Shown here: positions 1 to 64,000 of the stretch, piece after piece
How positions within the stretch are numbered: position 1 is the first letter of the stretch
How the letters are laid out: every line of letters begins with the position of its first letter
From: an uncultured bacterium
Lineage (GTDB): Bacteria; Nitrospirota; Thermodesulfovibrionia; Thermodesulfovibrionales; Thermodesulfovibrionaceae
Direction of reading: 5' to 3'
NCBI GenBank assembly: GCA_937924475.1
Contig: CALDSV010000024.1
Location: forward strand, 1 to 64,000
Length of the DNA stretch: 64,000 bases
The notes under the pieces: generated by a model
Seen by the model: only the letters and a program-made list of their open reading frames with translations
What the model was told of the DNA's origin: nothing
Database searches by the model: none
Position numbers and translations under genes: made by a program

Positions 1-1
1 G

Positions 2-241
2 AAAGTAGAAGATAACATCATAGAAATATTAAAATTTCTCGAAATTAGAAAGTCCGCCTTATTTCACGAGATTTTTGAGCAAAAAAAGGAAAAGCCTAAG
101 GCGAAAATTGAAATTATAGTCACATTTTTGGCTATTTTAGAATTAATGAGACTAAAAAAAATCAAAGCTTATCAAGAAAAACCCTTTGGGAAAATAATTA
201 TAACTTTGGAGGAAATAAATGCTGGTAGGAATAATTTCTGA
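2..241 (+). CDS. scpA: ScpA, segregation and condensation protein A (C-terminal part)
   Basis: An open frame enters from the left edge and ends at a TGA at 239-241, giving 79 residues. The tail resembles the ScpA C-terminal winged helix, with an FLAILELMRL helix followed by an FGKIIIT strand. ScpA is the kleisin that bridges Smc heads in chromosome condensation. The last 23 bases overlap the start of the next gene, so the two are probably translationally coupled. The N-terminal two thirds lie outside the window, so the call rests on the C-terminal pattern only. Confidence 0.7.
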   Translation, partial: KVEDNIIEILKFLEIRKSALFHEIFEQKKEKPKAKIEIIVTFLAILELMRLKKIKAYQEKPFGKIIITLEEINAGRNNF

Positions 242-698
242 TACCCATGATCATATGGATAACATAAGAAAAGCATTAAAAATACTAAAAGAACAAGGAG
301 TTAAAGTTTTACTTCATGCAGGAGATTTCGTTTCTCCTTTTACATGGCGAGTGTTTAAGGATTTTGACGGAGAAATTTTCGGAGTCTTCGGAAATAATGA
401 CGGTGATAGAGTACTTCTAAAAAAAATGTACGGTGAGAGAATTCAAAAGCAAATAAGAACTTTTGAAATAGAAGGCAAGAAAATAGCTCTCATGCATGAA
501 CCCCAAATGATCGAAGAATTAGCCCTCTCAGGTAATTTTGATTTAATTGTTTATGGACACATGCATGAAGTAGATATAAGAACTATCAATAATACACTTA
601 TTGTAAATCCTGGTGAGGCTTGTGGATGGCTTTATGGAAAAGCAACTTTTGTAATAGTTGATCTTCAAAATTTAAATTCCCAAATAATAATGCTTTGA
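219..698 (+). CDS. YfcE/MJ0936-type metallophosphoesterase
   Basis: A 159-residue calcineurin-like phosphoesterase. The metal-binding motifs are all visible: D8-x-H10, D36 in HAGDF, N59-N60-D61 in the FGNND motif, H93, and the GHMH pair H114/H116. Family members are cytosolic Mn-dependent phosphodiesterases with a broad range of small substrates; the true substrate cannot be read from sequence. GGAGG at 208-212 sits six bases before the ATG, inside the end of scpA. Its 3' end overlaps the end of the opposite-strand gene by 27 bases. Confidence 0.9.
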   Translation: MLVGIISDTHDHMDNIRKALKILKEQGVKVLLHAGDFVSPFTWRVFKDFDGEIFGVFGNNDGDRVLLKKMYGERIQKQIRTFEIEGKKIALMHEPQMIEELALSGNFDLIVYGHMHEVDIRTINNTLIVNPGEACGWLYGKATFVIVDLQNLNSQIIML

Positions 699-1607
699 AT
701 ATAAAAGACAGTCAATCCTTTTAAATCCTAATTTAAGTGCTTTATTTAAGGCAGATTGAAAATCTTCTTTTGTAATTCTTCTATTTATTTCTACATATTC
801 ATCAGCCTGCCAACAAGGTCTATATTGATCCATTATGTTAATGTAAGTGTTTTGCGATATTTCAGAGGCAATAAAATTAAGAATCTCCTCTGTTCCAGCT
901 ATATTATTGGGTAGAACGAGATGTCTCACTAATAAACCTCTTAATGCCAAATCATTCTCAATAATTAAATCTCCTACCTGACAATGCATTTCTTTCAGAG
1001 CTAACTTAGCAATTTGAGGATATTGTCTTACTTTTGAGTATTTCTCTGCTAATTTTTCATCCCAATACTTAAAATCTGGCATATATATGTCAATTATTCC
1101 ATTAAGTATTCTTAGAGTTTCCAATGCTTCATAACCACCGCAATTATAAACAATAGGTAATCTTAAACCTTTTTTTCTTGCCAGATAAAGGGCTTTTAAA
1201 ATTTGAGGTACCTGATGAGTAGGAGAGACAAGATTAATATTATGACAGCCAATATTTTGTAAATAAATCATCAATGCTGCTAACTCTTCAAAGGATATCT
1301 CCTCTCCTTCTCCCAAATGGCTTATACTCCAGTTTTGACAATAAACACAGGCTAAGTTACAATAAGTAAAAAAAATTGTCCCAGAACCATAATAGCCCAC
1401 TAAAGGTTTTTCCTCTCCGAAGTGAGGGCCCCAACTGGAAACAATTGGTTTATCAAGAGTTCTACAGAATCCCTTCTGTCCTTCCAGCCTATTTGTTTTG
1501 CAATTTCTTGGACAAAGAGTGCATTCTCTTAAAATTTCAAAGGCTTTCTCCACTTTCTCCCTAAATTCTTTATCTGAAATGTTCAAATATAAAGGCGAAA
1601 AAGACAT
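672..1607 (-). CDS. Radical SAM protein, PflX-like (COG1313)
   Basis: A 311-residue radical SAM enzyme. The CxxxCxxC cluster motif is C83-C87-C90, preceded by an N-terminal Cys group (C29, C32, C36, C48) typical of PflX-like proteins. Homologues resemble pyruvate formate-lyase activating enzymes, but no glycyl-radical enzyme is nearby, so the substrate is unknown. The ATG has no clear Shine-Dalgarno sequence. The gene converges on, and overlaps, the phosphoesterase gene. Confidence 0.85.
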   Translation of the reverse strand: MSFSPLYLNISDKEFREKVEKAFEILRECTLCPRNCKTNRLEGQKGFCRTLDKPIVSSWGPHFGEEKPLVGYYGSGTIFFTYCNLACVYCQNWSISHLGEGEEISFEELAALMIYLQNIGCHNINLVSPTHQVPQILKALYLARKKGLRLPIVYNCGGYEALETLRILNGIIDIYMPDFKYWDEKLAEKYSKVRQYPQIAKLALKEMHCQVGDLIIENDLALRGLLVRHLVLPNNIAGTEEILNFIASEISQNTYINIMDQYRPCWQADEYVEINRRITKEDFQSALNKALKLGFKRIDCLLYSKHYYLGI

Positions 1608-1689
1608 GTATTATGATAACAAATTTATCTTAGTTTATTAACTCTTCCTTATTTCATTTGAAAATTCTTACTTAATGAGATAATAATCT

Positions 1690-2463
1690 CTAATTATTTT
1701 TACATGAACAAGAGCATATTAATTTTTCTATAATGTTTAAAGCTTCAGAGAAAACAGAATTTTTTGAACTATTGCTCATTAACTCCCTTATAAAAAGGTT
1801 TTTTTGATATTTTAAAAAATCCACCGGCTCTTCAATATAACCTCTGCAAAATAGTTCATTAATTAATTCCTCTGTGAGAGGCAATTCAAGAATACCAGAT
1901 TTAGATAGCAGAAATTTTGAGAAGTTAATACTTTTATTAGAGGCTTTAAAAATCTTTTCCATAATGTCTCTTTGAGACATGAGCCCTTTAAGAAGTTGTT
2001 CAAAATCAAACCTTAAAGACTCCTCTAAAAAAAAGCCTTTCCAAATTAAAGGAGTGTTTACCATGAAACCTTTACATTTCTTGAAGGCTGATTTTCTTCT
2101 CTCTTTAATTACGATATCTTGATATTTCTCAGGGAAAGTAACGGAAAAAGGAATAATTTTACATTGTAGTGGTTTTGTTTTTCCATGAAGGACACAGAGA
2201 GAATTTTTAAGATACCTACATTTTTTATTGAATCTGTTGCCTGCAATAAAATCTCCAATAATATAGAAGTCTCCGTATTTAAAAGTAATATCTTTTATGT
2301 AGTTTTCATGATAAGAATCAAGGGGATAAACTTTCTGAAAGGCTAAAGTTATAGGAAAAAATCTATAAAAATTTTTCAGTTCTGGAAGAGTTACAACTGT
2401 AGCTCCGCCACAGCAAAGATAGGAACATTCTATTTGACATTGGAAATGAATTTTTTCTGTCAA
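1690..2463 (-). CDS. YkgJ-like CxxxCxxxCC protein (UPF0153-like)
   Basis: A 257-residue protein with the Cys pattern of the YkgJ zinc/iron-chelating family: C9, C13, C17, C18 near the start and C82, C90, C101 later. A short Cys-rich tail (CSCSC) is extra. The molecular role of the family is not settled; metal binding is inferred from the Cys residues. It starts with TTG, and the TGA of pyrE overlaps that codon, so translation is probably coupled to pyrE. Two more proteins with this pattern are encoded in the window (43881 and 46515). Confidence 0.75.
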   Translation of the reverse strand: MTEKIHFQCQIECSYLCCGGATVVTLPELKNFYRFFPITLAFQKVYPLDSYHENYIKDITFKYGDFYIIGDFIAGNRFNKKCRYLKNSLCVLHGKTKPLQCKIIPFSVTFPEKYQDIVIKERRKSAFKKCKGFMVNTPLIWKGFFLEESLRFDFEQLLKGLMSQRDIMEKIFKASNKSINFSKFLLSKSGILELPLTEELINELFCRGYIEEPVDFLKYQKNLFIRELMSNSSKNSVFSEALNIIEKLICSCSCKNN

Positions 2464-3080
2464 CTTCTGTACAGTGCCATAACTTCATCTCTCAAAACAA
2501 CAGCTTCCACATCTGAGGGGAAACCACATTCCTTTAGAAATCTTATAATATTATCCCTTCCACCCTCTTGTCTGTCTACAAGAACCACCACTTTTTTCAC
2601 AAAAATTCCTGCTTCTTTAAGTCTACTTATTGCTTGAACTGTGGAGCTCCCTGTAGTAATAACATCATCCACCACTACAACACTGTCACCCTTCCTTAGA
2701 TTGCCTTCAATCCATTGCATTGTACCATGATCTTTGGCTTTTTTCCTCACTACGAAAGCCTCTATTGCCTTTCCTTTTAAATAAGAAGTATAAGCAACAG
2801 CACAAGCAATGGGGTCTGCTCCAAGAGTCAGACCCCCTATACCCTTTACATCTAAATGACTAATCATATCGTAAATAATATTACCTATGAGATATATGCC
2901 TTCAGGAGAGAGTGTAACTGTTTTACAATTAAAATAGTAATTACTTAGCCCACCTGATGTAAGCCTAAAAACAGGTTCCTCAGAATATTTAAAGGCTTTT
3001 TCATAAATTAATTTGATAAGGTTATCTTTCATTTCCGAAATTGATAAATTAATAAGTTCTTTCTTGTTTTTCTGATTCAC
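2460..3080 (-). CDS. pyrE: Orotate phosphoribosyltransferase
   Basis: A 206-residue type I phosphoribosyltransferase that makes OMP from orotate and PRPP in pyrimidine synthesis. The PRPP-binding motif VVVVDDVITTGSS is at residues 134-146. I keep the GTG start at 3080 because AAGGAG lies four bases upstream, even though this overlaps the lipoprotein gene by 32 bases; Met17 is the alternative. pyrF, the next enzyme, is about 1.4 kb downstream on the same strand. Confidence 0.93.
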   Translation of the reverse strand: MNQKNKKELINLSISEMKDNLIKLIYEKAFKYSEEPVFRLTSGGLSNYYFNCKTVTLSPEGIYLIGNIIYDMISHLDVKGIGGLTLGADPIACAVAYTSYLKGKAIEAFVVRKKAKDHGTMQWIEGNLRKGDSVVVVDDVITTGSSTVQAISRLKEAGIFVKKVVVLVDRQEGGRDNIIRFLKECGFPSDVEAVVLRDEVMALYRS

Positions 3081-3480
3081 AAATCTCCTTTACAGTATCC
3101 TTAATAAGCTTACCGTTTTCCCATACTTTTTCTGAAACTTTTCTACATTTTGTTTGAGGATCCTTGTAGTAATAATCACTTGCAGGCTCGGCTCTATAAT
3201 AACCTCTTCCATCTTCTGTTCTATACTCAACAGGTTTACCTGTTTGATAAGCTTCTCTGGATCCTCTTGTTGAAATATCTGCAATAGTTGCACCAAATAC
3301 AGCGCCTAATCCTGCCCCAATAACACCGCCTCGCCAGGGATTTTTACTATCTAATAAAGCTCCAGCCACACCTCCCACAACTGCTCCGATTCCAGCACCT
3401 TCATAATGTTGTTGACTAAGTTGTCCACAACCAATACTTAATAGGAAAACAAACAACATTAAAAAAGATAAAACTTTCAT
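3049..3480 (-). CDS. Glycine-zipper lipoprotein
   Basis: A 143-residue lipoprotein with a hydrophobic signal peptide ending in a lipobox (LSIGC, Cys18). Residues 28-66 are Gly/Ala-rich with repeated GxxxG spacing (a YMGG/17-kDa-antigen-like glycine zipper), which in the family inserts into or packs against the outer membrane. The C-terminal half is Tyr- and charge-rich. The ATG is preceded by GAGGAGG at a six-base distance, and a TATAAT box lies about 45 bases upstream. Function unknown. Confidence 0.8.
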   Translation of the reverse strand: MKVLSFLMLFVFLLSIGCGQLSQQHYEGAGIGAVVGGVAGALLDSKNPWRGGVIGAGLGAVFGATIADISTRGSREAYQTGKPVEYRTEDGRGYYRAEPASDYYYKDPQTKCRKVSEKVWENGKLIKDTVKEICESEKQERTY

Positions 3481-3517
3481 TTAATACCTCCTCGTGATTA
3501 TTTTCTCCTTTATTATA

Positions 3518-4408
3518 CTAAAAAGGGTAGAAAATAACACAATTTCTTCCACTTTCTTTGGCTCTGTAAAGAGCCATGTCTGCCTTCTGAATTAACTCAT
3601 CCATAGTGACCAAATTTTCACCGTTAAAGGTAGTAATGCCAATGCTAATAGTTAAAGTGATCTTTCCCCCAGAGTGAGTATGGAATTGGTTTTTACTTAC
3701 TTTTATCCTTAATTCATCACATATCATAAGTGCATCTTTTTCTCCTGTGTTAGGCATAAGTATGAAAAACTCTTCACCACCATATCTTCCTAAGATAAAG
3801 GAGTTTGGTAAGGATTCTGTAACCAAGGAGACAAATTCCTTTAAAATTCTATCTCCTGTTAAGTGCCCATAGCTATCGTTTATCTTTTTAAAGTAATCTA
3901 TATCAATTAAGGCAATACTGAGAGGTTCTCTGTAAGTAAAACTCCATGTAATTTCCTCCCTTATTCTTTCCATCAAAAAACTTCTATTATAAGCACCAGT
4001 AAGAGGATCTTTTGTAAGAAGTTGTTTTAGCTCTTTGTTTATTTCACTAATTTTTTGTGCTCTATGGATTTTCGTAATCAAATCACATTTCAAGATTTTT
4101 TCTATTAAATAATCAAAAATTTCATACTCACAAATTTTCTTAATGAAAGACTTATTTTTTCGTGGCAGTATCACTATTAAAGGTATTTCTCTCAGTGAAG
4201 GTGCAGAAGTTAACTTTGTTATAAATTTCCATTTTTTGTTACCCTTTTCATAAAGGTCGAAAATAATAATATCAGGATTTATCAGGTAGATTTTTTCTAA
4301 GAGTTCATCTCTTATTGGTAATACTTCGAAAGAGTCCACTTCATTTTTTAAAAAAGAAAAGAGGTTTTCATAGAGAGATCTTCGGTTTGTGCAAAGCACT
4401 GCTTTCAT
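3518..4408 (-). CDS. Diguanylate cyclase with degenerate receiver domain
   Basis: A 296-residue protein with an N-terminal receiver-like domain (about 1-115) and a C-terminal GGDEF domain (about 130-296) carrying an intact GGEEF at 210-214. It should make cyclic di-GMP. The receiver keeps Asp51 but lacks the acidic pair near the N-terminus (TNRR is there instead), so phosphorylation is doubtful. The RxxD inhibitory site that would precede GGEEF is absent (PNSF at that position), so classical product inhibition is not expected. Confidence 0.85.
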   Translation of the reverse strand: MKAVLCTNRRSLYENLFSFLKNEVDSFEVLPIRDELLEKIYLINPDIIIFDLYEKGNKKWKFITKLTSAPSLREIPLIVILPRKNKSFIKKICEYEIFDYLIEKILKCDLITKIHRAQKISEINKELKQLLTKDPLTGAYNRSFLMERIREEITWSFTYREPLSIALIDIDYFKKINDSYGHLTGDRILKEFVSLVTESLPNSFILGRYGGEEFFILMPNTGEKDALMICDELRIKVSKNQFHTHSGGKITLTISIGITTFNGENLVTMDELIQKADMALYRAKESGRNCVIFYPF

Positions 4409-4444
4409 TTTACATACAGTAGATAATATAACATAAAAATCTCT

Positions 4445-5143
4445 CTATTTAAAGAGGTTTAGAATAACTTTATGAGGATCCTTTGATAAGGTTATGGCTC
4501 TACCTATTACGAGGTAATCTGCTCCTTTAGATAAAGCCTCTTTTGGTGATAGTGTTCTCTTTTGATCATCATATAATATTTCTGTAAGTCTTATTCCCGG
4601 AGTAACTACTAAAAAATCTTTACCACAACTCTCTTTTATTATCTCTATCTCCTGAGCAGATGCTACTACTCCATGAAGACCTGCCTTTTTTGCCATATTA
4701 GCAAGATTTTTCACAAGAGTTGAAATTTCTAATTCAATTCCATAAATTTCTTTGAGCATCTCTTTGTCAATGCTTGTAAGAATAGTTACTCCTAAAAGTT
4801 TTGTAGACACTCCTAATTTGTCCTTCTCTTCTTCTAAAGCTTCTTTTACTCTTTTCATCATCTCATATCCACCTGTAGTATGAAAAGTTAACATGTCTAT
4901 CTCATATACTAAAGCCCTCTTTACTGCTTTATAAACGGTATTGGGAATATCGTGAAATTTGAGATCAAGAAATATTTTTTTATCTCTTTTCTTGAGAGTA
5001 TTTAGAATTTTAGGGCCCTCGCTAAGGAAAAGTTCAAAGCCTATTTTATAGAAATTAATTGAATCTTCAAGGAGATCGACTATTCTTAAAGCCTCTTGCT
5101 CTTGAGGAAAATCAAGGGCAACTATTACTCTGTCTAAGCTCAT
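4445..5143 (-). CDS. pyrF: Orotidine 5'-phosphate decarboxylase
   Basis: A 232-residue decarboxylase converting OMP to UMP. The catalytic block [11 protein letters not shown] (D60, K62, D65) and the phosphate-binding VTPGIR motif are present. Length and motifs fit the short bacterial PyrF type. The start codon overlaps the dcd stop by four bases, so the two are a coupled pair. pyrE lies further downstream on the same strand. Confidence 0.96.
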
Positions 5144-5688
5144 ACTTTTGGTAAAACTATGCCCTGCTGAGCTTGATATTTGCCCTTTCTGTCAGCGTAA
5201 GAAATTTCACATTCTTCCTCTGCTTTTAAAAATATAAGCTGTGCAATTCCTTCATTTGCGTATATTTTGGCTGGAAGAGGTGTAGTGTTTGAAATTTCTA
5301 TTGTTATGAAACCTTCCCACATAGGTTCAAGGGGAGTTACATTCACTATAATTCCACATCTTGCATAAGTAGATTTACCAATGCAAAGTACAAGAACATC
5401 TCTTGGAATTCTAAAGTATTCTACAGAACGAGCAAGAGCAAAAGAATTCGGAGGAATTATGCAGGCTTGTCCTTTGAATTCTACAAAACTTTTAGGATCA
5501 AAATTCTTTGGATCTACTATTGTATTATTTATATTTGTAAAAATCTTAAATTCATCTGCTACCCTCATATCATAACCGTAGGAACTTACTCCATAAGATA
5601 TAACACCTTCTCTTACAAGTTTTTCTTCAAAGGGCTCAATCATTCCCTTCCGAGCCATTTCTTTAATCCACCTATCATTTCTTACCAT
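5140..5688 (-). CDS. dcd: dCTP deaminase
   Basis: A 182-residue trimeric dUTPase-fold enzyme that supplies dUTP for thymidylate synthesis. The active-site block is GKSTYAR (105-110 region), followed by the [13 protein letters not shown] strand and loop. AAGGAG stands eight bases before the ATG. I cannot exclude the bifunctional deaminase-dUTPase variant from sequence alone. It is followed by pyrF with a four-base overlap, giving a small pyrimidine unit downstream of the sensor kinase genes. Confidence 0.92.
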
Positions 5689-5702
5689 ATCTATAACTCC
5701 TT

Positions 5703-6779
5703 TTAAATGAATTGAGTTCTAATCTTAAGTAAAATTTCCTCTGGCAGACAGCTTTTTTCTACTGAAACAGTGTCTTTAAAGTCTAAAGGATAACCGCTCA
5801 TTATTATAATTTTTGCCTCTGGATTGATATTTTTAATCTGTCTCATTACCTCTAAGCCACCTAAGCCTGGCATAACAAGGTCTAAAAGACATAAATCTAT
5901 CTCATGAGGGTTTTTTCTATATATCTCAATAGCTTCTTTCCCCTCCTTAGCTTCATATACTTTATATCCGAATTCTTTAAGTAAAGATATTAAATATTGT
6001 CTTATCTGCGGGTCATCATCAACAATGAGGATTTTTTCATTACCTTTTAGAGATTCCTTGTCAATTGGCAGGTTAGATTGGTATTGTTGAGGTAAATATA
6101 TTTTAAAAGTGGTACCTCTTCCTACTTCACTATATACATGAATATGACCTTCATAGTTTTTTACTAAACCATAAACAGTAGCTAAACCTAAGCCTGTTCC
6201 TTTTCCTTTAGGTTTGGTAGTGAAAAAGGGTTCAAAGATTCTTTCTTTAGTCCTTTCATCCATTCCTATTCCTGTATCTGTCATGCATAAAACTACATAT
6301 TTACCAGGTTTAACTAAGGGATGACTATAACTATATTCCATGTCTAGGCAAACTTCCTTTAATCCTACAGTAATTTTTCCCCCCTCTGGCATGGCATCTT
6401 TTGCATTGGTAAAGAGATTCATAAGAATTACTTCCATATGGGATTCGTCTATTTTATAAAAAATTTCTCTCTCTGGAATTTCAAGATTAACAATTATCTC
6501 GCTACCTATTAAAGTTTTTATAAATTCTGAAAATTGGAGAAGATATTTATTTAAGTTTATATTTTGAGCTTCTTTTACTTCCTCTCTTCTGCTAAAGATT
6601 AGAAGTTTTTCTGCAAGAGACTTTGCTCTTTCAGTAATTTCGAGTATTCTCTTGAGGTGATCCTTTAATTTTTCATCCTCTATTTTTGAGAGCAAAACAG
6701 ATGAAAATCCATATATGCCAGAGAGTATATTTTTGAATTCATGGACAATTTTACCTGAAAGAGAACCTAAGGAATCCAT
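5703..6779 (-). CDS. Sensor kinase, catalytic half with C-terminal receiver
   Basis: 358 residues: a dimerisation/phosphoacceptor helix with H13 in HEFKN, an HATPase domain with the DTGIGM and GTGLGLA boxes, and a receiver domain starting at the KILIVDDDP segment, i.e. a hybrid kinase. It has no input domain and no Shine-Dalgarno sequence. Its start lies inside the end of the PAS gene upstream, in the -1 frame, directly after a run of six A's. The sequence reads naturally as the continuation of that protein. The receiver is short and ends soon after its KSC segment. Confidence 0.85.
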
Positions 6780-7591
6780 TTTTTGATAATGAATAATCTG
6801 TTGTTGTATTTTTTTCTTTCAGAAATATCAATTACAGAAGCTACTGATTTATTGGTATAGGGAATCATTCCAACATTAATTAAAACATCTATTTTTCTGC
6901 CGCTTCTGTGCTTAATTTTACTTTCATACTGTCTTGGAGCTAAAGATGGATGTATTCTCCTTAATTTATGATACTCTATCATTTGTTTGAGCATTTCCTC
7001 TGCCAAAAAATCTATCCATTTCATTTTCCCTTCCACTTCCTTTTTAGAGTAGCCAGTAAGTCTCTCAAACTCTTCATTTATAAATTCCACTGTCATGTCT
7101 TCCTCACTAATTAGAATAGCTACACCAATGTGTGATAAAATTTCTTTCTCTTGTTTGTGTAAGATCTCTATTTCTTTATATTGCTGCTTTATTTTGCTTA
7201 TATAATCCAAAAATCTCTCTTTTTGATGATTTATAAGCTTACCAAGCATTCTTACTATCTCAATAGGAGAGTCTTCTGAGGCTGTGGCTGAAAAGTCACC
7301 TTCCTGAAGTCTTCTTAATACATCAAAATGTTCGCATATTCCAATGGCTAACTCATGATTTAAATCTATTAGTTCTTCAAGACTTCTTGATTGATTATTT
7401 AAGGAATCGATAAGTCTTTGAACAGCATATCTTTTAACTTTAACTTCAATTTTATCTGATGTATCACCTTTAGCTAATTTTTCTATAACATTTGAGCAGT
7501 GATGTAATATTTCCGATAATTTTTGACCATATTCACAAAAAATATTATTACATTCAAGAAAGCCTCCGTAGGGACAAAAATTACCTGCCAT
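6767..7591 (-). CDS. Sensor half of the same kinase: Cys-rich N-terminus, HAMP-like repeats, PAS
   Basis: 274 residues without membrane segments. Cys6, Cys14, Cys19 and Cys32 cluster near the start, followed by two HAMP-like helical stretches (about 35-70 and 90-120) and a PAS domain (about 150-265) ending in the DISERKK linker that normally leads into a kinase. The frame then runs out after KKWIP. The Cys group could bind an Fe-S cluster or heme, or act as a thiol switch; this is inference. It lies two bases after tusA in the hydrogenase operon, so a redox or hydrogen-related signal is plausible. Confidence 0.75.
   Translation of the reverse strand: MAGNFCPYGGFLECNNIFCEYGQKLSEILHHCSNVIEKLAKGDTSDKIEVKVKRYAVQRLIDSLNNQSRSLEELIDLNHELAIGICEHFDVLRRLQEGDFSATASEDSPIEIVRMLGKLINHQKERFLDYISKIKQQYKEIEILHKQEKEILSHIGVAILISEEDMTVEFINEEFERLTGYSKKEVEGKMKWIDFLAEEMLKQMIEYHKLRRIHPSLAPRQYESKIKHRSGRKIDVLINVGMIPYTNKSVASVIDISERKKYNNRLFIIKKWIP
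6777..6784 (-). other. A6 slippery run at the kinase frame change
   Basis: On the minus strand the PAS gene reads ATC-AAA-AAA-TGG and stops four codons later. A slip of one base back on the six A's gives AAA-AAA-ATG-GAT and continues into the kinase half without interruption. The run can act by ribosomal or transcriptional slippage, or mark a recent mutation. The alternative is simple coupled reinitiation at the overlapping ATG. Confidence 0.5.
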
Positions 7592-7592
7592 A

Positions 7593-7814
7593 TTAAATCC
7601 TTATTTTTACCGTGATTTTGTATCCTTGTTTTTCAATGTGCAAAATAGTTTTTCCAAGCCTCTTACACCAGGCTTGAATATCTTTTTCAAAGGTAGGGCA
7701 GTCCCCTATGACCTCTATTATTTCACCCTTTTTAAAGTTAGGATATTGGGCACTTAACTTTAAGATTGGATAGGGACATTTTAATCCACTGTAATCTAAG
7801 AGTCTGTCTGCCAA
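7593..7814 (-). CDS. TusA/SirA-family sulfur carrier protein
   Basis: A 73-residue protein with the TusA-type CPxP motif (Cys13 in GLKCPYP), the persulfide-bearing residue of the family. Two further cysteines (C39, C50) are present. The start is TTG with an AGGAAAGGA sequence just upstream, inside the 3' end of hypC. TusA-like proteins pass sulfur in tRNA thiolation, molybdenum cofactor or dissimilatory sulfur metabolism. Placement between hypC and a sensor kinase does not say which. Confidence 0.85.
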   Translation of the reverse strand: MADRLLDYSGLKCPYPILKLSAQYPNFKKGEIIEVIGDCPTFEKDIQAWCKRLGKTILHIEKQGYKITVKIRI

Positions 7815-8050
7815 TTCCTTTCCTTTTCCTCCATATCTTTAAATATTTTTTCAAAAATCTTCAATGCCTCCTCTGCTTCCTGAGGTTCCATTTTGTTTAT
7901 TGCAAAGCCTGCATGGACAAGTACATAATCTCCAATTTTTGGTTCTTCTGGCAAAAGCATAAGACTAATCTCCTTTCTTAAGCCCATAACATCAACTGTT
8001 GCCATTACTCCATCTATTTCTATTATTTTTGATGGAACCGCAAGACACAT
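7796..8050 (-). CDS. hypC: Hydrogenase maturation chaperone HypC
   Basis: 84 residues from the ATG at 8050. I choose this start because HypC proteins begin MCLAVP and need Cys2, and GGGGG lies five bases upstream; a four-codon-longer start at 8062 would bury Cys2. HypC carries the Fe(CN)2CO precursor to the large subunit during [NiFe]-site assembly in the cytoplasm. It overlaps the protease gene upstream and tusA downstream. The other hyp genes are not in the window. Confidence 0.92.
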   Translation of the reverse strand: MCLAVPSKIIEIDGVMATVDVMGLRKEISLMLLPEEPKIGDYVLVHAGFAINKMEPQEAEEALKIFEKIFKDMEEKERNWQTDS

Positions 8051-8511
8051 TTTATCCCCCATTTACTGAGAATTTTTATAACTTCATCTGTCAATTCATT
8101 TAGTTTACCAGCCAAAGTAGAGGTTAGGTCAAGTCCAAGATCAATGGACTCTGGTTGAATCCCAACAAGCACTAATTCCTCTGGTAGAAAATTCATGAGT
8201 CGAGCTACTTCTAATAAATCTTGAACTCCTACATGATGGACAGAAAGTTTTGTCCTAAGATATGGTGGTATTTCATCTCCCTTTAAAACTTTGATAAATC
8301 CTGCTTCTTTTCCAAAATCAACAACATCAACTATGATAATTTTTTTATATTTCTCAATGTAAGGTAGTAGATCAAGTCCTAAGGTCCCTCCATCAATTAT
8401 TTCAATTTCAGGCTCAAAAGTATATTCCTTTCTTAAAAGTTCTACTACCTTAGGACCGACACCTTCATCTTGCATTAGGATATTGCCAACTCCAATAATA
8501 CATACTTCCAT
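8023..8511 (-). CDS. Hydrogenase maturation endopeptidase (HyaD/HybD family)
   Basis: 162 residues from the ATG at 8511, where the family sequence MEVCIIGVGN begins and GGAGG lies upstream; the longer TTG start at 8523 would include that Shine-Dalgarno sequence in the coding region. Motifs GVGNILMQDEGVG, DVVDFG and SVHHVGVQDLL carry the nickel-contacting acidic and His residues. It should remove the C-terminal tail of HynA after nickel insertion. It is separated from hynA by a long hairpin and overlaps hypC by 28 bases. Confidence 0.92.
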   Translation of the reverse strand: MEVCIIGVGNILMQDEGVGPKVVELLRKEYTFEPEIEIIDGGTLGLDLLPYIEKYKKIIIVDVVDFGKEAGFIKVLKGDEIPPYLRTKLSVHHVGVQDLLEVARLMNFLPEELVLVGIQPESIDLGLDLTSTLAGKLNELTDEVIKILSKWGIKCVLRFHQK

Positions 8512-8521
8512 ATTTTCCTCC

Positions 8522-8561
8522 AAACTAAAAGCCCTCCTTCGGTAAGGAGGGCTTTTAGTTT
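8522..8561 (-). terminator. 18-bp perfect hairpin between hynA and the maturation genes
   Basis: Arms 8522-8539 and 8544-8561 are perfectly complementary around a CGGT loop, with a GC-rich core (GCCCTCC). On the minus strand the hairpin follows the hynA stop (8581) and ends right before the GGAGG of the protease gene. A U tract is only partial. It could be a partial terminator or an RNA-processing and stabilising element that makes structural subunits more abundant than maturation factors. Confidence 0.8.
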
Positions 8562-8580
8562 AATTAATTTATATTTCTCT

Positions 8581-10251
8581 TTATTCTTCCCTAACCTCTA
8601 CAATGTGCATTCCACATGCCATGCATGGGTCAAAGGAATGGATAGTTCTTAGTAACTCCAGTGGTTGTTTTGAGTCTGCCACGGGTGTTCCTACAAGTGC
8701 CTCCTCCACTGGACCTCTTACTCCCTTATGGTCTCTCGGTGAAAGATTCCATGTGGAAGGAACAACCATCTGGTAGTTTTCAATCTTTTTGTTCTTTATT
8801 ACAATATAATGTGAAAGAGCACCACGAGGTGCATCATGCCATCCCATACCCTTTGCTTCTGCAGGCCAAGTTTTAGGATCCCATTTTTCTGTGTTTGCAA
8901 TTTTGAGATCACCATTTTTTATGTTTGTAGCTAACTCATTAATAAAGTCTTTTATTTTGTAAGCTGTTACAAGAGTAATTATTCCTCTTGCAGCAGTCCT
9001 TCCCAAAGTAGAGAATAAAGCATCAGCGCCTATTCCCAGTTTTTTCATTACCATATCTGTTACTTCTTTAATTTCCTTATGACCTGAAGCATAGGCTACT
9101 AATACTCTTGCAAGAGGACCTACTTCCATAGGTAGCTCTTCATATCTTGGTGCTTTACCCCAACTATACTTTCCATCAACATTTAGATATTCATAAGGTG
9201 GTTTTGGACCTGTATAGTTTGGTGTTGTCTCACCATCCCATGGATGGAGTCCCGCTTTTTCGCCCTTAGAATAAGTGTAGTAAGAACGAGTTATATATTC
9301 CATTATTTTCTTATGATCAACAGGATATACTTCCTTGAGATTTTTATTCTTTATTACTCCTGCTGGTAACCAAAGTTTTCCATTTGCTTCTGGATATTCA
9401 CCACAGGCTAAGAAATTTGAATTTCCTCCGTATTTAGTCCAATCCTTATAAAAAGAAGCCACTGCCAGAAGATCTGGTATGTAAACCTTTTCTACAAATT
9501 CTATTCCCATATCAGCATATTTATTAAGAGCTGCAATTGTGCCTGCATTAATTGCATTTTGACTTTCAGGATCAATAGGAATTGCCATTCCACCAACGAG
9601 AAATGTCTGAGGATGAGGATTCTTAGCTCCAAGTATTGCCATCATCTTTATTACTTCTTTTTGCCAATCAAGAGCTTCAAGATAATGAGCTACCGCTAAG
9701 AGATTAGCCTCGGGGGGGAGTTTATATGCCGGATGTCCCCAATAGCCATTACTGAAAATTCCAAGTTGTCCTCTTTCAACAAAAGCTTTTAGTTTATCCT
9801 GGACAGCCTTGAAATAAGTTACTGAATTATTAGGCCATGAGGAAATGCTTTTTGCTAATTCTGAAGTTTTTGCTGGGTCTGCCTTAAGGGCTGATACAAC
9901 ATCAACCCAGTCAAGAGCATGAAGATGATAAAAATGAATTACATGGTCTTGAACACATTGATTTCCCATTATAAGGTTTCTTATAAGGTCTGCATTTCTC
10001 GGAACCTTTATTTTTAATGCATCTTCCACTGCCCTTACAGATGCTATAGCATGGACAGTTGTACAAACACCGCAAAGTCTCTGAACAAAAACCCATGCTT
10101 CTCTTGGGTCTCTACCTTTCATTATTACTTCTATTCCACGCCACATGGTACAGGAAGAGTAAGCATCTTTAACCTTTCCATTAGAAACTACTGCTTCACA
10201 TCTTAAATGACCTTCTATTCTTGTTACTGGATCAATTACTAGTCTTGCCAT
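8581..10251 (-). CDS. hynA: [NiFe] hydrogenase large subunit
   Basis: 556 residues with both nickel-ligand motifs: RLCGVCTTVH (C60, C63, H67) and DPCMACGMH (C543, C546, H549). The seven residues after H549 (IVEVREE) are the tail removed during maturation. The L2 motif has Cys, not selenocysteine, so it is an ordinary [NiFe] enzyme. Together with the Tat-exported small subunit this fits a group 1 periplasmic uptake hydrogenase oxidising H2. AGGGGG precedes the ATG by about six bases. Confidence 0.96.
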   Translation of the reverse strand: MARLVIDPVTRIEGHLRCEAVVSNGKVKDAYSSCTMWRGIEVIMKGRDPREAWVFVQRLCGVCTTVHAIASVRAVEDALKIKVPRNADLIRNLIMGNQCVQDHVIHFYHLHALDWVDVVSALKADPAKTSELAKSISSWPNNSVTYFKAVQDKLKAFVERGQLGIFSNGYWGHPAYKLPPEANLLAVAHYLEALDWQKEVIKMMAILGAKNPHPQTFLVGGMAIPIDPESQNAINAGTIAALNKYADMGIEFVEKVYIPDLLAVASFYKDWTKYGGNSNFLACGEYPEANGKLWLPAGVIKNKNLKEVYPVDHKKIMEYITRSYYTYSKGEKAGLHPWDGETTPNYTGPKPPYEYLNVDGKYSWGKAPRYEELPMEVGPLARVLVAYASGHKEIKEVTDMVMKKLGIGADALFSTLGRTAARGIITLVTAYKIKDFINELATNIKNGDLKIANTEKWDPKTWPAEAKGMGWHDAPRGALSHYIVIKNKKIENYQMVVPSTWNLSPRDHKGVRGPVEEALVGTPVADSKQPLELLRTIHSFDPCMACGMHIVEVREE

Positions 10252-10269
10252 ACATGCCCCCTTTATTTA

Positions 10270-11298
10270 TTACTTGTTTTCTCTTTTTGTTAAACCGGCT
10301 ACTGCTATAGCACCAAGTCCAATCTTGGTTGCCTTTGCAAAGAAGCTATCTCTACTGCCTGAGTCAGCAAAATAAAATGGAGCATAATCATCCCAGAATT
10401 TTGGCTCTGAACAGGCTACACAGGGATGTCCTGCCATTACTGGCCAGCTTGTTCCATCGTTCCATCTTATAGTAGGACAGTTGTGATAAGCAAATGGACC
10501 TTTGCAACCAAGTTCATACAGGCACCAGCCAAGTCTGTGTTCTTTATCTCCCCAGGATTTTGCAAATTCACCAGTATCAAAGTGCCCTCTTCTTTCACAA
10601 TTGTCATGAATAAGTATACCGTGAGCAAAGAGAGGTCTACCGAGATTATCTGTTTTAGGTAGCTTACCAAAAGTAAGGAAATAAACTACTGTAGCGGTGA
10701 AGTTTTCTACATTAAGTGGACATCCCGGCAAATTAATTACCGGTTTATCTTTAATAATGTCTCTTACTCCCACAGCACCTGTTGGATTTGGTTTTGCTGC
10801 TGGAATTCCGCCATATGTAGCGCATGTTCCAATGGCAATTATAGCAGCAGCATCCTTTGCTACTTCCTTAAGAATATCAAGAGCTGATCTTCCACCAATA
10901 CAGCAATAAAGTCCTCCATCTTTTGTTGGTATAGCTCCTTCAACAACTACAAGATACTTACCTTTGTACTTATGAATAGCATCATGTAGAGATTTTTCCG
11001 CTTGATGACCTGCTGCTGCCATGATAGTTTCATGGTATTCCAAAGATACTACATCAAGAACAATTTGACCAATCGTTGGTTTTGTTGCCCTTAATACACT
11101 TTCACTGCATCCTGTACAGTCTTGAAAGTGTAACCAAACAACAACAGGTTTCTCTTTTTTCTCCATTGCTTCTGCAATCTTCGGAACATAGGAGGAGGAA
11201 AGTCCTAAAACAGCTGCTGTTGTAGCGCAGAATTTAAGGAAGTCTCTTCTTGAAACACCCCTACGCACTAAACCTTCATAGATGGTTTCTTTTTCCAT
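10270..11298 (-). CDS. hynB: [NiFe] hydrogenase small subunit, Tat-exported
   Basis: 342 residues. A twin-arginine signal (SRRDFLK, residues 16-22) and a hydrophobic stretch lead the protein through the Tat system with its bound partner. C61 and C64 in CTGCSES begin the proximal cluster site; further Fe-S ligands follow, including LPGC and the Cys-rich C-terminal third. The end has only a short hydrophobic stretch, so membrane anchoring is uncertain. No cytochrome b subunit follows, so the electron acceptor (perhaps a multiheme cytochrome c) lies elsewhere. RBS AGGGGG is nearly identical to that of hynA. Confidence 0.95.
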   Translation of the reverse strand: MEKETIYEGLVRRGVSRRDFLKFCATTAAVLGLSSSYVPKIAEAMEKKEKPVVVWLHFQDCTGCSESVLRATKPTIGQIVLDVVSLEYHETIMAAAGHQAEKSLHDAIHKYKGKYLVVVEGAIPTKDGGLYCCIGGRSALDILKEVAKDAAAIIAIGTCATYGGIPAAKPNPTGAVGVRDIIKDKPVINLPGCPLNVENFTATVVYFLTFGKLPKTDNLGRPLFAHGILIHDNCERRGHFDTGEFAKSWGDKEHRLGWCLYELGCKGPFAYHNCPTIRWNDGTSWPVMAGHPCVACSEPKFWDDYAPFYFADSGSRDSFFAKATKIGLGAIAVAGLTKRENK

Positions 11299-11340
11299 AC
11301 TTGCCCCCTAATAATAATTTTTAAGAATTAACTTCTAACA

Positions 11341-11369
11341 AGTTTAAAAAATTTTTTATGATTTGTCAA
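11341..11369 (-). promoter_or_regulatory. Promoter of the hynBA operon
   Basis: On the minus strand TTGACA (11364-11369) is followed after 17 bases by TAAACT (11341-11346), a sigma-70-type promoter about 50 bases upstream of hynB. The -35 box nearly coincides with that of the divergent oxidoreductase promoter. Confidence 0.6.
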
Positions 11370-11392
11370 GATGGTTTCTTAGAAAGTATAAT
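11363..11392 (+). promoter_or_regulatory. Promoter of the divergent oxidoreductase gene
   Basis: TTGTCA (11363-11368), 18-base spacer, TATAAT (11387-11392). The start codon is only nine bases after the -10 box and no Shine-Dalgarno sequence is present, so a leaderless or nearly leaderless mRNA is expected. The -35 region is shared with the hyn promoter on the other strand. Confidence 0.65.
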
Positions 11393-11401
11393 AAATAACT
11401 T

Positions 11402-12364
11402 ATGAAAAAAGTGAGTGTAGCTATAATAGGAGCAGGACCAGCAGGTATTGCAGCAGGGATTGAATGCAAAGCCTTAGGTATTGAAAATATTTTCCTCTTT
11501 GAAAAAGGAACAAACTTTTGTTCTACAATAAGAAGACTTTATCCATCAGGTAAGAGAGTAGACAGAGATTACAAGGGAATTATAGCTACCAGTGAGGGAA
11601 TTTGTTCTTTTCATACAGAAACAAAGGAAGATTTCCTTAAAAGAATGGGTAATTATATTGATAAATACTGTCTGCCAATTGACTATGAAATTGAGATTAA
11701 TGGAATTGAAAGAAGAGAAGATTTATATATTTTAAAAGCCGGAACTTTTCAGGTAGCTGAGGCTTATGTTGTAATAATAGCCACAGGCGTTTTTGATAGA
11801 CCTAAGAGACCCTCCTATCCGATTCCAGAGGCAGTTAAAGACAAGGTTTTTTTTGAACTACCTAAAGAAATTCCTAAGGATGAAAAAATCTTGGTAGTGG
11901 GAGGTGGCAATACAGCAGCAGAGCTTGCCTGCTTACTGGCAGGAAAATGTGAAGTATATATCTCTTACAGAAGACCTCAATTTTTTAGAATAAACGAGGA
12001 GAATTTGAAGGAACTTGAAAAGAGAAAAGATGATATAAAATTCTTCCTTGGCACTGAAATAAAAGCCTTAGAGGCTTTCAAAGAAAACGTAAAAGTCATA
12101 TTTCATGATGGACACCAAGAGGTTTTCTCAAAAATCTTTTACTGTCTTGGAGGAAGCACTCCCAAGAATTTTTTACAAAAAATGGGCATTGAAATCTTAG
12201 ATAATAAGCCAGTTATTGATGAATTTGGAGAGAGTAATCTTGAGAGAATTTTTTTAATTGGCGATATTGCTACAAAAAAGGGATCTATTATGCATGCTTT
12301 TAATTCTGCCCATCGAGCAGTAAAGAGAATTATTGATAAATATCCTAAAGTTAAATCTCTCTAA
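11402..12364 (+). CDS. FAD-dependent pyridine-nucleotide oxidoreductase (YpdA/TrxB-like)
   Basis: 320 residues of the thioredoxin-reductase-like fold: FAD-binding GAGPAG at 10-15, NAD(P)-binding GGGNTA at 167-172, and a late LIGDI motif. The CxxC redox pair of thioredoxin reductase is missing, which points to the YpdA-like disulfide-reductase group or a ferredoxin/flavodoxin reductase type. The substrate is unknown. It is transcribed divergently from the hydrogenase from an overlapping promoter region, so shared control is possible. It overlaps the opposite-strand kinase gene by 14 bases at the 3' end. Confidence 0.85.
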   Translation: MKKVSVAIIGAGPAGIAAGIECKALGIENIFLFEKGTNFCSTIRRLYPSGKRVDRDYKGIIATSEGICSFHTETKEDFLKRMGNYIDKYCLPIDYEIEINGIERREDLYILKAGTFQVAEAYVVIIATGVFDRPKRPSYPIPEAVKDKVFFELPKEIPKDEKILVVGGGNTAAELACLLAGKCEVYISYRRPQFFRINEENLKELEKRKDDIKFFLGTEIKALEAFKENVKVIFHDGHQEVFSKIFYCLGGSTPKNFLQKMGIEILDNKPVIDEFGESNLERIFLIGDIATKKGSIMHAFNSAHRAVKRIIDKYPKVKSL

Positions 12365-13523
12365 CATCCTTAGAGGGTATATAAATTTTTACTTCTGTTC
12401 CTTCTCCTAACTGACTTTCAATATGAAAATTCCATCCATGAGCTTTAACAAGATGTTTTACTATAGCTAATCCAAGTCCTGTACCGCCCAATTCTCTTGA
12501 ACGAGCTTTATCAACTCTGTAAAATCTCTCTCCAATTCTTGGAAGGTGATCCTTAGGAATTCCTATACCTGTATCCTTCACTGATAAGATAAAACCGTCA
12601 TTTTCTTTGTAGAACATAACTTTTACAAATCCTTTCTCTGTAAACTTTATGGCATTATCAATAAGATTTATCAACATTTGAACTAATCTTTTCCGATCTC
12701 CATTAATTGAGGCTTTTATTGATATTTCCTCATCCAACTTAATTCCTTTTTTTTGAGCTTTAGGATTAAATATCTCAATGACGGACTGAACCAAATCAGG
12801 GACTGAGACATTCTCCCTCTCTATAACTATATCTCCTAATTCTATGCGTGATAGTGTAAGAAGATCCTCTGTAAGGTCAGAAAGTCTGTCTGCCTGTTTT
12901 TTTATTATCTCAATAAATTTTATTGCATTATCTCTCTCATCAATTGCTCCGTCAAGAAGAGCTTCTGCGTATCCTTTTATTGCCGTCACAGGAGTCTTAA
13001 GCTCATGGGATAGATTTGCTACAAAATCTTGCCTAACTTTTTCAAGTTTTTTAAGTTTAGTTATATCCTGGAGAAGCACAATTAAAAAATCTATTTCACC
13101 TTCTTTACCTATGTGAGGAATAACCTTGATATAGAGAAAAGTTTCTATCCCGCTTTTTCTAATTACTATTTCCTTGTCTACTGCTTCCATTTTATTCATG
13201 GCAGAGCGCACCAGATCAAGTAAATCTATATTTCTTATCACCTCCATGAAATGTTTACCTTCCACATGGTCATCAACTTTTAAAAGAGCTTTGAAACTTT
13301 TGTTTGAAAATATAATATTTCCTCGCCGGTCAAGAATGATTATTCCATCGGTAATTGCTTTGAGTATAGCCTCAAAATTTTGAAGATTGGTTATTTTTAT
13401 TTGATTGTCTTCTTTGATAGCCTTTTTTAAAGATGTTTCATCTGAAGATAAACTTCTTATTTTACCAGCCATTATTAAGATTATGATTAAAAGAGAAAAA
13501 ATGATTAAGTATAAAATTTCCAT
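12351..13523 (-). CDS. PhoR-like sensor histidine kinase
   Basis: 390 residues: one N-terminal membrane helix (about 3-20), a PAS domain (about 48-155), phosphoacceptor His173 in SHELKTP, and an HATPase domain with the DTGIGIP and GTGLGLA boxes. This is the architecture of PhoR, which senses phosphate limitation. No pst or phoU genes are visible, so the signal is not proven. It begins one base after the response-regulator gene and is co-transcribed with it. Confidence 0.85.
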   Translation of the reverse strand: MEILYLIIFSLLIIILIMAGKIRSLSSDETSLKKAIKEDNQIKITNLQNFEAILKAITDGIIILDRRGNIIFSNKSFKALLKVDDHVEGKHFMEVIRNIDLLDLVRSAMNKMEAVDKEIVIRKSGIETFLYIKVIPHIGKEGEIDFLIVLLQDITKLKKLEKVRQDFVANLSHELKTPVTAIKGYAEALLDGAIDERDNAIKFIEIIKKQADRLSDLTEDLLTLSRIELGDIVIERENVSVPDLVQSVIEIFNPKAQKKGIKLDEEISIKASINGDRKRLVQMLINLIDNAIKFTEKGFVKVMFYKENDGFILSVKDTGIGIPKDHLPRIGERFYRVDKARSRELGGTGLGLAIVKHLVKAHGWNFHIESQLGEGTEVKIYIPSKDVREI

Positions 13524-13524
13524 C

Positions 13525-14211
13525 TTAGTCTTCTAAAAAGTAACCAATTCCCCTCATTGTTTTTATATACTCTGGATTTTCAGGATCCTTTTCAATTTTC
13601 ATTCTTAATCTTCTGATATGAACGTCAACTGTTCGTGGTTCTACATATATATCTTGTCCCCATACAGCATCAAGTAGATGCTCTCTGCTAAATATTTTAT
13701 TAGGTCTTTCAGCAAGATATAAAAGAATCTTAAATTCGGTAGCGGAAAGTTTTATGGGTTCACCTCTAATGGTTACTAAATATTTCTCTTTATCAATGAC
13801 AAGATCTCTTATATTTATAATATTTTCTTCTTTTTCTGCATTGATTCTTCTTAGAAGAGCTTTAACCCTGGCGATCAATTCTCTCGGGCTAAAGGGCTTT
13901 GTTACATAATCATCTGCTCCCATTTCAAGACCGAACACTCGATCAAATTCTTCTGCCTTTGCTGTTACTATTATGATTCCTGTTTTCTTTATAGAGGGAT
14001 TACTTCTTACTAATCTACATATTTCAAGTCCTTGTATGTGGGGAAGCATAAGATCAAGAATTAAAAGATCATATTGATTCTCTCGTAGTTTCTTTAAAGC
14101 TTCATTTCCGTCACTTGCAATATCAACGTGAAAACTCTCCTTTTTTAGAGTATAGGCAATCAAATCTGCTATTTCCCTCTCATCTTCCACAACAAGTATT
14201 CTTTTACTCAT
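13525..14211 (-). CDS. PhoB-like OmpR-family response regulator
   Basis: 228 residues: receiver domain with phosphoacceptor Asp53 and the acidic pair ED9-10, then a winged-helix DNA-binding domain with the RTVDVHIRRLR recognition segment. It pairs with the adjacent PhoR-like kinase. The start overlaps the end of aroB by eight bases, so the regulator is placed in an aro transcript. Confidence 0.9.
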   Translation of the reverse strand: MSKRILVVEDEREIADLIAYTLKKESFHVDIASDGNEALKKLRENQYDLLILDLMLPHIQGLEICRLVRSNPSIKKTGIIIVTAKAEEFDRVFGLEMGADDYVTKPFSPRELIARVKALLRRINAEKEENIINIRDLVIDKEKYLVTIRGEPIKLSATEFKILLYLAERPNKIFSREHLLDAVWGQDIYVEPRTVDVHIRRLRMKIEKDPENPEYIKTMRGIGYFLED

Positions 14212-15283
14212 CTATAGCTCTCCGAAGGTCTTCTTCACTAATTTCAAGATTAATTTTCATTTTCCCAACACTTTCAGGTATTACCATTCTTATTTTACCC
14301 TGTATGTTTTTCTTATCAAGAAGAACATGTTTAATGACTTCTGCTTTGTCAAAAATAGCTGGCATATGTATTGGTAAACCAAAATCTTTTAAAATCCTTT
14401 TAATTCTCTCAAAATCCTCTTTATCCAGGAAACCAAGTATTTGAGCTAATTTTGCTTCATATACCATTCCAATGGATATAGCTTCTCCGTGTAAATAAGC
14501 ACTGTAATTTGTAAGAGTTTCTAAGGCATGACCAATGGAATGTCCATAGTTTAAAATGGCTCTAAGAAAACTTTCTCTTTCATCTTTAGATACAACCTCT
14601 GATTTAATCTCGCAAGAACGCTTAATGATCTTTATTAGAACTTCTCTATCACGATTGAGAATTTTATTTCTATTTTTCTCAAGAAATTCAAAAAACTCCC
14701 TGTCCCAGATTATTCCATATTTAATAACTTCAGCCATTCCAGAGAGAAACTCCCTATCAGGAAGGCTTTCTAAAGTAGCTACATCTATCCATACAAGTGA
14801 TGGTTGCCAAAAGGTACCTATCATATTTTTACCCAATGGATGGTTTACAGCAGTTTTGCCCCCTACAGAACTGTCTACCTGAGCAAGCAAAGTTGTGGGA
14901 ACTTGAACATAGTTTATACCCCTCATAAATAGAGAAGCAACAAAACCTGTTATATCACCTATGACGCCTCCTCCTAAAGCAATAAGACAAGATTTTCTAT
15001 CAAAACCAAACTCAAGAAGCTTTGTAAGGATATGATAAGCCCAAAAGTAATCCTTATATATTTCTCCCTCTGGAATTAATATTAAATATGATTCAAATCC
15101 CTCCTTAGTAAGAGAACTGATAATTCTTTGAGAATAAAGTTCTGAAACCGTTGGATTAGTTACTAAAGCAATTTTCTTTCCTACAGAAAAACGAAGTAAT
15201 CTCTCACCTAAAAGATGAAGGCAATCGCTATCAATTAGAATTTCATAACTACGCTCACCGAGCTCTACTCTTGTTTTGTCCAT
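14204..15283 (-). CDS. aroB: 3-Dehydroquinate synthase
   Basis: 359 residues, the usual length. It converts DAHP to 3-dehydroquinate, the second step of the shikimate pathway. The NAD-binding GGGVIGDITGFVAS segment, the VPTTLLAQVDSSVGGKT block and the metal-binding HGE/HSIGHA region are present. It lies three bases after aroK and is followed by the PhoB/PhoR-like genes. Confidence 0.96.
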   Translation of the reverse strand: MDKTRVELGERSYEILIDSDCLHLLGERLLRFSVGKKIALVTNPTVSELYSQRIISSLTKEGFESYLILIPEGEIYKDYFWAYHILTKLLEFGFDRKSCLIALGGGVIGDITGFVASLFMRGINYVQVPTTLLAQVDSSVGGKTAVNHPLGKNMIGTFWQPSLVWIDVATLESLPDREFLSGMAEVIKYGIIWDREFFEFLEKNRNKILNRDREVLIKIIKRSCEIKSEVVSKDERESFLRAILNYGHSIGHALETLTNYSAYLHGEAISIGMVYEAKLAQILGFLDKEDFERIKRILKDFGLPIHMPAIFDKAEVIKHVLLDKKNIQGKIRMVIPESVGKMKINLEISEEDLRRAIDE

Positions 15284-15286
15284 TTT

Positions 15287-15799
15287 TTAACCCCTAAAAA
15301 TTTCAATTATTTCCTTTGCAACCTCTTGAGGATTTTTATTATCAGTAATTACCTTGTAATCCGCCTTTTCATAAAGAGGCATTCTCTCATTCATAAGCTC
15401 TCTAATTTTTTCTAAGGGATTTTCTACCATTAATAAAGGCCTATCTTTGCAATTTTTTAATCTTTCATAGATAGTCTGTTCTGAGGCAACTAAACAGAAA
15501 ATTTTACCTGATTTTTTAAAATTTGTAAGATTTTCCTCTCTCAAAATAGCTCCACCACCAGCTGAAATGACTTGTCCTTTGCTATTGGTAACTATTTTTA
15601 TTATTTCAGTCTCTAAATCTCTAAAAAGCCTTTCTCCAAATTTATTAAAAATTTGAAAAATTTTCATACCTACGGTCTTCTCAATAAGTTCATCAATATC
15701 GATAAATTTCATACGTAACTTCTTTGATAGAATTTTACCTACTGTAGTTTTACCTGTTCCCATAAAACCAACTAATATTAAATTGGGTGTTCTGTTCAT
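15287..15799 (-). CDS. aroK: Shikimate kinase
   Basis: 170 residues from the ATG at 15799. Walker A is GFMGTGKT at 11-18, followed by the shikimate-binding DIDE and GGGA motifs. A longer frame to 15892 adds 31 hydrophobic residues with no family counterpart, so I reject it. TATAAT at 15806-15811 lies six bases from the ATG, so the message is probably leaderless. Confidence 0.93.
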   Translation of the reverse strand: MNRTPNLILVGFMGTGKTTVGKILSKKLRMKFIDIDELIEKTVGMKIFQIFNKFGERLFRDLETEIIKIVTNSKGQVISAGGGAILREENLTNFKKSGKIFCLVASEQTIYERLKNCKDRPLLMVENPLEKIRELMNERMPLYEKADYKVITDNKNPQEVAKEIIEIFRG

Positions 15800-15885
15800 A
15801 TTGTAATTATAATACAGTTTCTCCTGCCATTTCCTTATAAAATGACAGAGCAATAATAATCCACCAATTGATATAGTAAAATAAT

Positions 15886-16434
15886 ATGGCAATGAGATTT
15901 ATAAAAAGGACTACCTGTATTTTTCTAATCTTAACTTTATCCTTAAGTCTATATTTTTGTGAAAAACAAGAAAATACAACATACAAAGTAGTAGAAATAA
16001 ATGATGGCGATACAGTGACCGTAGTAATGGAAAAATTTTTAGGACTAATTATTAAAACTGAAAGGGTAAGACTAATTGGCATTGATGCTCCGGAATTGGA
16101 TCAACAACCCTGGGGTAGAAGAGCTAAGCATTATTTACGAAATATTATAAAGGAAAGTGACTGGCAAGTTAGAATTGAGCTTGATGTGCAGCATAGAGAT
16201 AAATATGGAAGAATACTTGCCTATCTTTGGGATAAAAAGGGAAATATGATCAATTATCTAATGGTAAGAAATGGCTATGCTTTGGTATATACAGTTCCTC
16301 CAAATGTGAAGTATACGCATCTACTCATAGAGGCTCAGAGACTGGCTCAAGAGGAAAGACGTGGTATTTGGGGAAAAGAAGGACTCAAAGAGAGTCCTTC
16401 TGATTGGCGAAAAAAACTCCGAGGTATTAAATAA
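15886..16434 (+). CDS. Secreted thermonuclease-like protein (SNase family)
   Basis: 182 residues with an N-terminal hydrophobic signal (about 8-25), then a staphylococcal-nuclease fold. Catalytic counterparts are R62, D67, E70 and R109, so activity is expected. Cys25 follows the hydrophobic stretch but the site (LYFC) is a poor lipobox. It is transcribed divergently from aroK; Met3 is an alternative start. Its end overlaps pgi by eight bases on the other strand. Confidence 0.88.
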   Translation: MAMRFIKRTTCIFLILTLSLSLYFCEKQENTTYKVVEINDGDTVTVVMEKFLGLIIKTERVRLIGIDAPELDQQPWGRRAKHYLRNIIKESDWQVRIELDVQHRDKYGRILAYLWDKKGNMINYLMVRNGYALVYTVPPNVKYTHLLIEAQRLAQEERRGIWGKEGLKESPSDWRKKLRGIK

Positions 16435-17749
16435 TAATTCTCTTTTTTTTCAAATAATTTTTCACCTCTTCACCTTCACTCTCAAATCCTCTTTTCCCAA
16501 GGGCCCCATATGTAAGTCTTTTACCCAATTCTACGCCTGGTTGATTGAAGGGATTTATGCTGTAAAGAAAACCAGCCATGGCAGTTGTAACTTGAAGAAA
16601 CTGAAAAATTTGCCCCAATGTATAAGCATCTATTTTAGGCATTACTATTTTCAAATTAGCCTTTTTATTAAGAGATAAGGCCATTTCTGTGGCTATCTGT
16701 TCAGTATGCATTAATCCTTCAAGAGTATGTCCTCCTAAAAAACGTAATCCCTCTATATGGTAAAATTCTTCAGGAATTTCCTCTTGAACATTGTGACTTT
16801 CAATAGAAACAAAAAGGATTACTTTATCTTCAGGACCTTCCATCCATAGTTGGAGTTGAGAGTGTTGGTCTGTTGTTCCTAAGGACGGATAGGGAGTTGT
16901 ACCTTTCCCTTCTTTACCAAGGCTTTCAGCCCAAAGTTGACAAAACCATTCCGACAGACTCCTAAGCCGGTCAGAGTAAGGAAGAAATACAATTATTTTC
17001 TTGTCCTTGGAAACATCCATCAAATAAAGACTTGAAGCCAGATAAGCCATGGGATTTTCATCAAGATTATTTGCTGTAGCTTTTTCTGTTATTTCCCTTG
17101 CACCTTCAAGGAGGTCCCCGCTATTTATACCTATTGCTTCAGCTAAAAAGAGTCCCACAGGAGACAATACAGAATATCTTCCTCCCACCTTTTTTGGAAT
17201 TTCAAGTGTAGGGATATCATATTCGTCAGAAATTATTCTAAGATTACCTTTTTCAGGATCTGTTGTAAAGACAAAATGTTCTCTCACTTCCATTTTCTTG
17301 TCTCTAATCATTCTCCAAAAAATTAAAAAGGAAGCCAAAGTCTCTGAGGTACTTCCTGACTTAGAAATAACATTTATGAGGGTCTTCTTTAAATCAATAA
17401 GCTCTATTAAATTTCTAAGTGTATAAGGATCTACATTGTCAAATATAAAGACCTTTGGTTTTTTTTGGAAATTATGAAAAGGGCTCAAACTCTCTAAAAT
17501 AACCTTTGGACCTAACGCACTGCCTCCAATTCCAAGTAAAATAAAATATTCATAATCTCTTGCCTTTTGCCCAATTTCTTTAATTTTTTTTAAATCTTGA
17601 TAGGGAAGATTTAAAAAATCCAGATCCTCATTTTTTCTCTCTTTTAGGATACTTACTGCATTTTCTGCCCTCATCTTTATTTCATCAAAATCAAGACCAC
17701 TCTGTCCTATCTCTTCCTTCAAAATATTCGTTAAATCAAGCTTTATCAC
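16427..17749 (-). CDS. pgi: Glucose-6-phosphate isomerase
   Basis: 440 residues, the compact bacterial PGI type. It interconverts glucose-6-P and fructose-6-P. Signatures are GIGGSALGP, the sugar-phosphate-binding SKSGSTSET loop and the TDQHSQ segment. It starts with GTG, with GGAGG eight bases upstream; that Shine-Dalgarno sequence lies inside the small membrane-protein gene whose end overlaps pgi. Confidence 0.95.
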   Translation of the reverse strand: MIKLDLTNILKEEIGQSGLDFDEIKMRAENAVSILKERKNEDLDFLNLPYQDLKKIKEIGQKARDYEYFILLGIGGSALGPKVILESLSPFHNFQKKPKVFIFDNVDPYTLRNLIELIDLKKTLINVISKSGSTSETLASFLIFWRMIRDKKMEVREHFVFTTDPEKGNLRIISDEYDIPTLEIPKKVGGRYSVLSPVGLFLAEAIGINSGDLLEGAREITEKATANNLDENPMAYLASSLYLMDVSKDKKIIVFLPYSDRLRSLSEWFCQLWAESLGKEGKGTTPYPSLGTTDQHSQLQLWMEGPEDKVILFVSIESHNVQEEIPEEFYHIEGLRFLGGHTLEGLMHTEQIATEMALSLNKKANLKIVMPKIDAYTLGQIFQFLQVTTAMAGFLYSINPFNQPGVELGKRLTYGALGKRGFESEGEEVKNYLKKKRIII

Positions 17750-17897
17750 CTTTTTTGCCTCCTTTCTTCGAAAAATAAGCCATTAAAAAAACAATAACTA
17801 CCAACAAAAAAATTATAATGGCAAGAATCTTTGTAATCTTGAAGGCCATAATTACAAGAAGAGCTAAAGCTAAAAGAAAATATATCTGCCAGCTCAA
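17736..17897 (-). CDS. Small membrane protein, 53 residues, TTG start
   Basis: An open frame begins with TTG at 17897, seven bases after AAGGAG, and ends 14 bases inside pgi. The product is almost entirely hydrophobic from residue 5 to 42, enough for two short membrane segments, and ends in a Lys/Gly-rich tail. It fills the gap between the AtpI-like gene and pgi. I do not recognise the protein. Confidence 0.5.
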   Translation of the reverse strand: MSWQIYFLLALALLVIMAFKITKILAIIIFLLVVIVFLMAYFSKKGGKKGDKA

Positions 17898-17908
17898 GAT
17901 TCTACTCC

Positions 17909-18316
17909 TTATTTATCTTCTCTTTCATTCTGACTCTGTGTTGATAAATTTTCTAATTTCTGCTTTTTTATGTAAGCATAAGCCTCCTTTACTGATACTA
18001 TAAGTGTTGCTATAAAGCCAATTAACAATCCTTTAATATTAAACAATCCCTTTATAGCTATAAACCATAAAAACAAAAAAATAGCTCCTAATTTTAAATA
18101 ACTTAGTCCTATTACAGTAAGTTGAAACATTGGTTTCCCAAAAAATTTCTTCACAGCCCAAGCAAGCTCCCTTAAGCTCAACCAACTTATAAATCCCCCA
18201 AGTATAACATTAAATGCTACAATTTCATCCTGCCAAAACAAATAACTTCCTACCGCCAAGATAGGAATTAAGATAATTGCCCCTTTATTTATTTTCTTGA
18301 TTGTCTCTTTGTCCAT
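17909..18316 (-). CDS. ATP synthase subunit I-like membrane protein
   Basis: 135 residues with four predicted membrane helices, resembling the Atp_synt_I family that helps assemble the c-ring of F-type ATP synthases. The structural atp genes are not downstream (pgi is), so this pair is separated from the ATP synthase operon or that operon is split. It overlaps the AtpZ-like gene by 32 bases. Homology is at the level of helix pattern and length. Confidence 0.65.
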   Translation of the reverse strand: MDKETIKKINKGAIILIPILAVGSYLFWQDEIVAFNVILGGFISWLSLRELAWAVKKFFGKPMFQLTVIGLSYLKLGAIFLFLWFIAIKGLFNIKGLLIGFIATLIVSVKEAYAYIKKQKLENLSTQSQNEREDK

Positions 18317-18539
18317 CTGTCTTATTAACCTTTCTTATAAATCTAAAAATTTCTTTAACTCCTGCGGCAAAGCCTGCCAAGAGAAAAATTATAGATAAAA
18401 GAGGGAATGTATTAAAAGCTTTATCAAGCAAATATCCTAAAACAATACCAATAACGACACATAAAACAAAGTTTATGCCAAGAGCTGATGCTTCGAGGAT
18501 TACCTTGAAAATTGATTTTTTTGTACCTTCGTCAGTCAT
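18285..18539 (-). CDS. AtpZ/AtpI-like protein
   Basis: 84 residues with two membrane helices separated by a short loop (YLLDKAFNTFP), the hallmark of AtpZ-like proteins usually encoded at the head of F1Fo operons. Family members have been linked to Mg/Ca transport or Fo assembly. Here it sits between a TorD-like chaperone and the subunit I-like gene. Its start overlaps the chaperone stop by four bases. Confidence 0.7.
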   Translation of the reverse strand: MTDEGTKKSIFKVILEASALGINFVLCVVIGIVLGYLLDKAFNTFPLLSIIFLLAGFAAGVKEIFRFIRKVNKTDGQRDNQENK

Positions 18540-19060
18540 ACTATTCCCTCACTCTCTGATAATACAAACTCTTTCAACGAAGTTGCAACCTCTTTATAGA
18601 AATCTGTTCTTGCCTTTTCATATAAAGTGTCGCAAAACAAAGGTATCCATTCTCTCAGTCTTTTTAAAAATTCTATCTGTAATTCTAAAAGATTTTGCTC
18701 TACCAGATAACTCATGAAGATAAGTTCCATTGATACATGGTCTGGTGGCAAGTCAAATTCTTCCTCAATAGCTACTCCAGCAGCCCAGTAGAAATGCTGA
18801 ACATGGAGCAAATCTGCTTCAATGGGAAGTTCTTTGTAGATAAGCTCTCTATAATAACTTTCATAATTTGGTACCTGGCCTTCATTAAATAAATTAATAA
18901 AGTCCTCACATATATCTTCATAACTATCTGCCATTGAGAATCCATTGAAAATTTCAAATTCTTCTATAAGCTCAAATTCAGGGATATTAAGCAAGAGTAA
19001 ACCAAAAAGTCTGTATGTTTCAGCTCTTTCTTGTTGTTCTAAAGGATCAAAAAGGCTCAT
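18536..19060 (-). CDS. TorD/NarJ-family chaperone
   Basis: 174 residues, all-helical, with the family signature around residues 103-117 ([15 protein letters not shown]). TorD/DmsD/NarJ proteins bind Tat signal peptides of molybdoenzymes and hold them until cofactor insertion. No molybdoenzyme gene is adjacent, so the client is encoded elsewhere. The start overlaps the hemL stop by four bases. Confidence 0.8.
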
Positions 19061-20340
19061 AGTTCTTTAAAGGTCTTATAAGCAGCTTCTATGGTTTTTT
19101 CTATGTCCTTTATATTATGACTAAGAGAGATAAAGCCTGCTTCAAATTGGGACGGTGCTATATATATACCTTTTTGGAGCATTCCCCAGAAAAATTTCTT
19201 AAACTTTTCTGTATCTGAAGTTTTAGCAGTTTTTGCATCTATTACTTCAATATCTGTAAAATAAGTACAAAACATCGTACCAGCCCTATAAAACTTAACC
19301 TTTATCCCAGCCCTTTTAGCAGCCTCTCTTAAGCCTTCTTCAAGATGAGCCATAGTTTTTTCAAGTCTTTTATAAGTTGAAGACTTTTTTAGTATTTTCA
19401 ATGTCTCAATTCCTGCTGTCATTGCAAGAGGATTCCCTGATAAAGTTCCTGCTTGATAAACTGCGCCTTCAGGCGCAACCATCTGCATTATTTCTCTTTT
19501 ACCTCCGTAGGCACCAACAGGTAATCCTCCTCCAATTACCTTACCAAGGCATGTAAGATCAGGCTTTACGCCGTAGTAAGACTGAGCTCCACCAAAGGAG
19601 ACTCTAAAGCCTGTCATAACTTCATCAAAAATCAAAAGGATGCCATATTTTTCTGTCTCTTCCCTAAGGGCAATTAAAAAATCTTCTTTTGGTAAAATAC
19701 AACCCATATTTCCAACTATAGGCTCTATAATAACACAGGCAATATCACGCCAATGCTCTTTCACTGTAGATTTAAAAGCCTCTTTATCATTGAATGGAAG
19801 AACTATTGTCTCAGCTGCATAGGAATTAGGAACTCCTAAACTATCTGGAATTCCCAAAGTAGCTCCTCCTGAACCAGCTGAAACAAGAAGACCATCTACA
19901 TGGCCATGATAACAACCTTCAAACTTTATAACTTTTGAACGATTTGTAAAACCTCTTGCAACCCTTATGGCAGACATGGTAGCCTCAGTCCCAGAATTTA
20001 CCATGCGAATTTTCTCCATTGAAGGAAAAGCAGCCTTGACAAGCTCAGCAAGTTCTATTTCAAGCCTTGTAGGAGCACCGTAGCTTGTTCCTTTCTCAAT
20101 GGCCTTACTTAAAGCCTTAACTACTGATGGATAGGCATGTCCTAAAATAAGAGGTCCCCAAGACAATACATAATCTATGTATTGGTTGCCATCAACATCG
20201 TATAGCTTAGAACCCTTCGCCCTTTCTATAAAAATAGGATTACCACCCACTGCCTTAAAAGCCCTAACGGGACTGTTAACTCCGCCAGGCATGCTTTTTA
20301 ATGCTTTTTTATAGAGCTTTTGAGATTTTTTTATTTTCAC
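19057..20340 (-). CDS. hemL: Glutamate-1-semialdehyde 2,1-aminomutase
   Basis: 427 residues, class III PLP aminotransferase fold. The catalytic Lys is K267 in [11 protein letters not shown]. It makes 5-aminolevulinate for heme, siroheme and corrinoids by the C5 pathway. The GTG start is preceded by AGGAGG at seven bases. It is first in the run that continues into the TorD-like and ATP synthase-like genes. Confidence 0.97.
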
Positions 20341-20436
20341 CTTAAACCTCCTATAGTTTTTCTTTTTGAATTTTATAAAAATAACAAAAAAATTAGTAAA
20401 ATCTCAAATCTCTTAAATATTTTTCCTACGAAAAAG

Positions 20437-20460
20437 TAATCCTGCTTTCGAGAAGGATTA
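20437..20460 (-). terminator. Hairpin terminator downstream of 5S rRNA
   Basis: TAATCCT (20437-20443) pairs with AGGATTA (20454-20460) around a CTTTCGAG tip. On the minus strand the stem is followed after one base by five T's. It stands about 50 bases past the 5S 3' end and would separate it from hemL. Confidence 0.65.
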
Positions 20461-20512
20461 TAATAAAGATTTTAAGAGATGAAAGGTGAAAATAAAAATT
20501 TTTAATAAAAAA

Positions 20513-20632
<120 letters not shown>

Positions 20633-20637
20633 TTTTT

Positions 20638-20667
20638 ATGCTAACACAATCTCTTAAAAAATTGCAA
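20638..20667 (-). promoter_or_regulatory. Promoter of the solitary 5S rRNA gene
   Basis: On the minus strand TTGCAA (20662-20667), 18-base spacer, TAGCAT (20638-20643). The predicted transcription start falls close to the mature 5S 5' end, which fits a gene transcribed on its own. Confidence 0.55.
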
Positions 20668-20792
20668 GCATAAAATTTGCCCGTTGGTTAGTATTTTAAA
20701 ATTTCAAGTTTTTTATAATTTCCTTCTTAAGTAAAAACATTTCTCAAAAAGTAGACTATATAGAAAAGATAAATTTTTTTACCCTAAAAAAG

Positions 20793-20990
20793 GGGGAAGA
20801 TTGCTCCATCGTTTAAGCTCCTTCGATGACAGTTAAGGTTTCATTGGAGGCTTACTAAATGAGCCATGACAATCCGACTTTGCGAGGACAACCCAAGTAT
20901 GACCGATGGGGAAATAGAAAATCCTGTCTAAAAACTTTTTCCATAAAAACGGACAAGCAGAAAGAGGAATTATTTTCAATAAGTGATAGA
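20793..20990. other. Structured intergenic segment, candidate non-coding RNA
   Basis: The 408 bases between the 5S gene and 21044 hold no convincing gene. Within them a segment of higher GC content has nested complementarity. CTCCATCG (20804-20811) pairs with CGATGGGG (20904-20911). Inside that, AAGCTCC (20815-20821) pairs with GGAGGCTT (20846-20853, one bulge) and ATGA pairs with TCAT. GGCT/AGCC (20849-20865) forms a competing hairpin. I could not assign a known RNA family or a strand. A 60-codon frame exists on the minus strand (20833-21015) but matches nothing I know. Confidence 0.35.
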
Positions 20991-21043
20991 TTGAGATTTT
21001 TAACTTTCTCTTCAAATTAGGTCCTCTATTTGCTTAATAAAGA

Positions 21044-21655
21044 TTAAGAATTAATATACTTCTGCCTAATATAACGTAGAATATCATCATAAACTGATGG
21101 AACCACAAGAAATATCTCAATGTCATTAGGTAAGGATAGCTTAATTCTGTCTTGATCTTTAAGAATAAGTATTCCAGACTCTCCTTCTTGAAGGGAATCA
21201 TTTATTTTTGTGGAAATTTCAGAAAGTCGTTTTTGATAGACTTCATTAAAATGATTGAATATTTCCTCCATTACAGAAACTGTTTTTACAATTCTTAGAC
21301 AATTACCCCAGTCTATGTATACCCCGAAAGTTTCCGGATTTTCTATCCCTATCAACTCTGCTCCTTCAGTCACTTTTTTCTCTATCAATAAAGAGAGGAA
21401 AGGATTCGTCTCTTTAATAACATTCAATGCTTCTTGTCCTTCTATAAAAATTGACTCAACAAAAATTTTAGTAACAAAACCTAATTTTTCAAGCTTTTCT
21501 ATATGTGAAATAGCCTCATTCCAATACTTTTCTATCAGATTTTCTAAGATTTCATCTTGAGAATCGGGAGTAAAAATATTTGGTACACAGAAAAGTCTTC
21601 TTTTTCCTCTAAACTCACTAACACTCAACCTTTGAATTTTCCCTAATTCAGCCAT
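21044..21655 (-). CDS. Protein of unknown function
   Basis: 203 residues, soluble, mixed helix and strand, no signal peptide or clear motif. I do not recognise the family. A central helical region (about 30-75) precedes a stretch with a conserved-looking GVYIDWGNC segment near residue 115, and the C-terminal part looks like alternating strands. It lies 31 bases downstream of trpD on the same strand. Confidence 0.65.
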   Translation of the reverse strand: MAELGKIQRLSVSEFRGKRRLFCVPNIFTPDSQDEILENLIEKYWNEAISHIEKLEKLGFVTKIFVESIFIEGQEALNVIKETNPFLSLLIEKKVTEGAELIGIENPETFGVYIDWGNCLRIVKTVSVMEEIFNHFNEVYQKRLSEISTKINDSLQEGESGILILKDQDRIKLSLPNDIEIFLVVPSVYDDILRYIRQKYINS

Positions 21656-21686
21656 CTTTGTTTCCTTTAAAATTTTTGTTACTTTA

Positions 21687-22697
21687 TTATAAGGAATTTG
21701 AAAGTTTGATTAATTTTTCTAATTTCCTGTAAGCGTTGCCACTGTCAATGCTAACCTTTGCCATTTCGAAGCCCTCCATAAAATCTTTAGCCTTTCCTGC
21801 AACAGTAAGGGCAACTGCAGCGTTCATAAGCACCATATCTCTTATTTCGTTTTTCTGACCTTGCAATAGCGAAAGAATAATTCTTGCATTATTTTTCTTG
21901 TCTCCCCCTTTAATTTTATCAATATATGCCCTTTTTAATCCAAAATCTTCTGGGGATAAGGTTAACCATTCAAATTTATTGTTGTGATATCTAATTAAAA
22001 AACTCTTACCCGTAATTGATATTTCATCTAAGCCGTCTTCACTGTGAACTACAGCTACCTCCTCACATTCAAGGAGAGCAAGCACTTTTGAGATAGGTTC
22101 CATATAATCCTTTGAAAAGACTCCAATGAGTTGTCTCTTTACAGAGGCTGGATTCAGCATAGGACCTAAAATATTAAAGATAGTTCTAATCTTCAGCTCT
22201 TTTCTTATTGGTACCACTCTTTTCATGGCAGGATGATAAAGGGGTGCAAATAGTATGGTTATGCCACACTCAAAAAGACATTTTTCTGCCACATCTGGTG
22301 ACATATCTACCTTTATGCCTAATTCTTCTAAAACATCTATGCTTCCGCATTGGCTTGAAGCAGAACGATTTCCATGCTTTGCCACAGGCACTCCAGCGCC
22401 AGCTACTACAAAACTTGTAGCTGTTGATACATTAAAAGTACCAGCCATGTCTCCACCTGTGCCAACTATATCAATTGTTCCAGGAGGACATTTTATTTTT
22501 ATTGCGTGATCTCTAAATACTTGAACAGTAGCTAAAATTTCCTCTAAGGTTTCTCCTTTAACTGATAAACCCATGAGAAATGCGGAAATTTGTATTTCTG
22601 AAGCTTTTCCTTCTATTATTTCTATAAAGCTCTTTTTTATTAAGTCAGAAGAAAGGTTTCTTTTTAACGATAATTGTTTAATTGCTTCTTCAATCAT
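21687..22697 (-). CDS. trpD: Anthranilate phosphoribosyltransferase
   Basis: 336 residues. The PRPP/anthranilate-binding GTGGDMAGTFNVST segment (about 80-93) and the KHGNRSASSQCGS block are intact. It adds ribose-phosphate to anthranilate. The start overlaps the trpG stop by four bases. The unit ends here; trpCFBA are not in the window. Confidence 0.96.
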   Translation of the reverse strand: MIEEAIKQLSLKRNLSSDLIKKSFIEIIEGKASEIQISAFLMGLSVKGETLEEILATVQVFRDHAIKIKCPPGTIDIVGTGGDMAGTFNVSTATSFVVAGAGVPVAKHGNRSASSQCGSIDVLEELGIKVDMSPDVAEKCLFECGITILFAPLYHPAMKRVVPIRKELKIRTIFNILGPMLNPASVKRQLIGVFSKDYMEPISKVLALLECEEVAVVHSEDGLDEISITGKSFLIRYHNNKFEWLTLSPEDFGLKRAYIDKIKGGDKKNNARIILSLLQGQKNEIRDMVLMNAAVALTVAGKAKDFMEGFEMAKVSIDSGNAYRKLEKLIKLSNSL

Positions 22698-23257
22698 AGT
22701 TTTAGAAAGTTTCTTAATATATCTTTACCTACCTTTGTTAATATACTCTCAGGATGAAATTGTACTCCCTCAACAATGTATTCCTTATGTCTTACTCCCA
22801 TAATAATTCCCCTTGATGTCCAGGCTGAAATTTCAAGACATTCAGGCAAACTCTCCTTTTCTATTATAAGGGAATGATATCTTGTTGCTTCAAAAGGATT
22901 TTGAATATCTTTAAAAATTGTTTTATTATCATGATATATTAAGGAAGTTTTGCCATGCATAATTTCAGGAGATTTAATTACTTTACCTCCAAAGGCTACT
23001 CCTATTGATTGATGACCTAAACATACACCAAGTATGGGTATCATACCAGCAAAGTGTCTTATCACATCTATAGAAATACCTGCTTGTTGAGGAGTACAAG
23101 GCCCAGGAGAAATTATTATCTTTTCAGGGTTCATTTCTTCAATTTCTGAGATTGTTAATTTATCATTTCTATAAACTTTCACCTCTCTATGAATCTCGCC
23201 AATATATTGATAGAGATTATAGGTAAAGGAATCATAATTGTCTATTATTAAAATCAT
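22694..23257 (-). CDS. trpG: Anthranilate/aminodeoxychorismate synthase glutamine amidotransferase
   Basis: 187 residues, class I glutamine amidotransferase: nucleophile Cys79 in GVCLGHQ and the His/Glu pair in QFHPES near the end. The first residues IDNYDSFTYN are typical of TrpG/PabA, and a single copy often serves both pathways. It sits between trpE and trpD. Confidence 0.94.
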   Translation of the reverse strand: MILIIDNYDSFTYNLYQYIGEIHREVKVYRNDKLTISEIEEMNPEKIIISPGPCTPQQAGISIDVIRHFAGMIPILGVCLGHQSIGVAFGGKVIKSPEIMHGKTSLIYHDNKTIFKDIQNPFEATRYHSLIIEKESLPECLEISAWTSRGIIMGVRHKEYIVEGVQFHPESILTKVGKDILRNFLKL

Positions 23258-23263
23258 AATTTT

Positions 23264-24739
23264 TTAACCCTCTAAAAAATTAACAGATTTTAGCATTGCC
23301 ATAGCTTTGTTTACTGTTTCTTGATATTCATTTTCTGGTATTGAGTCAGCCACTACTCCAGCACCTGCTTGAACATAAACTTTTTTTCCCTTTACTGTAA
23401 GCATTCTTATTCCTATACACATGTCCATATTGTTATTAAAACCAAAATAACCAACAGCTCCAGCATAGGGCCCTCTTTGGGTAGGTTCCAATTCCTCAAT
23501 TATTTGCATAGCTCTGACTTTTGGAGCACCTGTTACTGTGCCTGCTGGAAAACAGGATAGAAAAACATCAAACATATCTAAACCTTTCTTAAGTTTGCCT
23601 TCTACATTACTTACAATATGCATTACATGACTGTACCTTTCCACAGCCATTAATTCTGTTAGATTTACCGAACCTATTTCTGCAACCCTGCCCACATCAT
23701 TTCTGCCAAGATCTACAAGCATTATGTGTTCTGCGATTTCTTTTCCATCACTTAAAAGTTCCTTTTCAAGAGCTAAATCTTCTTCATCCGTTTTCCCTCT
23801 CCTTCTTGTACCTGCTATAGGTCTTACAGTAATCTTTTCATCTTCTAATCTCACAAGAATTTCTGGAGAAGAACCTATGAGCTGGAGGTCTTCAGTATTA
23901 ATGTAAAACATATATGGAGAGGGATTTATTATTCTTAAAGCTCTATAAATGTCAAGGGACTTACAATTTTTCTCTGTCTCAAATCTTTGAGATATTACTA
24001 CCTGCACAACATCACCAGAGACAACATACTCTTTTGCTTTCTTGACAGCCTGAAGAAAACCTTCTTTTGTGAAATTAGAAGTGAATTTATCTATAAAAAT
24101 GTCTTTTTGAGATGGTATTAGAAAGTAATTAACTGCTCTATTCCTTTTTGATCCTTTAAGAGATTTTATAATACTCTCTATTCTTTTTTTGGCTCTTTCA
24201 TAAACTTCTTTGTAATCTCCTTCCACAAAAGCATTATAGACAATTCTAACACTTTGCTTTAAATTATCAAAAATAAGGAGAATTTCAGGAATCATAAGAA
24301 AAATATCAGGAACATTGAAAGTTTTTTTATTTAAATTTGGAACTTTTTCATATAATTTCACAATATCATAAGATATATAACCTACCATTCCTCCAAAAAA
24401 TCTCGGTAATTGAGGATCTATGTAAGCATTATACTTTCTAAAAAAATCTCTCAAGAATTCAAAGGGTTTATCATGCATAAATTGTTGGTTTTTGGAGTTT
24501 TCCTTTGTTTTAATTTGGTTTTTATGAAATGTTATTGTAATTTTGGGATCAATTCCCACAAAAGAATATCTGCCCCATTTCTCACCTCCTAAAACGCTTT
24601 CAAGAAGGAAAGAAGGCTTTTTATTTAGTTTCGCGTATACTCCGATAGGTGTATCAAAATCAGCTACTAATTCCTTATAGAGGGGTATAACATTATATGT
24701 TTTTGCAATTTCTATAAAGTTTTCTAAAGTTAAATTCAT
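23264..24739 (-). CDS. trpE: Anthranilate synthase component I
   Basis: 491 residues with the chorismate-binding fold: the N-terminal LLES feedback-site region and C-terminal [17 protein letters not shown] and [10 protein letters not shown] blocks. It makes anthranilate from chorismate using ammonia from TrpG. TATAAA at 24748-24753 lies eight bases from the ATG without a Shine-Dalgarno sequence, so the mRNA may be leaderless. No leader-peptide attenuator is visible in the 200 bases upstream. Confidence 0.95.
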
Positions 24740-24910
24740 TAGTTTATTTTATAAGATTTACTAAAAAAAGGCAAAATTATAGTTTTGCTCTCTTAGATGA
24801 AAAAGATATATTATTTTTTAGATTCAAAAAGAAATTATAGAGATTGCTTCGGCTGCTAAAAAACCCTTGCAATAACCGATAAGAGCAAGAGCAAGAAATA
24901 AAATATTATT

Positions 24911-24939
24911 TTGAAAAATATTTAAAAATTATTTAAAAT
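24911..24939 (+). promoter_or_regulatory. Promoter of selC
   Basis: TTGAAA (24911-24916), exactly 17 bases, TAAAAT (24934-24939). The mature tRNA 5' end is eight bases later. The rest of the 24740-24947 gap holds only AT-rich sequence without recognisable features. Confidence 0.65.
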
Positions 24940-24947
24940 TCTATATT

Positions 24948-25045
24948 GGGAGTGTATGGGGTTCTGGTGTCCCCCTTGGACTTCAAATCCAATGTTGCCT
25001 GTGAGAAGCAGGCATGGTGGGTTCGATTCCCACACGCTCCCGCCA
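24948..25045 (+). tRNA. selC: tRNA-Sec (anticodon TCA)
   Basis: 98 bases with an encoded CCA. The acceptor stem has eight pairs (GGGAGTGT with ACGCTCCC), the T arm is GTGGG/CCCAC around TTCGATT, and the long variable arm pairs TGCCTG with CAGGCA. The anticodon TCA is at 24983-24985 in the loop CTTCAAA. These are the specific features of bacterial selenocysteine tRNA. A short frame starting at 24946 runs through it and is not real. Confidence 0.97.
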
Positions 25046-25062
25046 AACAGAAGGAGGTAACT

Positions 25063-25407
25063 ATGAAGATTACCCATTATTCTTTTGGTAAAATAACTGT
25101 TGATGAAAAAGAATATACCTCAGATCTTATCGTATTTCCTGACAGTCTTTTACCTTCTTGGTGGAGAAAAGAAGGTCACTCCCTCTGTATGGAAGATTTA
25201 ACTGAAGTGTTAAAGAGAGACATAAAATATCTTCTGATAGGAACAGGAGCATATGGAAGAATGATAGTACCTGAAAGTCTTATTAGACAGTTGAAGTCTA
25301 AGGGCATAGAAGTATATGTTATGGATACAGACAAAGCAGTTTCTCTATTTAATAAAATGTATTTAGAAGGTAAGAAAGTTGCTGGAGCCTTTCATTTAAC
25401 ATGTTAA
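25063..25407 (+). CDS. Mth938-domain protein (DUF498/NDUFAF3-like)
   Basis: 114 residues from the ATG at 25063, five bases after AAGGAGG (25051-25057). The YLLIGTGAYGRMIVPE core and following VYVMDTDKAV strand match the Mth938-like fold, whose bacterial role is unknown; the mitochondrial homologue NDUFAF3 assists complex I assembly. Only 17 bases separate it from the tRNA-Sec CCA end and no terminator lies between, so both are probably on one transcript. Confidence 0.8.
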   Translation: MKITHYSFGKITVDEKEYTSDLIVFPDSLLPSWWRKEGHSLCMEDLTEVLKRDIKYLLIGTGAYGRMIVPESLIRQLKSKGIEVYVMDTDKAVSLFNKMYLEGKKVAGAFHLTC

Positions 25408-25420
25408 AAAGGAGAGAAAT

Positions 25421-25603
25421 ATGAGCGAAGACAGAAAACCAGATCCAATGAGGATAGCGATTGTTAAAATGCTACCGAAGGACATTAAAGAAAAATTAAC
25501 CATTGAAGAAATGAACTCATTACTTTTTGATGAGGTTTTACCTGATTCTTTGATGGAAAAATTAAAAGATTATTTATCAGATCTGGACAATCCAACAGAA
25601 TAA
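25421..25603 (+). CDS. Small acidic protein of unknown function
   Basis: 60 residues, acidic and helical, with no recognised domain. AAGGAGAG stands before the ATG, and the gene sits tightly between the Mth938-like gene and fhs, which supports it being real. I cannot assign a function. Confidence 0.65.
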   Translation: MSEDRKPDPMRIAIVKMLPKDIKEKLTIEEMNSLLFDEVLPDSLMEKLKDYLSDLDNPTE

Positions 25604-25627
25604 AAAACTTTTAAAAAGGAGTTTTCA

Positions 25628-27397
25628 ATGCTACCTCCTGCGGGGAAATACCCTGATTGGTTAATTGCGCAAGAAGCTGAAAAGAGAATGAAATCAATAT
25701 ATGAGCTTGCTGAGGAAGCAGGGATAAAAAAAGAAGAACTTATTCCCTTTGGAAATTATATAGGAAAAATTGATTATAGAAAAATCTATGAAAGGATAAA
25801 AGACAATAAGCAGGGTAAATATGTAGTTGTAACAGCTCTAACTCCAACTCCCTTTGGTGAGGGAAAAACAACTGCCACTATTGGAATCGTTCTAGGATTA
25901 GCAAAAAGAGGCAAAAAGGTTGGTTGCGCTATAAGGCAACCCTCAGCAGGTCCCCTAATGAATGTTAAAGGTACAGCTGCTGGAGGAGGTCTATCCCAAT
26001 GTATTCCAAGAACGGAATTCTCATTAGGCTTCACAGGTGATATAAACGCTGTAATGAATGCTCATAATCTTGGAATGGTTGCTCTTACATCCAGAATCCT
26101 TCATGAGTCTAATTATTCTGATGATATTTTAAGTAAAAAAGGGCTTAAAAGGCTTGACATAGATGTAAAAAACACTCAAATGGGTTGGGTCATGGATTTT
26201 TGTGCCCAAGCATTAAGAAAAATAATTATTGGCTTGGGAACTAAAAAAGATGGCATTCCTATGGAATCTCGTTTTGATATAGCAACCTCTTCTGAAATAA
26301 TGGCTATCTTGAGTTTAGTAAAGAATGCAAGAGAATTAAGAGATAGAATAGGTAAGATTGTTGTCGCTTATTCTAAAAAAGGAATTCCTATTACCACAGA
26401 AGACTTGGAAGTAGCTGGTGCAATGACTGCCTTTGTGCTACCTGCTATAAACCCCAATCTAATTCAAACCATTGAAGGACAACCTGTATTCGTTCATGGT
26501 GCACCCTTTGCTAATATTGCTATAGGTCAATCATCAGTTATTGCTGATCTTATAGCAACTAAGCTTTTTGATTATCATATTACAGAAAGTGGATTCGGTG
26601 CTGACATAGGCTTTGAAAAATTTTGGAACATAAAATGCAGACATTCAGAACTCAAACCCCATTCAGCTGTTGTTGTAACCACATTGAGAGCTTTAAAATA
26701 TCATGGAGCTGATGAAACTGCCCCAAAGATTATTACCGGAAATGCTATCCCAAAGGAGTATTATGAAAAAAATAATAAATGGCTTGAAAAAGGAATGGAA
26801 AATCTTCTTCATCATGTTGAAATAATTAGAAAATCTGGAATAACTCCCGTTGTCTGTATAAACAGATTCACATATGATAATGAAGAAGAATTAATTTTAG
26901 TACAAAAATTATGTGAGGAGCAAGGAATTTTAGCTTCTGTATCAGAACATTGGAGTAAAGGGGGAGAAGGTGCCTTAGATCTGGCTGATAAAATTATAGA
27001 AGCCAGCAATAGACAATCGAATTTTCAATATTTATATGATATGGAACTTCCTCTTTTATCGAAGATTGAAATCATTGCAAGAAATATATATGGTGCCGAT
27101 TCAGTTGAATTTTCATCTGTTGCCCTTGAAAAGCTTAATAAAATTAACTCTAAGGAGGAATTCTCAGATTTCTACCTTTGTATTGCCAAAACTCATCAAA
27201 GTTTGTCTGATAACCCTCAATTAAGAGGTGTACCTAAAGGATGGCAACTTTGTGTAAAAGACATATTGATTTTTCATGGGGCAAAAATTATAGTCCCTGT
27301 TGCTGGTGATATTAGTTTAATGCCTGGAACTGCTTCAAACCCTAATTTCAGGAACATAGATATAGATTTGGAAACTCTTAAAGTTAAAGGTATTTAA
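25628..27397 (+). CDS. fhs: Formate-tetrahydrofolate ligase, divergent form
   Basis: 589 residues, about 30 longer than the usual enzyme. The nucleotide-binding TPTPFGEGKTT (72-82), the AAGGG turn (117-121) and the ESGFGADIG motif identify the family, which ligates formate to THF with ATP for purine synthesis or the Wood-Ljungdahl route. The usual REPSLGP is RQPSAGP (103-109), the GIKGGAAGGG loop is NVKGTAAGGG, and INLHFTGD is FSLGFTGD, so it belongs to a divergent branch. AAAAGGAG precedes the ATG. Confidence 0.9.
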   Translation: MLPPAGKYPDWLIAQEAEKRMKSIYELAEEAGIKKEELIPFGNYIGKIDYRKIYERIKDNKQGKYVVVTALTPTPFGEGKTTATIGIVLGLAKRGKKVGCAIRQPSAGPLMNVKGTAAGGGLSQCIPRTEFSLGFTGDINAVMNAHNLGMVALTSRILHESNYSDDILSKKGLKRLDIDVKNTQMGWVMDFCAQALRKIIIGLGTKKDGIPMESRFDIATSSEIMAILSLVKNARELRDRIGKIVVAYSKKGIPITTEDLEVAGAMTAFVLPAINPNLIQTIEGQPVFVHGAPFANIAIGQSSVIADLIATKLFDYHITESGFGADIGFEKFWNIKCRHSELKPHSAVVVTTLRALKYHGADETAPKIITGNAIPKEYYEKNNKWLEKGMENLLHHVEIIRKSGITPVVCINRFTYDNEEELILVQKLCEEQGILASVSEHWSKGGEGALDLADKIIEASNRQSNFQYLYDMELPLLSKIEIIARNIYGADSVEFSSVALEKLNKINSKEEFSDFYLCIAKTHQSLSDNPQLRGVPKGWQLCVKDILIFHGAKIIVPVAGDISLMPGTASNPNFRNIDIDLETLKVKGI

Positions 27398-27404
27398 AAA
27401 TATA

Positions 27405-27434
27405 TTGACAAAGTTATGTTTTTTTTCATATTTT
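27405..27434 (+). promoter_or_regulatory. Promoter of the chemoreceptor gene
   Basis: Perfect TTGACA at 27405-27410, 18 bases, TATTTT at 27429-27434, about 30 bases before the ATG; a GAGGAGGAG ribosome-binding site lies between. Confidence 0.5.
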
Positions 27435-27466
27435 ATTAAACCAATAGCCTAAAAGAGGAGGAGAAT

Positions 27467-28894
27467 ATGCCTAAAAGAATAGAATCAGAGAGAAAGATTC
27501 TTTCTATATCTCTCTATCGAAAGTTTTTAATTGTTTTTAATGCCTCTGTAATATTGTCAACCATAATTCTTTTAGCTGGCTTAATCTTGACAGGATACAA
27601 TATTTATGGTGAAGAATTTATAACAAAAAGAATAGGGATATTAAACACTTTAATTAAATTCGCTCCTACTATAATAATTTTTGCATTAGCTTTAATCGGA
27701 ATCTCTACAGCAAATGTGCTTTGGTTTAGAAAACAAATTATATTGCCTATATCCATAATTCAAGAAGTATTAGAGTCAATTAAAGAAGGTGACTTTGACA
27801 AAAGAATTAACTTAAAAACTGGTGATGAATTCCAAAAAATAGCTCAAGCCTTTAATGAGATGATGGATAAACTTTCAAAACTCATTCAAACGGAAGAAGA
27901 AAAAAGAGAAATGCAAAAAAATATAATAAACTTCTTACAAATCATGACAGCTGCATCAGAGGGTGACCTTACAAAAAGAGCAGAAGTAACCCCTGATGTC
28001 TTTGGTTCCTTAGCTGATGCCTTTAATCTTATGGCAGATGGACTCAGTCAGTTAGTAGAAGAAGTTCAGTCCTCTGCGGATGAGGTAGGACAAAAAACAT
28101 TAATCATAAATGACATTATAAATAAATTGAAAGAAGGTGCTCAAATACAGAGAAAGGAAATAGATAAAATAGCTGCTTTAATTGCTGAATCCTCAGAAAT
28201 TGCCACATCTACTTCTGAAAAAACAATGATCGCCACAGATGTTTCTAAGGATGCTTTAAATGCTATCAACAGAGGTAATGAGATAATTACTGATACTATG
28301 AGCAGTATACAGCTTATAAGAGCAGCTGTTCAAGTGATAAACAGAAGAATGAAATTACTATCTGAAAAACTCATGGAAATTGGTACCATATCAACTATCA
28401 TAAGTGAAATAGCTAATAGAACAAATTTACTTGCTTTAAACGCCTCCTTGGAGGCTGCAAGAGCTGGAGAGGAGGGAAAAGGATTCATTGTCATTGCTGA
28501 AGAAATAAGAACTTTGGCAGACAAAACAGCTAAATCATCGAAGAATATATCTGAAATCATCTCATCTATTCAGGAAGAGGCAAGTTTAGTAACAAAACAC
28601 CTTGAGGAAGAGACTAATTATGTTGAAGAGGGAACAAGGATGGTTAATGAAACTACCTCTGTATTCGAAAAAATAGATGCAGTAATTAGAAAAATAGGAG
28701 ATATAATCATAGAAATCAACGAATTTGCTAAAAAACAGAAAGAGATCACCTTAGGAGAGGTGGAATCCATAAATGAAGTCAAAGAAGTTACTGAAAATGT
28801 AACTAAAATAACAGAAGAACTTACCGATGTTTCTAAAACACTATCTAAAACTTCGGAAGAACTTGTGGAGATAACTGGAAGATTTAAGGTTTAG
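27467..28894 (+). CDS. Methyl-accepting chemotaxis protein with minimal external loop
   Basis: 475 residues. Two membrane helices (about 20-43 and 66-86) enclose only about 22 external residues, so there is no periplasmic ligand domain. Two HAMP-like stretches follow (about 90-145 and 155-200) and then a receptor signalling domain with the conserved hairpin tip [20 protein letters not shown]. It converges with the cheA operon and overlaps it by four bases, so it probably feeds that CheA. Confidence 0.9.
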
Positions 28895-31134
28895 AAGATT
28901 CTATTTTCTATAATATTAAATCTCTCTAATAATTCCGTTATTGTTTTTTCATCAAAAGGTTTAACTAAAAAACCATCAGCACCTAAGTCAATAGCCTTTT
29001 CTTGATGCTTTTTAGTCCCTCGAGATGTTAACACAACGATGGGCAAATCATTAAATCTCGTATCTTTTCTTATTCGATTAATAAACTCGTATCCATGCAT
29101 AACTGGCATTTCAAGATCTGTAATTATCAAGTCTACATTTTTCTCTTCAAGAATACTTAATGCTTCTAAACCATCCTTAGCAGTATAGACTTTTAAATTT
29201 TTTGCCTCCAATAATGCTTGTAGAGACTTCCTAACGCTTATTGAATCGTCTACTATAAGAACTCTACCACTATATACAACATTTTCACGATAAAGATGAA
29301 CAGGAAGATTAAAGCTAAAGTCTTCTTCAAATATTTTTACAGGATCAATAACAAAACGAGGATTACCCTGTGATGAGATAACATAACCTAAATATTGGTT
29401 TAATCCTTCTAAAAATTTTCCAAGTGAATATATAGTAGCTTCTTCCTGTCCTAAAATATCATCTACCAATAAAGCCTTACGAATACCTGAAAAATTGAAA
29501 ATTATAAGATATCCTTTCTCTAAGGGTTTACCATTGGAGGAGAGATATATTTCAGAAAAAATCTTAACAGGTATCACTCTATTTTTATGATTTATTACTC
29601 TTTCATGTTTTACATTGGGATAATCCTCGATAGTTAAAATTTCTTCTATATAGTTTATTGGAACTGCAAATTCTAAACTGGAGGACATAAAAATTAAAAG
29701 ATTTGTAATACTAAGAGATTGGGGTATTTTTATTATAAATGTGGTATTTTTATGAATTTCTGAATATACTTCTATTGTACCTTTGAGCTTAGCAATAACT
29801 GTTTTAACAATATCAAGCCCCATACCTCTACCACTTTGAAAGTCTACATCTTCTGAAGTAGAAAATCCTGGTACAAATATATAGGACAAAATTTCGTCCT
29901 TTGACATATGAAGGGCTTGCTGGGGATTTAATAAGCCCTTTTCTATGGCTCTTTGTTTAACCTTTTCAGTGTCTATGCCTCTTCCATCGTCAGTAATTGA
30001 TATTACTACATATTTACCTTCTTTTTTTGCAATTAGTTTTATGTTACCTTTTTGTGTTTTTCCAAGTGCTAATCTTTCCTGAGGTGTCTCTATTCCATGA
30101 TCTATGGCATTTCTTAGAATGTGAATCAATGGTTCATATAGTAGATCTAAAACAGGTTTATCAATTTTTATATCACCACCTTTTATTTCAATACTTACAT
30201 CTTTACCTAAATTATTAGCAATATCTTTTATTGCCTCAGAAATCTTACTAAGTAGCCTACCTATTGGTAACATTCTCAAAGACAATAAATTATCTTTGAG
30301 ATTTGTTATTTCCTTGCTTAAAGTCTTAAAATTAGACGAAAGATTCTCAGAGAATGATATTAATTCACTTAAACCTTCGTTTATATCGTTTGTTATTTCA
30401 CTTATTTTTCTTGTGAATATATGATATTCATCGTATCTGTCGAATTCTAAATCACTAAAATCAGTAAAAAATGTATCTAAAACTTTAGATTTGTCACTCA
30501 TTGGTGTAAGCCAATATCTCTCTGAAAAAGATACGATCTCATTAAATAGTTTTTTGCCACCTTCCAAAATTACTTCTACCAAATTTGTTAGTTCCTTTTC
30601 CCTGTCAATTAATATATTTTTTTGTACTATTATCTCTGACAAAATGCCAAGAATACTATCAATTAAATGAAGATCCACTCTCACAGAGTTAATTGTAGGC
30701 AAAGGAGCATAAGTCTCTGAAACTTCTTCTTCCACCTTTGCAAGTGTCTTTTTGTTTACTATCTCGTCAATCAATTCAAGAAGTTTTTTATCAAGATCTG
30801 ACTTTTCTTCATTATATTGAACGATTTCATTTATGAGGCTAATAATTATATTAACAACCTTCCTTATAACATTAATTAATGACAGATCCTCAGGAATTTC
30901 TTTTTTTATTAAAGCTTCGAAGAGGTCTTCTAATTTATGGGCTAGACTTGCTATTTTGTTGAATTTAACTATAGAGGCAGAACCTTTAAGAGTATGAGTT
31001 GTCCGGTATAAAACTTCTAATGTTTCATAATTAAACCCCTTGTTTTCTAATTCTTCAATTCCTTCAATTAAGGTATTTACATAATCTTCGGACTCTAAAA
31101 GGAAATACTTTATAAGTTCAGCTTGTTCTATCAT
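28891..31134 (-). CDS. cheA: Chemotaxis histidine kinase CheA with C-terminal receiver
   Basis: 747 residues: Hpt domain with His47 in THTLKGSA, a linker and dimerisation helices, HATPase domain with [12 protein letters not shown], a CheW-like regulatory domain, and a C-terminal receiver (from the RVLIVDDS segment, Asp in ITDLEMP). Hybrid CheA proteins of this kind occur in Pil-Chp/Frz-like systems controlling motility by pili or other outputs. The order CheY-CheW-CheA with three-base or overlapping junctions indicates one transcript. Confidence 0.93.
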
Positions 31135-31136
31135 CC

Positions 31137-31547
31137 TTAAAGTATGTTTTCATTATTTTTATTGGTGGAGGGTTGTTTTACCTTTAATTCTTCATAAAGT
31201 TTTTTAGGATCAAGATAATCCTCTACAACAATCTCTTTGTCAAAACTTACAAAAAAGGGAGTAATATCTGACAAAATTCCTATTTTTTCATCATCTACCT
31301 CTATAACTAAAAGCTTATTTTCTGAATAATTTATTCTCTCAATATTGTATACCTTAGCAAGATCAATAGCAGGAACAATTTTCCCTCTTACAGGCAATGC
31401 TCCAACTATATAATCTGGAGAACCGGGAATTGGAAATATCTTTGTTATATCTAATATCTGAACTACAGATTCCTTAGGTATAAGAAACTCTCTTTCTCCA
31501 ACTCCGAAAACACAAAAATGTCTCTCTTCTCTTATTTCTTCATCCAT
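31137..31547 (-). CDS. cheW: CheW-like coupling protein
   Basis: 136 residues, the single CheW domain, with the hydrophobic FLIPKESVVQI strand and the YIVGALPVRGKIVPAIDL segment typical of the receptor-kinase adaptor. It has a Ser/Asn-rich C-terminal tail. It overlaps the CheY-like gene by 16 bases and precedes cheA by two. Confidence 0.88.
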   Translation of the reverse strand: MDEEIREERHFCVFGVGEREFLIPKESVVQILDITKIFPIPGSPDYIVGALPVRGKIVPAIDLAKVYNIERINYSENKLLVIEVDDEKIGILSDITPFFVSFDKEIVVEDYLDPKKLYEELKVKQPSTNKNNENIL

Positions 31548-31897
31548 TTTTTAATCACCGCTAAAAGATCAATAGGGTCAAAGGGTTTAGTTATATATTC
31601 GTCAGCACCTTGCATTTTACCCCAATACTTATCTGCTTCCTCCTTTTTAGAGGTAACCAGAACAACTGGTATATGTTTTGTTTTATCATTTTTTTTTATT
31701 TCTCTACAAAGCTGGAAACCATTTTTTTTAGGCATTACTACATCAAGAAGTATTAAATCAAAATTCTCTGAATTAATTAAAGCCTCTGCTTCTTCTCCAT
31801 CTTTAGCAAAAAAAAGTTCATATCCTTTGCCCTCTAATATAGATTCAATGTATTTAGAATCTGTAATAGAATCCTCAGCAATCAGTATTTTTGCCAT
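31532..31897 (-). CDS. CheY/PilH-like single-domain response regulator
   Basis: 121-residue receiver with phosphoacceptor Asp52, the acidic pair E8-D9, Thr near residue 87 (LVTSKK) and Lys in ITKPFDP. As the first gene of the cheW-cheA operon it is the likely phosphoacceptor from CheA. GGGGAG lies upstream of the ATG. Confidence 0.92.
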   Translation of the reverse strand: MAKILIAEDSITDSKYIESILEGKGYELFFAKDGEEAEALINSENFDLILLDVVMPKKNGFQLCREIKKNDKTKHIPVVLVTSKKEEADKYWGKMQGADEYITKPFDPIDLLAVIKKWMKK

Positions 31898-31936
31898 TTA
31901 ATACTCCCCATATAATTAAGCAATAACTTTTAGTGT

Positions 31937-31966
31937 ATTATAGTTTTTAAACTTTTATTAAGTCAA
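31937..31966 (-). promoter_or_regulatory. Promoter of the cheY-cheW-cheA operon
   Basis: On the minus strand TTGACT (31961-31966), 18 bases, TATAAT (31937-31942), about 40 bases before the CheY-like ATG. The chemosensory core can therefore be made independently of the long upstream operon. Confidence 0.65.
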
Positions 31967-31973
31967 TATTTAC

Positions 31974-33278
31974 CTAATCAAATTCCTTTATAAGTTCATT
32001 AATATCATAACGAGGCAGAGTATCCAAATAGGTTTCTGACTTCAACCTCTCTTCAAGAATAAAATTATCAATTTTAGATTTCATTAACAAATGAAGACTT
32101 TGAATTGTAAAATTTTTTATCTCTTCAGAAGTAAAATCTTTCAAAAATTTGTTACCAAACTCTAATTTTAGCGAACTTGCAATACCATAAACAATTTTAC
32201 CTTCAATAAATAGACATTCAAAAATAAGTTCATTACTAAATAAGTTTAAAAATCCTGTTAATTTTGATTTAACTATAAATTCTAATAAAATCTTCCCATC
32301 AAAATTAAAAGATTTTCCTTTTAAAATTATTCTGTCCTCAGGTATCATGCCAAATTTTTTTAAGGCTCCCTCTAAGGTCATTGATAATGAATTACTTATC
32401 TTACTGTAAAAATCTTGAAGCTTATCCTCTATTATTTTCTCTATAGCCTCTAATTTTAATTCTGATAACTCTTCCCTCATAGGATAGGGCTCATGGACAT
32501 GAGGTTCTTCCAAGGGAAACTTTAGTTCCTCTTCCTTACTGGCATAAAGAATTTCCTCAGGAATACTCATCAGCTCTTCTTTTTTGTCTTCTAATATTGG
32601 TTCTTGAGGAATTTCAATTTCTTCTTCCCTCTCAGGAACTGATATTTCTTGTTTTTCCTTAGAGAGTTCCTCTGGTTTTGTCTCAGCAATCTCTTCAATT
32701 TCTTCTAAAGGAGGAAACTTAATAGATTCTTCCTCATGTATTTGTAGTGAAGTCTCTTCGGAGGAAAATTTAATTATTTCTTGTGCCTCTTCTGGTAAAA
32801 CTATCTCATCCTCTGAAGTTAATTTCATTTCCTCTTCTTTTATTTCTGGAATTTCCTCTTCAATAAAAGATTCCATGGTAAACTCTTCTGCCTTTTGCTC
32901 TGGCTTGACTTTTTCAAGTATATATTCAATTTTCTCAATTAGATCTTCAGATTTAAAGGGTTTTGTAAAATAATCCATAACTCCATATTTTTCAATAAAG
33001 GCTTGACCTACAGCTTCTCCTTTTCCTGTTATTAAAATGATAGGGATATCTTTCAATTTTTCATTCTCTTTTAGCAATAAACAAAATTGAGAACCTGTCA
33101 TTTTAGGCATTATAAAATCCACTAATATTAAATCAGGCAATTCTTTCTCTGCGATTTTTAACCCATCTTCTCCATTGTCCGCAGTAAAAACCTCATAACC
33201 TGATTCTTGTAAGGAAACTTCTGCCAGTTTTCTTACAAGAGGGCTGTCATCAATTACTAAAATTTTACCTTTTGACAT
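31974..33278 (-). CDS. Receiver protein with long Glu-rich linker and C-terminal domain of unknown type
   Basis: 434 residues: receiver domain (1-118) with Asp54, then a disordered acidic linker (about 130-275) built of loosely repeated EE-, PEE- and SIPEE-like units. The C-terminal domain (about 285-425) contains an EFIVKSKLTGFLNLFS segment reminiscent of DUF4388 (the PATAN-type fold). Such proteins occur beside chemosensory kinases. It lies nine bases after the HAMP receptor gene and before the che promoter. Confidence 0.7.
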   Translation of the reverse strand: MSKGKILVIDDSPLVRKLAEVSLQESGYEVFTADNGEDGLKIAEKELPDLILVDFIMPKMTGSQFCLLLKENEKLKDIPIILITGKGEAVGQAFIEKYGVMDYFTKPFKSEDLIEKIEYILEKVKPEQKAEEFTMESFIEEEIPEIKEEEMKLTSEDEIVLPEEAQEIIKFSSEETSLQIHEEESIKFPPLEEIEEIAETKPEELSKEKQEISVPEREEEIEIPQEPILEDKKEELMSIPEEILYASKEEELKFPLEEPHVHEPYPMREELSELKLEAIEKIIEDKLQDFYSKISNSLSMTLEGALKKFGMIPEDRIILKGKSFNFDGKILLEFIVKSKLTGFLNLFSNELIFECLFIEGKIVYGIASSLKLEFGNKFLKDFTSEEIKNFTIQSLHLLMKSKIDNFILEERLKSETYLDTLPRYDINELIKEFD

Positions 33279-33287
33279 TTTTTACTC

Positions 33288-34115
33288 CTATTCAAGCAAT
33301 TTTTTCATTGTTATTCTCATTCTTTCAATGGATTTAGCGAGTATGGCTATTTCACCCCTTGCATTTTTAATATTAACCTTTTCTCCAGTTTTTCCCATAG
33401 AAATATCGTCGGCAACTTTAGTTAGGGCTATAATTGGATCAATAACATATTTATGCATTCCATAGCCTATTAGTAAAGATATTAAAATAAGAATTACAAC
33501 ATATGCTAAAATGTTAACTCCGAGAATTTTTATTATTGCTAAATTGGATAGAATTCTCTCTTTAGTAATATATATATAGCCTAAAATTTTCCCTGTATGA
33601 GTTTGAATAGGCACATAAATTACATAATAATCACCTTCATTAGTTGATGTTTCATGTAAATAATACCTATCTTTTGCTTGATTAATTTTAGTGATAGATT
33701 TTTCCGATATAAATTGCTTAGGGTCCTTACCAGTATAATAAATTGAAACCCATTTTCCGAAGGTATTATTTGTTACAGTTTGGGAAATATTCGCAGGCAA
33801 TATTTCTCTATTAGTTATAAATCCCACATCAGAATTAATTGCTTTTTTAAGTTTATTTAAAATTTTTTCTAAATCTGAATAACGCTCAAAAAAATTGTAC
33901 ATCTCGTTACTATTCATAAGTTCTTGAGATAAAGGTGAAATATCCCATAATACATTTGTAGTATTTATAGCAAATTGAACCTCTCTTATTTCCTGTTCCT
34001 TCATGACATTTACTTGTGAGAAATAATTGAAGATAACTAATATACTCATTCCAACTATCAAAGTTGCAAGTAGCGGTAAAGCAATACCTGCTCTTAAGCC
34101 TAATTGTATTTTCAT
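33288..34115 (-). CDS. Membrane sensor with HAMP domain and no signalling domain
   Basis: 275 residues: membrane helix about 10-31, an external Cache-like domain (about 35-195), a second helix (about 201-221), and a HAMP domain from YVIDPIIAL to the end. The protein stops where a receptor signalling domain or kinase should begin. It may lend its sensor to the loop-poor chemoreceptor in the same cluster, or act by itself. It overlaps the upstream gene by four bases. Confidence 0.75.
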   Translation of the reverse strand: MKIQLGLRAGIALPLLATLIVGMSILVIFNYFSQVNVMKEQEIREVQFAINTTNVLWDISPLSQELMNSNEMYNFFERYSDLEKILNKLKKAINSDVGFITNREILPANISQTVTNNTFGKWVSIYYTGKDPKQFISEKSITKINQAKDRYYLHETSTNEGDYYVIYVPIQTHTGKILGYIYITKERILSNLAIIKILGVNILAYVVILILISLLIGYGMHKYVIDPIIALTKVADDISMGKTGEKVNIKNARGEIAILAKSIERMRITMKKLLE

Positions 34116-34672
34116 TTATAAACCTCCTGAATGTATTGTTCTAATTCTTTTTGAAACTCCCTTTTACCCTCAGTATCTTCAATTTCCTCTGCAAGTAATC
34201 CAATTAATTTAATCAAATCTTCTTTTGTATTAGATATAGTAGCATTCCATTTTTCTTTAATAACTCTGTCAATAACCTTACTCCCTATAGGTCCTATTTG
34301 TTTTATTAGAGCTAAGGTTATTTTTTCTTTTATCTTTTTGAATTCAAAGGGAGAAGAATTTAATTGCTCTAAAGGAAGATGTAAATTTAATTTTTTAACT
34401 TCTTCTATGATTTCTTTGGTATTGGGAAGGCCTTTATTTTCAATGTCAATTGTTACATCGGGAATAAAATTAATCATTTTTATTTCTTTTTCAGATAACT
34501 CCTGTAAGCTCTCCATCCCCTTTTTTATTTTATAAGAAATGTGGTAGATTTCGCCTTCTTTAAAATAAAATTTAAATAAATTTTTTTCAGAAGCCAAAAT
34601 TATGTTAAGAATACCTGTTTTTTTATTTATATGTAATTGTTCCAAATAATTCTCTAAAGATGATTTCATCAT
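34112..34672 (-). CDS. DUF4388-like protein
   Basis: 186 residues. The N-terminal part (KTGILNI, LFKFYFKEGEIYHISYK) resembles the DUF4388/PATAN-type fold seen in bacterial signalling proteins. The C-terminal part (about 120-180) is helical and begins with an IGPIGSKVIDRVIKE segment like small modules found next to chemosensory clusters. No enzymatic motif. It is encoded between thiE and the membrane sensor with overlapping ends. Confidence 0.6.
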   Translation of the reverse strand: MMKSSLENYLEQLHINKKTGILNIILASEKNLFKFYFKEGEIYHISYKIKKGMESLQELSEKEIKMINFIPDVTIDIENKGLPNTKEIIEEVKKLNLHLPLEQLNSSPFEFKKIKEKITLALIKQIGPIGSKVIDRVIKEKWNATISNTKEDLIKLIGLLAEEIEDTEGKREFQKELEQYIQEVYK

Positions 34673-35283
34673 TTCTTAAATTTATCAAAAATTTTTATAA
34701 ACTTTTCTATATTGCCCTCTACATCACCTGATAAAATACCCGAGGAAAGCGCTATATGTCTACAACCACATTCTATTATCTTTTCGATGTTTTCCAAATT
34801 AATGCCTCCTATGGCAAATACAGGTATTTGGATTTTTTTTTGTATCAAAGATAACATATTGCAACCTCTGGGTTCAAGAGCATCTTTTTTTGTTAAAGTT
34901 CTGAATATGGGACCAAATCCTATATAGTGAGCCCCCTCCTTTTGAGCTTTTAATGCCTCCTGTAAATTATGAGTTGAAATTCCTATTATTGCAGGAAAAA
35001 TTTTTTTTGCCGCCTCCAATGGTAAATCATCTTGACCTAAATGAACTCCATCAGCTTGGCAGGCCATTGCAATGTCTAAGTAATCATTTATTGTCAGAAG
35101 AGCATTATACTGAAAGGTTAAATCTCTTAATTTTAAGGCAAAGTAAAAAATTTCTTTTCTTGACAATTCTTTTTCCCGAAATTGGATCCATTTTATACCA
35201 GATTTTAAAGCTATCTCAACTTTACTGAAAAATTCATTGGAAGAAACTATTAGGCAAATAGAGGGAAGTCTATTGGACTTCAT
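34669..35283 (-). CDS. thiE: Thiamine-phosphate synthase
   Basis: 204 residues, TIM barrel: the WIQFREKELS strand, DGVHLGQDD and the phosphate-binding FAIGGIN and SGIL ends are present. It joins HMP-PP and thiazole phosphate. It overlaps accC by 14 bases and the downstream gene by four. The other thi genes are elsewhere. Confidence 0.93.
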   Translation of the reverse strand: MKSNRLPSICLIVSSNEFFSKVEIALKSGIKWIQFREKELSRKEIFYFALKLRDLTFQYNALLTINDYLDIAMACQADGVHLGQDDLPLEAAKKIFPAIIGISTHNLQEALKAQKEGAHYIGFGPIFRTLTKKDALEPRGCNMLSLIQKKIQIPVFAIGGINLENIEKIIECGCRHIALSSGILSGDVEGNIEKFIKIFDKFKK

Positions 35284-36625
35284 TACTGTTAATTATTTGA
35301 ACAAAATCTGTATAATACTTACCCTTAATGAAATCAGAATGCTGTAAAACTTTTAATAAAAAAGGAACATTCGTTTTAATTCCTCTTACTACAAGTTCTT
35401 CCAGAGCTCTTTTCATCCTATCAATAGCCTCTTGTCTGTTTGCTCCTTTGGCAATTATCTTAGCGATGAGAGAGTCATAATAGGGCGAAACTTTACACCC
35501 TTGATAAAGATAACTATCAACTCTTATGCCCGGCCCTCCTGGAAAATGGAGAAAATCAATAATTCCTGGAGACGGAGTAAATTTTTCAGGATCTTCCGCA
35601 TTTACTCTGCACTCAATGGCATGTCCTTTAAGTTTAACCTGAGATTGTTTAATAGACAAAGGATAACCTTTTGCAACCTTAATTTGCTCTTTAATTATAT
35701 CAATATCAGAAATTTCTTCAGTTACTGGATGTTCTACTTGTATCCTTGTGTTTATCTCTATAAAATAGGGGTTTAGTTCATTGTCTAAGATAAATTCAAA
35801 AGTTCCTGCATTCTTATACTTTAAAGCCTTTGCAGCTTTAATAGCATATTCACCTATTTTTTTCCTTAACTTTTCAGTAAGCACTGGAGATGGAGCTTCT
35901 TCAATTATTTTCTGATGCCTTCTTTGTACAGTACAGTCTCTTTCTCCAAGATGAACTATATTTCCCTGTTTATCAGCAATTATTTGTATTTCTATATGCC
36001 TTATTTTCGGAAAGAATTTCTCAATATATAATTCTCCATTTCCAAAAGCAGCTAAGGCTTCTCTTTGAGCCATAAAAAAAGTTTGTTCTATTTCTTTTTC
36101 ATCATAAACAATTCTCATGCCTCTTCCACCACCACCAGCAGAAGCCTTAAAAATAACCGGCAGTCCGATCTTTTTAATTACCTTTATAACTGCTTCCTCT
36201 GAGTTTACTGGACCATCACTTCCTGGAACTACAGGTATTCCTTTTCTTTTTAAAATTTGTCTTGCCTTTGCTTTGTCTCCTCCAATTCGAATATTCTCGG
36301 GACTTGGTCCTATAAAGGTTATTCCTGAATTTATGCAGGCTTCAGCAAATTGTGCATTTTCAGATAGAAAACCATATCCAGGATGAATCGCTTCAGAGTC
36401 AGTTATATCAGCAGCAGATAAAATTGCAGTAATATTTAGATAACTTTGAGTTGGATTTGATGGGCCAATACATATGGCCTCGTCAGCAAGTCTTACATGA
36501 AGAGAATCTTTATCAGCTTCTGAATAAACCGCAACTGTTTTTATTCCTAGCTCTTTGCAGGCACGAATTATTCTTACAGCTATCTCCCCTCTGTTGGCAA
36601 TTAAAATTTTCTTGAAAAGCTCCAT
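35270..36625 (-). CDS. accC: Biotin carboxylase subunit of acetyl-CoA carboxylase
   Basis: 451 residues, the standard AccC length. The N-terminal IANRGEIAVRIIRAC, the ATP-grasp glycine-rich loop (SAGGGGRGMR) and the EMNTR-equivalent block (EINTRIQVEHPVTE) are present. It carboxylates biotin on AccB at the expense of ATP. It follows accB with no gap. Confidence 0.96.
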   Translation of the reverse strand: MELFKKILIANRGEIAVRIIRACKELGIKTVAVYSEADKDSLHVRLADEAICIGPSNPTQSYLNITAILSAADITDSEAIHPGYGFLSENAQFAEACINSGITFIGPSPENIRIGGDKAKARQILKRKGIPVVPGSDGPVNSEEAVIKVIKKIGLPVIFKASAGGGGRGMRIVYDEKEIEQTFFMAQREALAAFGNGELYIEKFFPKIRHIEIQIIADKQGNIVHLGERDCTVQRRHQKIIEEAPSPVLTEKLRKKIGEYAIKAAKALKYKNAGTFEFILDNELNPYFIEINTRIQVEHPVTEEISDIDIIKEQIKVAKGYPLSIKQSQVKLKGHAIECRVNAEDPEKFTPSPGIIDFLHFPGGPGIRVDSYLYQGCKVSPYYDSLIAKIIAKGANRQEAIDRMKRALEELVVRGIKTNVPFLLKVLQHSDFIKGKYYTDFVQIINSNEVQ

Positions 36626-37069
36626 TTATGAAACCTCAATTAGAAATAAAGGTTCTCCGTATTCTACAGGTTGACCATTTTCAACTAAAACTTTTTTTAC
36701 AACTCCAGAAACATCACTCTCTATTTCGTTCATTATTTTCATAGCTTCAATTATACATAAGACCTGTCCCTTTTCCACCCTCGTACCAACCTCAACAAAG
36801 GGAGGAGAATCAGGTGAAGGGCTTCTGTAGAATGTGCCCACCAGGGGTGAAGTAATTGTATGAACAGTCTCTTCTTCTTTTAAAGGCTCCACCACAGGAG
36901 AGATTTTTTCTATTTCTGCTTCCCTTTTTACAGTTTTGGTTATTTCAATTGGTCCATAGATGTAACCTCTTTTTATTTTTATTTTAAAACCTTCTCTTTC
37001 AATATTTAATTCTGTGACATCTGTATCCTTCAGAAAGGATATAATATCTTTTATTTCCTCAAGTTCCAT
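36626..37069 (-). CDS. accB: Biotin carboxyl carrier protein
   Basis: 147 residues. The C-terminal biotinyl domain carries EAMKIMNE with Lys111 as the biotinylation site; the middle is a Pro/Glu-rich linker. It shuttles carboxyl groups between AccC and the carboxyltransferase. The order efp-accB-accC is common in many bacteria. Confidence 0.96.
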
Positions 37070-37072
37070 TGG

Positions 37073-37636
37073 TTACTCCTTTACTTTTTCAATGTACTCA
37101 CCAGTTCTTGTGTCAATTTTCAATAGATCACCAATCTGTATATGAAAAGGTACCTTTACCACAAGGCCTGTTTCAAGTTTTGCAGGTTTTGTACCTCCAG
37201 AAGCTGTATCTCCTCGAAAGGCAGGATCTGTCTCTGTAACTGTTAATTCAACAAACATGGGTGGTTGAATAAGAAGGGGTTCTCCTTTGTAGTAAAGAAC
37301 ATCCACTAACATTTCCTCTTTTATGTAATAGATAGCATCTCCTATTCTGTCTTTCTGAATTGAAATTTGGTCGTAAGTTTCCATGTCCATAAAAACATAT
37401 GAGTCTCCTTGAGAGTATAAAAACTGCATTTGTTTTTCCTCAAGTTGAGGTTTTTCAAATTTTTCTCCAGCAGGAAAATTCTCTTCAAGCACTCTGCCTG
37501 TCTTTAGATTTTTTATCTTTGTTCTGACTATAGGAGCCCTTTGTTGCATTTTTACGTGTTGAAAATCAATAATTTCATATGGTTCTCCTTTGTATTCAAT
37601 TTTCAATCCCTTTTTGAAGTCTGTTGTTGATATCAA
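37073..37636 (-). CDS. efp: Elongation factor P
   Basis: 187 residues with the three-domain EF-P layout and typical FQHVK and VRTKIKNLKTG strands. EF-P relieves ribosome stalling at proline runs. The tip of the first domain, normally PGKG with a modifiable Lys at about 32, reads MQQR here (residues 30-33): Gln32 takes the Lys place and Arg33 follows. Either modification is absent or it uses another residue or type. Confidence 0.93.
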   Translation of the reverse strand: MISTTDFKKGLKIEYKGEPYEIIDFQHVKMQQRAPIVRTKIKNLKTGRVLEENFPAGEKFEKPQLEEKQMQFLYSQGDSYVFMDMETYDQISIQKDRIGDAIYYIKEEMLVDVLYYKGEPLLIQPPMFVELTVTETDPAFRGDTASGGTKPAKLETGLVVKVPFHIQIGDLLKIDTRTGEYIEKVKE

Positions 37637-37647
37637 TTGAACACCTC

Positions 37648-38715
37648 CTATAAAATTTCTAAATCTCTTGAAAGATGAGTAATCACTTCAAAGGAATCAT
37701 CCTTTATTAAGACCATATCTTCTAACCTTACTCCTCCAAACCCTTCAATATAAACTCCCGGTTCCACAGTAAATACCATACCATTTTTGATAATTTCCTC
37801 TCCATCAGGACCTATTTTAGGTATTTCATGAATATCCATTCCAACTCCATGACCTGTGGCATGCCCAAAATTTTCTCCATAATCCCATTGTTTTATCAAA
37901 TTTCTTGCCTTTCCGTCAATTTCTTTAGATATGATTCCCGCTCTAATAATCTCTATGGCGGCTTGGCGTGCTTTATTTACTATATTGTAAATCTCAACTT
38001 GCTTTTCTGTGGGCTTTCCCACTATAAAAGTTCTTGTCATATCAGAAAAATATCCATTACATTCTGCTCCCCAATCAATTATAACAAAATCTCCCTTTTG
38101 CAATTTTCGATTTGAATTTTTCCAATGGGGCATAGAGGAATTAGGCCCAGAAGCTACAATAACAGGAAATGGTAATTGCACCGCCCCTTGTTTTTTTATT
38201 TCATACTCAAGCATTAAAGTAATGTCTCTTTCAGTGGTTCCCTCTTTTATAAAGGGTTTTATTTTTAGAAATGCCTCTTCTGCTCTTCTTATAGCTTCTC
38301 TGATATTTTTTATCTCTTCTTCATCTTTTATAGCTCTCATATTTTCAATAATATTATATTGAGGTATGAGCTTGATTTCTAAATTTTTACCTAATATTGA
38401 ATAATTTTCAAAGGATAAAGTTGATTCAAAACCGAGTGTTTTAATTTTTTTTTCTATTAAAATATCTTTCAAAGTTTTATACCACTTCTCTGCTACTTCC
38501 ACTATTTCTATCTGTACTTCCCTTTTTGCCTGTTGTAAATAACGAAAATCAATAAGTAAAAAACTTTTTTCTTCTGTACACAATAGAACCGCAGAACTAC
38601 CAGAAAATCCTGTTAAGTATCTAATATTTTTAATATTTGTAACTAAGAAGGCTTCTGAATCTTTGGAGATAATGTCCATTAATTTTTTAATTCTTTTAGA
38701 TAAATTAACCTTCAA
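37648..38715 (-). CDS. Xaa-Pro aminopeptidase (M24 family)
   Basis: 355 residues with an N-terminal creatinase-like domain and a C-terminal pita-bread peptidase domain. Metal ligands are in DWGAECNGYFSDMTR, GHATGHGVG, EPGV and the final GVRLED. It cleaves X-Pro bonds in cytosolic peptides. It overlaps coaBC by 11 bases and precedes efp, a frequent gene order. Confidence 0.93.
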   Translation of the reverse strand: MKVNLSKRIKKLMDIISKDSEAFLVTNIKNIRYLTGFSGSSAVLLCTEEKSFLLIDFRYLQQAKREVQIEIVEVAEKWYKTLKDILIEKKIKTLGFESTLSFENYSILGKNLEIKLIPQYNIIENMRAIKDEEEIKNIREAIRRAEEAFLKIKPFIKEGTTERDITLMLEYEIKKQGAVQLPFPVIVASGPNSSMPHWKNSNRKLQKGDFVIIDWGAECNGYFSDMTRTFIVGKPTEKQVEIYNIVNKARQAAIEIIRAGIISKEIDGKARNLIKQWDYGENFGHATGHGVGMDIHEIPKIGPDGEEIIKNGMVFTVEPGVYIEGFGGVRLEDMVLIKDDSFEVITHLSRDLEIL

Positions 38716-39895
38716 TAATTAGCTCCTTTATTTTTGAGAGTATATAATTGGCAATTTCTTCTTTATGCAACAGAGGAGTTTTTTCTTCTATAAATTTACC
38801 CTCTTTTTTGTAAATCATCACAACTTGGTTATAATCAGAGCCCATCTTACTTTGCTCAACACTTATATCATTCAGAACTATCATTTTAAGGTCTTTTTCT
38901 TTAAATTTTTTCTTCGCTCTGTCTATGTTTAAACCCCATTCAGCTGAAAAACCTACTTTAAAAGTTTTTGAAGGTATTTTAGAAATTTCTTTAAGAATAT
39001 CAGGACAAAGTTTCAATTGAATTGATTTTATTGAATTTTTAGGAAGCTTTCTGTTAAAAGTTTCTACCGGCTCAAAATCCAAGGGTGCTGATGCCATAAT
39101 TAAAATGCTTGCAGAATTCAAATTATCCATTACAGCCTTTAACATCTCTTCAGTTGTCTCTACCTTGATTAATTCATCTACCAAAGGAGGATTAATATTT
39201 ACAGGTCCACTTATAAGTTTTACCTGGGCTCCTCTTCTACTCGCCATTTTTGCAAGAGCATATCCCATTTTACCAGATGATTTATTGGTAATAAATCTAA
39301 TAGGATCTAAATACTGTCTTGTTGGTCCAGCTGTTATCAGAATCCTCTCATCTTTCAAATCTTTTTCTGTCAAAGCATTAATAGCCATTTCAAAAATTTT
39401 ATTAGATTCAGCAAGCCTTCCTTTGCCTTCTTCACCACAAGCCAACGAACCTTTTTCAGGACCGACAAATATAACTCCTATACTTCTAAGATACTCAATA
39501 CTTTTTTGCACTTGAGGAGATTCATACATTCTCCAATTCATGGCAGGAGCAATAATAAAAGGTCCTCTGTAAGCAAGTGCTGCTGTTGTTAGAAGATCAT
39601 CTGCAATCCCTATTGCATATTTGTTAATGAAATTTGCTGTGGCAGGTACTATTAAAAAGAGATCAGCTTTCTTTGCTAATTCAATATGCTGTAAGGGAGA
39701 ATCAAACATATCAATCAAAACTTTATTACCACAGGCAATCTCTACGCTTAAAGGTGTTAAAAAGTAAGTTGCCTTTTGAGTCATAACAGGATATATGCAA
39801 GCACCTGCTTCTTTAAAAAGCTTTATCAAGTCGAATATTTTATGAGCAGCTATGCTTCCTGTAATTCCTAATACAATTTTTTTATCTTTGAGCAA
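38705..39895 (-). CDS. coaBC: Phosphopantothenoylcysteine decarboxylase / synthetase
   Basis: 396 residues, the bifunctional CoaBC. The N-terminal flavin domain starts ITGSIAAHK and contains PAMNWRMYES; the C-terminal synthetase domain has the TAGPTRQYLDPIRFITNKSSGKMG block. It makes 4'-phosphopantetheine for CoA from phosphopantothenate and cysteine. It lies just downstream of rpoZ and gmk, a widespread arrangement. Confidence 0.96.
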   Translation of the reverse strand: MLKDKKIVLGITGSIAAHKIFDLIKLFKEAGACIYPVMTQKATYFLTPLSVEIACGNKVLIDMFDSPLQHIELAKKADLFLIVPATANFINKYAIGIADDLLTTAALAYRGPFIIAPAMNWRMYESPQVQKSIEYLRSIGVIFVGPEKGSLACGEEGKGRLAESNKIFEMAINALTEKDLKDERILITAGPTRQYLDPIRFITNKSSGKMGYALAKMASRRGAQVKLISGPVNINPPLVDELIKVETTEEMLKAVMDNLNSASILIMASAPLDFEPVETFNRKLPKNSIKSIQLKLCPDILKEISKIPSKTFKVGFSAEWGLNIDRAKKKFKEKDLKMIVLNDISVEQSKMGSDYNQVVMIYKKEGKFIEEKTPLLHKEEIANYILSKIKELIIEG

Positions 39896-39911
39896 TATTC
39901 AATTCCTGAAA

Positions 39912-40319
39912 CTATTCTTCATGCTGTTCATAATTTTCAGTAAAAAGGTCTTCCAGCATTTTTTCTGCTGATTCTTTACCGTGTAAATAAACCTTTAGAT
40001 CCTTTTCAAGTTCAGAAAGATCAGGAATTGCTTTTCTCTTTTCCTCAAGAAGCTTTTTAACATCTATTTGTTCTATTTTCCCCTTCACTTTAAGAGCTTC
40101 TTCGCCTGTAATATAATCTATTTTATCGTATAAAATTTCTAAAAGAGCTGTTGTCGTTACTTTTTTTTCTTTCTTCTCAATTTTTGGTGTAGCTCCTAAA
40201 GAAAGTTCAGATGCCCTCTGGGCAGCAATTATAGCGAGGCGATATCTACTGTCAATCTTGCCTCTGTCAATCTCTATGGGTAGAGTAACAATGTCCATTA
40301 TTTTTTCTTTTTTCTCCAT
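39912..40319 (-). CDS. rpoZ: RNA polymerase omega subunit
   Basis: 135 residues. The omega core around DSRYRLAIIAAQRASEL (residues 22-39) is clear, followed by an extended charged C-terminal region longer than in E. coli. Omega helps beta-prime folding and assembly of RNA polymerase. Position between gmk and coaBC supports the call. Confidence 0.88.
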   Translation of the reverse strand: MEKKEKIMDIVTLPIEIDRGKIDSRYRLAIIAAQRASELSLGATPKIEKKEKKVTTTALLEILYDKIDYITGEEALKVKGKIEQIDVKKLLEEKRKAIPDLSELEKDLKVYLHGKESAEKMLEDLFTENYEQHEE

Positions 40320-40321
40320 AT

Positions 40322-40942
40322 TTACCTCCCCTTGTTAAGAATTTTTTCTAAAATATTTTCATTTATTCTATTTATTTTTTGCCTTTCTGCTTGAATTATA
40401 CACTTTATTTTTTCTGTGGCTTCATCAAGATTATCATTTATTACCAAATAATCATAATTCAAATATTGTTCTATTTCATCAATGGCTTTATTTATTCTTT
40501 TCTTTATAATACTGGCCTCTTCTTTTCTTTGTATCAATCTCCTTTCTAATTCTTCCATAGAAGGTGGTATAAGAAAAATAAGAACACTATTTTTGTAGAT
40601 TTTTTTAATATTTTTCGCTCCTTGAATATCAATATCAAGAAGAATGTCATTGCCACTAATAAATAAGTCATTAATCATTTTCTTTGAAGTGCCATAATAA
40701 TTTCCGTAAACTTCTGCCCATTCTAAAAAATCATCATTTCGGATCATCTGAATAAAAGTAGTCTTGTCAACAAAAAAATAATCTACTCCATTCTCTTCAC
40801 CAGGTCGAGGATTTCTCGTTGTGTGTGATACGCTCATTTTTAAATCACTAAAGCTACTTATTAATCTATCGCAAATAGTGGTTTTGCCAGTCCCTGAAGG
40901 AGCTGATATAACAAAAATAATGCCTTCTCTACGGATTTTCAT
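40322..40942 (-). CDS. gmk: Guanylate kinase
   Basis: 206 residues. The P-loop is [10 protein letters not shown] and the GMP-binding [17 protein letters not shown] segment follows. It phosphorylates GMP to GDP. It overlaps the RemA-like gene by 14 bases and is three bases from rpoZ. Confidence 0.97.
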
Positions 40943-41186
40943 ACTCTATCCTCTTCATTTCATTAATTCTCTGCAGAATAGTATCCACTTGTAAAGCACT
41001 AAGAATAATATGGTCACTGTCAGTAACTATAATTGCCCGAGTTTTTCTTCCCTCTGTAGCATCAATTAGTTTTCCTTGCTTTTTGGCTTCGTCCTTCATC
41101 CTTTTCATAGGAGAAGAACCTGGATTCACTATAGCTACAATCCTTGAAAGGGCAATTAAATTACCAAATCCTATATTCACAAGCAT
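40929..41186 (-). CDS. RemA-like DUF370 protein
   Basis: 85 residues matching the RemA/DUF370 family: the start [12 protein letters not shown] and the central [17 protein letters not shown]. In Bacillus RemA is a DNA-binding regulator of matrix genes; elsewhere it is commonly encoded between yicC and gmk, as here. Its role in this organism is unproven. Confidence 0.88.
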
Positions 41187-41188
41187 GG

Positions 41189-42040
41189 CTATTGAATATT
41201 CTGAATCTGTTCTTTAAGTCTCTCTGTTTGAGTTTTTATCTCTATGGAGAGATTCTTGATAGTTATATTTTCTGTTTTAGAAAGAATAGTATTCGTTTCT
41301 CGTAGAAGCTCCTGAAGTAAAAAATCAAGCTTTTTACCAACTACACCACCTCTTTGTATAATTTCTTTAAATTGAGTTATGTGACTTTTCAATCTATCTA
41401 CTTCCTCTTTAATATCTATTTTTTGGGCAAAAATTATAATGTGTTCCAAAATTTTATTTTCATCTAAGTTATTTTGAATTATGAATTCTTTTAATCTGTT
41501 TTTTAAATTGTTTATAAAATTATTATAACTAATGTCAACTAAATCTTCTATCTTTCTTAAATCTGTTTCAATTTTTTGAAGAATTTCCATAATAGAGGCT
41601 TTTATTATTTCTCCCTCTCTTTTTCTCATTGAATGGAGATTTTCTAAGGCTTCTAAAAAAGTATCTTTTAAATCATCTATATCTGGTTCTTCTTCTTGAT
41701 AAATAAAAAGTTCTCTAAAATTAGAAAACATAGAAATGTCAATGGAACCCAGAATGCTCAATTCTTTTTTAAGATCAATGAAAGCAGAGTAAAGTTGTAT
41801 AGCAAGATTTTTATTCAGAAAAATTTTTCCACTTCTATCTCTCTCTTTTATGGAGACAATAATATCAAGTTTACCCCTTTGAAATTTTTGTTTTACTAAA
41901 TTGCGAAGTTCAATATCGTATTTTGAGAGAATATTTGGCAATTTAATATTTATCTCCAAAAATCTATGATTAAGTGATTTTGCCTCTACTCTGAAAATCC
42001 CTTTTTCTGAACTTCCATATCCTGTTAGGCTTTCAATCAT
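41189..42040 (-). CDS. yicC: YicC-family endoribonuclease
   Basis: 283 residues with the N-terminal LTGYGSSE and [12 protein letters not shown] motifs and a C-terminal [16 protein letters not shown] block characteristic of YicC. E. coli YicC is an RNase implicated in small-RNA turnover. Two bases separate it from yggU and two from the RemA-like gene. Confidence 0.93.
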
Positions 42041-42041
42041 T

Positions 42042-42299
42042 TTATTTCCCTTTTATCCTGATAATTTTATTTCTTGATGTTAGCCCCTTTATTATCTCCA
42101 TCTTTGATTTTGGCTCATTAAGAAATTCCGACAATATCTCTAATAATTCCCTATTAGCTAATCCATCATGAGGTTGGGATTTAACTCTAATTTTGATTAT
42201 ATCTTCAGCTATTCCTTCAATGCCTGCTTTCTTCGATCCTGTTTTAACGCTTACTTTTAAAAGATATCCGTCTTTATCTTTTATTAAGGGTATTTCCAT
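42042..42299 (-). CDS. YggU/DUF167 family protein
   Basis: 85 residues with the KVSVKTGSKKAGIEG opening and the HDGLANRELLEILSEFL helix that define DUF167. Function is unknown across bacteria. It starts inside the last 26 bases of the PAP2 gene. Confidence 0.88.
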   Translation of the reverse strand: MEIPLIKDKDGYLLKVSVKTGSKKAGIEGIAEDIIKIRVKSQPHDGLANRELLEILSEFLNEPKSKMEIIKGLTSRNKIIRIKGK

Positions 42300-43158
42300 T
42301 TTTCATTAACCAAAAATTATAGTATAAATTACCTATTAATAAAGTTACAACCGTTAAAATTAATCCACCCAAAACATCAACAAAATAGTGGTATCTGCAA
42401 TAAACAGTGGAAATTATAAGTAATAAGACAGGTAAAAGTATTAACCAAAAAATTTTTCTATTGTATCTATAAAACATTAACATTATGAGAACAGATATTC
42501 CTACATGTCCACTGGGGAAAGCATCTCTCTTTAAACCTTCTAATGAATTTAAAAGACTGTTAATTTTGTCTGCTAAGAATAAGCCTTTTAGTTCCTGTTG
42601 AAAAACTAAGGCAAGACTGAAGCGGGGACCTAAAGCGGGAAAAATAAGATAGCCAATGTAGGATATATAAAAACAAAGAATAACAAAAAATAGAGCTTTT
42701 TGGAATTCCTCCTGAGAGCCTTTTTTAATGAGATAAAAACCTAATAGGAAAGGTAAAAAATAGTAGAAGCAATAAGAAATTTGCATTATTTCTGTAATTA
42801 GAGGATTGTAATATTTTTCTAAATAAAGATAGGGATAGAAACCCAAGATTTTATAATCTAATGTGAGAAACAAAAAATCCATGTCTTTTTTTATGTAAGG
42901 AATTATGTATCCAATGGTATCAAAAGCAATAAGTACTGAAAAACAAGGAAAACCTATATTTTTTAAAAAATTTATAACCTTGTTGTTATTGAGCCTATAT
43001 AGAAAAATTTGAAATAAAGCCAAAGATAAATAAATCGTAATAAGATGGAAAGCCATTGAGATTTTTGAATAAAAAATTAGCACTAATAAACCAAGAATGA
43101 GAAAAAAAACAATGTTTAATTGAGCTGCTGGAGGCAATTTTAGAAATTCTCTCTTCAT
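42274..43158 (-). CDS. PAP2-superfamily membrane phosphatase
   Basis: 294 residues with about six or more membrane helices. The C-terminal half carries the acid-phosphatase motifs FPSGH and CRYHYFVDV, with catalytic His residues in both. The layout resembles the PAP2_3 (inositolphosphotransferase-like) group. Likely substrates are lipid phosphates or polyprenyl pyrophosphates; specificity cannot be read. It overlaps the NYN gene by four bases. Confidence 0.82.
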   Translation of the reverse strand: MKREFLKLPPAAQLNIVFFLILGLLVLIFYSKISMAFHLITIYLSLALFQIFLYRLNNNKVINFLKNIGFPCFSVLIAFDTIGYIIPYIKKDMDFLFLTLDYKILGFYPYLYLEKYYNPLITEIMQISYCFYYFLPFLLGFYLIKKGSQEEFQKALFFVILCFYISYIGYLIFPALGPRFSLALVFQQELKGLFLADKINSLLNSLEGLKRDAFPSGHVGISVLIMLMFYRYNRKIFWLILLPVLLLIISTVYCRYHYFVDVLGGLILTVVTLLIGNLYYNFWLMKNGNTLNKR

Positions 43159-43604
43159 GTAAGCTTTTCAATTGTTCTTATTATGGCTTTTTCTTTTTTT
43201 GAAAGATTTAGACCCTTTGGTTTTTCAATAAATATTTTCTCTCCCATAAGAATTTCAAAAAAAATAGAAGAATCTAAAGGAACGCATTTTTCTCTCCAGG
43301 CATTTTTTTCTATTTCTCTGTCCGAAGATATAACAATCCAACAAGCTCTCTCATTTTTAATAATTCTTTTTATAACATCATCAGCCTTTTCGTTAGCACC
43401 AGAGTATATTATTCTTATTCCACCTTTAATCTCGCAGGTTTCTTTACCTGGTCCATCCTTATAACCATCGAATACTAAGGTTATTGCATGTTCTTTATTT
43501 TTAACATAATTTATAAGACGTTCAATGAGATTTTCTCTTGCTTTTCTGAGGTCTTTATGATAGATTCCAATTAAATTATAGCCATCAATGATTATTTTGC
43601 TCAT
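43155..43604 (-). CDS. YacP-like NYN-domain nuclease
   Basis: 149 residues from the ATG at 43604, where the family start MSKIIIDGYNLIG lies. Acidic PIN-type residues are in DGYN, VFDGYKD and ISSDREI. NYN proteins are RNases; the Bacillus homologue (Rae1) cleaves mRNA on ribosomes. A longer GTG start at 43652 (AAAGG four bases upstream) adds 16 residues and would overlap the selenoprotein gene by 14 bases; I cannot exclude it. Confidence 0.8.
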   Translation of the reverse strand: MSKIIIDGYNLIGIYHKDLRKARENLIERLINYVKNKEHAITLVFDGYKDGPGKETCEIKGGIRIIYSGANEKADDVIKRIIKNERACWIVISSDREIEKNAWREKCVPLDSSIFFEILMGEKIFIEKPKGLNLSKKEKAIIRTIEKLT

Positions 43605-43638
43605 ATGAATTAATTTTTCCTGATCAATTTTCGTCTCT

Positions 43639-43830
43639 TTATACTCTGTCACAAGACCTTTGGGAGATTAATTCCCAAGTTTCTTCATCAATTTCTTCAA
43701 GGTATTGAGAGACCTTAAATTCTGCTCCGCATTCAGTACAGCAGAGCACTACACGCCTTCAGTAAAAATAGATAATTATATTATTTTTACAAAATTTACA
43801 TTTGAGATTTTTTAAAAGCTTTTTTTTCAA
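43639..43830 (-). CDS. Small selenoprotein with two CxxC motifs (TGA = Sec24)
   Basis: A frame from TTG (43830) to TAA (43639) is interrupted only by TGA at 43759-43761. Read through, it gives 63 residues: CKFC (11-14), Sec24 followed by RR, CCTEC (30-34), a conserved-looking YLEEIDEETWE stretch and C60-DRV at the end. This agrees with the family I know as dual-CXXC-motif small (seleno)protein, where the Sec site is Cys in some members. Both halves keep family features on either side of TGA. AAGG lies eight bases before the TTG; no other start is available after the upstream in-frame stop. Function unknown, probably thiol/selenol redox. It heads the NYN-PAP2 operon. Confidence 0.75.
43723..43748 (-). 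promoter_or_regulatory. SECIS-like hairpin after the in-frame TGA
   Basis: TGCTCTGC (43741-43748) pairs with GCGGAGCA (43723-43730), eight pairs including one G-U, around the ten-base loop TGTACTGAAT. The loop begins 18 bases after the TGA and has a G in its second position, matching the usual bacterial SECIS spacing and loop rule. It lies within coding sequence, as bacterial SECIS elements do. Confidence 0.65.
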
Positions 43831-43867
43831 CTTAGGTGCCTTTTATTTCAAAAATTAAAATCTATTT

Positions 43868-43873
43868 TATAAT
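43868..43873 (+). promoter_or_regulatory. -10 box just before the ATG at 43881
   Basis: TATAAT lies seven bases before the ATG with no Shine-Dalgarno sequence, predicting a leaderless mRNA. A -35 box is not clear. Confidence 0.5.
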
Positions 43874-43880
43874 ATTTTAA

Positions 43881-44417
43881 ATGGAAAGATTTTCATTAAT
43901 CAATAAAGGTGAAATACTTCTATGGCATGATATACCTGAATTAATTAAATTAATAAACAAAATAGATAGTCTCTTTAGAGATTTTTCTGATATTTTTGAT
44001 GAATCTAAAAGATTAGCACAACAAATTAAAAGCTACTTATTGGAAATTGATCCTTTTATTGATGCTTATGCAAAAAAAGTTTGTTCTTCATGCACAAATA
44101 TTTGTTGTCTTAATAAAAATAGTAGATACGAATATGATGATATAATTTATATATTAGCTCTTAGGGAAAATTTCCCTATCCCTAAAAAAAATCTCGAAGA
44201 AAAAGAACCTTGTTATCTTCTAAGTGAAAAAGGATGCATAATTCCTCGTTATATAAGACCTTTTAGGTGCAATTGGTATTTGTGTGATAATCTATTAAAA
44301 GAAATGGAATCAGCACCTGCAAGAGTCTTTAGGGAATTTTCAAATACCTTTAATAAAATTCTTCAAACAAGACAGCAGATGCTGAATTCCTTTTTTCAAT
44401 CACTTTGCAACATCTAA
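43881..44417 (+). CDS. Cys-rich protein with YkgJ-like pattern
   Basis: 178 residues. A helical N-terminal half (1-65) is followed by CSSCTNICC and then C-x7-C-x10-C-x4-C (from EPCYLL to WYLC), the arrangement of the YkgJ zinc/iron-chelating family. I do not know its role. It is transcribed divergently from the selenoprotein operon and converges with htrA, overlapping it by 18 bases. Confidence 0.7.
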   Translation: MERFSLINKGEILLWHDIPELIKLINKIDSLFRDFSDIFDESKRLAQQIKSYLLEIDPFIDAYAKKVCSSCTNICCLNKNSRYEYDDIIYILALRENFPIPKKNLEEKEPCYLLSEKGCIIPRYIRPFRCNWYLCDNLLKEMESAPARVFREFSNTFNKILQTRQQMLNSFFQSLCNI

Positions 44418-45860
44418 GGTTATATAATATACCATACCATTTCGGTAATACCAAATTATAGCTCTTCCTTTTGTTTGATTAGCAATTTTGTTAAAATCTT
44501 TTACATTATTTATTTTTTGATTGTTAATTTCAATAATTACATCGCCTTGTCTTAAAAATCCTTGAGCTGGAGCATCCTCATCAATAGAGGATATGATCAC
44601 ACCTGTGATTCTATTCGGAATATTAAGCTGATTTCTTAACTTTGGTGTTAAATCCTCTACATATATACCTGCAAGAGGAGATTGAATCTCTGAAAATTTT
44701 TGTTCTGATGGTTTCTCAACAATGGTAGCTGTTATAGTGTAAAGCTTGCCATTTCTTATTATCTCTAATTTTACTACCTTTCCCGGAGGTGTACTAACTA
44801 CAAGATTTCTCAAATGAGCAGAATCCTCCACTTCTTTCCCGTCAAAGCTAATTATTATGTCTTTCATTTTCAATCCTGCTTTATCTGCAGGGCTTCCCTC
44901 CGTCACATCAGTTACAACAGCACCTTTAAGTTCTTTCATATTATTTTCTTTTGCCAATTGAGTATCTAAATCCATTACACCTACTCCAAGCCATCCACGA
45001 ATTACCTTTTTATGTTTTATTAAATTATCCATTACAACTTTTGCCATATTACTTGGTATTGCAAAACCTATTCCCTGATATCCACCTGTGGTGCTAAATA
45101 TAGCAGTGTTTATTCCCACAAGTTCTCCTCTAACGTTTACCAAAGGACCACCAGAGTTTCCAGGGTTTATGGCTGCATCTGTTTGTATAAAATCTTCGTA
45201 ATCAGCAATTCCTACATTCGCTCTACCCGTAGCACTTACGATACCGCTTGTAACGGTAAGATTTAAACCATAGGGATTTCCAATTGCAATAACAGTCTCT
45301 CCCACTTTGAGTTTATCTGAATCACCCCACTTTATTGCCCTTAATCCTTCTGCTTTAATTTTTAATACTGCCAAATCTGTCTTTGCATCAAAACCTACTA
45401 TAGTACCGTCAAAGACTCTTTTGTCATAAAGCTTAACCTTAATCTCATCAGCTCCCTTTATGACATGATAATTAGTTAATATATAACCATTAGCTCCATC
45501 TACTATTACTCCTGAACCCAAAGAGGTTTGAGTATACTCTCTTGGTCTATCAAAAAATCCGCCAAATTCTTCATCAAAAAATCTTCTAAAGAAAGGATCA
45601 TTAAAAGGAAAAGGAATAGTATTTCTTTTAATTTTTTTTGTTGTATAAATATTTACTACCGAAGGTCTGATTGCTTGTACAACTTCTGCCATAGCATTAC
45701 CGATTTTTAATAGAGTCTCTTGAGATTCTTTTGAAATCTGATAGTCCTCAGAAAATCCCTTGCTTTGAAATTCGAAGTTTGAGGCTATTATTAATCCTAT
45801 AGCTACACCAACTAAGATTAGCAGTGCTGATGAAATAATAAATTTTTTATTTTTAAACAT
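44400..45860 (-). CDS. HtrA/DegP-family serine protease
   Basis: 486 residues: N-terminal membrane anchor or signal (7-26), trypsin-like domain with catalytic His132, Asp162 and Ser236 (GNSGGP), then two PDZ domains. It is a periplasmic quality-control protease/chaperone. The Phe/Asp/Arg-rich stretch at 83-110 is the usual LA-loop region. It follows transaldolase by ten bases. Confidence 0.94.
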   Translation of the reverse strand: MFKNKKFIISSALLILVGVAIGLIIASNFEFQSKGFSEDYQISKESQETLLKIGNAMAEVVQAIRPSVVNIYTTKKIKRNTIPFPFNDPFFRRFFDEEFGGFFDRPREYTQTSLGSGVIVDGANGYILTNYHVIKGADEIKVKLYDKRVFDGTIVGFDAKTDLAVLKIKAEGLRAIKWGDSDKLKVGETVIAIGNPYGLNLTVTSGIVSATGRANVGIADYEDFIQTDAAINPGNSGGPLVNVRGELVGINTAIFSTTGGYQGIGFAIPSNMAKVVMDNLIKHKKVIRGWLGVGVMDLDTQLAKENNMKELKGAVVTDVTEGSPADKAGLKMKDIIISFDGKEVEDSAHLRNLVVSTPPGKVVKLEIIRNGKLYTITATIVEKPSEQKFSEIQSPLAGIYVEDLTPKLRNQLNIPNRITGVIISSIDEDAPAQGFLRQGDVIIEINNQKINNVKDFNKIANQTKGRAIIWYYRNGMVYYITLDVAK

Positions 45861-45870
45861 TTTTAACCTC

Positions 45871-46515
45871 CTATTTTTGAAGCTTTTGCCAATCTTTTAA
45901 AAATTTTTCTATCCCTATGTCTGTTAGAGGATGTTTGATTAATTGCTGTATTACTGAAAAGGGAATTGTGGCGATATCTGCTCCGATTCTCGCTGCTTCA
46001 ACAACATGAATAGGATTGCGTATACTGGCAACAATTACTTCTGTTTCGAAAGCATAATTTTCAAAAATTATCTGAATATCTCTTATAAGATCCATGCCAA
46101 AGTGACTTATATCATCCAGCCTACCAACAAAAGGACTAACATAAGTAGCACCAGCTTTTGCAGCAAGTAGTGCCTGCGAAGGAGAGAAAACTAAAGTTAC
46201 ATTCGTCTTAATTCCTTCCTGAGAGAGCTTCTTAACAGCCTTTAGACCTTTCTCTGTCATGGGAATTTTAACCACTATATTGGGAGCAATTTTACTAAGC
46301 TGAATAGCCTCTTTAATCATCTCTTCATATTTAAGAGATACTGCCTCAGCACTTACAGGACCATCAACTATTTCACATATTTCTTTTAATAAACTCATTG
46401 GCTCCTTGCCTTCCTTTGAAATTAAAGAGGGATTAGTTGTTACCCCGTCAATAACTCCAAGTTCCCAAGCTTTTTTAATCTCTTCAATATTTGCCGTATC
46501 AATGAAAAATTTCAT
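45871..46515 (-). CDS. tal: Transaldolase, small TalC/Fsa type
   Basis: 214 residues, short transaldolase subfamily. The N-terminal [14 protein letters not shown] and GVTTNPSL motifs and Schiff-base Lys83 (VVKIPMT) are present. It acts in the non-oxidative pentose phosphate pathway; fructose-6-P aldolase activity is an alternative for this subfamily. The start touches the preceding gene by one base. Confidence 0.94.
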
Positions 46516-47309
46516 TATTCATCCTCCTGTAAAACTTTTATTACAAAATTTTCTCCTTCTCTCTCTATAATTAAACCAAAAAAAGGTGCTATTTCAAGCA
46601 AACTTCTTCCTAAAATTAGAGGCAAAACATCATCGGTAATAGATAACTTTTCTTTAAGCCAATCTCTTAGGTATAAATCATATAAGATCATTTCAGCAAT
46701 TTTATCAGTATTCTGACTTTTATACTTTTTTAACTCCTCTATTAGATCCTGAAATCTAAAGAGAGAGCAATTTTCCTCTTGTTTTTTTATTGTTTCCTTT
46801 ATAAAATCTATTTCCCCAAATAAATCAGATCTTGTTAGTCTTAACCTTTCAATCCCTGTTAAAGGAATATTTTGCGACCAACATTCATAAATCCTGCATA
46901 CATAAGGCCTTCTTTCATATATAGTACATCCTTCCTCTGGATCATAAAAAAAGCAGATAGAGGTACCAAATATAGGCTTTATTTTTATCAATTCCATGGA
47001 GGTGTAATAAATCTCTCCATCTATAGAAGAACGCATTGACTCTCCTTCTCTTATAGTGTAGATATCTCTTTCTGAGATAATTCCTTCAATGAGAAGTGGC
47101 ATATCCTCTTTAAGAATTATTGGAGTATCTCTTCTGCAACATTCTCCACAGCGGTCACAGTCAGTTTTTGTGGAAAACTTCATTTTTTTTGATTTTCCAT
47201 CTGGATCATAGCCAGTTATATAATGAGTAGGTTTTTTTTCTTTTTTTTCAGGTCTATACACAGTACCATCGGGTAAAAATATTTCAAATTTAGAATCTTC
47301 TTCTGCCAT
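46515..47309 (-). CDS. YkgJ-family Cys-cluster protein
   Basis: 264 residues. The family pattern is clear: [12 protein letters not shown] near residue 51 and [12 protein letters not shown]...[11 protein letters not shown] later. The Cys set should bind Zn or Fe (inference). It has extra N- and C-terminal regions and lies between a GlcF-like Fe-S protein and transaldolase, all with one- or two-base junctions. Confidence 0.85.
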
Positions 47310-47310
47310 T

Positions 47311-48450
47311 TTATTCTCCTTTCAATAGATTTTTTTGAATAAATTCAATATAATGCATTACTTTTTTATTTCTCATGGCATATTTAAACTGAACTATACA
47401 ATTAGGACAAGAGCTTATTACCATATCTGCTTTTTCATATTCTAAAACTTTTTTTCTAAGAATATCCATAGACTCTTTTTCAAAGAAAAAGGAAAAAAGT
47501 CCGGCAAAGCCACAACACCCTTCTTTTTTTTCTAAGGAGACACCTTGCTTTTTTATAATTTCTGCAATTTTATCAGTATCTTTAATATAATTTGATGAAT
47601 GGCATGATACATGAAAATATATTTGGGAGTGACTTTTTATTTCTTGAAAAATGTTATCACTATTATCAAACAAATCTGCAAAATTTAAAATTTTTATATC
47701 TTCACCAGTAAGCTCTTTGTAATGAAAACCTAAAAAATGAGCGCAGGTGGGACAGGGGGTTATAACTCCATCAATTTGAAAGGATTTATAAATATTTACA
47801 TTTTTTAAAGCTAAAGACAACATTTCCTCTTTAAATCCTGCCGCTAATAGAGGAGCACCACAACAACTTTGTTTAGGAATTATAATCTCAAAATTAGCTT
47901 TTAATAAAAGATCTATGAGGGCTTCTGTTATGGAAGGCATTAGATAATTAACAGAACAACCTAAAAAAAGAGCTACTCTCCCTTTAGGTTTAATTTTATT
48001 GAAAATCCTTAAATTTTTTGTTAATTCATTGCTTTTGTCAAAAACCCTTAGTTTATCCATTAATTGTGTAGGAACAATTTTTATTTTTTGTAAAAAAAAC
48101 CTAATAGGGCTTATTTTCTCTAAAATTTTAAGTCCTGTAAATGCTAAATGAGGATAGAGAGAGAAATATTTAAAAAGAAAAAGTTTTAAATCTTTATTAA
48201 TTTTTTGCCTTGCCTCATACATAAAACCTGGAACATTAACGCCAAGAGGACATTTAGAAAAACAACTTCCACACAAAAGACAGCTAAGCATACGCTCTTT
48301 CAAAGCAGGGCTTTCTGGCAGAAGGCCTTCTTGTAAAAGATTAAAAAGATAAAGTCGTCCCCTTGGACAAAAGGCTTCACTCATAAAGACTTTATAACTG
48401 GGGCAAATTTCTTTACATTTTCCACATTTATTGCATTCTATTAATTCCAT
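47311..48450 (-). CDS. GlcF/HdrD-like (Fe-S)-binding oxidoreductase subunit
   Basis: 379 residues: two [4Fe-4S] motifs (C6, C9, C12, C16 and C57, C60, C63, C67), then two CCG domains with QSCCGAP, CHSSNY and EGCCGFAG. It resembles the iron-sulfur subunit of glycolate or lactate oxidases and HdrD. A flavin-containing partner is not adjacent, so the substrate is unknown. Soluble, probably cytosolic or membrane-associated through partners. Confidence 0.85.
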   Translation of the reverse strand: MELIECNKCGKCKEICPSYKVFMSEAFCPRGRLYLFNLLQEGLLPESPALKERMLSCLLCGSCFSKCPLGVNVPGFMYEARQKINKDLKLFLFKYFSLYPHLAFTGLKILEKISPIRFFLQKIKIVPTQLMDKLRVFDKSNELTKNLRIFNKIKPKGRVALFLGCSVNYLMPSITEALIDLLLKANFEIIIPKQSCCGAPLLAAGFKEEMLSLALKNVNIYKSFQIDGVITPCPTCAHFLGFHYKELTGEDIKILNFADLFDNSDNIFQEIKSHSQIYFHVSCHSSNYIKDTDKIAEIIKKQGVSLEKKEGCCGFAGLFSFFFEKESMDILRKKVLEYEKADMVISSCPNCIVQFKYAMRNKKVMHYIEFIQKNLLKGE

Positions 48451-48455
48451 AGTGA

Positions 48456-49967
48456 TTAATTAAAGGATAGCTTACTTTGATGGATATGATAGTTTTCTTG
48501 ATGGACAGTAAAGTCTTTTTTGATTGTAATTCTAACTCTTTTAGTATTTTCAATTTCCTCCAAAGAATCCCTCTCTTCATCAGTAAGTAAATCAGCCACC
48601 TGAGGATGGACAATAACAGTTATCTCTGTTCCTTCTTTTGGAGTTAAACATTTTAGCTTTCTGAGTATTTCATAAGCAATTGATCTTATACTCATTACTC
48701 TTCCCTTGCCTTCACAATAAGGACAAGTATCGCAAAGTATATGTTCAAGACTCTCTCTTGTTCTTTTTCGAGTCATTTGAACTATTCCCAGTTCCGTAAT
48801 GTTATATATGGTTGTTTTGGCTCTATCTTTTTTCATTGCTTCTGCCATAGCATTAATAACTTTTTGTTTGTTTTCATCTTTTTCCATATCAATAAAGTCT
48901 ATAAGAATTATCCCGCCCAGATTTCTAAGTCTTATCTGATAAGCAATCTCTTTTACTGCTTCAAGATTTGTTCTTAATATAGTATCTTCTAAGTTCTCTT
49001 TCCCTACAAATTTACCCGTATTTACATCAATGATAGTCATTGCCTCTGTTTGATCAATTACAATATAACCACCAGATTTCAACCAAATCTTTCTCTCAAG
49101 AGCTCTATCAAGGTCTACTTCAATTCCAAAAGCCTCAAAAATTGGCTCATCTCCTTCATAAAGTTCAATCTTATCTGCAATCCTGGGAAAATAAACATGG
49201 GCAAATTCCTTCAATCTATTCCACTCTCCATAGCTATCAATTATTAATCTGTCTACATTCTGATTCATAAAATCTCTTAAACTTCTTAAAATTAGATCAA
49301 ATTCACTATGCACTAATGCGGGAGCATGAACTTTATCTTTCTTTTTTTGAATGTTATCCCAAAGAAGCAAAAGAAAATCAATATCTCTCTGAATTTCTTC
49401 TTCTGAGGCATCTTCACTTACAGTTCTCATAATTATCCCAAAACCCTGAGGTTTTACTTTTGTTGCGAGATCTTTTAATTCTTTTCTCTTTTCCTCATCT
49501 TCTATCTTTCTGGATACACCAATATGTTCCATTCCAGGCATTAAAACCACATATCTTCCAGGAAGAGTAATCCTCGAAGTAACTCTGGCACCTTTTGTTC
49601 CTATAGGATCCTTCGCCACTTGCACAAGAATTTCCTGTCCCTGCTGGACAAGTTCTTCAATAGAGGTCTCCTTTAAATCAATTTTTGATAAAAATTCTGT
49701 TTCCTCTTCGGTTTCTAAAAAAGGATAAAGATCTTTGACTCCTCCTCTTATGTCATCTATGTAAAGAAAAGCTGCTTTATCTAATCCTATATCTACAAAG
49801 CACGCTTGCATACCTTTTAATACCTTTATTACCCTTCCCTTATAGATGTTACCAACAAAACTGGAGTCTCCTTTCCTTTCAATGTAAAACTCAACAACTT
49901 GTCCTCCTTCAAGAAGGGCAACTCGGTATTCCTGTTTTGTCACATTTATTAATAGTTCATTACTCAA
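48456..49967 (-). CDS. rng: Ribonuclease G
   Basis: 503 residues, the RNase E/G catalytic core. An S1 domain occupies about 35-120; the catalytic Asp pair is in the IIDVNTG and LIDFIDM segments; the zinc-link is CDTCPYC near residue 405. It matures rRNA and turns over mRNA. The start overlaps the upstream radical SAM gene by four bases, a recurring neighbourhood. Confidence 0.94.
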   Translation of the reverse strand: MSNELLINVTKQEYRVALLEGGQVVEFYIERKGDSSFVGNIYKGRVIKVLKGMQACFVDIGLDKAAFLYIDDIRGGVKDLYPFLETEEETEFLSKIDLKETSIEELVQQGQEILVQVAKDPIGTKGARVTSRITLPGRYVVLMPGMEHIGVSRKIEDEEKRKELKDLATKVKPQGFGIIMRTVSEDASEEEIQRDIDFLLLLWDNIQKKKDKVHAPALVHSEFDLILRSLRDFMNQNVDRLIIDSYGEWNRLKEFAHVYFPRIADKIELYEGDEPIFEAFGIEVDLDRALERKIWLKSGGYIVIDQTEAMTIIDVNTGKFVGKENLEDTILRTNLEAVKEIAYQIRLRNLGGIILIDFIDMEKDENKQKVINAMAEAMKKDRAKTTIYNITELGIVQMTRKRTRESLEHILCDTCPYCEGKGRVMSIRSIAYEILRKLKCLTPKEGTEITVIVHPQVADLLTDEERDSLEEIENTKRVRITIKKDFTVHQENYHIHQSKLSFN

Positions 49968-52372
49968 GGTTCTACCAACCCTCCATTATATCCATACATC
50001 CCTAATCTTTTTATTTGAAGCTCTTTGGAGGAAACACCCCATAAGGCTTCAACAATTTCATTAATTCGGGCTTTTATTTCGCTATCCTTAACTATTATAC
50101 ATACATCATTATCATAAATTTGAAACTCTAAGACAAAATCTCTTAAAGAATAAGTCATTCCATCTCTAATTATACTTATCCTTTCAATGGGAAGATCTGG
50201 CACTGATGGTACATTCATAATTTTATATTTATAGGCTTTTATAAAAGCACTTAGAGAGGGACTCTGGGATGGAATTAACTTGGCATATTTTATCTTAATA
50301 CCTTCTGGAAGAAGGTTATTTAATCGATGAAGGTATTCATTTTTAAAGTAGCCGTATATTTTTAGATCAAAATATTCGCATTCACTCTCTATACCCACAG
50401 GAAGGGAAGGGCAAAAGGATATTTCAATTTTTGGATGAAATCCCTTTGACATTACAAAAGGAATATTTGCTCTTCTTATAGCTCTTATAATTACATTAGA
50501 AAGTTCAAGTTGGGAAAGATATTTCATGAGTCCTAATTTTGTATGACAAAATCTAATAGTATTTATTTTGGTTTCCTGTATATGTGATTGCCATTTTGAT
50601 GGTTCATATATTATAGGTGAAAATTCTGCGTATATTCTGTTGTTTAATTTACAATTTAATCCGCAGCCTTCACATTTTATAGTACAATCATTACTTTTTT
50701 GTTCTTTTAAAGCTCTCTCAAATTCTTTTATTAAAAATTCTTTTCTAATTTCAACATCTATAAAATCCCAAGGAAGGGTTTCATGAAAGGAAAAACTTTT
50801 TGAGGCTTTTTCAAAGAGATCTATGCCTGTTTCCTCCATAGCAAAAAGCCATCTATTAAAATCAAAAAAGTCTGTCCAAGCTGAAAGTATCTCTCCCTTG
50901 CACCATGCTTTGTAGATCACTTCACCTACACTTTTATCAGCCCTTGACAGAGCTCCTTCAAGAATGCTCATTTTCGGATTATGTCCCTTGTAATGAATTT
51001 TAACTTTACGGAAGTTTTCTCTGAGAAAATCAAGTTTTTGCCTCATCTCTTCAAGGGAAATCTGGCCAAGCCATTGAAAAGGTGTATGAGGTTTTGGTAC
51101 AAAAGGTGAGACAGTAATATTGATATCTACAAACCTTTTTGTGAAATTTTTTGCCATTTTTAAAATACTCTTTGATAACTTCACTATTTCTTCAATATCC
51201 TCTTGTGTTTCAGTGGGTAGACCTATCATAAAGTAAAGTTTTATTGTATGCCAGCCTTCTTCAAAAAGAAGTCTGCAAGCTCTCTCAATGTCTTCATTCG
51301 ATATATTCTTATTTATGAAACATCTCAACCTTTCTGTAGCTGCTTCAGGTGCAATGGTAAAGCCTGTTTTCCGTGTAATTTTTATCTTTTTAAGAAGCTG
51401 CTCTGTTACTTTGTCTGCTCTTATAGAAGGTAATGAAAGGGCAATGCCTTTTGAAGAGAAATTATTATTTAAAGCATCTATTAATTCCATCAAATAGGGA
51501 TAATGTCCAATACTAAAAGAGAGAAGAGATATTTCTTCGTAACCAGTATTCTCTATGGATTTTTTTGCGATATCTAAGATTTTCTCAGGCGTTCTAATTC
51601 TAAGAGGTCTATAGATCATTCCAGCCTGACAAAATCTACAACCAGAAGGACAACCTCGTGATACCTCAATAGATAGGCGATCATGGACAATTCTCATATA
51701 AGGAACAATGGTTGATAGGGGGAAATCGGTTTCCTCTAAGTTTGAAATATATCTTCTTTTTACAATTTTTTCTCCCTCATAGGGGACATAAAAACCCTTT
51801 ATTTGACTTATACCTTTAAGAAGAGCTTCCTTTTCACTACCTGATTCTTTCCATTCCTTGTAGAGATTTACCAATTCCATTACAGCTTCCTCTCCCTCAC
51901 CAATGAGAAAAGCATCTATAAATGAAGACATGGCTAAGGGATTAACTGTACAAGGACCACCAGCTATTACAAGAGGATATTCTCTGGTAAGTCTGTCTTG
52001 CCATCTTAATGGAATATCTCCAAGACTGAGCATGTTTAAAACAGTAGGATAGGAAAGCTCATACTGAAGACTAAAACCTACTATATCAAAATTAAAAAGA
52101 GGAGTTTTTGTCTCCAGCGACAGTAAGGGTAATTTATTTTTTCTCATATAATCCTGCAGATCAACCCAAGGAGAAAAAACTCTTTCTGCTCTAACAAAAG
52201 GTATCTTATTTAAAATATGGTAAAGAATTTTTAAACCCAGATGGGACATCCCAATTTCATAGACATCAGGAAAACAAAGGGCAAAACTTATAAGATTTTT
52301 ACCTTCTTTTGAAATACAATTAATCTCACTATTTATGTATCTCGTAGGTTTTTCAAAATACAGAAGATTCAT
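49964..52372 (-). CDS. Radical SAM protein with C-terminal DUF2344 (TIGR03960-like)
   Basis: 802 residues. An N-terminal cobalamin-binding-like region (to about 215), a radical SAM domain with C241, C245, C248 (RGCPSGCRFC), a Cys group near residues 560-575 (CTIKCEGCGLNC), and a DUF2344 domain at the end. The full-length fusion is usually encoded beside rng, as here. The substrate is unknown; involvement with RNA or ribosomes is inferred from the neighbour. No Shine-Dalgarno sequence is evident. Confidence 0.88.
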   Translation of the reverse strand: MNLLYFEKPTRYINSEINCISKEGKNLISFALCFPDVYEIGMSHLGLKILYHILNKIPFVRAERVFSPWVDLQDYMRKNKLPLLSLETKTPLFNFDIVGFSLQYELSYPTVLNMLSLGDIPLRWQDRLTREYPLVIAGGPCTVNPLAMSSFIDAFLIGEGEEAVMELVNLYKEWKESGSEKEALLKGISQIKGFYVPYEGEKIVKRRYISNLEETDFPLSTIVPYMRIVHDRLSIEVSRGCPSGCRFCQAGMIYRPLRIRTPEKILDIAKKSIENTGYEEISLLSFSIGHYPYLMELIDALNNNFSSKGIALSLPSIRADKVTEQLLKKIKITRKTGFTIAPEAATERLRCFINKNISNEDIERACRLLFEEGWHTIKLYFMIGLPTETQEDIEEIVKLSKSILKMAKNFTKRFVDINITVSPFVPKPHTPFQWLGQISLEEMRQKLDFLRENFRKVKIHYKGHNPKMSILEGALSRADKSVGEVIYKAWCKGEILSAWTDFFDFNRWLFAMEETGIDLFEKASKSFSFHETLPWDFIDVEIRKEFLIKEFERALKEQKSNDCTIKCEGCGLNCKLNNRIYAEFSPIIYEPSKWQSHIQETKINTIRFCHTKLGLMKYLSQLELSNVIIRAIRRANIPFVMSKGFHPKIEISFCPSLPVGIESECEYFDLKIYGYFKNEYLHRLNNLLPEGIKIKYAKLIPSQSPSLSAFIKAYKYKIMNVPSVPDLPIERISIIRDGMTYSLRDFVLEFQIYDNDVCIIVKDSEIKARINEIVEALWGVSSKELQIKRLGMYGYNGGLVEP

Positions 52373-52467
52373 AACTTAATTAAAACAGAGTAGAGGCTTT
52401 TTAAGCAATTCTTCGAAAAAGAATTTTTTATTAGTTATATGGGGGCTTCAATCCATCTTTTATATAG

Positions 52468-53727
52468 CTATCTTACAATGTTCATTAATTCATTAAGCAT
52501 ATTATCAGTTGTGGTAATGACTCTAACATTTGCCTGATAAGCTCTTTGGGCAGCAATCATGCGAATAAATTCTTCTGCTAAGTCCACATTGCTTGATTCA
52601 AGAGAATTTGCATATATGGTTCCAACTCCCACAGTTCCTGGTGCTCCATAGGTGGGACCTCCTGAAGAATAGGATTCAAGGAAGAGGTTCTTCCCTACTT
52701 TTGTTAGGTTATGGGGTGCTACAAATTTGGAAAGCACCACTTGAGCTACATTCTTTACCTGGCCATTAGTAAAAACTCCTGAAATCACTCCGTTCTGATC
52801 TACGGTTACAGCTATTAAATTTCCCGAAGAATATCCATTCTGAGTCTGAAAAACAACTGCATTGGGAGAACCATACTGGGTGGTGTCTTGGAAATTAATT
52901 GTTATGTTGGCAGTCTGTGCTCCCCAGGGTGTGAAATCAAAGGCAAAGGAAGTAGAAGGTGGCGTATTAGTGAGAGCTCCGGTATTATTAAAATTTAATG
53001 TATAGGAACCTACCTCTGTATAAATTGGATTATTTGGATCATTACTTGTATCATATACAACATGGGCATCCCAAGTATTTACAGCTATTTTATTAAAATA
53101 CATGTAAACAAGATGGGGATTCCCTAAGCTATCGTAGACAGTTATTGCCGTAGAGTAGTTATAGTTGTCATTAGTAGGCAAACTACTTCCTCCAGTATAT
53201 GTCCAATTTTTTGTTGCCTCTCTTGAGTCCAGGTTTAGTTGAGCTCTTATTTCACTTGTTGCGCTTGGATCACTCATTAATCCAGCCAAATAAACATCGC
53301 CTATACCACCTGTTATATTCCCCATGGCATCCATTAAATAAGCCTGAAGTCTGTAACCATTTGGATCAATAACATATCCCTCTTTGTCTAATCTAAACTG
53401 TCCTGCTCTTGTATAATAGGTTGGACCATTTGGTTGTCTTACAACAAAAAATCCATCTCCTTCTATTGCCAAATCAAGGGGATTTGCTGTGGTCTCAAGA
53501 GTACCTTGAGTAAACATTTTCTGAATATCAATAATCATGGTACCACGCCCCACTTGCATAGCCGATGTACCACTGAGTGTTTGACTTATTATGTCTCCAA
53601 AATTAGCTCTACTTGACTTAAATCCTACAGTATTTGCATTGGCAATATTGTCTCCAATAACTGAAAGTGCAAGTCCATTAGCATTGAGCCCACTTATTCC
53701 TGTAAATAAGGATGTTAACATCGCCAT
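52468..53727 (-). CDS. flgE: Flagellar hook protein FlgE
   Basis: 419 residues. The N-terminal rod/hook motif (SLFTGISGLNANGLALSVIGDNIANANT) and the C-terminal SLESSNVDLAEEFIRMIAAQRAYQAN helix are typical of axial proteins; the middle is the hook-specific domain. It polymerises into the external hook. It is the last flagellar gene in the window. The 95 bases after it hold a 7-bp hairpin (AATTCTT/AAGAATT), but its T run is on the other strand. Confidence 0.94.
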   Translation of the reverse strand: MAMLTSLFTGISGLNANGLALSVIGDNIANANTVGFKSSRANFGDIISQTLSGTSAMQVGRGTMIIDIQKMFTQGTLETTANPLDLAIEGDGFFVVRQPNGPTYYTRAGQFRLDKEGYVIDPNGYRLQAYLMDAMGNITGGIGDVYLAGLMSDPSATSEIRAQLNLDSREATKNWTYTGGSSLPTNDNYNYSTAITVYDSLGNPHLVYMYFNKIAVNTWDAHVVYDTSNDPNNPIYTEVGSYTLNFNNTGALTNTPPSTSFAFDFTPWGAQTANITINFQDTTQYGSPNAVVFQTQNGYSSGNLIAVTVDQNGVISGVFTNGQVKNVAQVVLSKFVAPHNLTKVGKNLFLESYSSGGPTYGAPGTVGVGTIYANSLESSNVDLAEEFIRMIAAQRAYQANVRVITTTDNMLNELMNIVR

Positions 53728-53738
53728 TTTATTACCTC

Positions 53739-54152
53739 CTAAGCTTTGATTTCTTTAATTTGACTCATTGAAATATAGTTATCACCTACATTAATCTTTA
53801 GCTTTCCATCTTCCACTGCAATACCCTGTGCCACATATTCTTTGCCATCAATAGTAATTATGGTTTTACCGATTATGTTTGATCCAATCATTAAAGCATT
53901 TGAATAAATCTGATAAGTTGCCAATTCCTCTAAAGTTTTATTTAGATTAATAATTTGTTCAAGTGTTGTCATAGCAGTTAATTGTCCCATAAACTCCGTA
54001 TCCTTTAATGGGTTTAAAGGGTCCTGATACTTAAGTTGAGCGGTAAGAAGCTTAAGAAACGCTTCTTTGTCAAGTTTATTATTACCTGATAACTTTTTGC
54101 CTTCCTGAAACATATAAAGAGGATTTTCAAAGATAGAAGTTACTTCTGACAT
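53739..54152 (-). CDS. flgD: Hook-assembly scaffold FlgD
   Basis: 137 residues, short FlgD containing mainly the conserved N-terminal part: KEAFLKLLTAQLKYQDPLNP followed by the EFMGQL and TTLEQI helices. The tudor/FNIII-like C-terminal domains of longer FlgD are absent or reduced. It caps the growing hook. It lies between fliK and flgE. Confidence 0.92.
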   Translation of the reverse strand: MSEVTSIFENPLYMFQEGKKLSGNNKLDKEAFLKLLTAQLKYQDPLNPLKDTEFMGQLTAMTTLEQIINLNKTLEELATYQIYSNALMIGSNIIGKTIITIDGKEYVAQGIAVEDGKLKINVGDNYISMSQIKEIKA

Positions 54153-54164
54153 ATTTTATTCCTC

Positions 54165-55190
54165 CTATGCAAAATATTCTAAAAATTTTTCTTCTCTTTT
54201 ATTCTTTTTCTGACCTGATGAGGAATCGGAATACCCTCTATGTTCTCTATTAGAATCAAGAAGAAAATCAGAAATCTTTACTCCTGAGGATTGAAGATTA
54301 CTTTTAATCTCAGGTATAAGATTCGTTATCATCTCTTTGACCTGAGGATAATCAACTCTCATCTCTGCTTTTATTCCTGAATTTTCCATAGATAGTTTAA
54401 TTAGAATTTTCCCCAGTTCTGGTGGTTCAAGAAGGACAACAAGAGTTTTTTGTGAATTGAAAAATCCTTTGGAAATAATATCTGAAACCTCATGAAGTCT
54501 TGTTATATTTAAGACAATTTTTTGTGGAATATCTGTTTGTGTAACATTGGTGTGAGAATTACTAAGATTCGAAATTATATTATTTGTCTTTTGCTCTCTT
54601 TGCTCTTTTGCCTTAACTGTATCAATCAAGGATTCTTTGTCGGTATTTAAGTACTCTAAATTAATCAAATTTCTCTTTTGTGTATTTTCTAAAACCGCTT
54701 CACTTTCTAATTTAAACAGGGCTTTTACTGAAGAGTTTTCATCTTTATCTATATGAGTATTTTTTAAAACCTCTTCTAAATTATCCGGGGAATTTAGTAA
54801 AAGTTTTTCATCCTTTCTTTCTGAAGGTATTAAAGAGGGATTAATTTCACTTCCTACTTTCATAGTATTTGTAATTTTATTTGTAATATCCATTGTTTCG
54901 CCTTTTTCTAAGGTAATTAGTCTATGAAGAGGGATTAATTCTTCCTTTATATTTTCAAAATTTTTCATTAAGTTTTCAAGGTGAAAGAAATTTTGAAAAT
55001 CTAAGGATATAAAAGGCACAAAAGGTGTAAAGAACAGTGATCCTAAATTTGCTGATTTTTCTCCTTCAGAAAAGAGGTTCAAAAAATCTTTTAAAAAACT
55101 CTCTATTTCTAAATTTGATCCATTTTGATTTAAAGAGTTTTCCTTTATGAGATTTATCTGGCTTAAATTTATATCTAATCTATTAATCAT
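54165..55190 (-). CDS. fliK: Hook-length control protein FliK-like
   Basis: 341 residues, low-complexity Asn/Ser/Glu-rich for the first 220, then a C-terminal domain containing LVVLLEPPELGKILIKLSMENSGIKAEMRVD, the Flg_hook signature split over two strands. FliK measures hook length and switches export specificity. No Shine-Dalgarno sequence precedes the ATG; the 84-base gap upstream has a 9-bp dyad at 55239-55257. Confidence 0.85.
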   Translation of the reverse strand: MINRLDINLSQINLIKENSLNQNGSNLEIESFLKDFLNLFSEGEKSANLGSLFFTPFVPFISLDFQNFFHLENLMKNFENIKEELIPLHRLITLEKGETMDITNKITNTMKVGSEINPSLIPSERKDEKLLLNSPDNLEEVLKNTHIDKDENSSVKALFKLESEAVLENTQKRNLINLEYLNTDKESLIDTVKAKEQREQKTNNIISNLSNSHTNVTQTDIPQKIVLNITRLHEVSDIISKGFFNSQKTLVVLLEPPELGKILIKLSMENSGIKAEMRVDYPQVKEMITNLIPEIKSNLQSSGVKISDFLLDSNREHRGYSDSSSGQKKNKREEKFLEYFA

Positions 55191-55274
55191 GCAAAAAAGA
55201 AAATCAAAATGAATGCCACAAAAAAACTGGCTTTTTTCTTATACTTTTAAAGTATAAAAGGAGGAAAATTTTTC

Positions 55275-55733
55275 CTATTTGGAAAGCTTTTCCCTTACGC
55301 TTACTATTTTCTTTGATAAAATAGCAGCTTTTTCAGGATTTACATTAGCTAAAATTTTAGCAGCTTGACGAGGCTTAATAGCAAGAATAAGTACAGTTGC
55401 TGTATCATCATCAAGCTTTTCAAGGCGAGCTGCTGCTTCTTCCGGAGGCATGGATTCGTATATCTTTGCTAATCGCTGATAATTCTCACTTTGTGCTTTT
55501 TCCAGCTGAGCTTTTAATTCCTCTTGTTCTTTGATTTTTTTATTTATCTCTTCTTTAAGTTTTTTTAATTCATCAATTTTTTTTGAGAGATCTTCTTGAA
55601 GTATTCTATTCCTTTCTTCTTCTATAGAAGGATTTATCTTCTCCTTTGGTATAGTCTGTTGTCCGATGATTGTTCCTGCAGCGATACCAAAAAAAGTAAG
55701 AAAAATTGCTAATAAAAAAGATTTCTTGAACAT
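55275..55733 (-). CDS. MotE-like protein (MgtE-N-like domain)
   Basis: 152 residues: signal/anchor helix (4-25), a coiled coil rich in Lys and Glu (about 40-85), and a C-terminal helical domain (YESMPPEEAAARLEKLDDDTA) like MgtE-N and the middle of FliG. MotE-type proteins chaperone stator MotC in some bacteria. Its position directly after fliJ fits a flagellar accessory. The start overlaps fliJ by one base. Confidence 0.75.
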   Translation of the reverse strand: MFKKSFLLAIFLTFFGIAAGTIIGQQTIPKEKINPSIEEERNRILQEDLSKKIDELKKLKEEINKKIKEQEELKAQLEKAQSENYQRLAKIYESMPPEEAAARLEKLDDDTATVLILAIKPRQAAKILANVNPEKAAILSKKIVSVREKLSK

Positions 55734-56155
55734 TAGATACTCCTCTGTCTTACAGATAGTAAATTTGAAATTATTTTCACTTCTTTTTTTTCTCTCTCCT
55801 TTATCAAATTAATCTCTGATTTTTCCTTGAGTCTTTCAATTTTCTTTCTCTCCTTTATTGATTCTTCATAAACTTCTCTCTGTTTTTCCACTTCTTCTTC
55901 AATTTTATTTAGGAGATCTCTCGCTTCTTCAATTTTCCCGACTAAATAGTCTATTTCATTGTATAGATAGTGAAGCTCCTGAGGAGTAAAAACTTCTTTT
56001 TTCCCATCGCTAATTTTTTGGAGTCTTTTTTCTAAGTAATTAATTTGATTTTCTATACTTTTCATAGTAGAAAGAATATTTACATATTTCTGTTTCTCTA
56101 ATTCTTCCTCCCATTCTCTAATTTTTAAGATCATTTTTAAAGTAAGGTTATTCAT
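55733..56155 (-). CDS. fliJ: FliJ-like export chaperone
   Basis: 140 residues, almost wholly coiled coil (Lys/Glu-rich throughout), the size and place expected for FliJ between fliI and motE. FliJ links the FliI ATPase to the export gate. Sequence conservation is low in this family, so the call rests on context and helix pattern. Confidence 0.75.
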   Translation of the reverse strand: MNNLTLKMILKIREWEEELEKQKYVNILSTMKSIENQINYLEKRLQKISDGKKEVFTPQELHYLYNEIDYLVGKIEEARDLLNKIEEEVEKQREVYEESIKERKKIERLKEKSEINLIKEREKKEVKIISNLLSVRQRSI

Positions 56156-56157
56156 AT

Positions 56158-57471
56158 TTATTCAAAAATTTGATAGAGTTTTTCTATGCTTTCTTGAAAA
56201 CTTGCTTTTGTATTTATATCCTGTTTTAAAAAATCATTTATTTTATCAATCATTTTGATGGCATAGTCTAATTGAGGATTAGTTCCCTCTTTATAAGCTC
56301 CAATATTAATTATGTCTTCATATTTTTCATAAGTAGCTAAGATATCAAGTAACTTCCCAGCGATTTTTACCTGTTTTTCTTCCACTACATCTTTCATTAA
56401 TCTACTTATACTCTTTAATACATCTATAGCTGGGTAGTGATTTCTATTCGCTAAATCTCTGGAAAGGACAATATGTCCGTCAAGAATAGATCTGGCTGCA
56501 TCAGTTACTGGATCAGTAAGATCGTCTCCCTCCACTAAAACTGTATATATACCTGTTATTGAACCTCCAGACTTAACAGCTCCAACTCTCTCCAGAAGCT
56601 TAGGCATTAATTTAAAAACTGAGGGAGGGTATCCTTTCATAGTAGGTGGTTCTCCAGCAGCAAGACCTATTTCTCGCTGCGCCATAGCAAATCTTGTAAG
56701 GGAATCCATAAGAAGTAAGACATCTTTTCCTTTTTCCCTAAAATACTCAGCAATAGCAGTAGCAATAAAAGCACCTCTTATTCTTGCTAAAGCAGGAGTA
56801 TCAGAAGTGGACACAACAACCACGGATTTTTTTAAACCTTCTTTACCTAAATCTCTTTCAATAAACTCCCTTACCTCTCGACCTCTCTCACCTATGAGGG
56901 CTATGACATTAATATGAGCAGAAGTATATCGGGCTATCATACCAAGAAGAACACTTTTACCAACACCGCTTCCGGCCATAATTCCAATTTTTTGACCTTT
57001 TCCACAAGTAAGTAATGCATTGATTGCTCTTATGCCAAGATCAATGGGCTCTTTTATAATCTCCCTTTCCATTGGATTAATAGCTTCTCTATAAATTGGA
57101 TAAGGAGTACCAGTGAGAGCTGCTGGGCTGTCAATGGGATTTCCTATGCCGTCTATTATTCTACCTAAGATAGAATCGTCAATTTTTATATAACTTTGTT
57201 TTCCCTTTAAGTAAATCTTATCTCCGGGTTTGATCCCGTAAATTTCTCCTAAGGGTGAGAGTAATGTTACATTATCTCTAAATCCCACTACTTCTGCTTC
57301 AATTGAATGCTCATTGGAGATAATCTCACAAATATCTCCAATGCTTGCGTTTAAACCTTTTGCCTCTACTATGAGCCCTAAAGCCTTTATTACCTTTCCG
57401 TAAATCTTAAAGGGCTTTATTTCAGAGAGAACTTCTTCAGTCTTTTGAATAAAGGACTGAATGGATTGCAT
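56158..57471 (-). CDS. fliI: Flagellar export ATPase FliI
   Basis: 437 residues, F1-beta-like. Walker A is AGSGVGKS at 166-173, and the type-III ATPase signature appears as PPSVFKLMPKLLERVG. It energises unfolding of export substrates. GGAG stands seven bases before the ATG, inside the last 35 bases of fliH. Confidence 0.96.
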   Translation of the reverse strand: MQSIQSFIQKTEEVLSEIKPFKIYGKVIKALGLIVEAKGLNASIGDICEIISNEHSIEAEVVGFRDNVTLLSPLGEIYGIKPGDKIYLKGKQSYIKIDDSILGRIIDGIGNPIDSPAALTGTPYPIYREAINPMEREIIKEPIDLGIRAINALLTCGKGQKIGIMAGSGVGKSVLLGMIARYTSAHINVIALIGERGREVREFIERDLGKEGLKKSVVVVSTSDTPALARIRGAFIATAIAEYFREKGKDVLLLMDSLTRFAMAQREIGLAAGEPPTMKGYPPSVFKLMPKLLERVGAVKSGGSITGIYTVLVEGDDLTDPVTDAARSILDGHIVLSRDLANRNHYPAIDVLKSISRLMKDVVEEKQVKIAGKLLDILATYEKYEDIINIGAYKEGTNPQLDYAIKMIDKINDFLKQDINTKASFQESIEKLYQIFE

Positions 57472-58096
57472 TTTCTATCTCCTGGAATTTCTCCTCCACT
57501 TTTGAATCAATAACATTATCCTCTGTTTCTATGTAAAAACTTCCTTGGCTCATCTCATGGGCGGGAATAATTTTTATATAGGAATTTTCACCAGTTATTT
57601 GATCAATTTCTTCCCTTATCTTCTCAAAATCCTCAGGGTTTATCTTTATTATTATTTTTTCAGCAACCGAAACCTCTTTTAATGCTTCTTTAATGATATT
57701 TAGCAATATTTTTTTATTGATGGATAATTCAGTGGAGACAATTTTTTTTGCTATTTTAATAGAAAGCTCTAAGATTTCTGGTAGCAAGCTCTTTATTTGT
57801 TCCTCTTTAAAGTTAACAAGGTTGTGAATGATTTTATCTAATTCTGATATTTTACTCTTTAATTTTTTTTGCTCTATTAGAATATCCTCTGAAGCCTTTT
57901 TAAATCCTTCCTCATATCCTTTTTCGAAACCTTTTTCAAAGCCCTCTTTGAACCCTGAATTGTATCCCTCTTTTTTTGACTCTTCATAAATTTTTAGTAA
58001 TTCAGAGGAGTCTTCCAGATTTGTTTTTTTATCTTTTTTCTCATCAAAAGCCGATGGTATATAGGGTTTAATATTAGACGACAAGAGTCTCACCAC
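57437..58096 (-). CDS. fliH: Flagellar export regulator FliH
   Basis: 219 residues. A run of GxxxG repeats (GYNSGFKEGFEKGFEKG, about 45-61, and further) leads into a helix and a C-terminal vacuolar-ATPase-E-like domain. The GxxxG run is a hallmark of FliH. It anchors FliI at the C-ring. It overlaps fliG by 23 bases and fliI by 35. Confidence 0.88.
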   Translation of the reverse strand: MVRLLSSNIKPYIPSAFDEKKDKKTNLEDSSELLKIYEESKKEGYNSGFKEGFEKGFEKGYEEGFKKASEDILIEQKKLKSKISELDKIIHNLVNFKEEQIKSLLPEILELSIKIAKKIVSTELSINKKILLNIIKEALKEVSVAEKIIIKINPEDFEKIREEIDQITGENSYIKIIPAHEMSQGSFYIETEDNVIDSKVEEKFQEIENAIHSVLYSKD

Positions 58097-59054
58097 CCTT
58101 TCCGCCTATTACAATTTTACCTTCTTCTTCTAATCTTCTTGCCACTCTTACTATGTTCATCTGGGCTTTCTCTACATCAGAAACCCTCACTGGACCTTTT
58201 GTCTCCATTTCTTCTTTTAGGATTTCAACAGCTCTACTGGACATATTTTTGAATATTTTCTCTTTTAATTCTTCTGAAGCCATCTTTAAGGCTAAAGCAA
58301 GGTCATCTGTGGAAATCTCTTTAAGAATTGTCTGAATTCCTCTATCATCAATATTTATAATATCTTCAAAAGTAAACATTAGTTTCCTAATCTCTTCTGC
58401 TAAAATTGGATCTTTCTCCTCTATATTCTTTAGAATTAACTCTTCTGATGTCCTGTCCATTTGATTAAGTATCTCAGCGACAGTTTTAATTCCTCCAATT
58501 CTTCTTGACTGTGTATAGGAACGAAGTTGACTTTGAAGGACATCTTCCAACTCACTTAATATAGCAGGAGAGATTTGATCAAGGCTTGCAATTCTCAGAG
58601 ATACCTCTATTTTTAATTGTTCTGGGAACTTCGCAAGTACCTCTGCTGCTTGAGTGGGGTCTAAATGAGCTAATACTATTGCTATTGTTTGAGGATGCTC
58701 TCTCTGAAGCATTGTAGCTATAGCAGAAGAGTCAAGCCACCTAAGAATGTCAAAAGCACTGGCACCGCTTTCAATTTTTGATATAAGCTTTGCTGCCTGT
58801 TCTTCTCCAAAGGCTTTCTTTAAGATGCTTTTGATGTATTCCTCATCAACTGTTACAGGAGTATTACCAATTTTTTCAGAAAATTCTTGTATTATGCTTT
58901 CTGCCTCCTCTGGTGTGAGTTTTATTCTTGACATCATGGGGATTATTCTGGCAAGCTCTATAGGATCAAAGTGTTTGAATAGTTCTGTAGCCGCTTCTTC
59001 ACCTATTATAGACAGAAAGGCAGCAACTTTCTCTATACCACTAAATTTTTTCAT
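58074..59054 (-). CDS. fliG: Flagellar motor switch protein FliG
   Basis: 326 residues, three-domain FliG. The EHPQTIAIVLAHL motif marks the middle domain; the C-terminal domain has the charged torque helix near RGIQTILKEI and KNMSSRAVEILKEEME. It sits on the MS ring and interacts with the stators. One base overlap with fliF. Confidence 0.95.
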   Translation of the reverse strand: MKKFSGIEKVAAFLSIIGEEAATELFKHFDPIELARIIPMMSRIKLTPEEAESIIQEFSEKIGNTPVTVDEEYIKSILKKAFGEEQAAKLISKIESGASAFDILRWLDSSAIATMLQREHPQTIAIVLAHLDPTQAAEVLAKFPEQLKIEVSLRIASLDQISPAILSELEDVLQSQLRSYTQSRRIGGIKTVAEILNQMDRTSEELILKNIEEKDPILAEEIRKLMFTFEDIINIDDRGIQTILKEISTDDLALALKMASEELKEKIFKNMSSRAVEILKEEMETKGPVRVSDVEKAQMNIVRVARRLEEEGKIVIGGKGGETLVV

Positions 59055-60580
59055 TATTCAGCCATCCACTCTCTTAAAATGGAAACTACTTTCTTAGGAT
59101 TATTCCTTACTAATTCATTAATCTCTTCCTTAATGTCTTTTTTAGTAGGCATTTTCCTGACAGCCTCAGGAGAAACCTCTTCTGCTATGGTTATTTCCTT
59201 AGCTATCCTTTTGGTCTCAGCTGGTTTTCTAAGTATTTCAATGAGAGGTTTAATGACAAAAAGTATAATAAGAAGTGTAATGATAAGAGGTAATAAGTAT
59301 TTTAATATAGTCACGGCTAAAGCCACATAGTCAAGACCGGGTTTTTCCTCTGGTACTGTTTCAAAGGGCATACTCTCTACAATTATTAAATCTCCCCTCT
59401 CTTTATTGTAGCCTACAGCAGCTTGAACAAGTTCCTGATACTTTTTTATCTCTTCTTCACTTCTTGGCACATAAACTTTTTTACCTTTTTCCTCTTTATA
59501 ATTTCCATCTACTAATACAGCAACAGATATTTTCTTTATTTGACCTGTTTGTAGCATTATTTTACTGATACTTTTTGAAACTTCATAGTTTATACTTTCT
59601 TGCTGTTTTTGAGACTGTATATTTTGAGTAGTAGTTGTTTGACCTTGTCCAGGTTGATTTGATAAAACTCCAGGAATTCCTCCTGTTTGAGGTGCCATTG
59701 TTTTTTCTTGGCTTCTCTGTTCACTTCTTATGGCAATAGTGTCGGGATCATATTTTTCTTCAAGCTTTTCTACCTTAGAAAAATCAATTTCTGCTGATAC
59801 TCTTACTACTGCTTTTCCTTTACCCACTATGTTTTCAAGCATACTTTGAATATTTTTTTCATAGGCTCTTTCAATGTTTTTCTTGTATTCCATCTGTTCA
59901 GTCTGAACAATTTGAGTAAATTCCTTAGGAGAAGAGAGAAGATTGCCATATTGATCAACTATGGTTACATGCTGAGGTGAAAGCCCTTCAACACTACTTG
60001 ATACAAGATGCACTATGCTTGCCACTTGATCCTTGTTAAGTGTTCTGCCGGGTTTAAGTTTAAGAACAACAGAAGCTGTTGGATGATCTTCCTTTTCAGC
60101 AAAAATTGTTTTTTCTGGTATGGCAATGTGAACTCTTGCTTGATCAACTTCTTGTATTTGTTTGATTGTCCTTGCCAGTTCACCCTGCAAAGCTCTTATA
60201 TAATTTACTCTTTGAGAAAATTCTGTTAATCCAATTGATGTCTTATCAAATATCTCAAACCCCACTCCACCACCACTGGGTATTCCCATGGAAGCAAGTT
60301 CAAGCCTTAACTCATGAACTTTTCCTGATGGAACATATATAGCATTATCTTTTACACTATAAGGTATTTTTTTCTCCTTTAATTTAGCTATGACATTACC
60401 AGCATCTTCTGGAGATAAATTTGAGTAGAGTACCTGATAATCCTGTTTCGGTAACCATAGAAAAACAGTGGCAATAAGGGCAATAACTAATACTAAAACA
60501 GCAGCAAGAGCAATTTTTTTGTTGTTTGGTAAATTTTTAAAATTATCTACTATTAACTTTAATCTATCTGCTATAGCCAT
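59054..60580 (-). CDS. fliF: MS-ring protein FliF
   Basis: 508 residues: membrane helix 24-44, ring-building domains with the YVPSGKVHELRLELASMGIP and GGVGFEIFDK segments, a second helix near 430-448, and a cytoplasmic tail that binds FliG. It forms the base on which the export gate and rotor assemble. Confidence 0.95.
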   Translation of the reverse strand: MAIADRLKLIVDNFKNLPNNKKIALAAVLVLVIALIATVFLWLPKQDYQVLYSNLSPEDAGNVIAKLKEKKIPYSVKDNAIYVPSGKVHELRLELASMGIPSGGGVGFEIFDKTSIGLTEFSQRVNYIRALQGELARTIKQIQEVDQARVHIAIPEKTIFAEKEDHPTASVVLKLKPGRTLNKDQVASIVHLVSSSVEGLSPQHVTIVDQYGNLLSSPKEFTQIVQTEQMEYKKNIERAYEKNIQSMLENIVGKGKAVVRVSAEIDFSKVEKLEEKYDPDTIAIRSEQRSQEKTMAPQTGGIPGVLSNQPGQGQTTTTQNIQSQKQQESINYEVSKSISKIMLQTGQIKKISVAVLVDGNYKEEKGKKVYVPRSEEEIKKYQELVQAAVGYNKERGDLIIVESMPFETVPEEKPGLDYVALAVTILKYLLPLIITLLIILFVIKPLIEILRKPAETKRIAKEITIAEEVSPEAVRKMPTKKDIKEEINELVRNNPKKVVSILREWMAE

Positions 60581-60582
60581 TA

Positions 60583-60876
60583 TTAAACCTGCATACGAGA
60601 AATTTCTTCGTAAGCTGTAAGAACTTTATTTCTAACCTGAATTAGGGTTTGTAGATTCATGTCTGCCTTTTCCATAGCGAGAACAACTTCGTGAATGCTT
60701 ATTTCTCCCTTAGAAAAAGCTTCTATTGCCTTTTGAGCTTCTTGTTCCACTTGAGAGGCTTCCCTTATAGCTTCTCTTAAAGCTTTCTCAAAAGACTCCT
60801 TTTGTGTTCCCTTTAAATCTTTAATGTTTTCTAAATTTTGATTCAGTAGTTCATTTATACTCTTTATTTCTGACAT
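60583..60876 (-). CDS. fliE: MS ring-rod junction protein FliE
   Basis: 97 residues, helical, with the C-terminal signature VVLAMEKADMNLQTLIQVRN and YEEISRMQV that defines FliE. It links the rod to the MS ring. Order flgB-flgC-fliE-fliF is classical. Confidence 0.93.
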   Translation of the reverse strand: MSEIKSINELLNQNLENIKDLKGTQKESFEKALREAIREASQVEQEAQKAIEAFSKGEISIHEVVLAMEKADMNLQTLIQVRNKVLTAYEEISRMQV

Positions 60877-60885
60877 AAAATCCTC

Positions 60886-61293
60886 CTAAATTTTTAATAA
60901 ATCAAGGGTTCTTAAAAACATCTCTTTATATGAGTTTATCATAGTTAAATTGGCCTCGTATGCTCGAGAGGCAGATATAAGATTAACCATTTCTTCCATG
61001 GGATTTATATTAGGATATTTAACATAGCCCTCTTTGTCTGCATCTGGATGAGACGGATCAAAGACAACCCTGAAAGGTCTTTGATCCTCAATAATTTCCT
61101 TTATATCAACTCCAATGGCTGTAGAGTCATAAATATAACTCATAAACAATACATCTTTTCTTCTATAAGGTCCTCCTTGGGGAGTTCTTGTAGAATTAAT
61201 ATTTGCTAAATTGGAAGCTATAGTATTAAGCCTTATTTTTTGAGCCTCTAAACCAGTAGCAGATACTTTTAAAGGTAAAAATAAATCTCTCAT
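60886..61293 (-). CDS. flgC: Proximal rod protein FlgC
   Basis: 135 residues. The N-terminal SATGLEAQKIRLNTIASNLAN motif and the C-terminal EEMVNLISASRAYEANLTMI helix are the rod-protein ends. The start overlaps flgB by one base. Confidence 0.95.
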   Translation of the reverse strand: MRDLFLPLKVSATGLEAQKIRLNTIASNLANINSTRTPQGGPYRRKDVLFMSYIYDSTAIGVDIKEIIEDQRPFRVVFDPSHPDADKEGYVKYPNINPMEEMVNLISASRAYEANLTMINSYKEMFLRTLDLLKI

Positions 61294-61628
61294 TACCTAC
61301 CTCCCTTGATAGCATCTTTTAGCATCCTTATTCGTGTGGAAAGGAGTTGAACTGCTGTATTGTACAGCAAATGAGTCTCAGTAAGCTTTGTCATTTCAAT
61401 TTCTATGTTTACAGTATTTCCATCTCTATTAGGCATAGTTGTAGGTGCTTCAATAATGGAATAAGATATTTCATTTGACTCCAGAGCTTTTTTTAGTTCA
61501 GCTTGAAAATCTATGTCTTTTGCTTTATAGTTTGGAGTGTCTACATTAGCTATATTAGAGGCAAGAATTTTCTGCCTATAGGCACAAATGTCCATTATTT
61601 TCTTTAATAAATCCATTGATCTATCCAC
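61293..61628 (-). CDS. flgB: Proximal rod protein FlgB
   Basis: 111 residues from a GTG at 61628, eight bases after GGAGG (61637-61641); ATG codon 5 is the alternative. The RQKILASNIANVDTPNYKA block is the rod-protein signature. First gene of the flagellar operon, immediately downstream of the sigma-54 activator gene. Confidence 0.94.
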   Translation of the reverse strand: MDRSMDLLKKIMDICAYRQKILASNIANVDTPNYKAKDIDFQAELKKALESNEISYSIIEAPTTMPNRDGNTVNIEIEMTKLTETHLLYNTAVQLLSTRIRMLKDAIKGGR

Positions 61629-61652
61629 TTTTTCAACCTCCTAAAATTTTGA

Positions 61653-61669
61653 AAACAAATTCTATGCCA
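61653..61669 (-). promoter_or_regulatory. Candidate sigma-54 promoter of the flgB operon
   Basis: On the minus strand TGGCAT, five bases, TTGTTT, which follows the -24/-12 pattern (GG, ten bases, GT in place of GC). The transcription start would fall near 61644, leaving a leader of about 16 bases that contains the flgB Shine-Dalgarno sequence. The element begins right after the activator stop codon. Confidence 0.55.
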
Positions 61670-62944
61670 TTATAATTCTTTAAGTCCATAATCTCTTATT
61701 TTATTCCTAAGAGTTCTTACGCTAATGCCCAAAATTTTCGCTGCTTGTGTTCTATTGCCCTTGGTTTTCTTTAAAGCATCAATTATTATATCCTTTTCCA
61801 CATCCTTTAATTTTCCAGCCTTTGGAACATCAAAATCCTCTAAGTCTATATCAATGTCTTGGGGTGGATGTATTTCTGATTCTTGACTTAAGACAGCAAT
61901 CCTGTAGATAAAGTTTTCTAACTCTCTTACATTACCATTCCAAGGCTTTTTAATTAGGTATTGCTTCATCTCTTCTGATAGATATAGATTTTTTGAAATT
62001 TTATTGGAGAGTCTCCTTAGAAAAAATTCAGCTAAGGGTATTATATCTTCCTTTCTATCTCTTAAGGGAGGAATTTTTATTGGGAAAACATTTATTCTAT
62101 AGTATAGATCTTCTCTGAAATTACCCTTTTTAACCTCTTCCCAAAGATCTCTATTTGTTGTGGCAATAATTCTCACATCAACAGGTATGGGTTTTGTTCC
62201 ACCCACTCTATCAACTTCTTTTTCTTGAATTACTCTCAATAATTTTGCCTGAAGTTTATACGCCATTTCACTTATTTCATCTAACAAGAGTGTTCCTTTA
62301 TCAGCTAATTCAAATTTACCAGGTTTTCTCTCAGTGGCACCAGTGAAAGCTCCCTTTTCATAACCAAACAATTCTGCTTCAAGAAGTGTTTCAGTTATAG
62401 CAGCACAGTTTATTGCTACAAAAGAATTATTAGCTCTATTGCTATGTTTATGAATATATTTTGCAATTACTTCTTTGCCTACTCCGCTTTCCCCAGTAAG
62501 TAAAATCGTAATGTCTGTCTTAGCTATCTGCCTTGAAATTTCAAGAATTCTTTTCATCTCAGCAGACTCTGCCACTATCTCATCATTCTGGGGAATCAAT
62601 CTTGATACTAATTTTTTTAAATTATCAAGAGAAAAAGGTTTAGTAAGATAATCAACAGCACCAAGCTTCATAGCCTTAACAGCATCCTGAACATTGGCAT
62701 ATCCTGTCACTACAATTACAGGTATGTATATCCCTTTTTGACGAATTTCTGATAGAAATTGTATACCATCCATCTTGGGCATTTTTACATCTGTTATTAT
62801 GAGAGAAAAATCTCTAATGTTTACATGGGAAAGCACATAAAGAGGGTCTCTATAAAATTCACAATTAAAACCTATGCGTGATAAGGCTTCCTTCAGAGCA
62901 AAGCCCATATCTGGTTCATCATCTATAATTAAAACTGACCTCAT
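61670..62944 (-). CDS. Sigma-54-dependent response regulator (NtrC/FlrC-like)
   Basis: 424 residues: receiver with Asp52, AAA+ domain with Walker A GESGVGKE and the sigma-54-contact loop GAFTGA, and a Fis-type helix-turn-helix (NRTQAAKILGISVRTLRNKI) at the end. By position next to a cognate kinase and upstream of flgB it is likely FlrC/FleR-like, activating flagellar genes. It overlaps the kinase gene by four bases. Confidence 0.92.
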   Translation of the reverse strand: MRSVLIIDDEPDMGFALKEALSRIGFNCEFYRDPLYVLSHVNIRDFSLIITDVKMPKMDGIQFLSEIRQKGIYIPVIVVTGYANVQDAVKAMKLGAVDYLTKPFSLDNLKKLVSRLIPQNDEIVAESAEMKRILEISRQIAKTDITILLTGESGVGKEVIAKYIHKHSNRANNSFVAINCAAITETLLEAELFGYEKGAFTGATERKPGKFELADKGTLLLDEISEMAYKLQAKLLRVIQEKEVDRVGGTKPIPVDVRIIATTNRDLWEEVKKGNFREDLYYRINVFPIKIPPLRDRKEDIIPLAEFFLRRLSNKISKNLYLSEEMKQYLIKKPWNGNVRELENFIYRIAVLSQESEIHPPQDIDIDLEDFDVPKAGKLKDVEKDIIIDALKKTKGNRTQAAKILGISVRTLRNKIRDYGLKEL

Positions 62945-64000
62945 TCTAAGGGCAAGTATATTGCAAATTCTGTGCCTTTATTGGGAGTGCTCGTTACTTT
63001 AATTTTACCACCATGGGAAGAGATTATACTATTTGTTATATTAAGTCCTAATCCTGAACCTCTGTCTTTTGTGGAGAAGAAAGGCTCAAAAATTTTATCA
63101 ATTATTTCTTCATCAATTCCAAGCCCTGTATCTCTTAAATTAATCCTCAAAAAGTTTTCTTCCTTTAATAATTTGATGGTCAACAAGCCTCCTTCTGGCA
63201 TTGCCTGATAGGCATTAACAATAAGGTTAATGAGGGCTTGTCTTAATAAAGATGGGTCTATTAGAATTTCAAAGTTCTCTTTAGACTGAAAGTCTATTTT
63301 AATTCCTACTCTTTGCAAAATTCCTTCAAATTCAGCAATTATCTCTCTAATTAAGAGATTAATATTAGTTTTCTCTCTCTTTGGATTAATTCCTTTTGTA
63401 AAGCTTAGCATGTTTTCAAGGGTATTTCTAAGCATGCTGACAGCACCAGATATTCTCCTTGCATACTCTCCATGTATAGTATTTGAGAGATCTTCGGCAA
63501 TCATATTGGCAAAAAGTTCTATACTTCCAAGCGGATTTCTTATTTCATGAGCTATTTTCATAAGAAGAGAGCCCATAGCAGTAAGCCTTCGGTTTCTCTC
63601 ATTCTCTGCTTCTAATTCCTTTATTCTGGAAATGTCTTTACATAGAAAAACGCTACCAATACTATTGCCTTCCGAGTCTAAAACCTGCGAAGAGGAAATT
63701 ATGGCATAGAAAGGCTTAATGGAATTAGCAGGATATACAAGCTCTCCTTCAATTTTTATAGGAAGATCTCTTTTACCAAGGACTTCTTCAGAGCTTATAC
63801 CAAAAAGCTTCTCTGCTGATTTATTGACTAATCTTATGACATGATCCCTGTCAAAAAAAACAACAGCAATGTCTATACTGTCAATTATACTGCTTAAAAG
63901 TCTTTTCTTTTCATCAACTTCCTCTGTTAAAAGCTTTATCTTTTCTTCCAGTACCTTATAGTATTTTACTAATGCCTCAGAGGCTGTGTTTATCTTTAAA
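62941..64000 (-). CDS. PAS sensor histidine kinase (FlrB-like), N-terminus outside window
   Basis: The frame stays open to the window edge. An internal Met at 63576 is not the start: upstream codons encode a PAS domain (with DSIDIAVVFFDRDHVIRLVN and a later LCKDISR linker) preceded by a coiled coil. Phosphoacceptor His is in KIAHEIRNPLGS, followed by an HATPase domain with DTGLGID and GSGLGLN boxes. No membrane segment is visible in the part seen. It pairs with the adjacent sigma-54 regulator. Confidence 0.88.
   Translation of the reverse strand, partial: LKINTASEALVKYYKVLEEKIKLLTEEVDEKKRLLSSIIDSIDIAVVFFDRDHVIRLVNKSAEKLFGISSEEVLGKRDLPIKIEGELVYPANSIKPFYAIISSSQVLDSEGNSIGSVFLCKDISRIKELEAENERNRRLTAMGSLLMKIAHEIRNPLGSIELFANMIAEDLSNTIHGEYARRISGAVSMLRNTLENMLSFTKGINPKREKTNINLLIREIIAEFEGILQRVGIKIDFQSKENFEILIDPSLLRQALINLIVNAYQAMPEGGLLTIKLLKEENFLRINLRDTGLGIDEEIIDKIFEPFFSTKDRGSGLGLNITNSIISSHGGKIKVTSTPNKGTEFAIYLPLE

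Follow-up and report, generated by a model that had tools for sequence, protein, structure and literature searches.

Small selenoproteins with selenocysteine (Sec) between two CxxC pairs are already represented in NCBIfam by family NF041197 (CxxC_Se_CxxC, 'dual CXXC motif small (seleno)protein'), which has a curated cut-off of 40 bits. In PMC13188914 the family is entered twice, as OS_HP3 (motif RxU) and as hypothetical protein DW (motif GxU); the portion of that article available to us gives no function for either, and OS_HP3 is also named in the accessible text of PMC12013277 and PMC9312934. The legend of Fig. 2 in PMC13188914 describes the consensus bacterial SECIS (bSECIS) element as an upper stem of 4–16 bp and a loop 16–37 nt after the UGA, with a G in the first two loop positions, an MFE of −7.5 or lower and an apical loop of 3–9 nt.

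Here, we compare with these descriptions a locus on contig CALDSV010000024.1 of assembly GCA_937924475.1, from an uncultured bacterium of the phylum Nitrospirota. The window, that is the whole stretch of DNA analysed, comprises 64,000 nucleotides. The features discussed below are the following.

43639–43830, minus strand: predicted selenoprotein gene of family NF041197, 63 codons, with a TTG start at 43830 and a TAA stop at 43641–43639
43759–43761, minus strand: in-frame TGA, probably read as selenocysteine (residue 24); among 149 aligned loci, 143 have TGA here and 6 a Cys codon
43723–43748, minus strand: SECIS-like hairpin with an 8-bp stem and a 10-nt loop beginning UGU, the loop lying 18 nt past the TGA (from folding and comparison)
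43155–43652, minus strand: downstream NYN_YacP (Rae1-like) gene, PF05991 at 3.4e-20; a likelier start, judged by eye, is the ATG near 43604
42274–43158, minus strand: PAP2-superfamily protein, next in the same direction, PF14378 at 2.7e-22
43881–44417, plus strand: divergent protein, rich in Cys, that contains the motifs CxxCxxxxCC and RPxxC (assigned by motif match alone, Pfam giving no family at cut-off)
24948–25045, plus strand: tRNA-Sec gene (selC), found by ARAGORN; Rfam RF01852 at 72.6 bits

The interrupted reading frame and its family

Read from 43830 to 43639 on the minus strand, the frame translates as LKKKLLKNLKCKFCKNNIIIYFYURRVVLCCTECGAEFKVSQYLEEIDEETWELISQRSCDRV. A preliminary description of this DNA had proposed a 63-codon frame broken only by the TGA at 43759–43761, with a CxxC before it and a CCxxC after it, and had interpreted it as a selenoprotein gene with a SECIS-like hairpin. 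Our re-derivation of the coordinates and the frame agrees: a single TGA (43761–43759) interrupts the frame, no other stop precedes the TAA, and U24 lies between a CxxC at residues 11–14 and a CCxxC at residues 30–34, which contains the second CxxC (residues 31–34). The TTG start is credible because ATG, GTG or TTG is found at the equivalent site, ten codons before the first conserved Cys, in all 11 members of the genus. An ordinary listing of open reading frames returns only a 36-aa piece of this gene.

With Cys replacing Sec, the protein scores 53.2 bits against NF041197 and covers the profile from position 1 to 53 of 53; translated through the stop, it scores 44.6 bits, still above 40. Since the curated cut-off is passed and the family is named in reviews, the gene is a further instance of an already catalogued selenoprotein family, and its kind is known. 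The word 'overlooked' in the preliminary description was thus misplaced, the family being present both in NCBIfam and in the accessible parts of selenoprotein reviews.

Family NF041197 is common in the phylum, with matches in 152 of 395 genomes (E ≤ 0.001; 139 genomes above the cut-off) and none in 14 control genomes. A named collection yielded 39 loci, most of them labelled Nitrospirae or relatives; all 38 that were scored carry TGA at the Sec position, one partial match (L144) having been dropped. More broadly, family position 14 could be read at 149 of the 152 loci, three weak matches (G259, G006 and G016) having no listed coordinates and standing outside all 149-locus counts; it is TGA in 143 and Cys in 6, as the preliminary description had predicted for homologues at residue 24. 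The alignment of the first 69 members examined is gap-free across 53 residues; position 14 is U in 63 of them and C in 6, the cysteines at positions 1, 4, 21 and 24 are invariant, and most members end in RxC[DN]R. The two CxxC pairs flank the Sec/Cys position throughout this alignment, as residues 11–14 and 31–34 do around U24. Invariance of the cysteines is claimed from the 69-member set alone, as a pattern requiring the four Cys was used to retrieve 83 of the 88 loci added to the first 61; 4 of the 69 were also placed by a similar Cys-requiring pattern. Of the five loci that escaped this pattern and were located by coordinates instead, three have both CxxC pairs; in G093 and G233 a CX4C replaces the first.

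In genome G291, with L195 (G291:C44) and G291:C7, a second match starts just after the Sec position, covering 15–52 of 53, and is perhaps a gene fragment.

Two observations that would have spoken against a selenoprotein, homologues ending at the TGA and a lack of conservation downstream of it, were not made: the homologues continue past the TGA and are conserved to near the last codon. The UGA thus aligns with a Sec codon or Cys and is followed by conserved sequence. These comparisons make it very likely that the interrupted frame is a genuine gene encoding a tiny selenoprotein, and we hold with high confidence that the locus encodes a 63-residue member of NF041197, an assessment of identity and not of mechanism. 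The interpretation first drawn from the raw sequence was in this respect borne out. The selenoprotein family, little described so far, proves to be common in the phylum, being present in 152 of 395 genomes, and its usual codon at the Sec position is TGA (143 of 149 loci).

A conserved hairpin with a 10-nt loop

The hairpin following the TGA pairs 43748–43741 with 43730–43723 (8 bp) around a 10-nt loop at 43740–43731 (UGUACUGAAU). Ten bases separate the TGA from the stem and 18 separate it from the loop, which has a G at position 2; this geometry is that given in the preliminary description. Folded as a single sequence, the region is unremarkable, with a z score of −1.57 and 11 of 200 dinucleotide shuffles folding at least equally well. 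Comparison within the genus is more informative. Across 11 genomes, codons 19–26, which lie within the hairpin, form the 8-codon window with the highest synonymous conservation (0.926 vs a window median of 0.595), a level reached in 9 of 20,000 permutations of codon order. Codons 19–22 and 24–26 show no synonymous change, and codon 23, in the loop, varies. By this comparison, the hairpin is conserved beyond coding need.

Hairpin stability was controlled by shuffling codon usage while keeping the protein sequence. The mean z score was −2.66 in 10 genus members (p < 0.05 in 9), −1.39 in 45 other Sec forms (p < 0.05 in 14, the other 31 being individually non-significant) and −0.38 in 6 Cys forms (none with p < 0.05), a contrast between Sec and Cys forms that depends on the stretch folded because in three related Cys forms a strong hairpin (z −2.9, −2.5 and −1.7) arises closer to the Cys codon, just behind it.

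In the three genes in question, L066, L068 and L069, the Cys codon is closely followed by a hairpin of 10 bp with a loop of 10 nt; it is perhaps a SECIS relic, perhaps due to chance.

In its stem (8 bp), position (18 nt), G at loop position 2 and energy (−12.0 kcal/mol), the hairpin agrees with the bSECIS consensus, and its 10-nt loop lies outside the 3–9 nt of the apical-loop rule. The best simple hairpin has a 10-nt loop in all 11 genus members when loops of up to 11 nt are allowed, and with loops of 3–9 nt none of the 11 reaches −5 kcal/mol, though 37% of shuffles do. Loops of up to 11 nt bring 11 of 11 members to −5 kcal/mol (54% of codon-shuffled sequences) and 10 of 11 to −7.5 (27%); among the Cys forms, 1 of 6 has such a hairpin at either threshold. 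Outside the genus, the published rule finds a simple hairpin of −5 kcal/mol or lower in 117 of 132 Sec forms (26% of shuffles) and one of −7.5 or lower in 80 of 132 (10% of shuffles). The SelD genes of the same genus have as their best simple hairpin an ordinary one with a 3-nt G-rich loop in 11 of 12 cases, one locus not having been found. Since its loop is longer than the bSECIS rule allows and the SelD loops of the genus are ordinary, the hairpin of the selenoprotein gene is a variant form. A strict rule-based SECIS search could miss a hairpin with such a loop.

Selenocysteine machinery

The tRNA-Sec gene, described earlier as 19 kb away in the window, lies at a measured distance of 18.6 kb. 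The same genome codes for SelA (626 bits) and SelD (376.5 bits), both above their cut-offs; the SelD gene has one in-frame TGA, in the sequence AAGUAAK, which we take to be the active-site loop. This SelD (L009 1501–2421, minus strand) is probably a selenoprotein too, and an in-frame TGA is present in all 12 SelD matches found in 16 genomes of the genus, the 4 genomes without a match being 56–72% complete.

SelB proper was not found in the draft assembly, where the matches look, by length and score, like other translation GTPases. A lack of selA and selB had been named at the outset as a reason to doubt the selenoprotein; selA is present, as is selD, and selB is absent from the draft and present in relatives. 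Among 31 genomes searched, 28 have SelB above cut-off, including all 25 others that are at least 90% complete; besides the window's genome, the exceptions are drafts 56% and 72% complete, of which the former gives a partial match to SelB at 207 bits. Genome G072 is 92.7% identical to the window over 12 kb, yet only scattered stretches of the window's assembly match its 12-kb selB region: the longer of them (148–450 bases) are 69–78% identical and the rest are below 115 bases. This points to an assembly gap as the simplest reading of the missing selB, because so close a relative has a selB region of about 12 kb that appears to be absent from the draft.

Across the phylum, SelA (E ≤ 1e-60) occurs in 141 of 152 carriers of the family vs 33 of 243 non-carriers, and in 135 of 143 Sec-form genomes vs 3 of 6 Cys-form genomes (Fisher p 0.005, kinship ignored). 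The 8 of 143 Sec-form genomes without a SelA match at this threshold count against the selenoprotein reading, as do the absence of selB from the draft, the loop length beyond the bSECIS rule together with the ease with which shuffles reach −5 kcal/mol, the 31 individually non-significant Sec forms and the strong hairpins of three Cys forms.

Predicted structure

An AlphaFold model was computed from 39 sequences with Sec entered as Cys (Sec is model residue 16); it has a pLDDT of 83 and a pTM of 0.58. In model numbering, strands span residues 9–14, 19–23 and 29–31 and helices 32–35 and 41–48. The turn that connects strands one and two carries Sec, which the first CxxC precedes by ten residues and the second follows after seven. 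The fold comparison gave weak matches (best Foldseek E 0.14, best Z 3.9), led by small zinc-binding chains and including ZifS, RNA polymerase small subunits and chains of translation complexes. We take the RPB9/RPC10-type chains and ZifS to be zinc ribbons. No Pfam family matched the selenoprotein at cut-off, and the 28 matches from a PDB sequence search, of which 15 are named as zinc-finger proteins, came via short CxxCGxxF stretches. The model and its matches weakly suggest a zinc ribbon with Sec in a beta-hairpin turn.

Genomic surroundings and possible function

Locally, the Sec gene is followed by NYN_YacP, PAP2 and then further genes, and the NYN_YacP gene is probably co-transcribed with it. 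The suggestion that the gene heads an NYN/PAP2 operon fits the locus in the window; among the 149 loci, though, an NYN component lies directly downstream in only 13. As a general feature the operon link was rejected, 6 of 11 genus members having an opposite-strand neighbour instead, within a run of genes of flagellar type, as judged by eye.

Neighbours were called by a simple longest-ORF script and the CxxCxxCC motif by a regular expression, so that the counts given here are approximate. In 108 of 149 loci the gene that comes next shares the strand, in 38 it lies opposite, and in 3 it falls off the stretch. Among components that start within 650 bases, the commonest are CxxCxxCC-type (19), L13 (16), NYN_YacP (13), S20 (10), IMP cyclohydrolase-like (7) and cytochrome c (5). 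A Pfam scan of upstream neighbours (52 of 59) revealed no dominant family, the commonest being Lactamase_B (4 of 52).

The Cys-rich neighbours recur; the NYN/PAP2 operon is local. By motif search, 37 of 149 loci have a CxxCxxCC-type ORF no more than 2.6 kb away; in 29 loci, under five of 19 family labels, such ORFs lie directly downstream or divergently within about 700 bases (15 downstream, 17 divergent upstream, 3 both). For the directly downstream position, clustering gives 19 loci vs 15 by motif. One downstream protein passes PF03692 (26.1 bits, cut-off 23) and another falls short (20.6). The divergent protein at 43881–44417, characterized at first as Cys-rich and metal-binding-like, is indeed Cys-rich; neither it nor a near-identical relative matches the Pfam CxxCxxCC family at cut-off. 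A second Cys-rich protein near the locus (46515–47309, minus strand) matches PF03692 CxxCxxCC above cut-off, at 44.6 bits. Such recurrence makes a metal or redox partnership the first candidate for the function.

We tentatively favour a mechanism in which an exposed selenol, as the working group of the protein, acts on a partner by redox or metal exchange, although the chance that this is right is only about one in three. By comparison with the family, the UGA at residue 24 stands where other members have selenocysteine codons or cysteine, and SelB bound to the hairpin would bring Sec-tRNA to it. The two CxxC pairs (residues 11–14 and 31–34) would form the metal site of the predicted zinc ribbon, and the selenol would make and break Se–S or Se–metal bonds with a partner protein, the near-C-terminal Cys60 serving as an optional resolving thiol. 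Cys60 is kept in 117 of 138 Sec forms; because it is replaced in the other 21, it is not essential to the family, and since a resolving Cys60 is not required, a partner protein is favoured.

A somewhat less probable alternative is that Sec is itself a metal ligand, in a small metallochaperone or metal sensor working with the CxxCxxCC-type neighbours. The adjacency of such ORFs in 29 loci, in two arrangements and under five labels, accords with this, as does their enrichment close to the gene: in the 61 longer loci the motif occurs in 12 of 185 near ORFs and in 3 of 366 that are far (p 2.6e-4, inflated by shared descent). However, 112 of 149 loci lack these neighbours, loci in synteny do not count independently, and Sec sits ten and seven residues away from the CxxC pairs, in the strand-joining turn of the model.

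Still less likely is a zinc ribbon bound to the ribosome or to RNA polymerase, with a redox-sensitive selenol in its hairpin turn acting on translation or transcription. The selenoprotein gene lies directly before an L13-type component in 16 of 149 loci and an S20-type component in 10 (L073, L066 and similar), besides the 13 with NYN_YacP, and many of the weak fold matches are RNA polymerase and translation-complex chains. Rae1/YacP is described, in the accessible part of PMC6613710, as an endoribonuclease acting at the ribosomal A site. Against this, each of the L13 and S20 contexts occurs under only one or two family labels and the NYN context under three, ribosomal genes are common as neighbours, and a zinc-ribbon fold shows no function, all the more as every fold match is weak.

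That the TGA is a true stop, a sequencing error or the mark of a decayed gene, so that short peptides or nothing would be made, is hardly credible. The 36-aa piece in the ordinary listing and the selB missing from the draft fit it, but three findings do not: 143 of 149 loci have TGA and conserved sequence beyond it, the hairpin is where synonymous conservation is highest, and the SelD gene of this genome also contains an in-frame TGA. A true stop, pseudogene or chance frame was rejected on family distribution, alignment, TGA counts and synonymous conservation.

In a broader picture, which we consider improbable, the genus would carry a distinct bacterial SECIS type (10-nt loop beginning UGU), left out by the 3–9 nt rule, on a protein that would be a zinc ribbon tipped with a selenol and acting together with CxxCxxCC-type proteins or at the ribosome. 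We found no description of such a use of selenium in the accessible portions of the literature. The recurring neighbours and the predicted zinc ribbon provide a first concrete hypothesis for an uncharacterised family.

Comparison with known systems

Compared with the bacterial SECIS element, the hairpin is the same in its position behind the UGA, stem length, 18-nt loop distance, G in the first two loop positions and stability, and differs in its loop, of 10 nt instead of the 3–9 nt of the rule. With zinc-ribbon proteins (RPB9/RPC10-type, ZifS) the model shares two Cys-pair knuckles and a beta-hairpin, and the weak fold matches point the same way; unlike them, this predicted selenoprotein places Sec in the hairpin turn, has a helical C-terminal part, which in most members closes with RxC[DN]R, and matches no Pfam family at cut-off. 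The closest described system is NF041197 itself, to which the protein conforms in its match above the curated cut-off and its one Sec between two CxxC. Within that family the genus stands apart by its 10-nt hairpin loop, by a basic N-terminal extension of about ten residues (judged by eye) and by Tyr-Sec, whereas most members have Gly-Sec (Gly 47, Tyr 11, n = 69).
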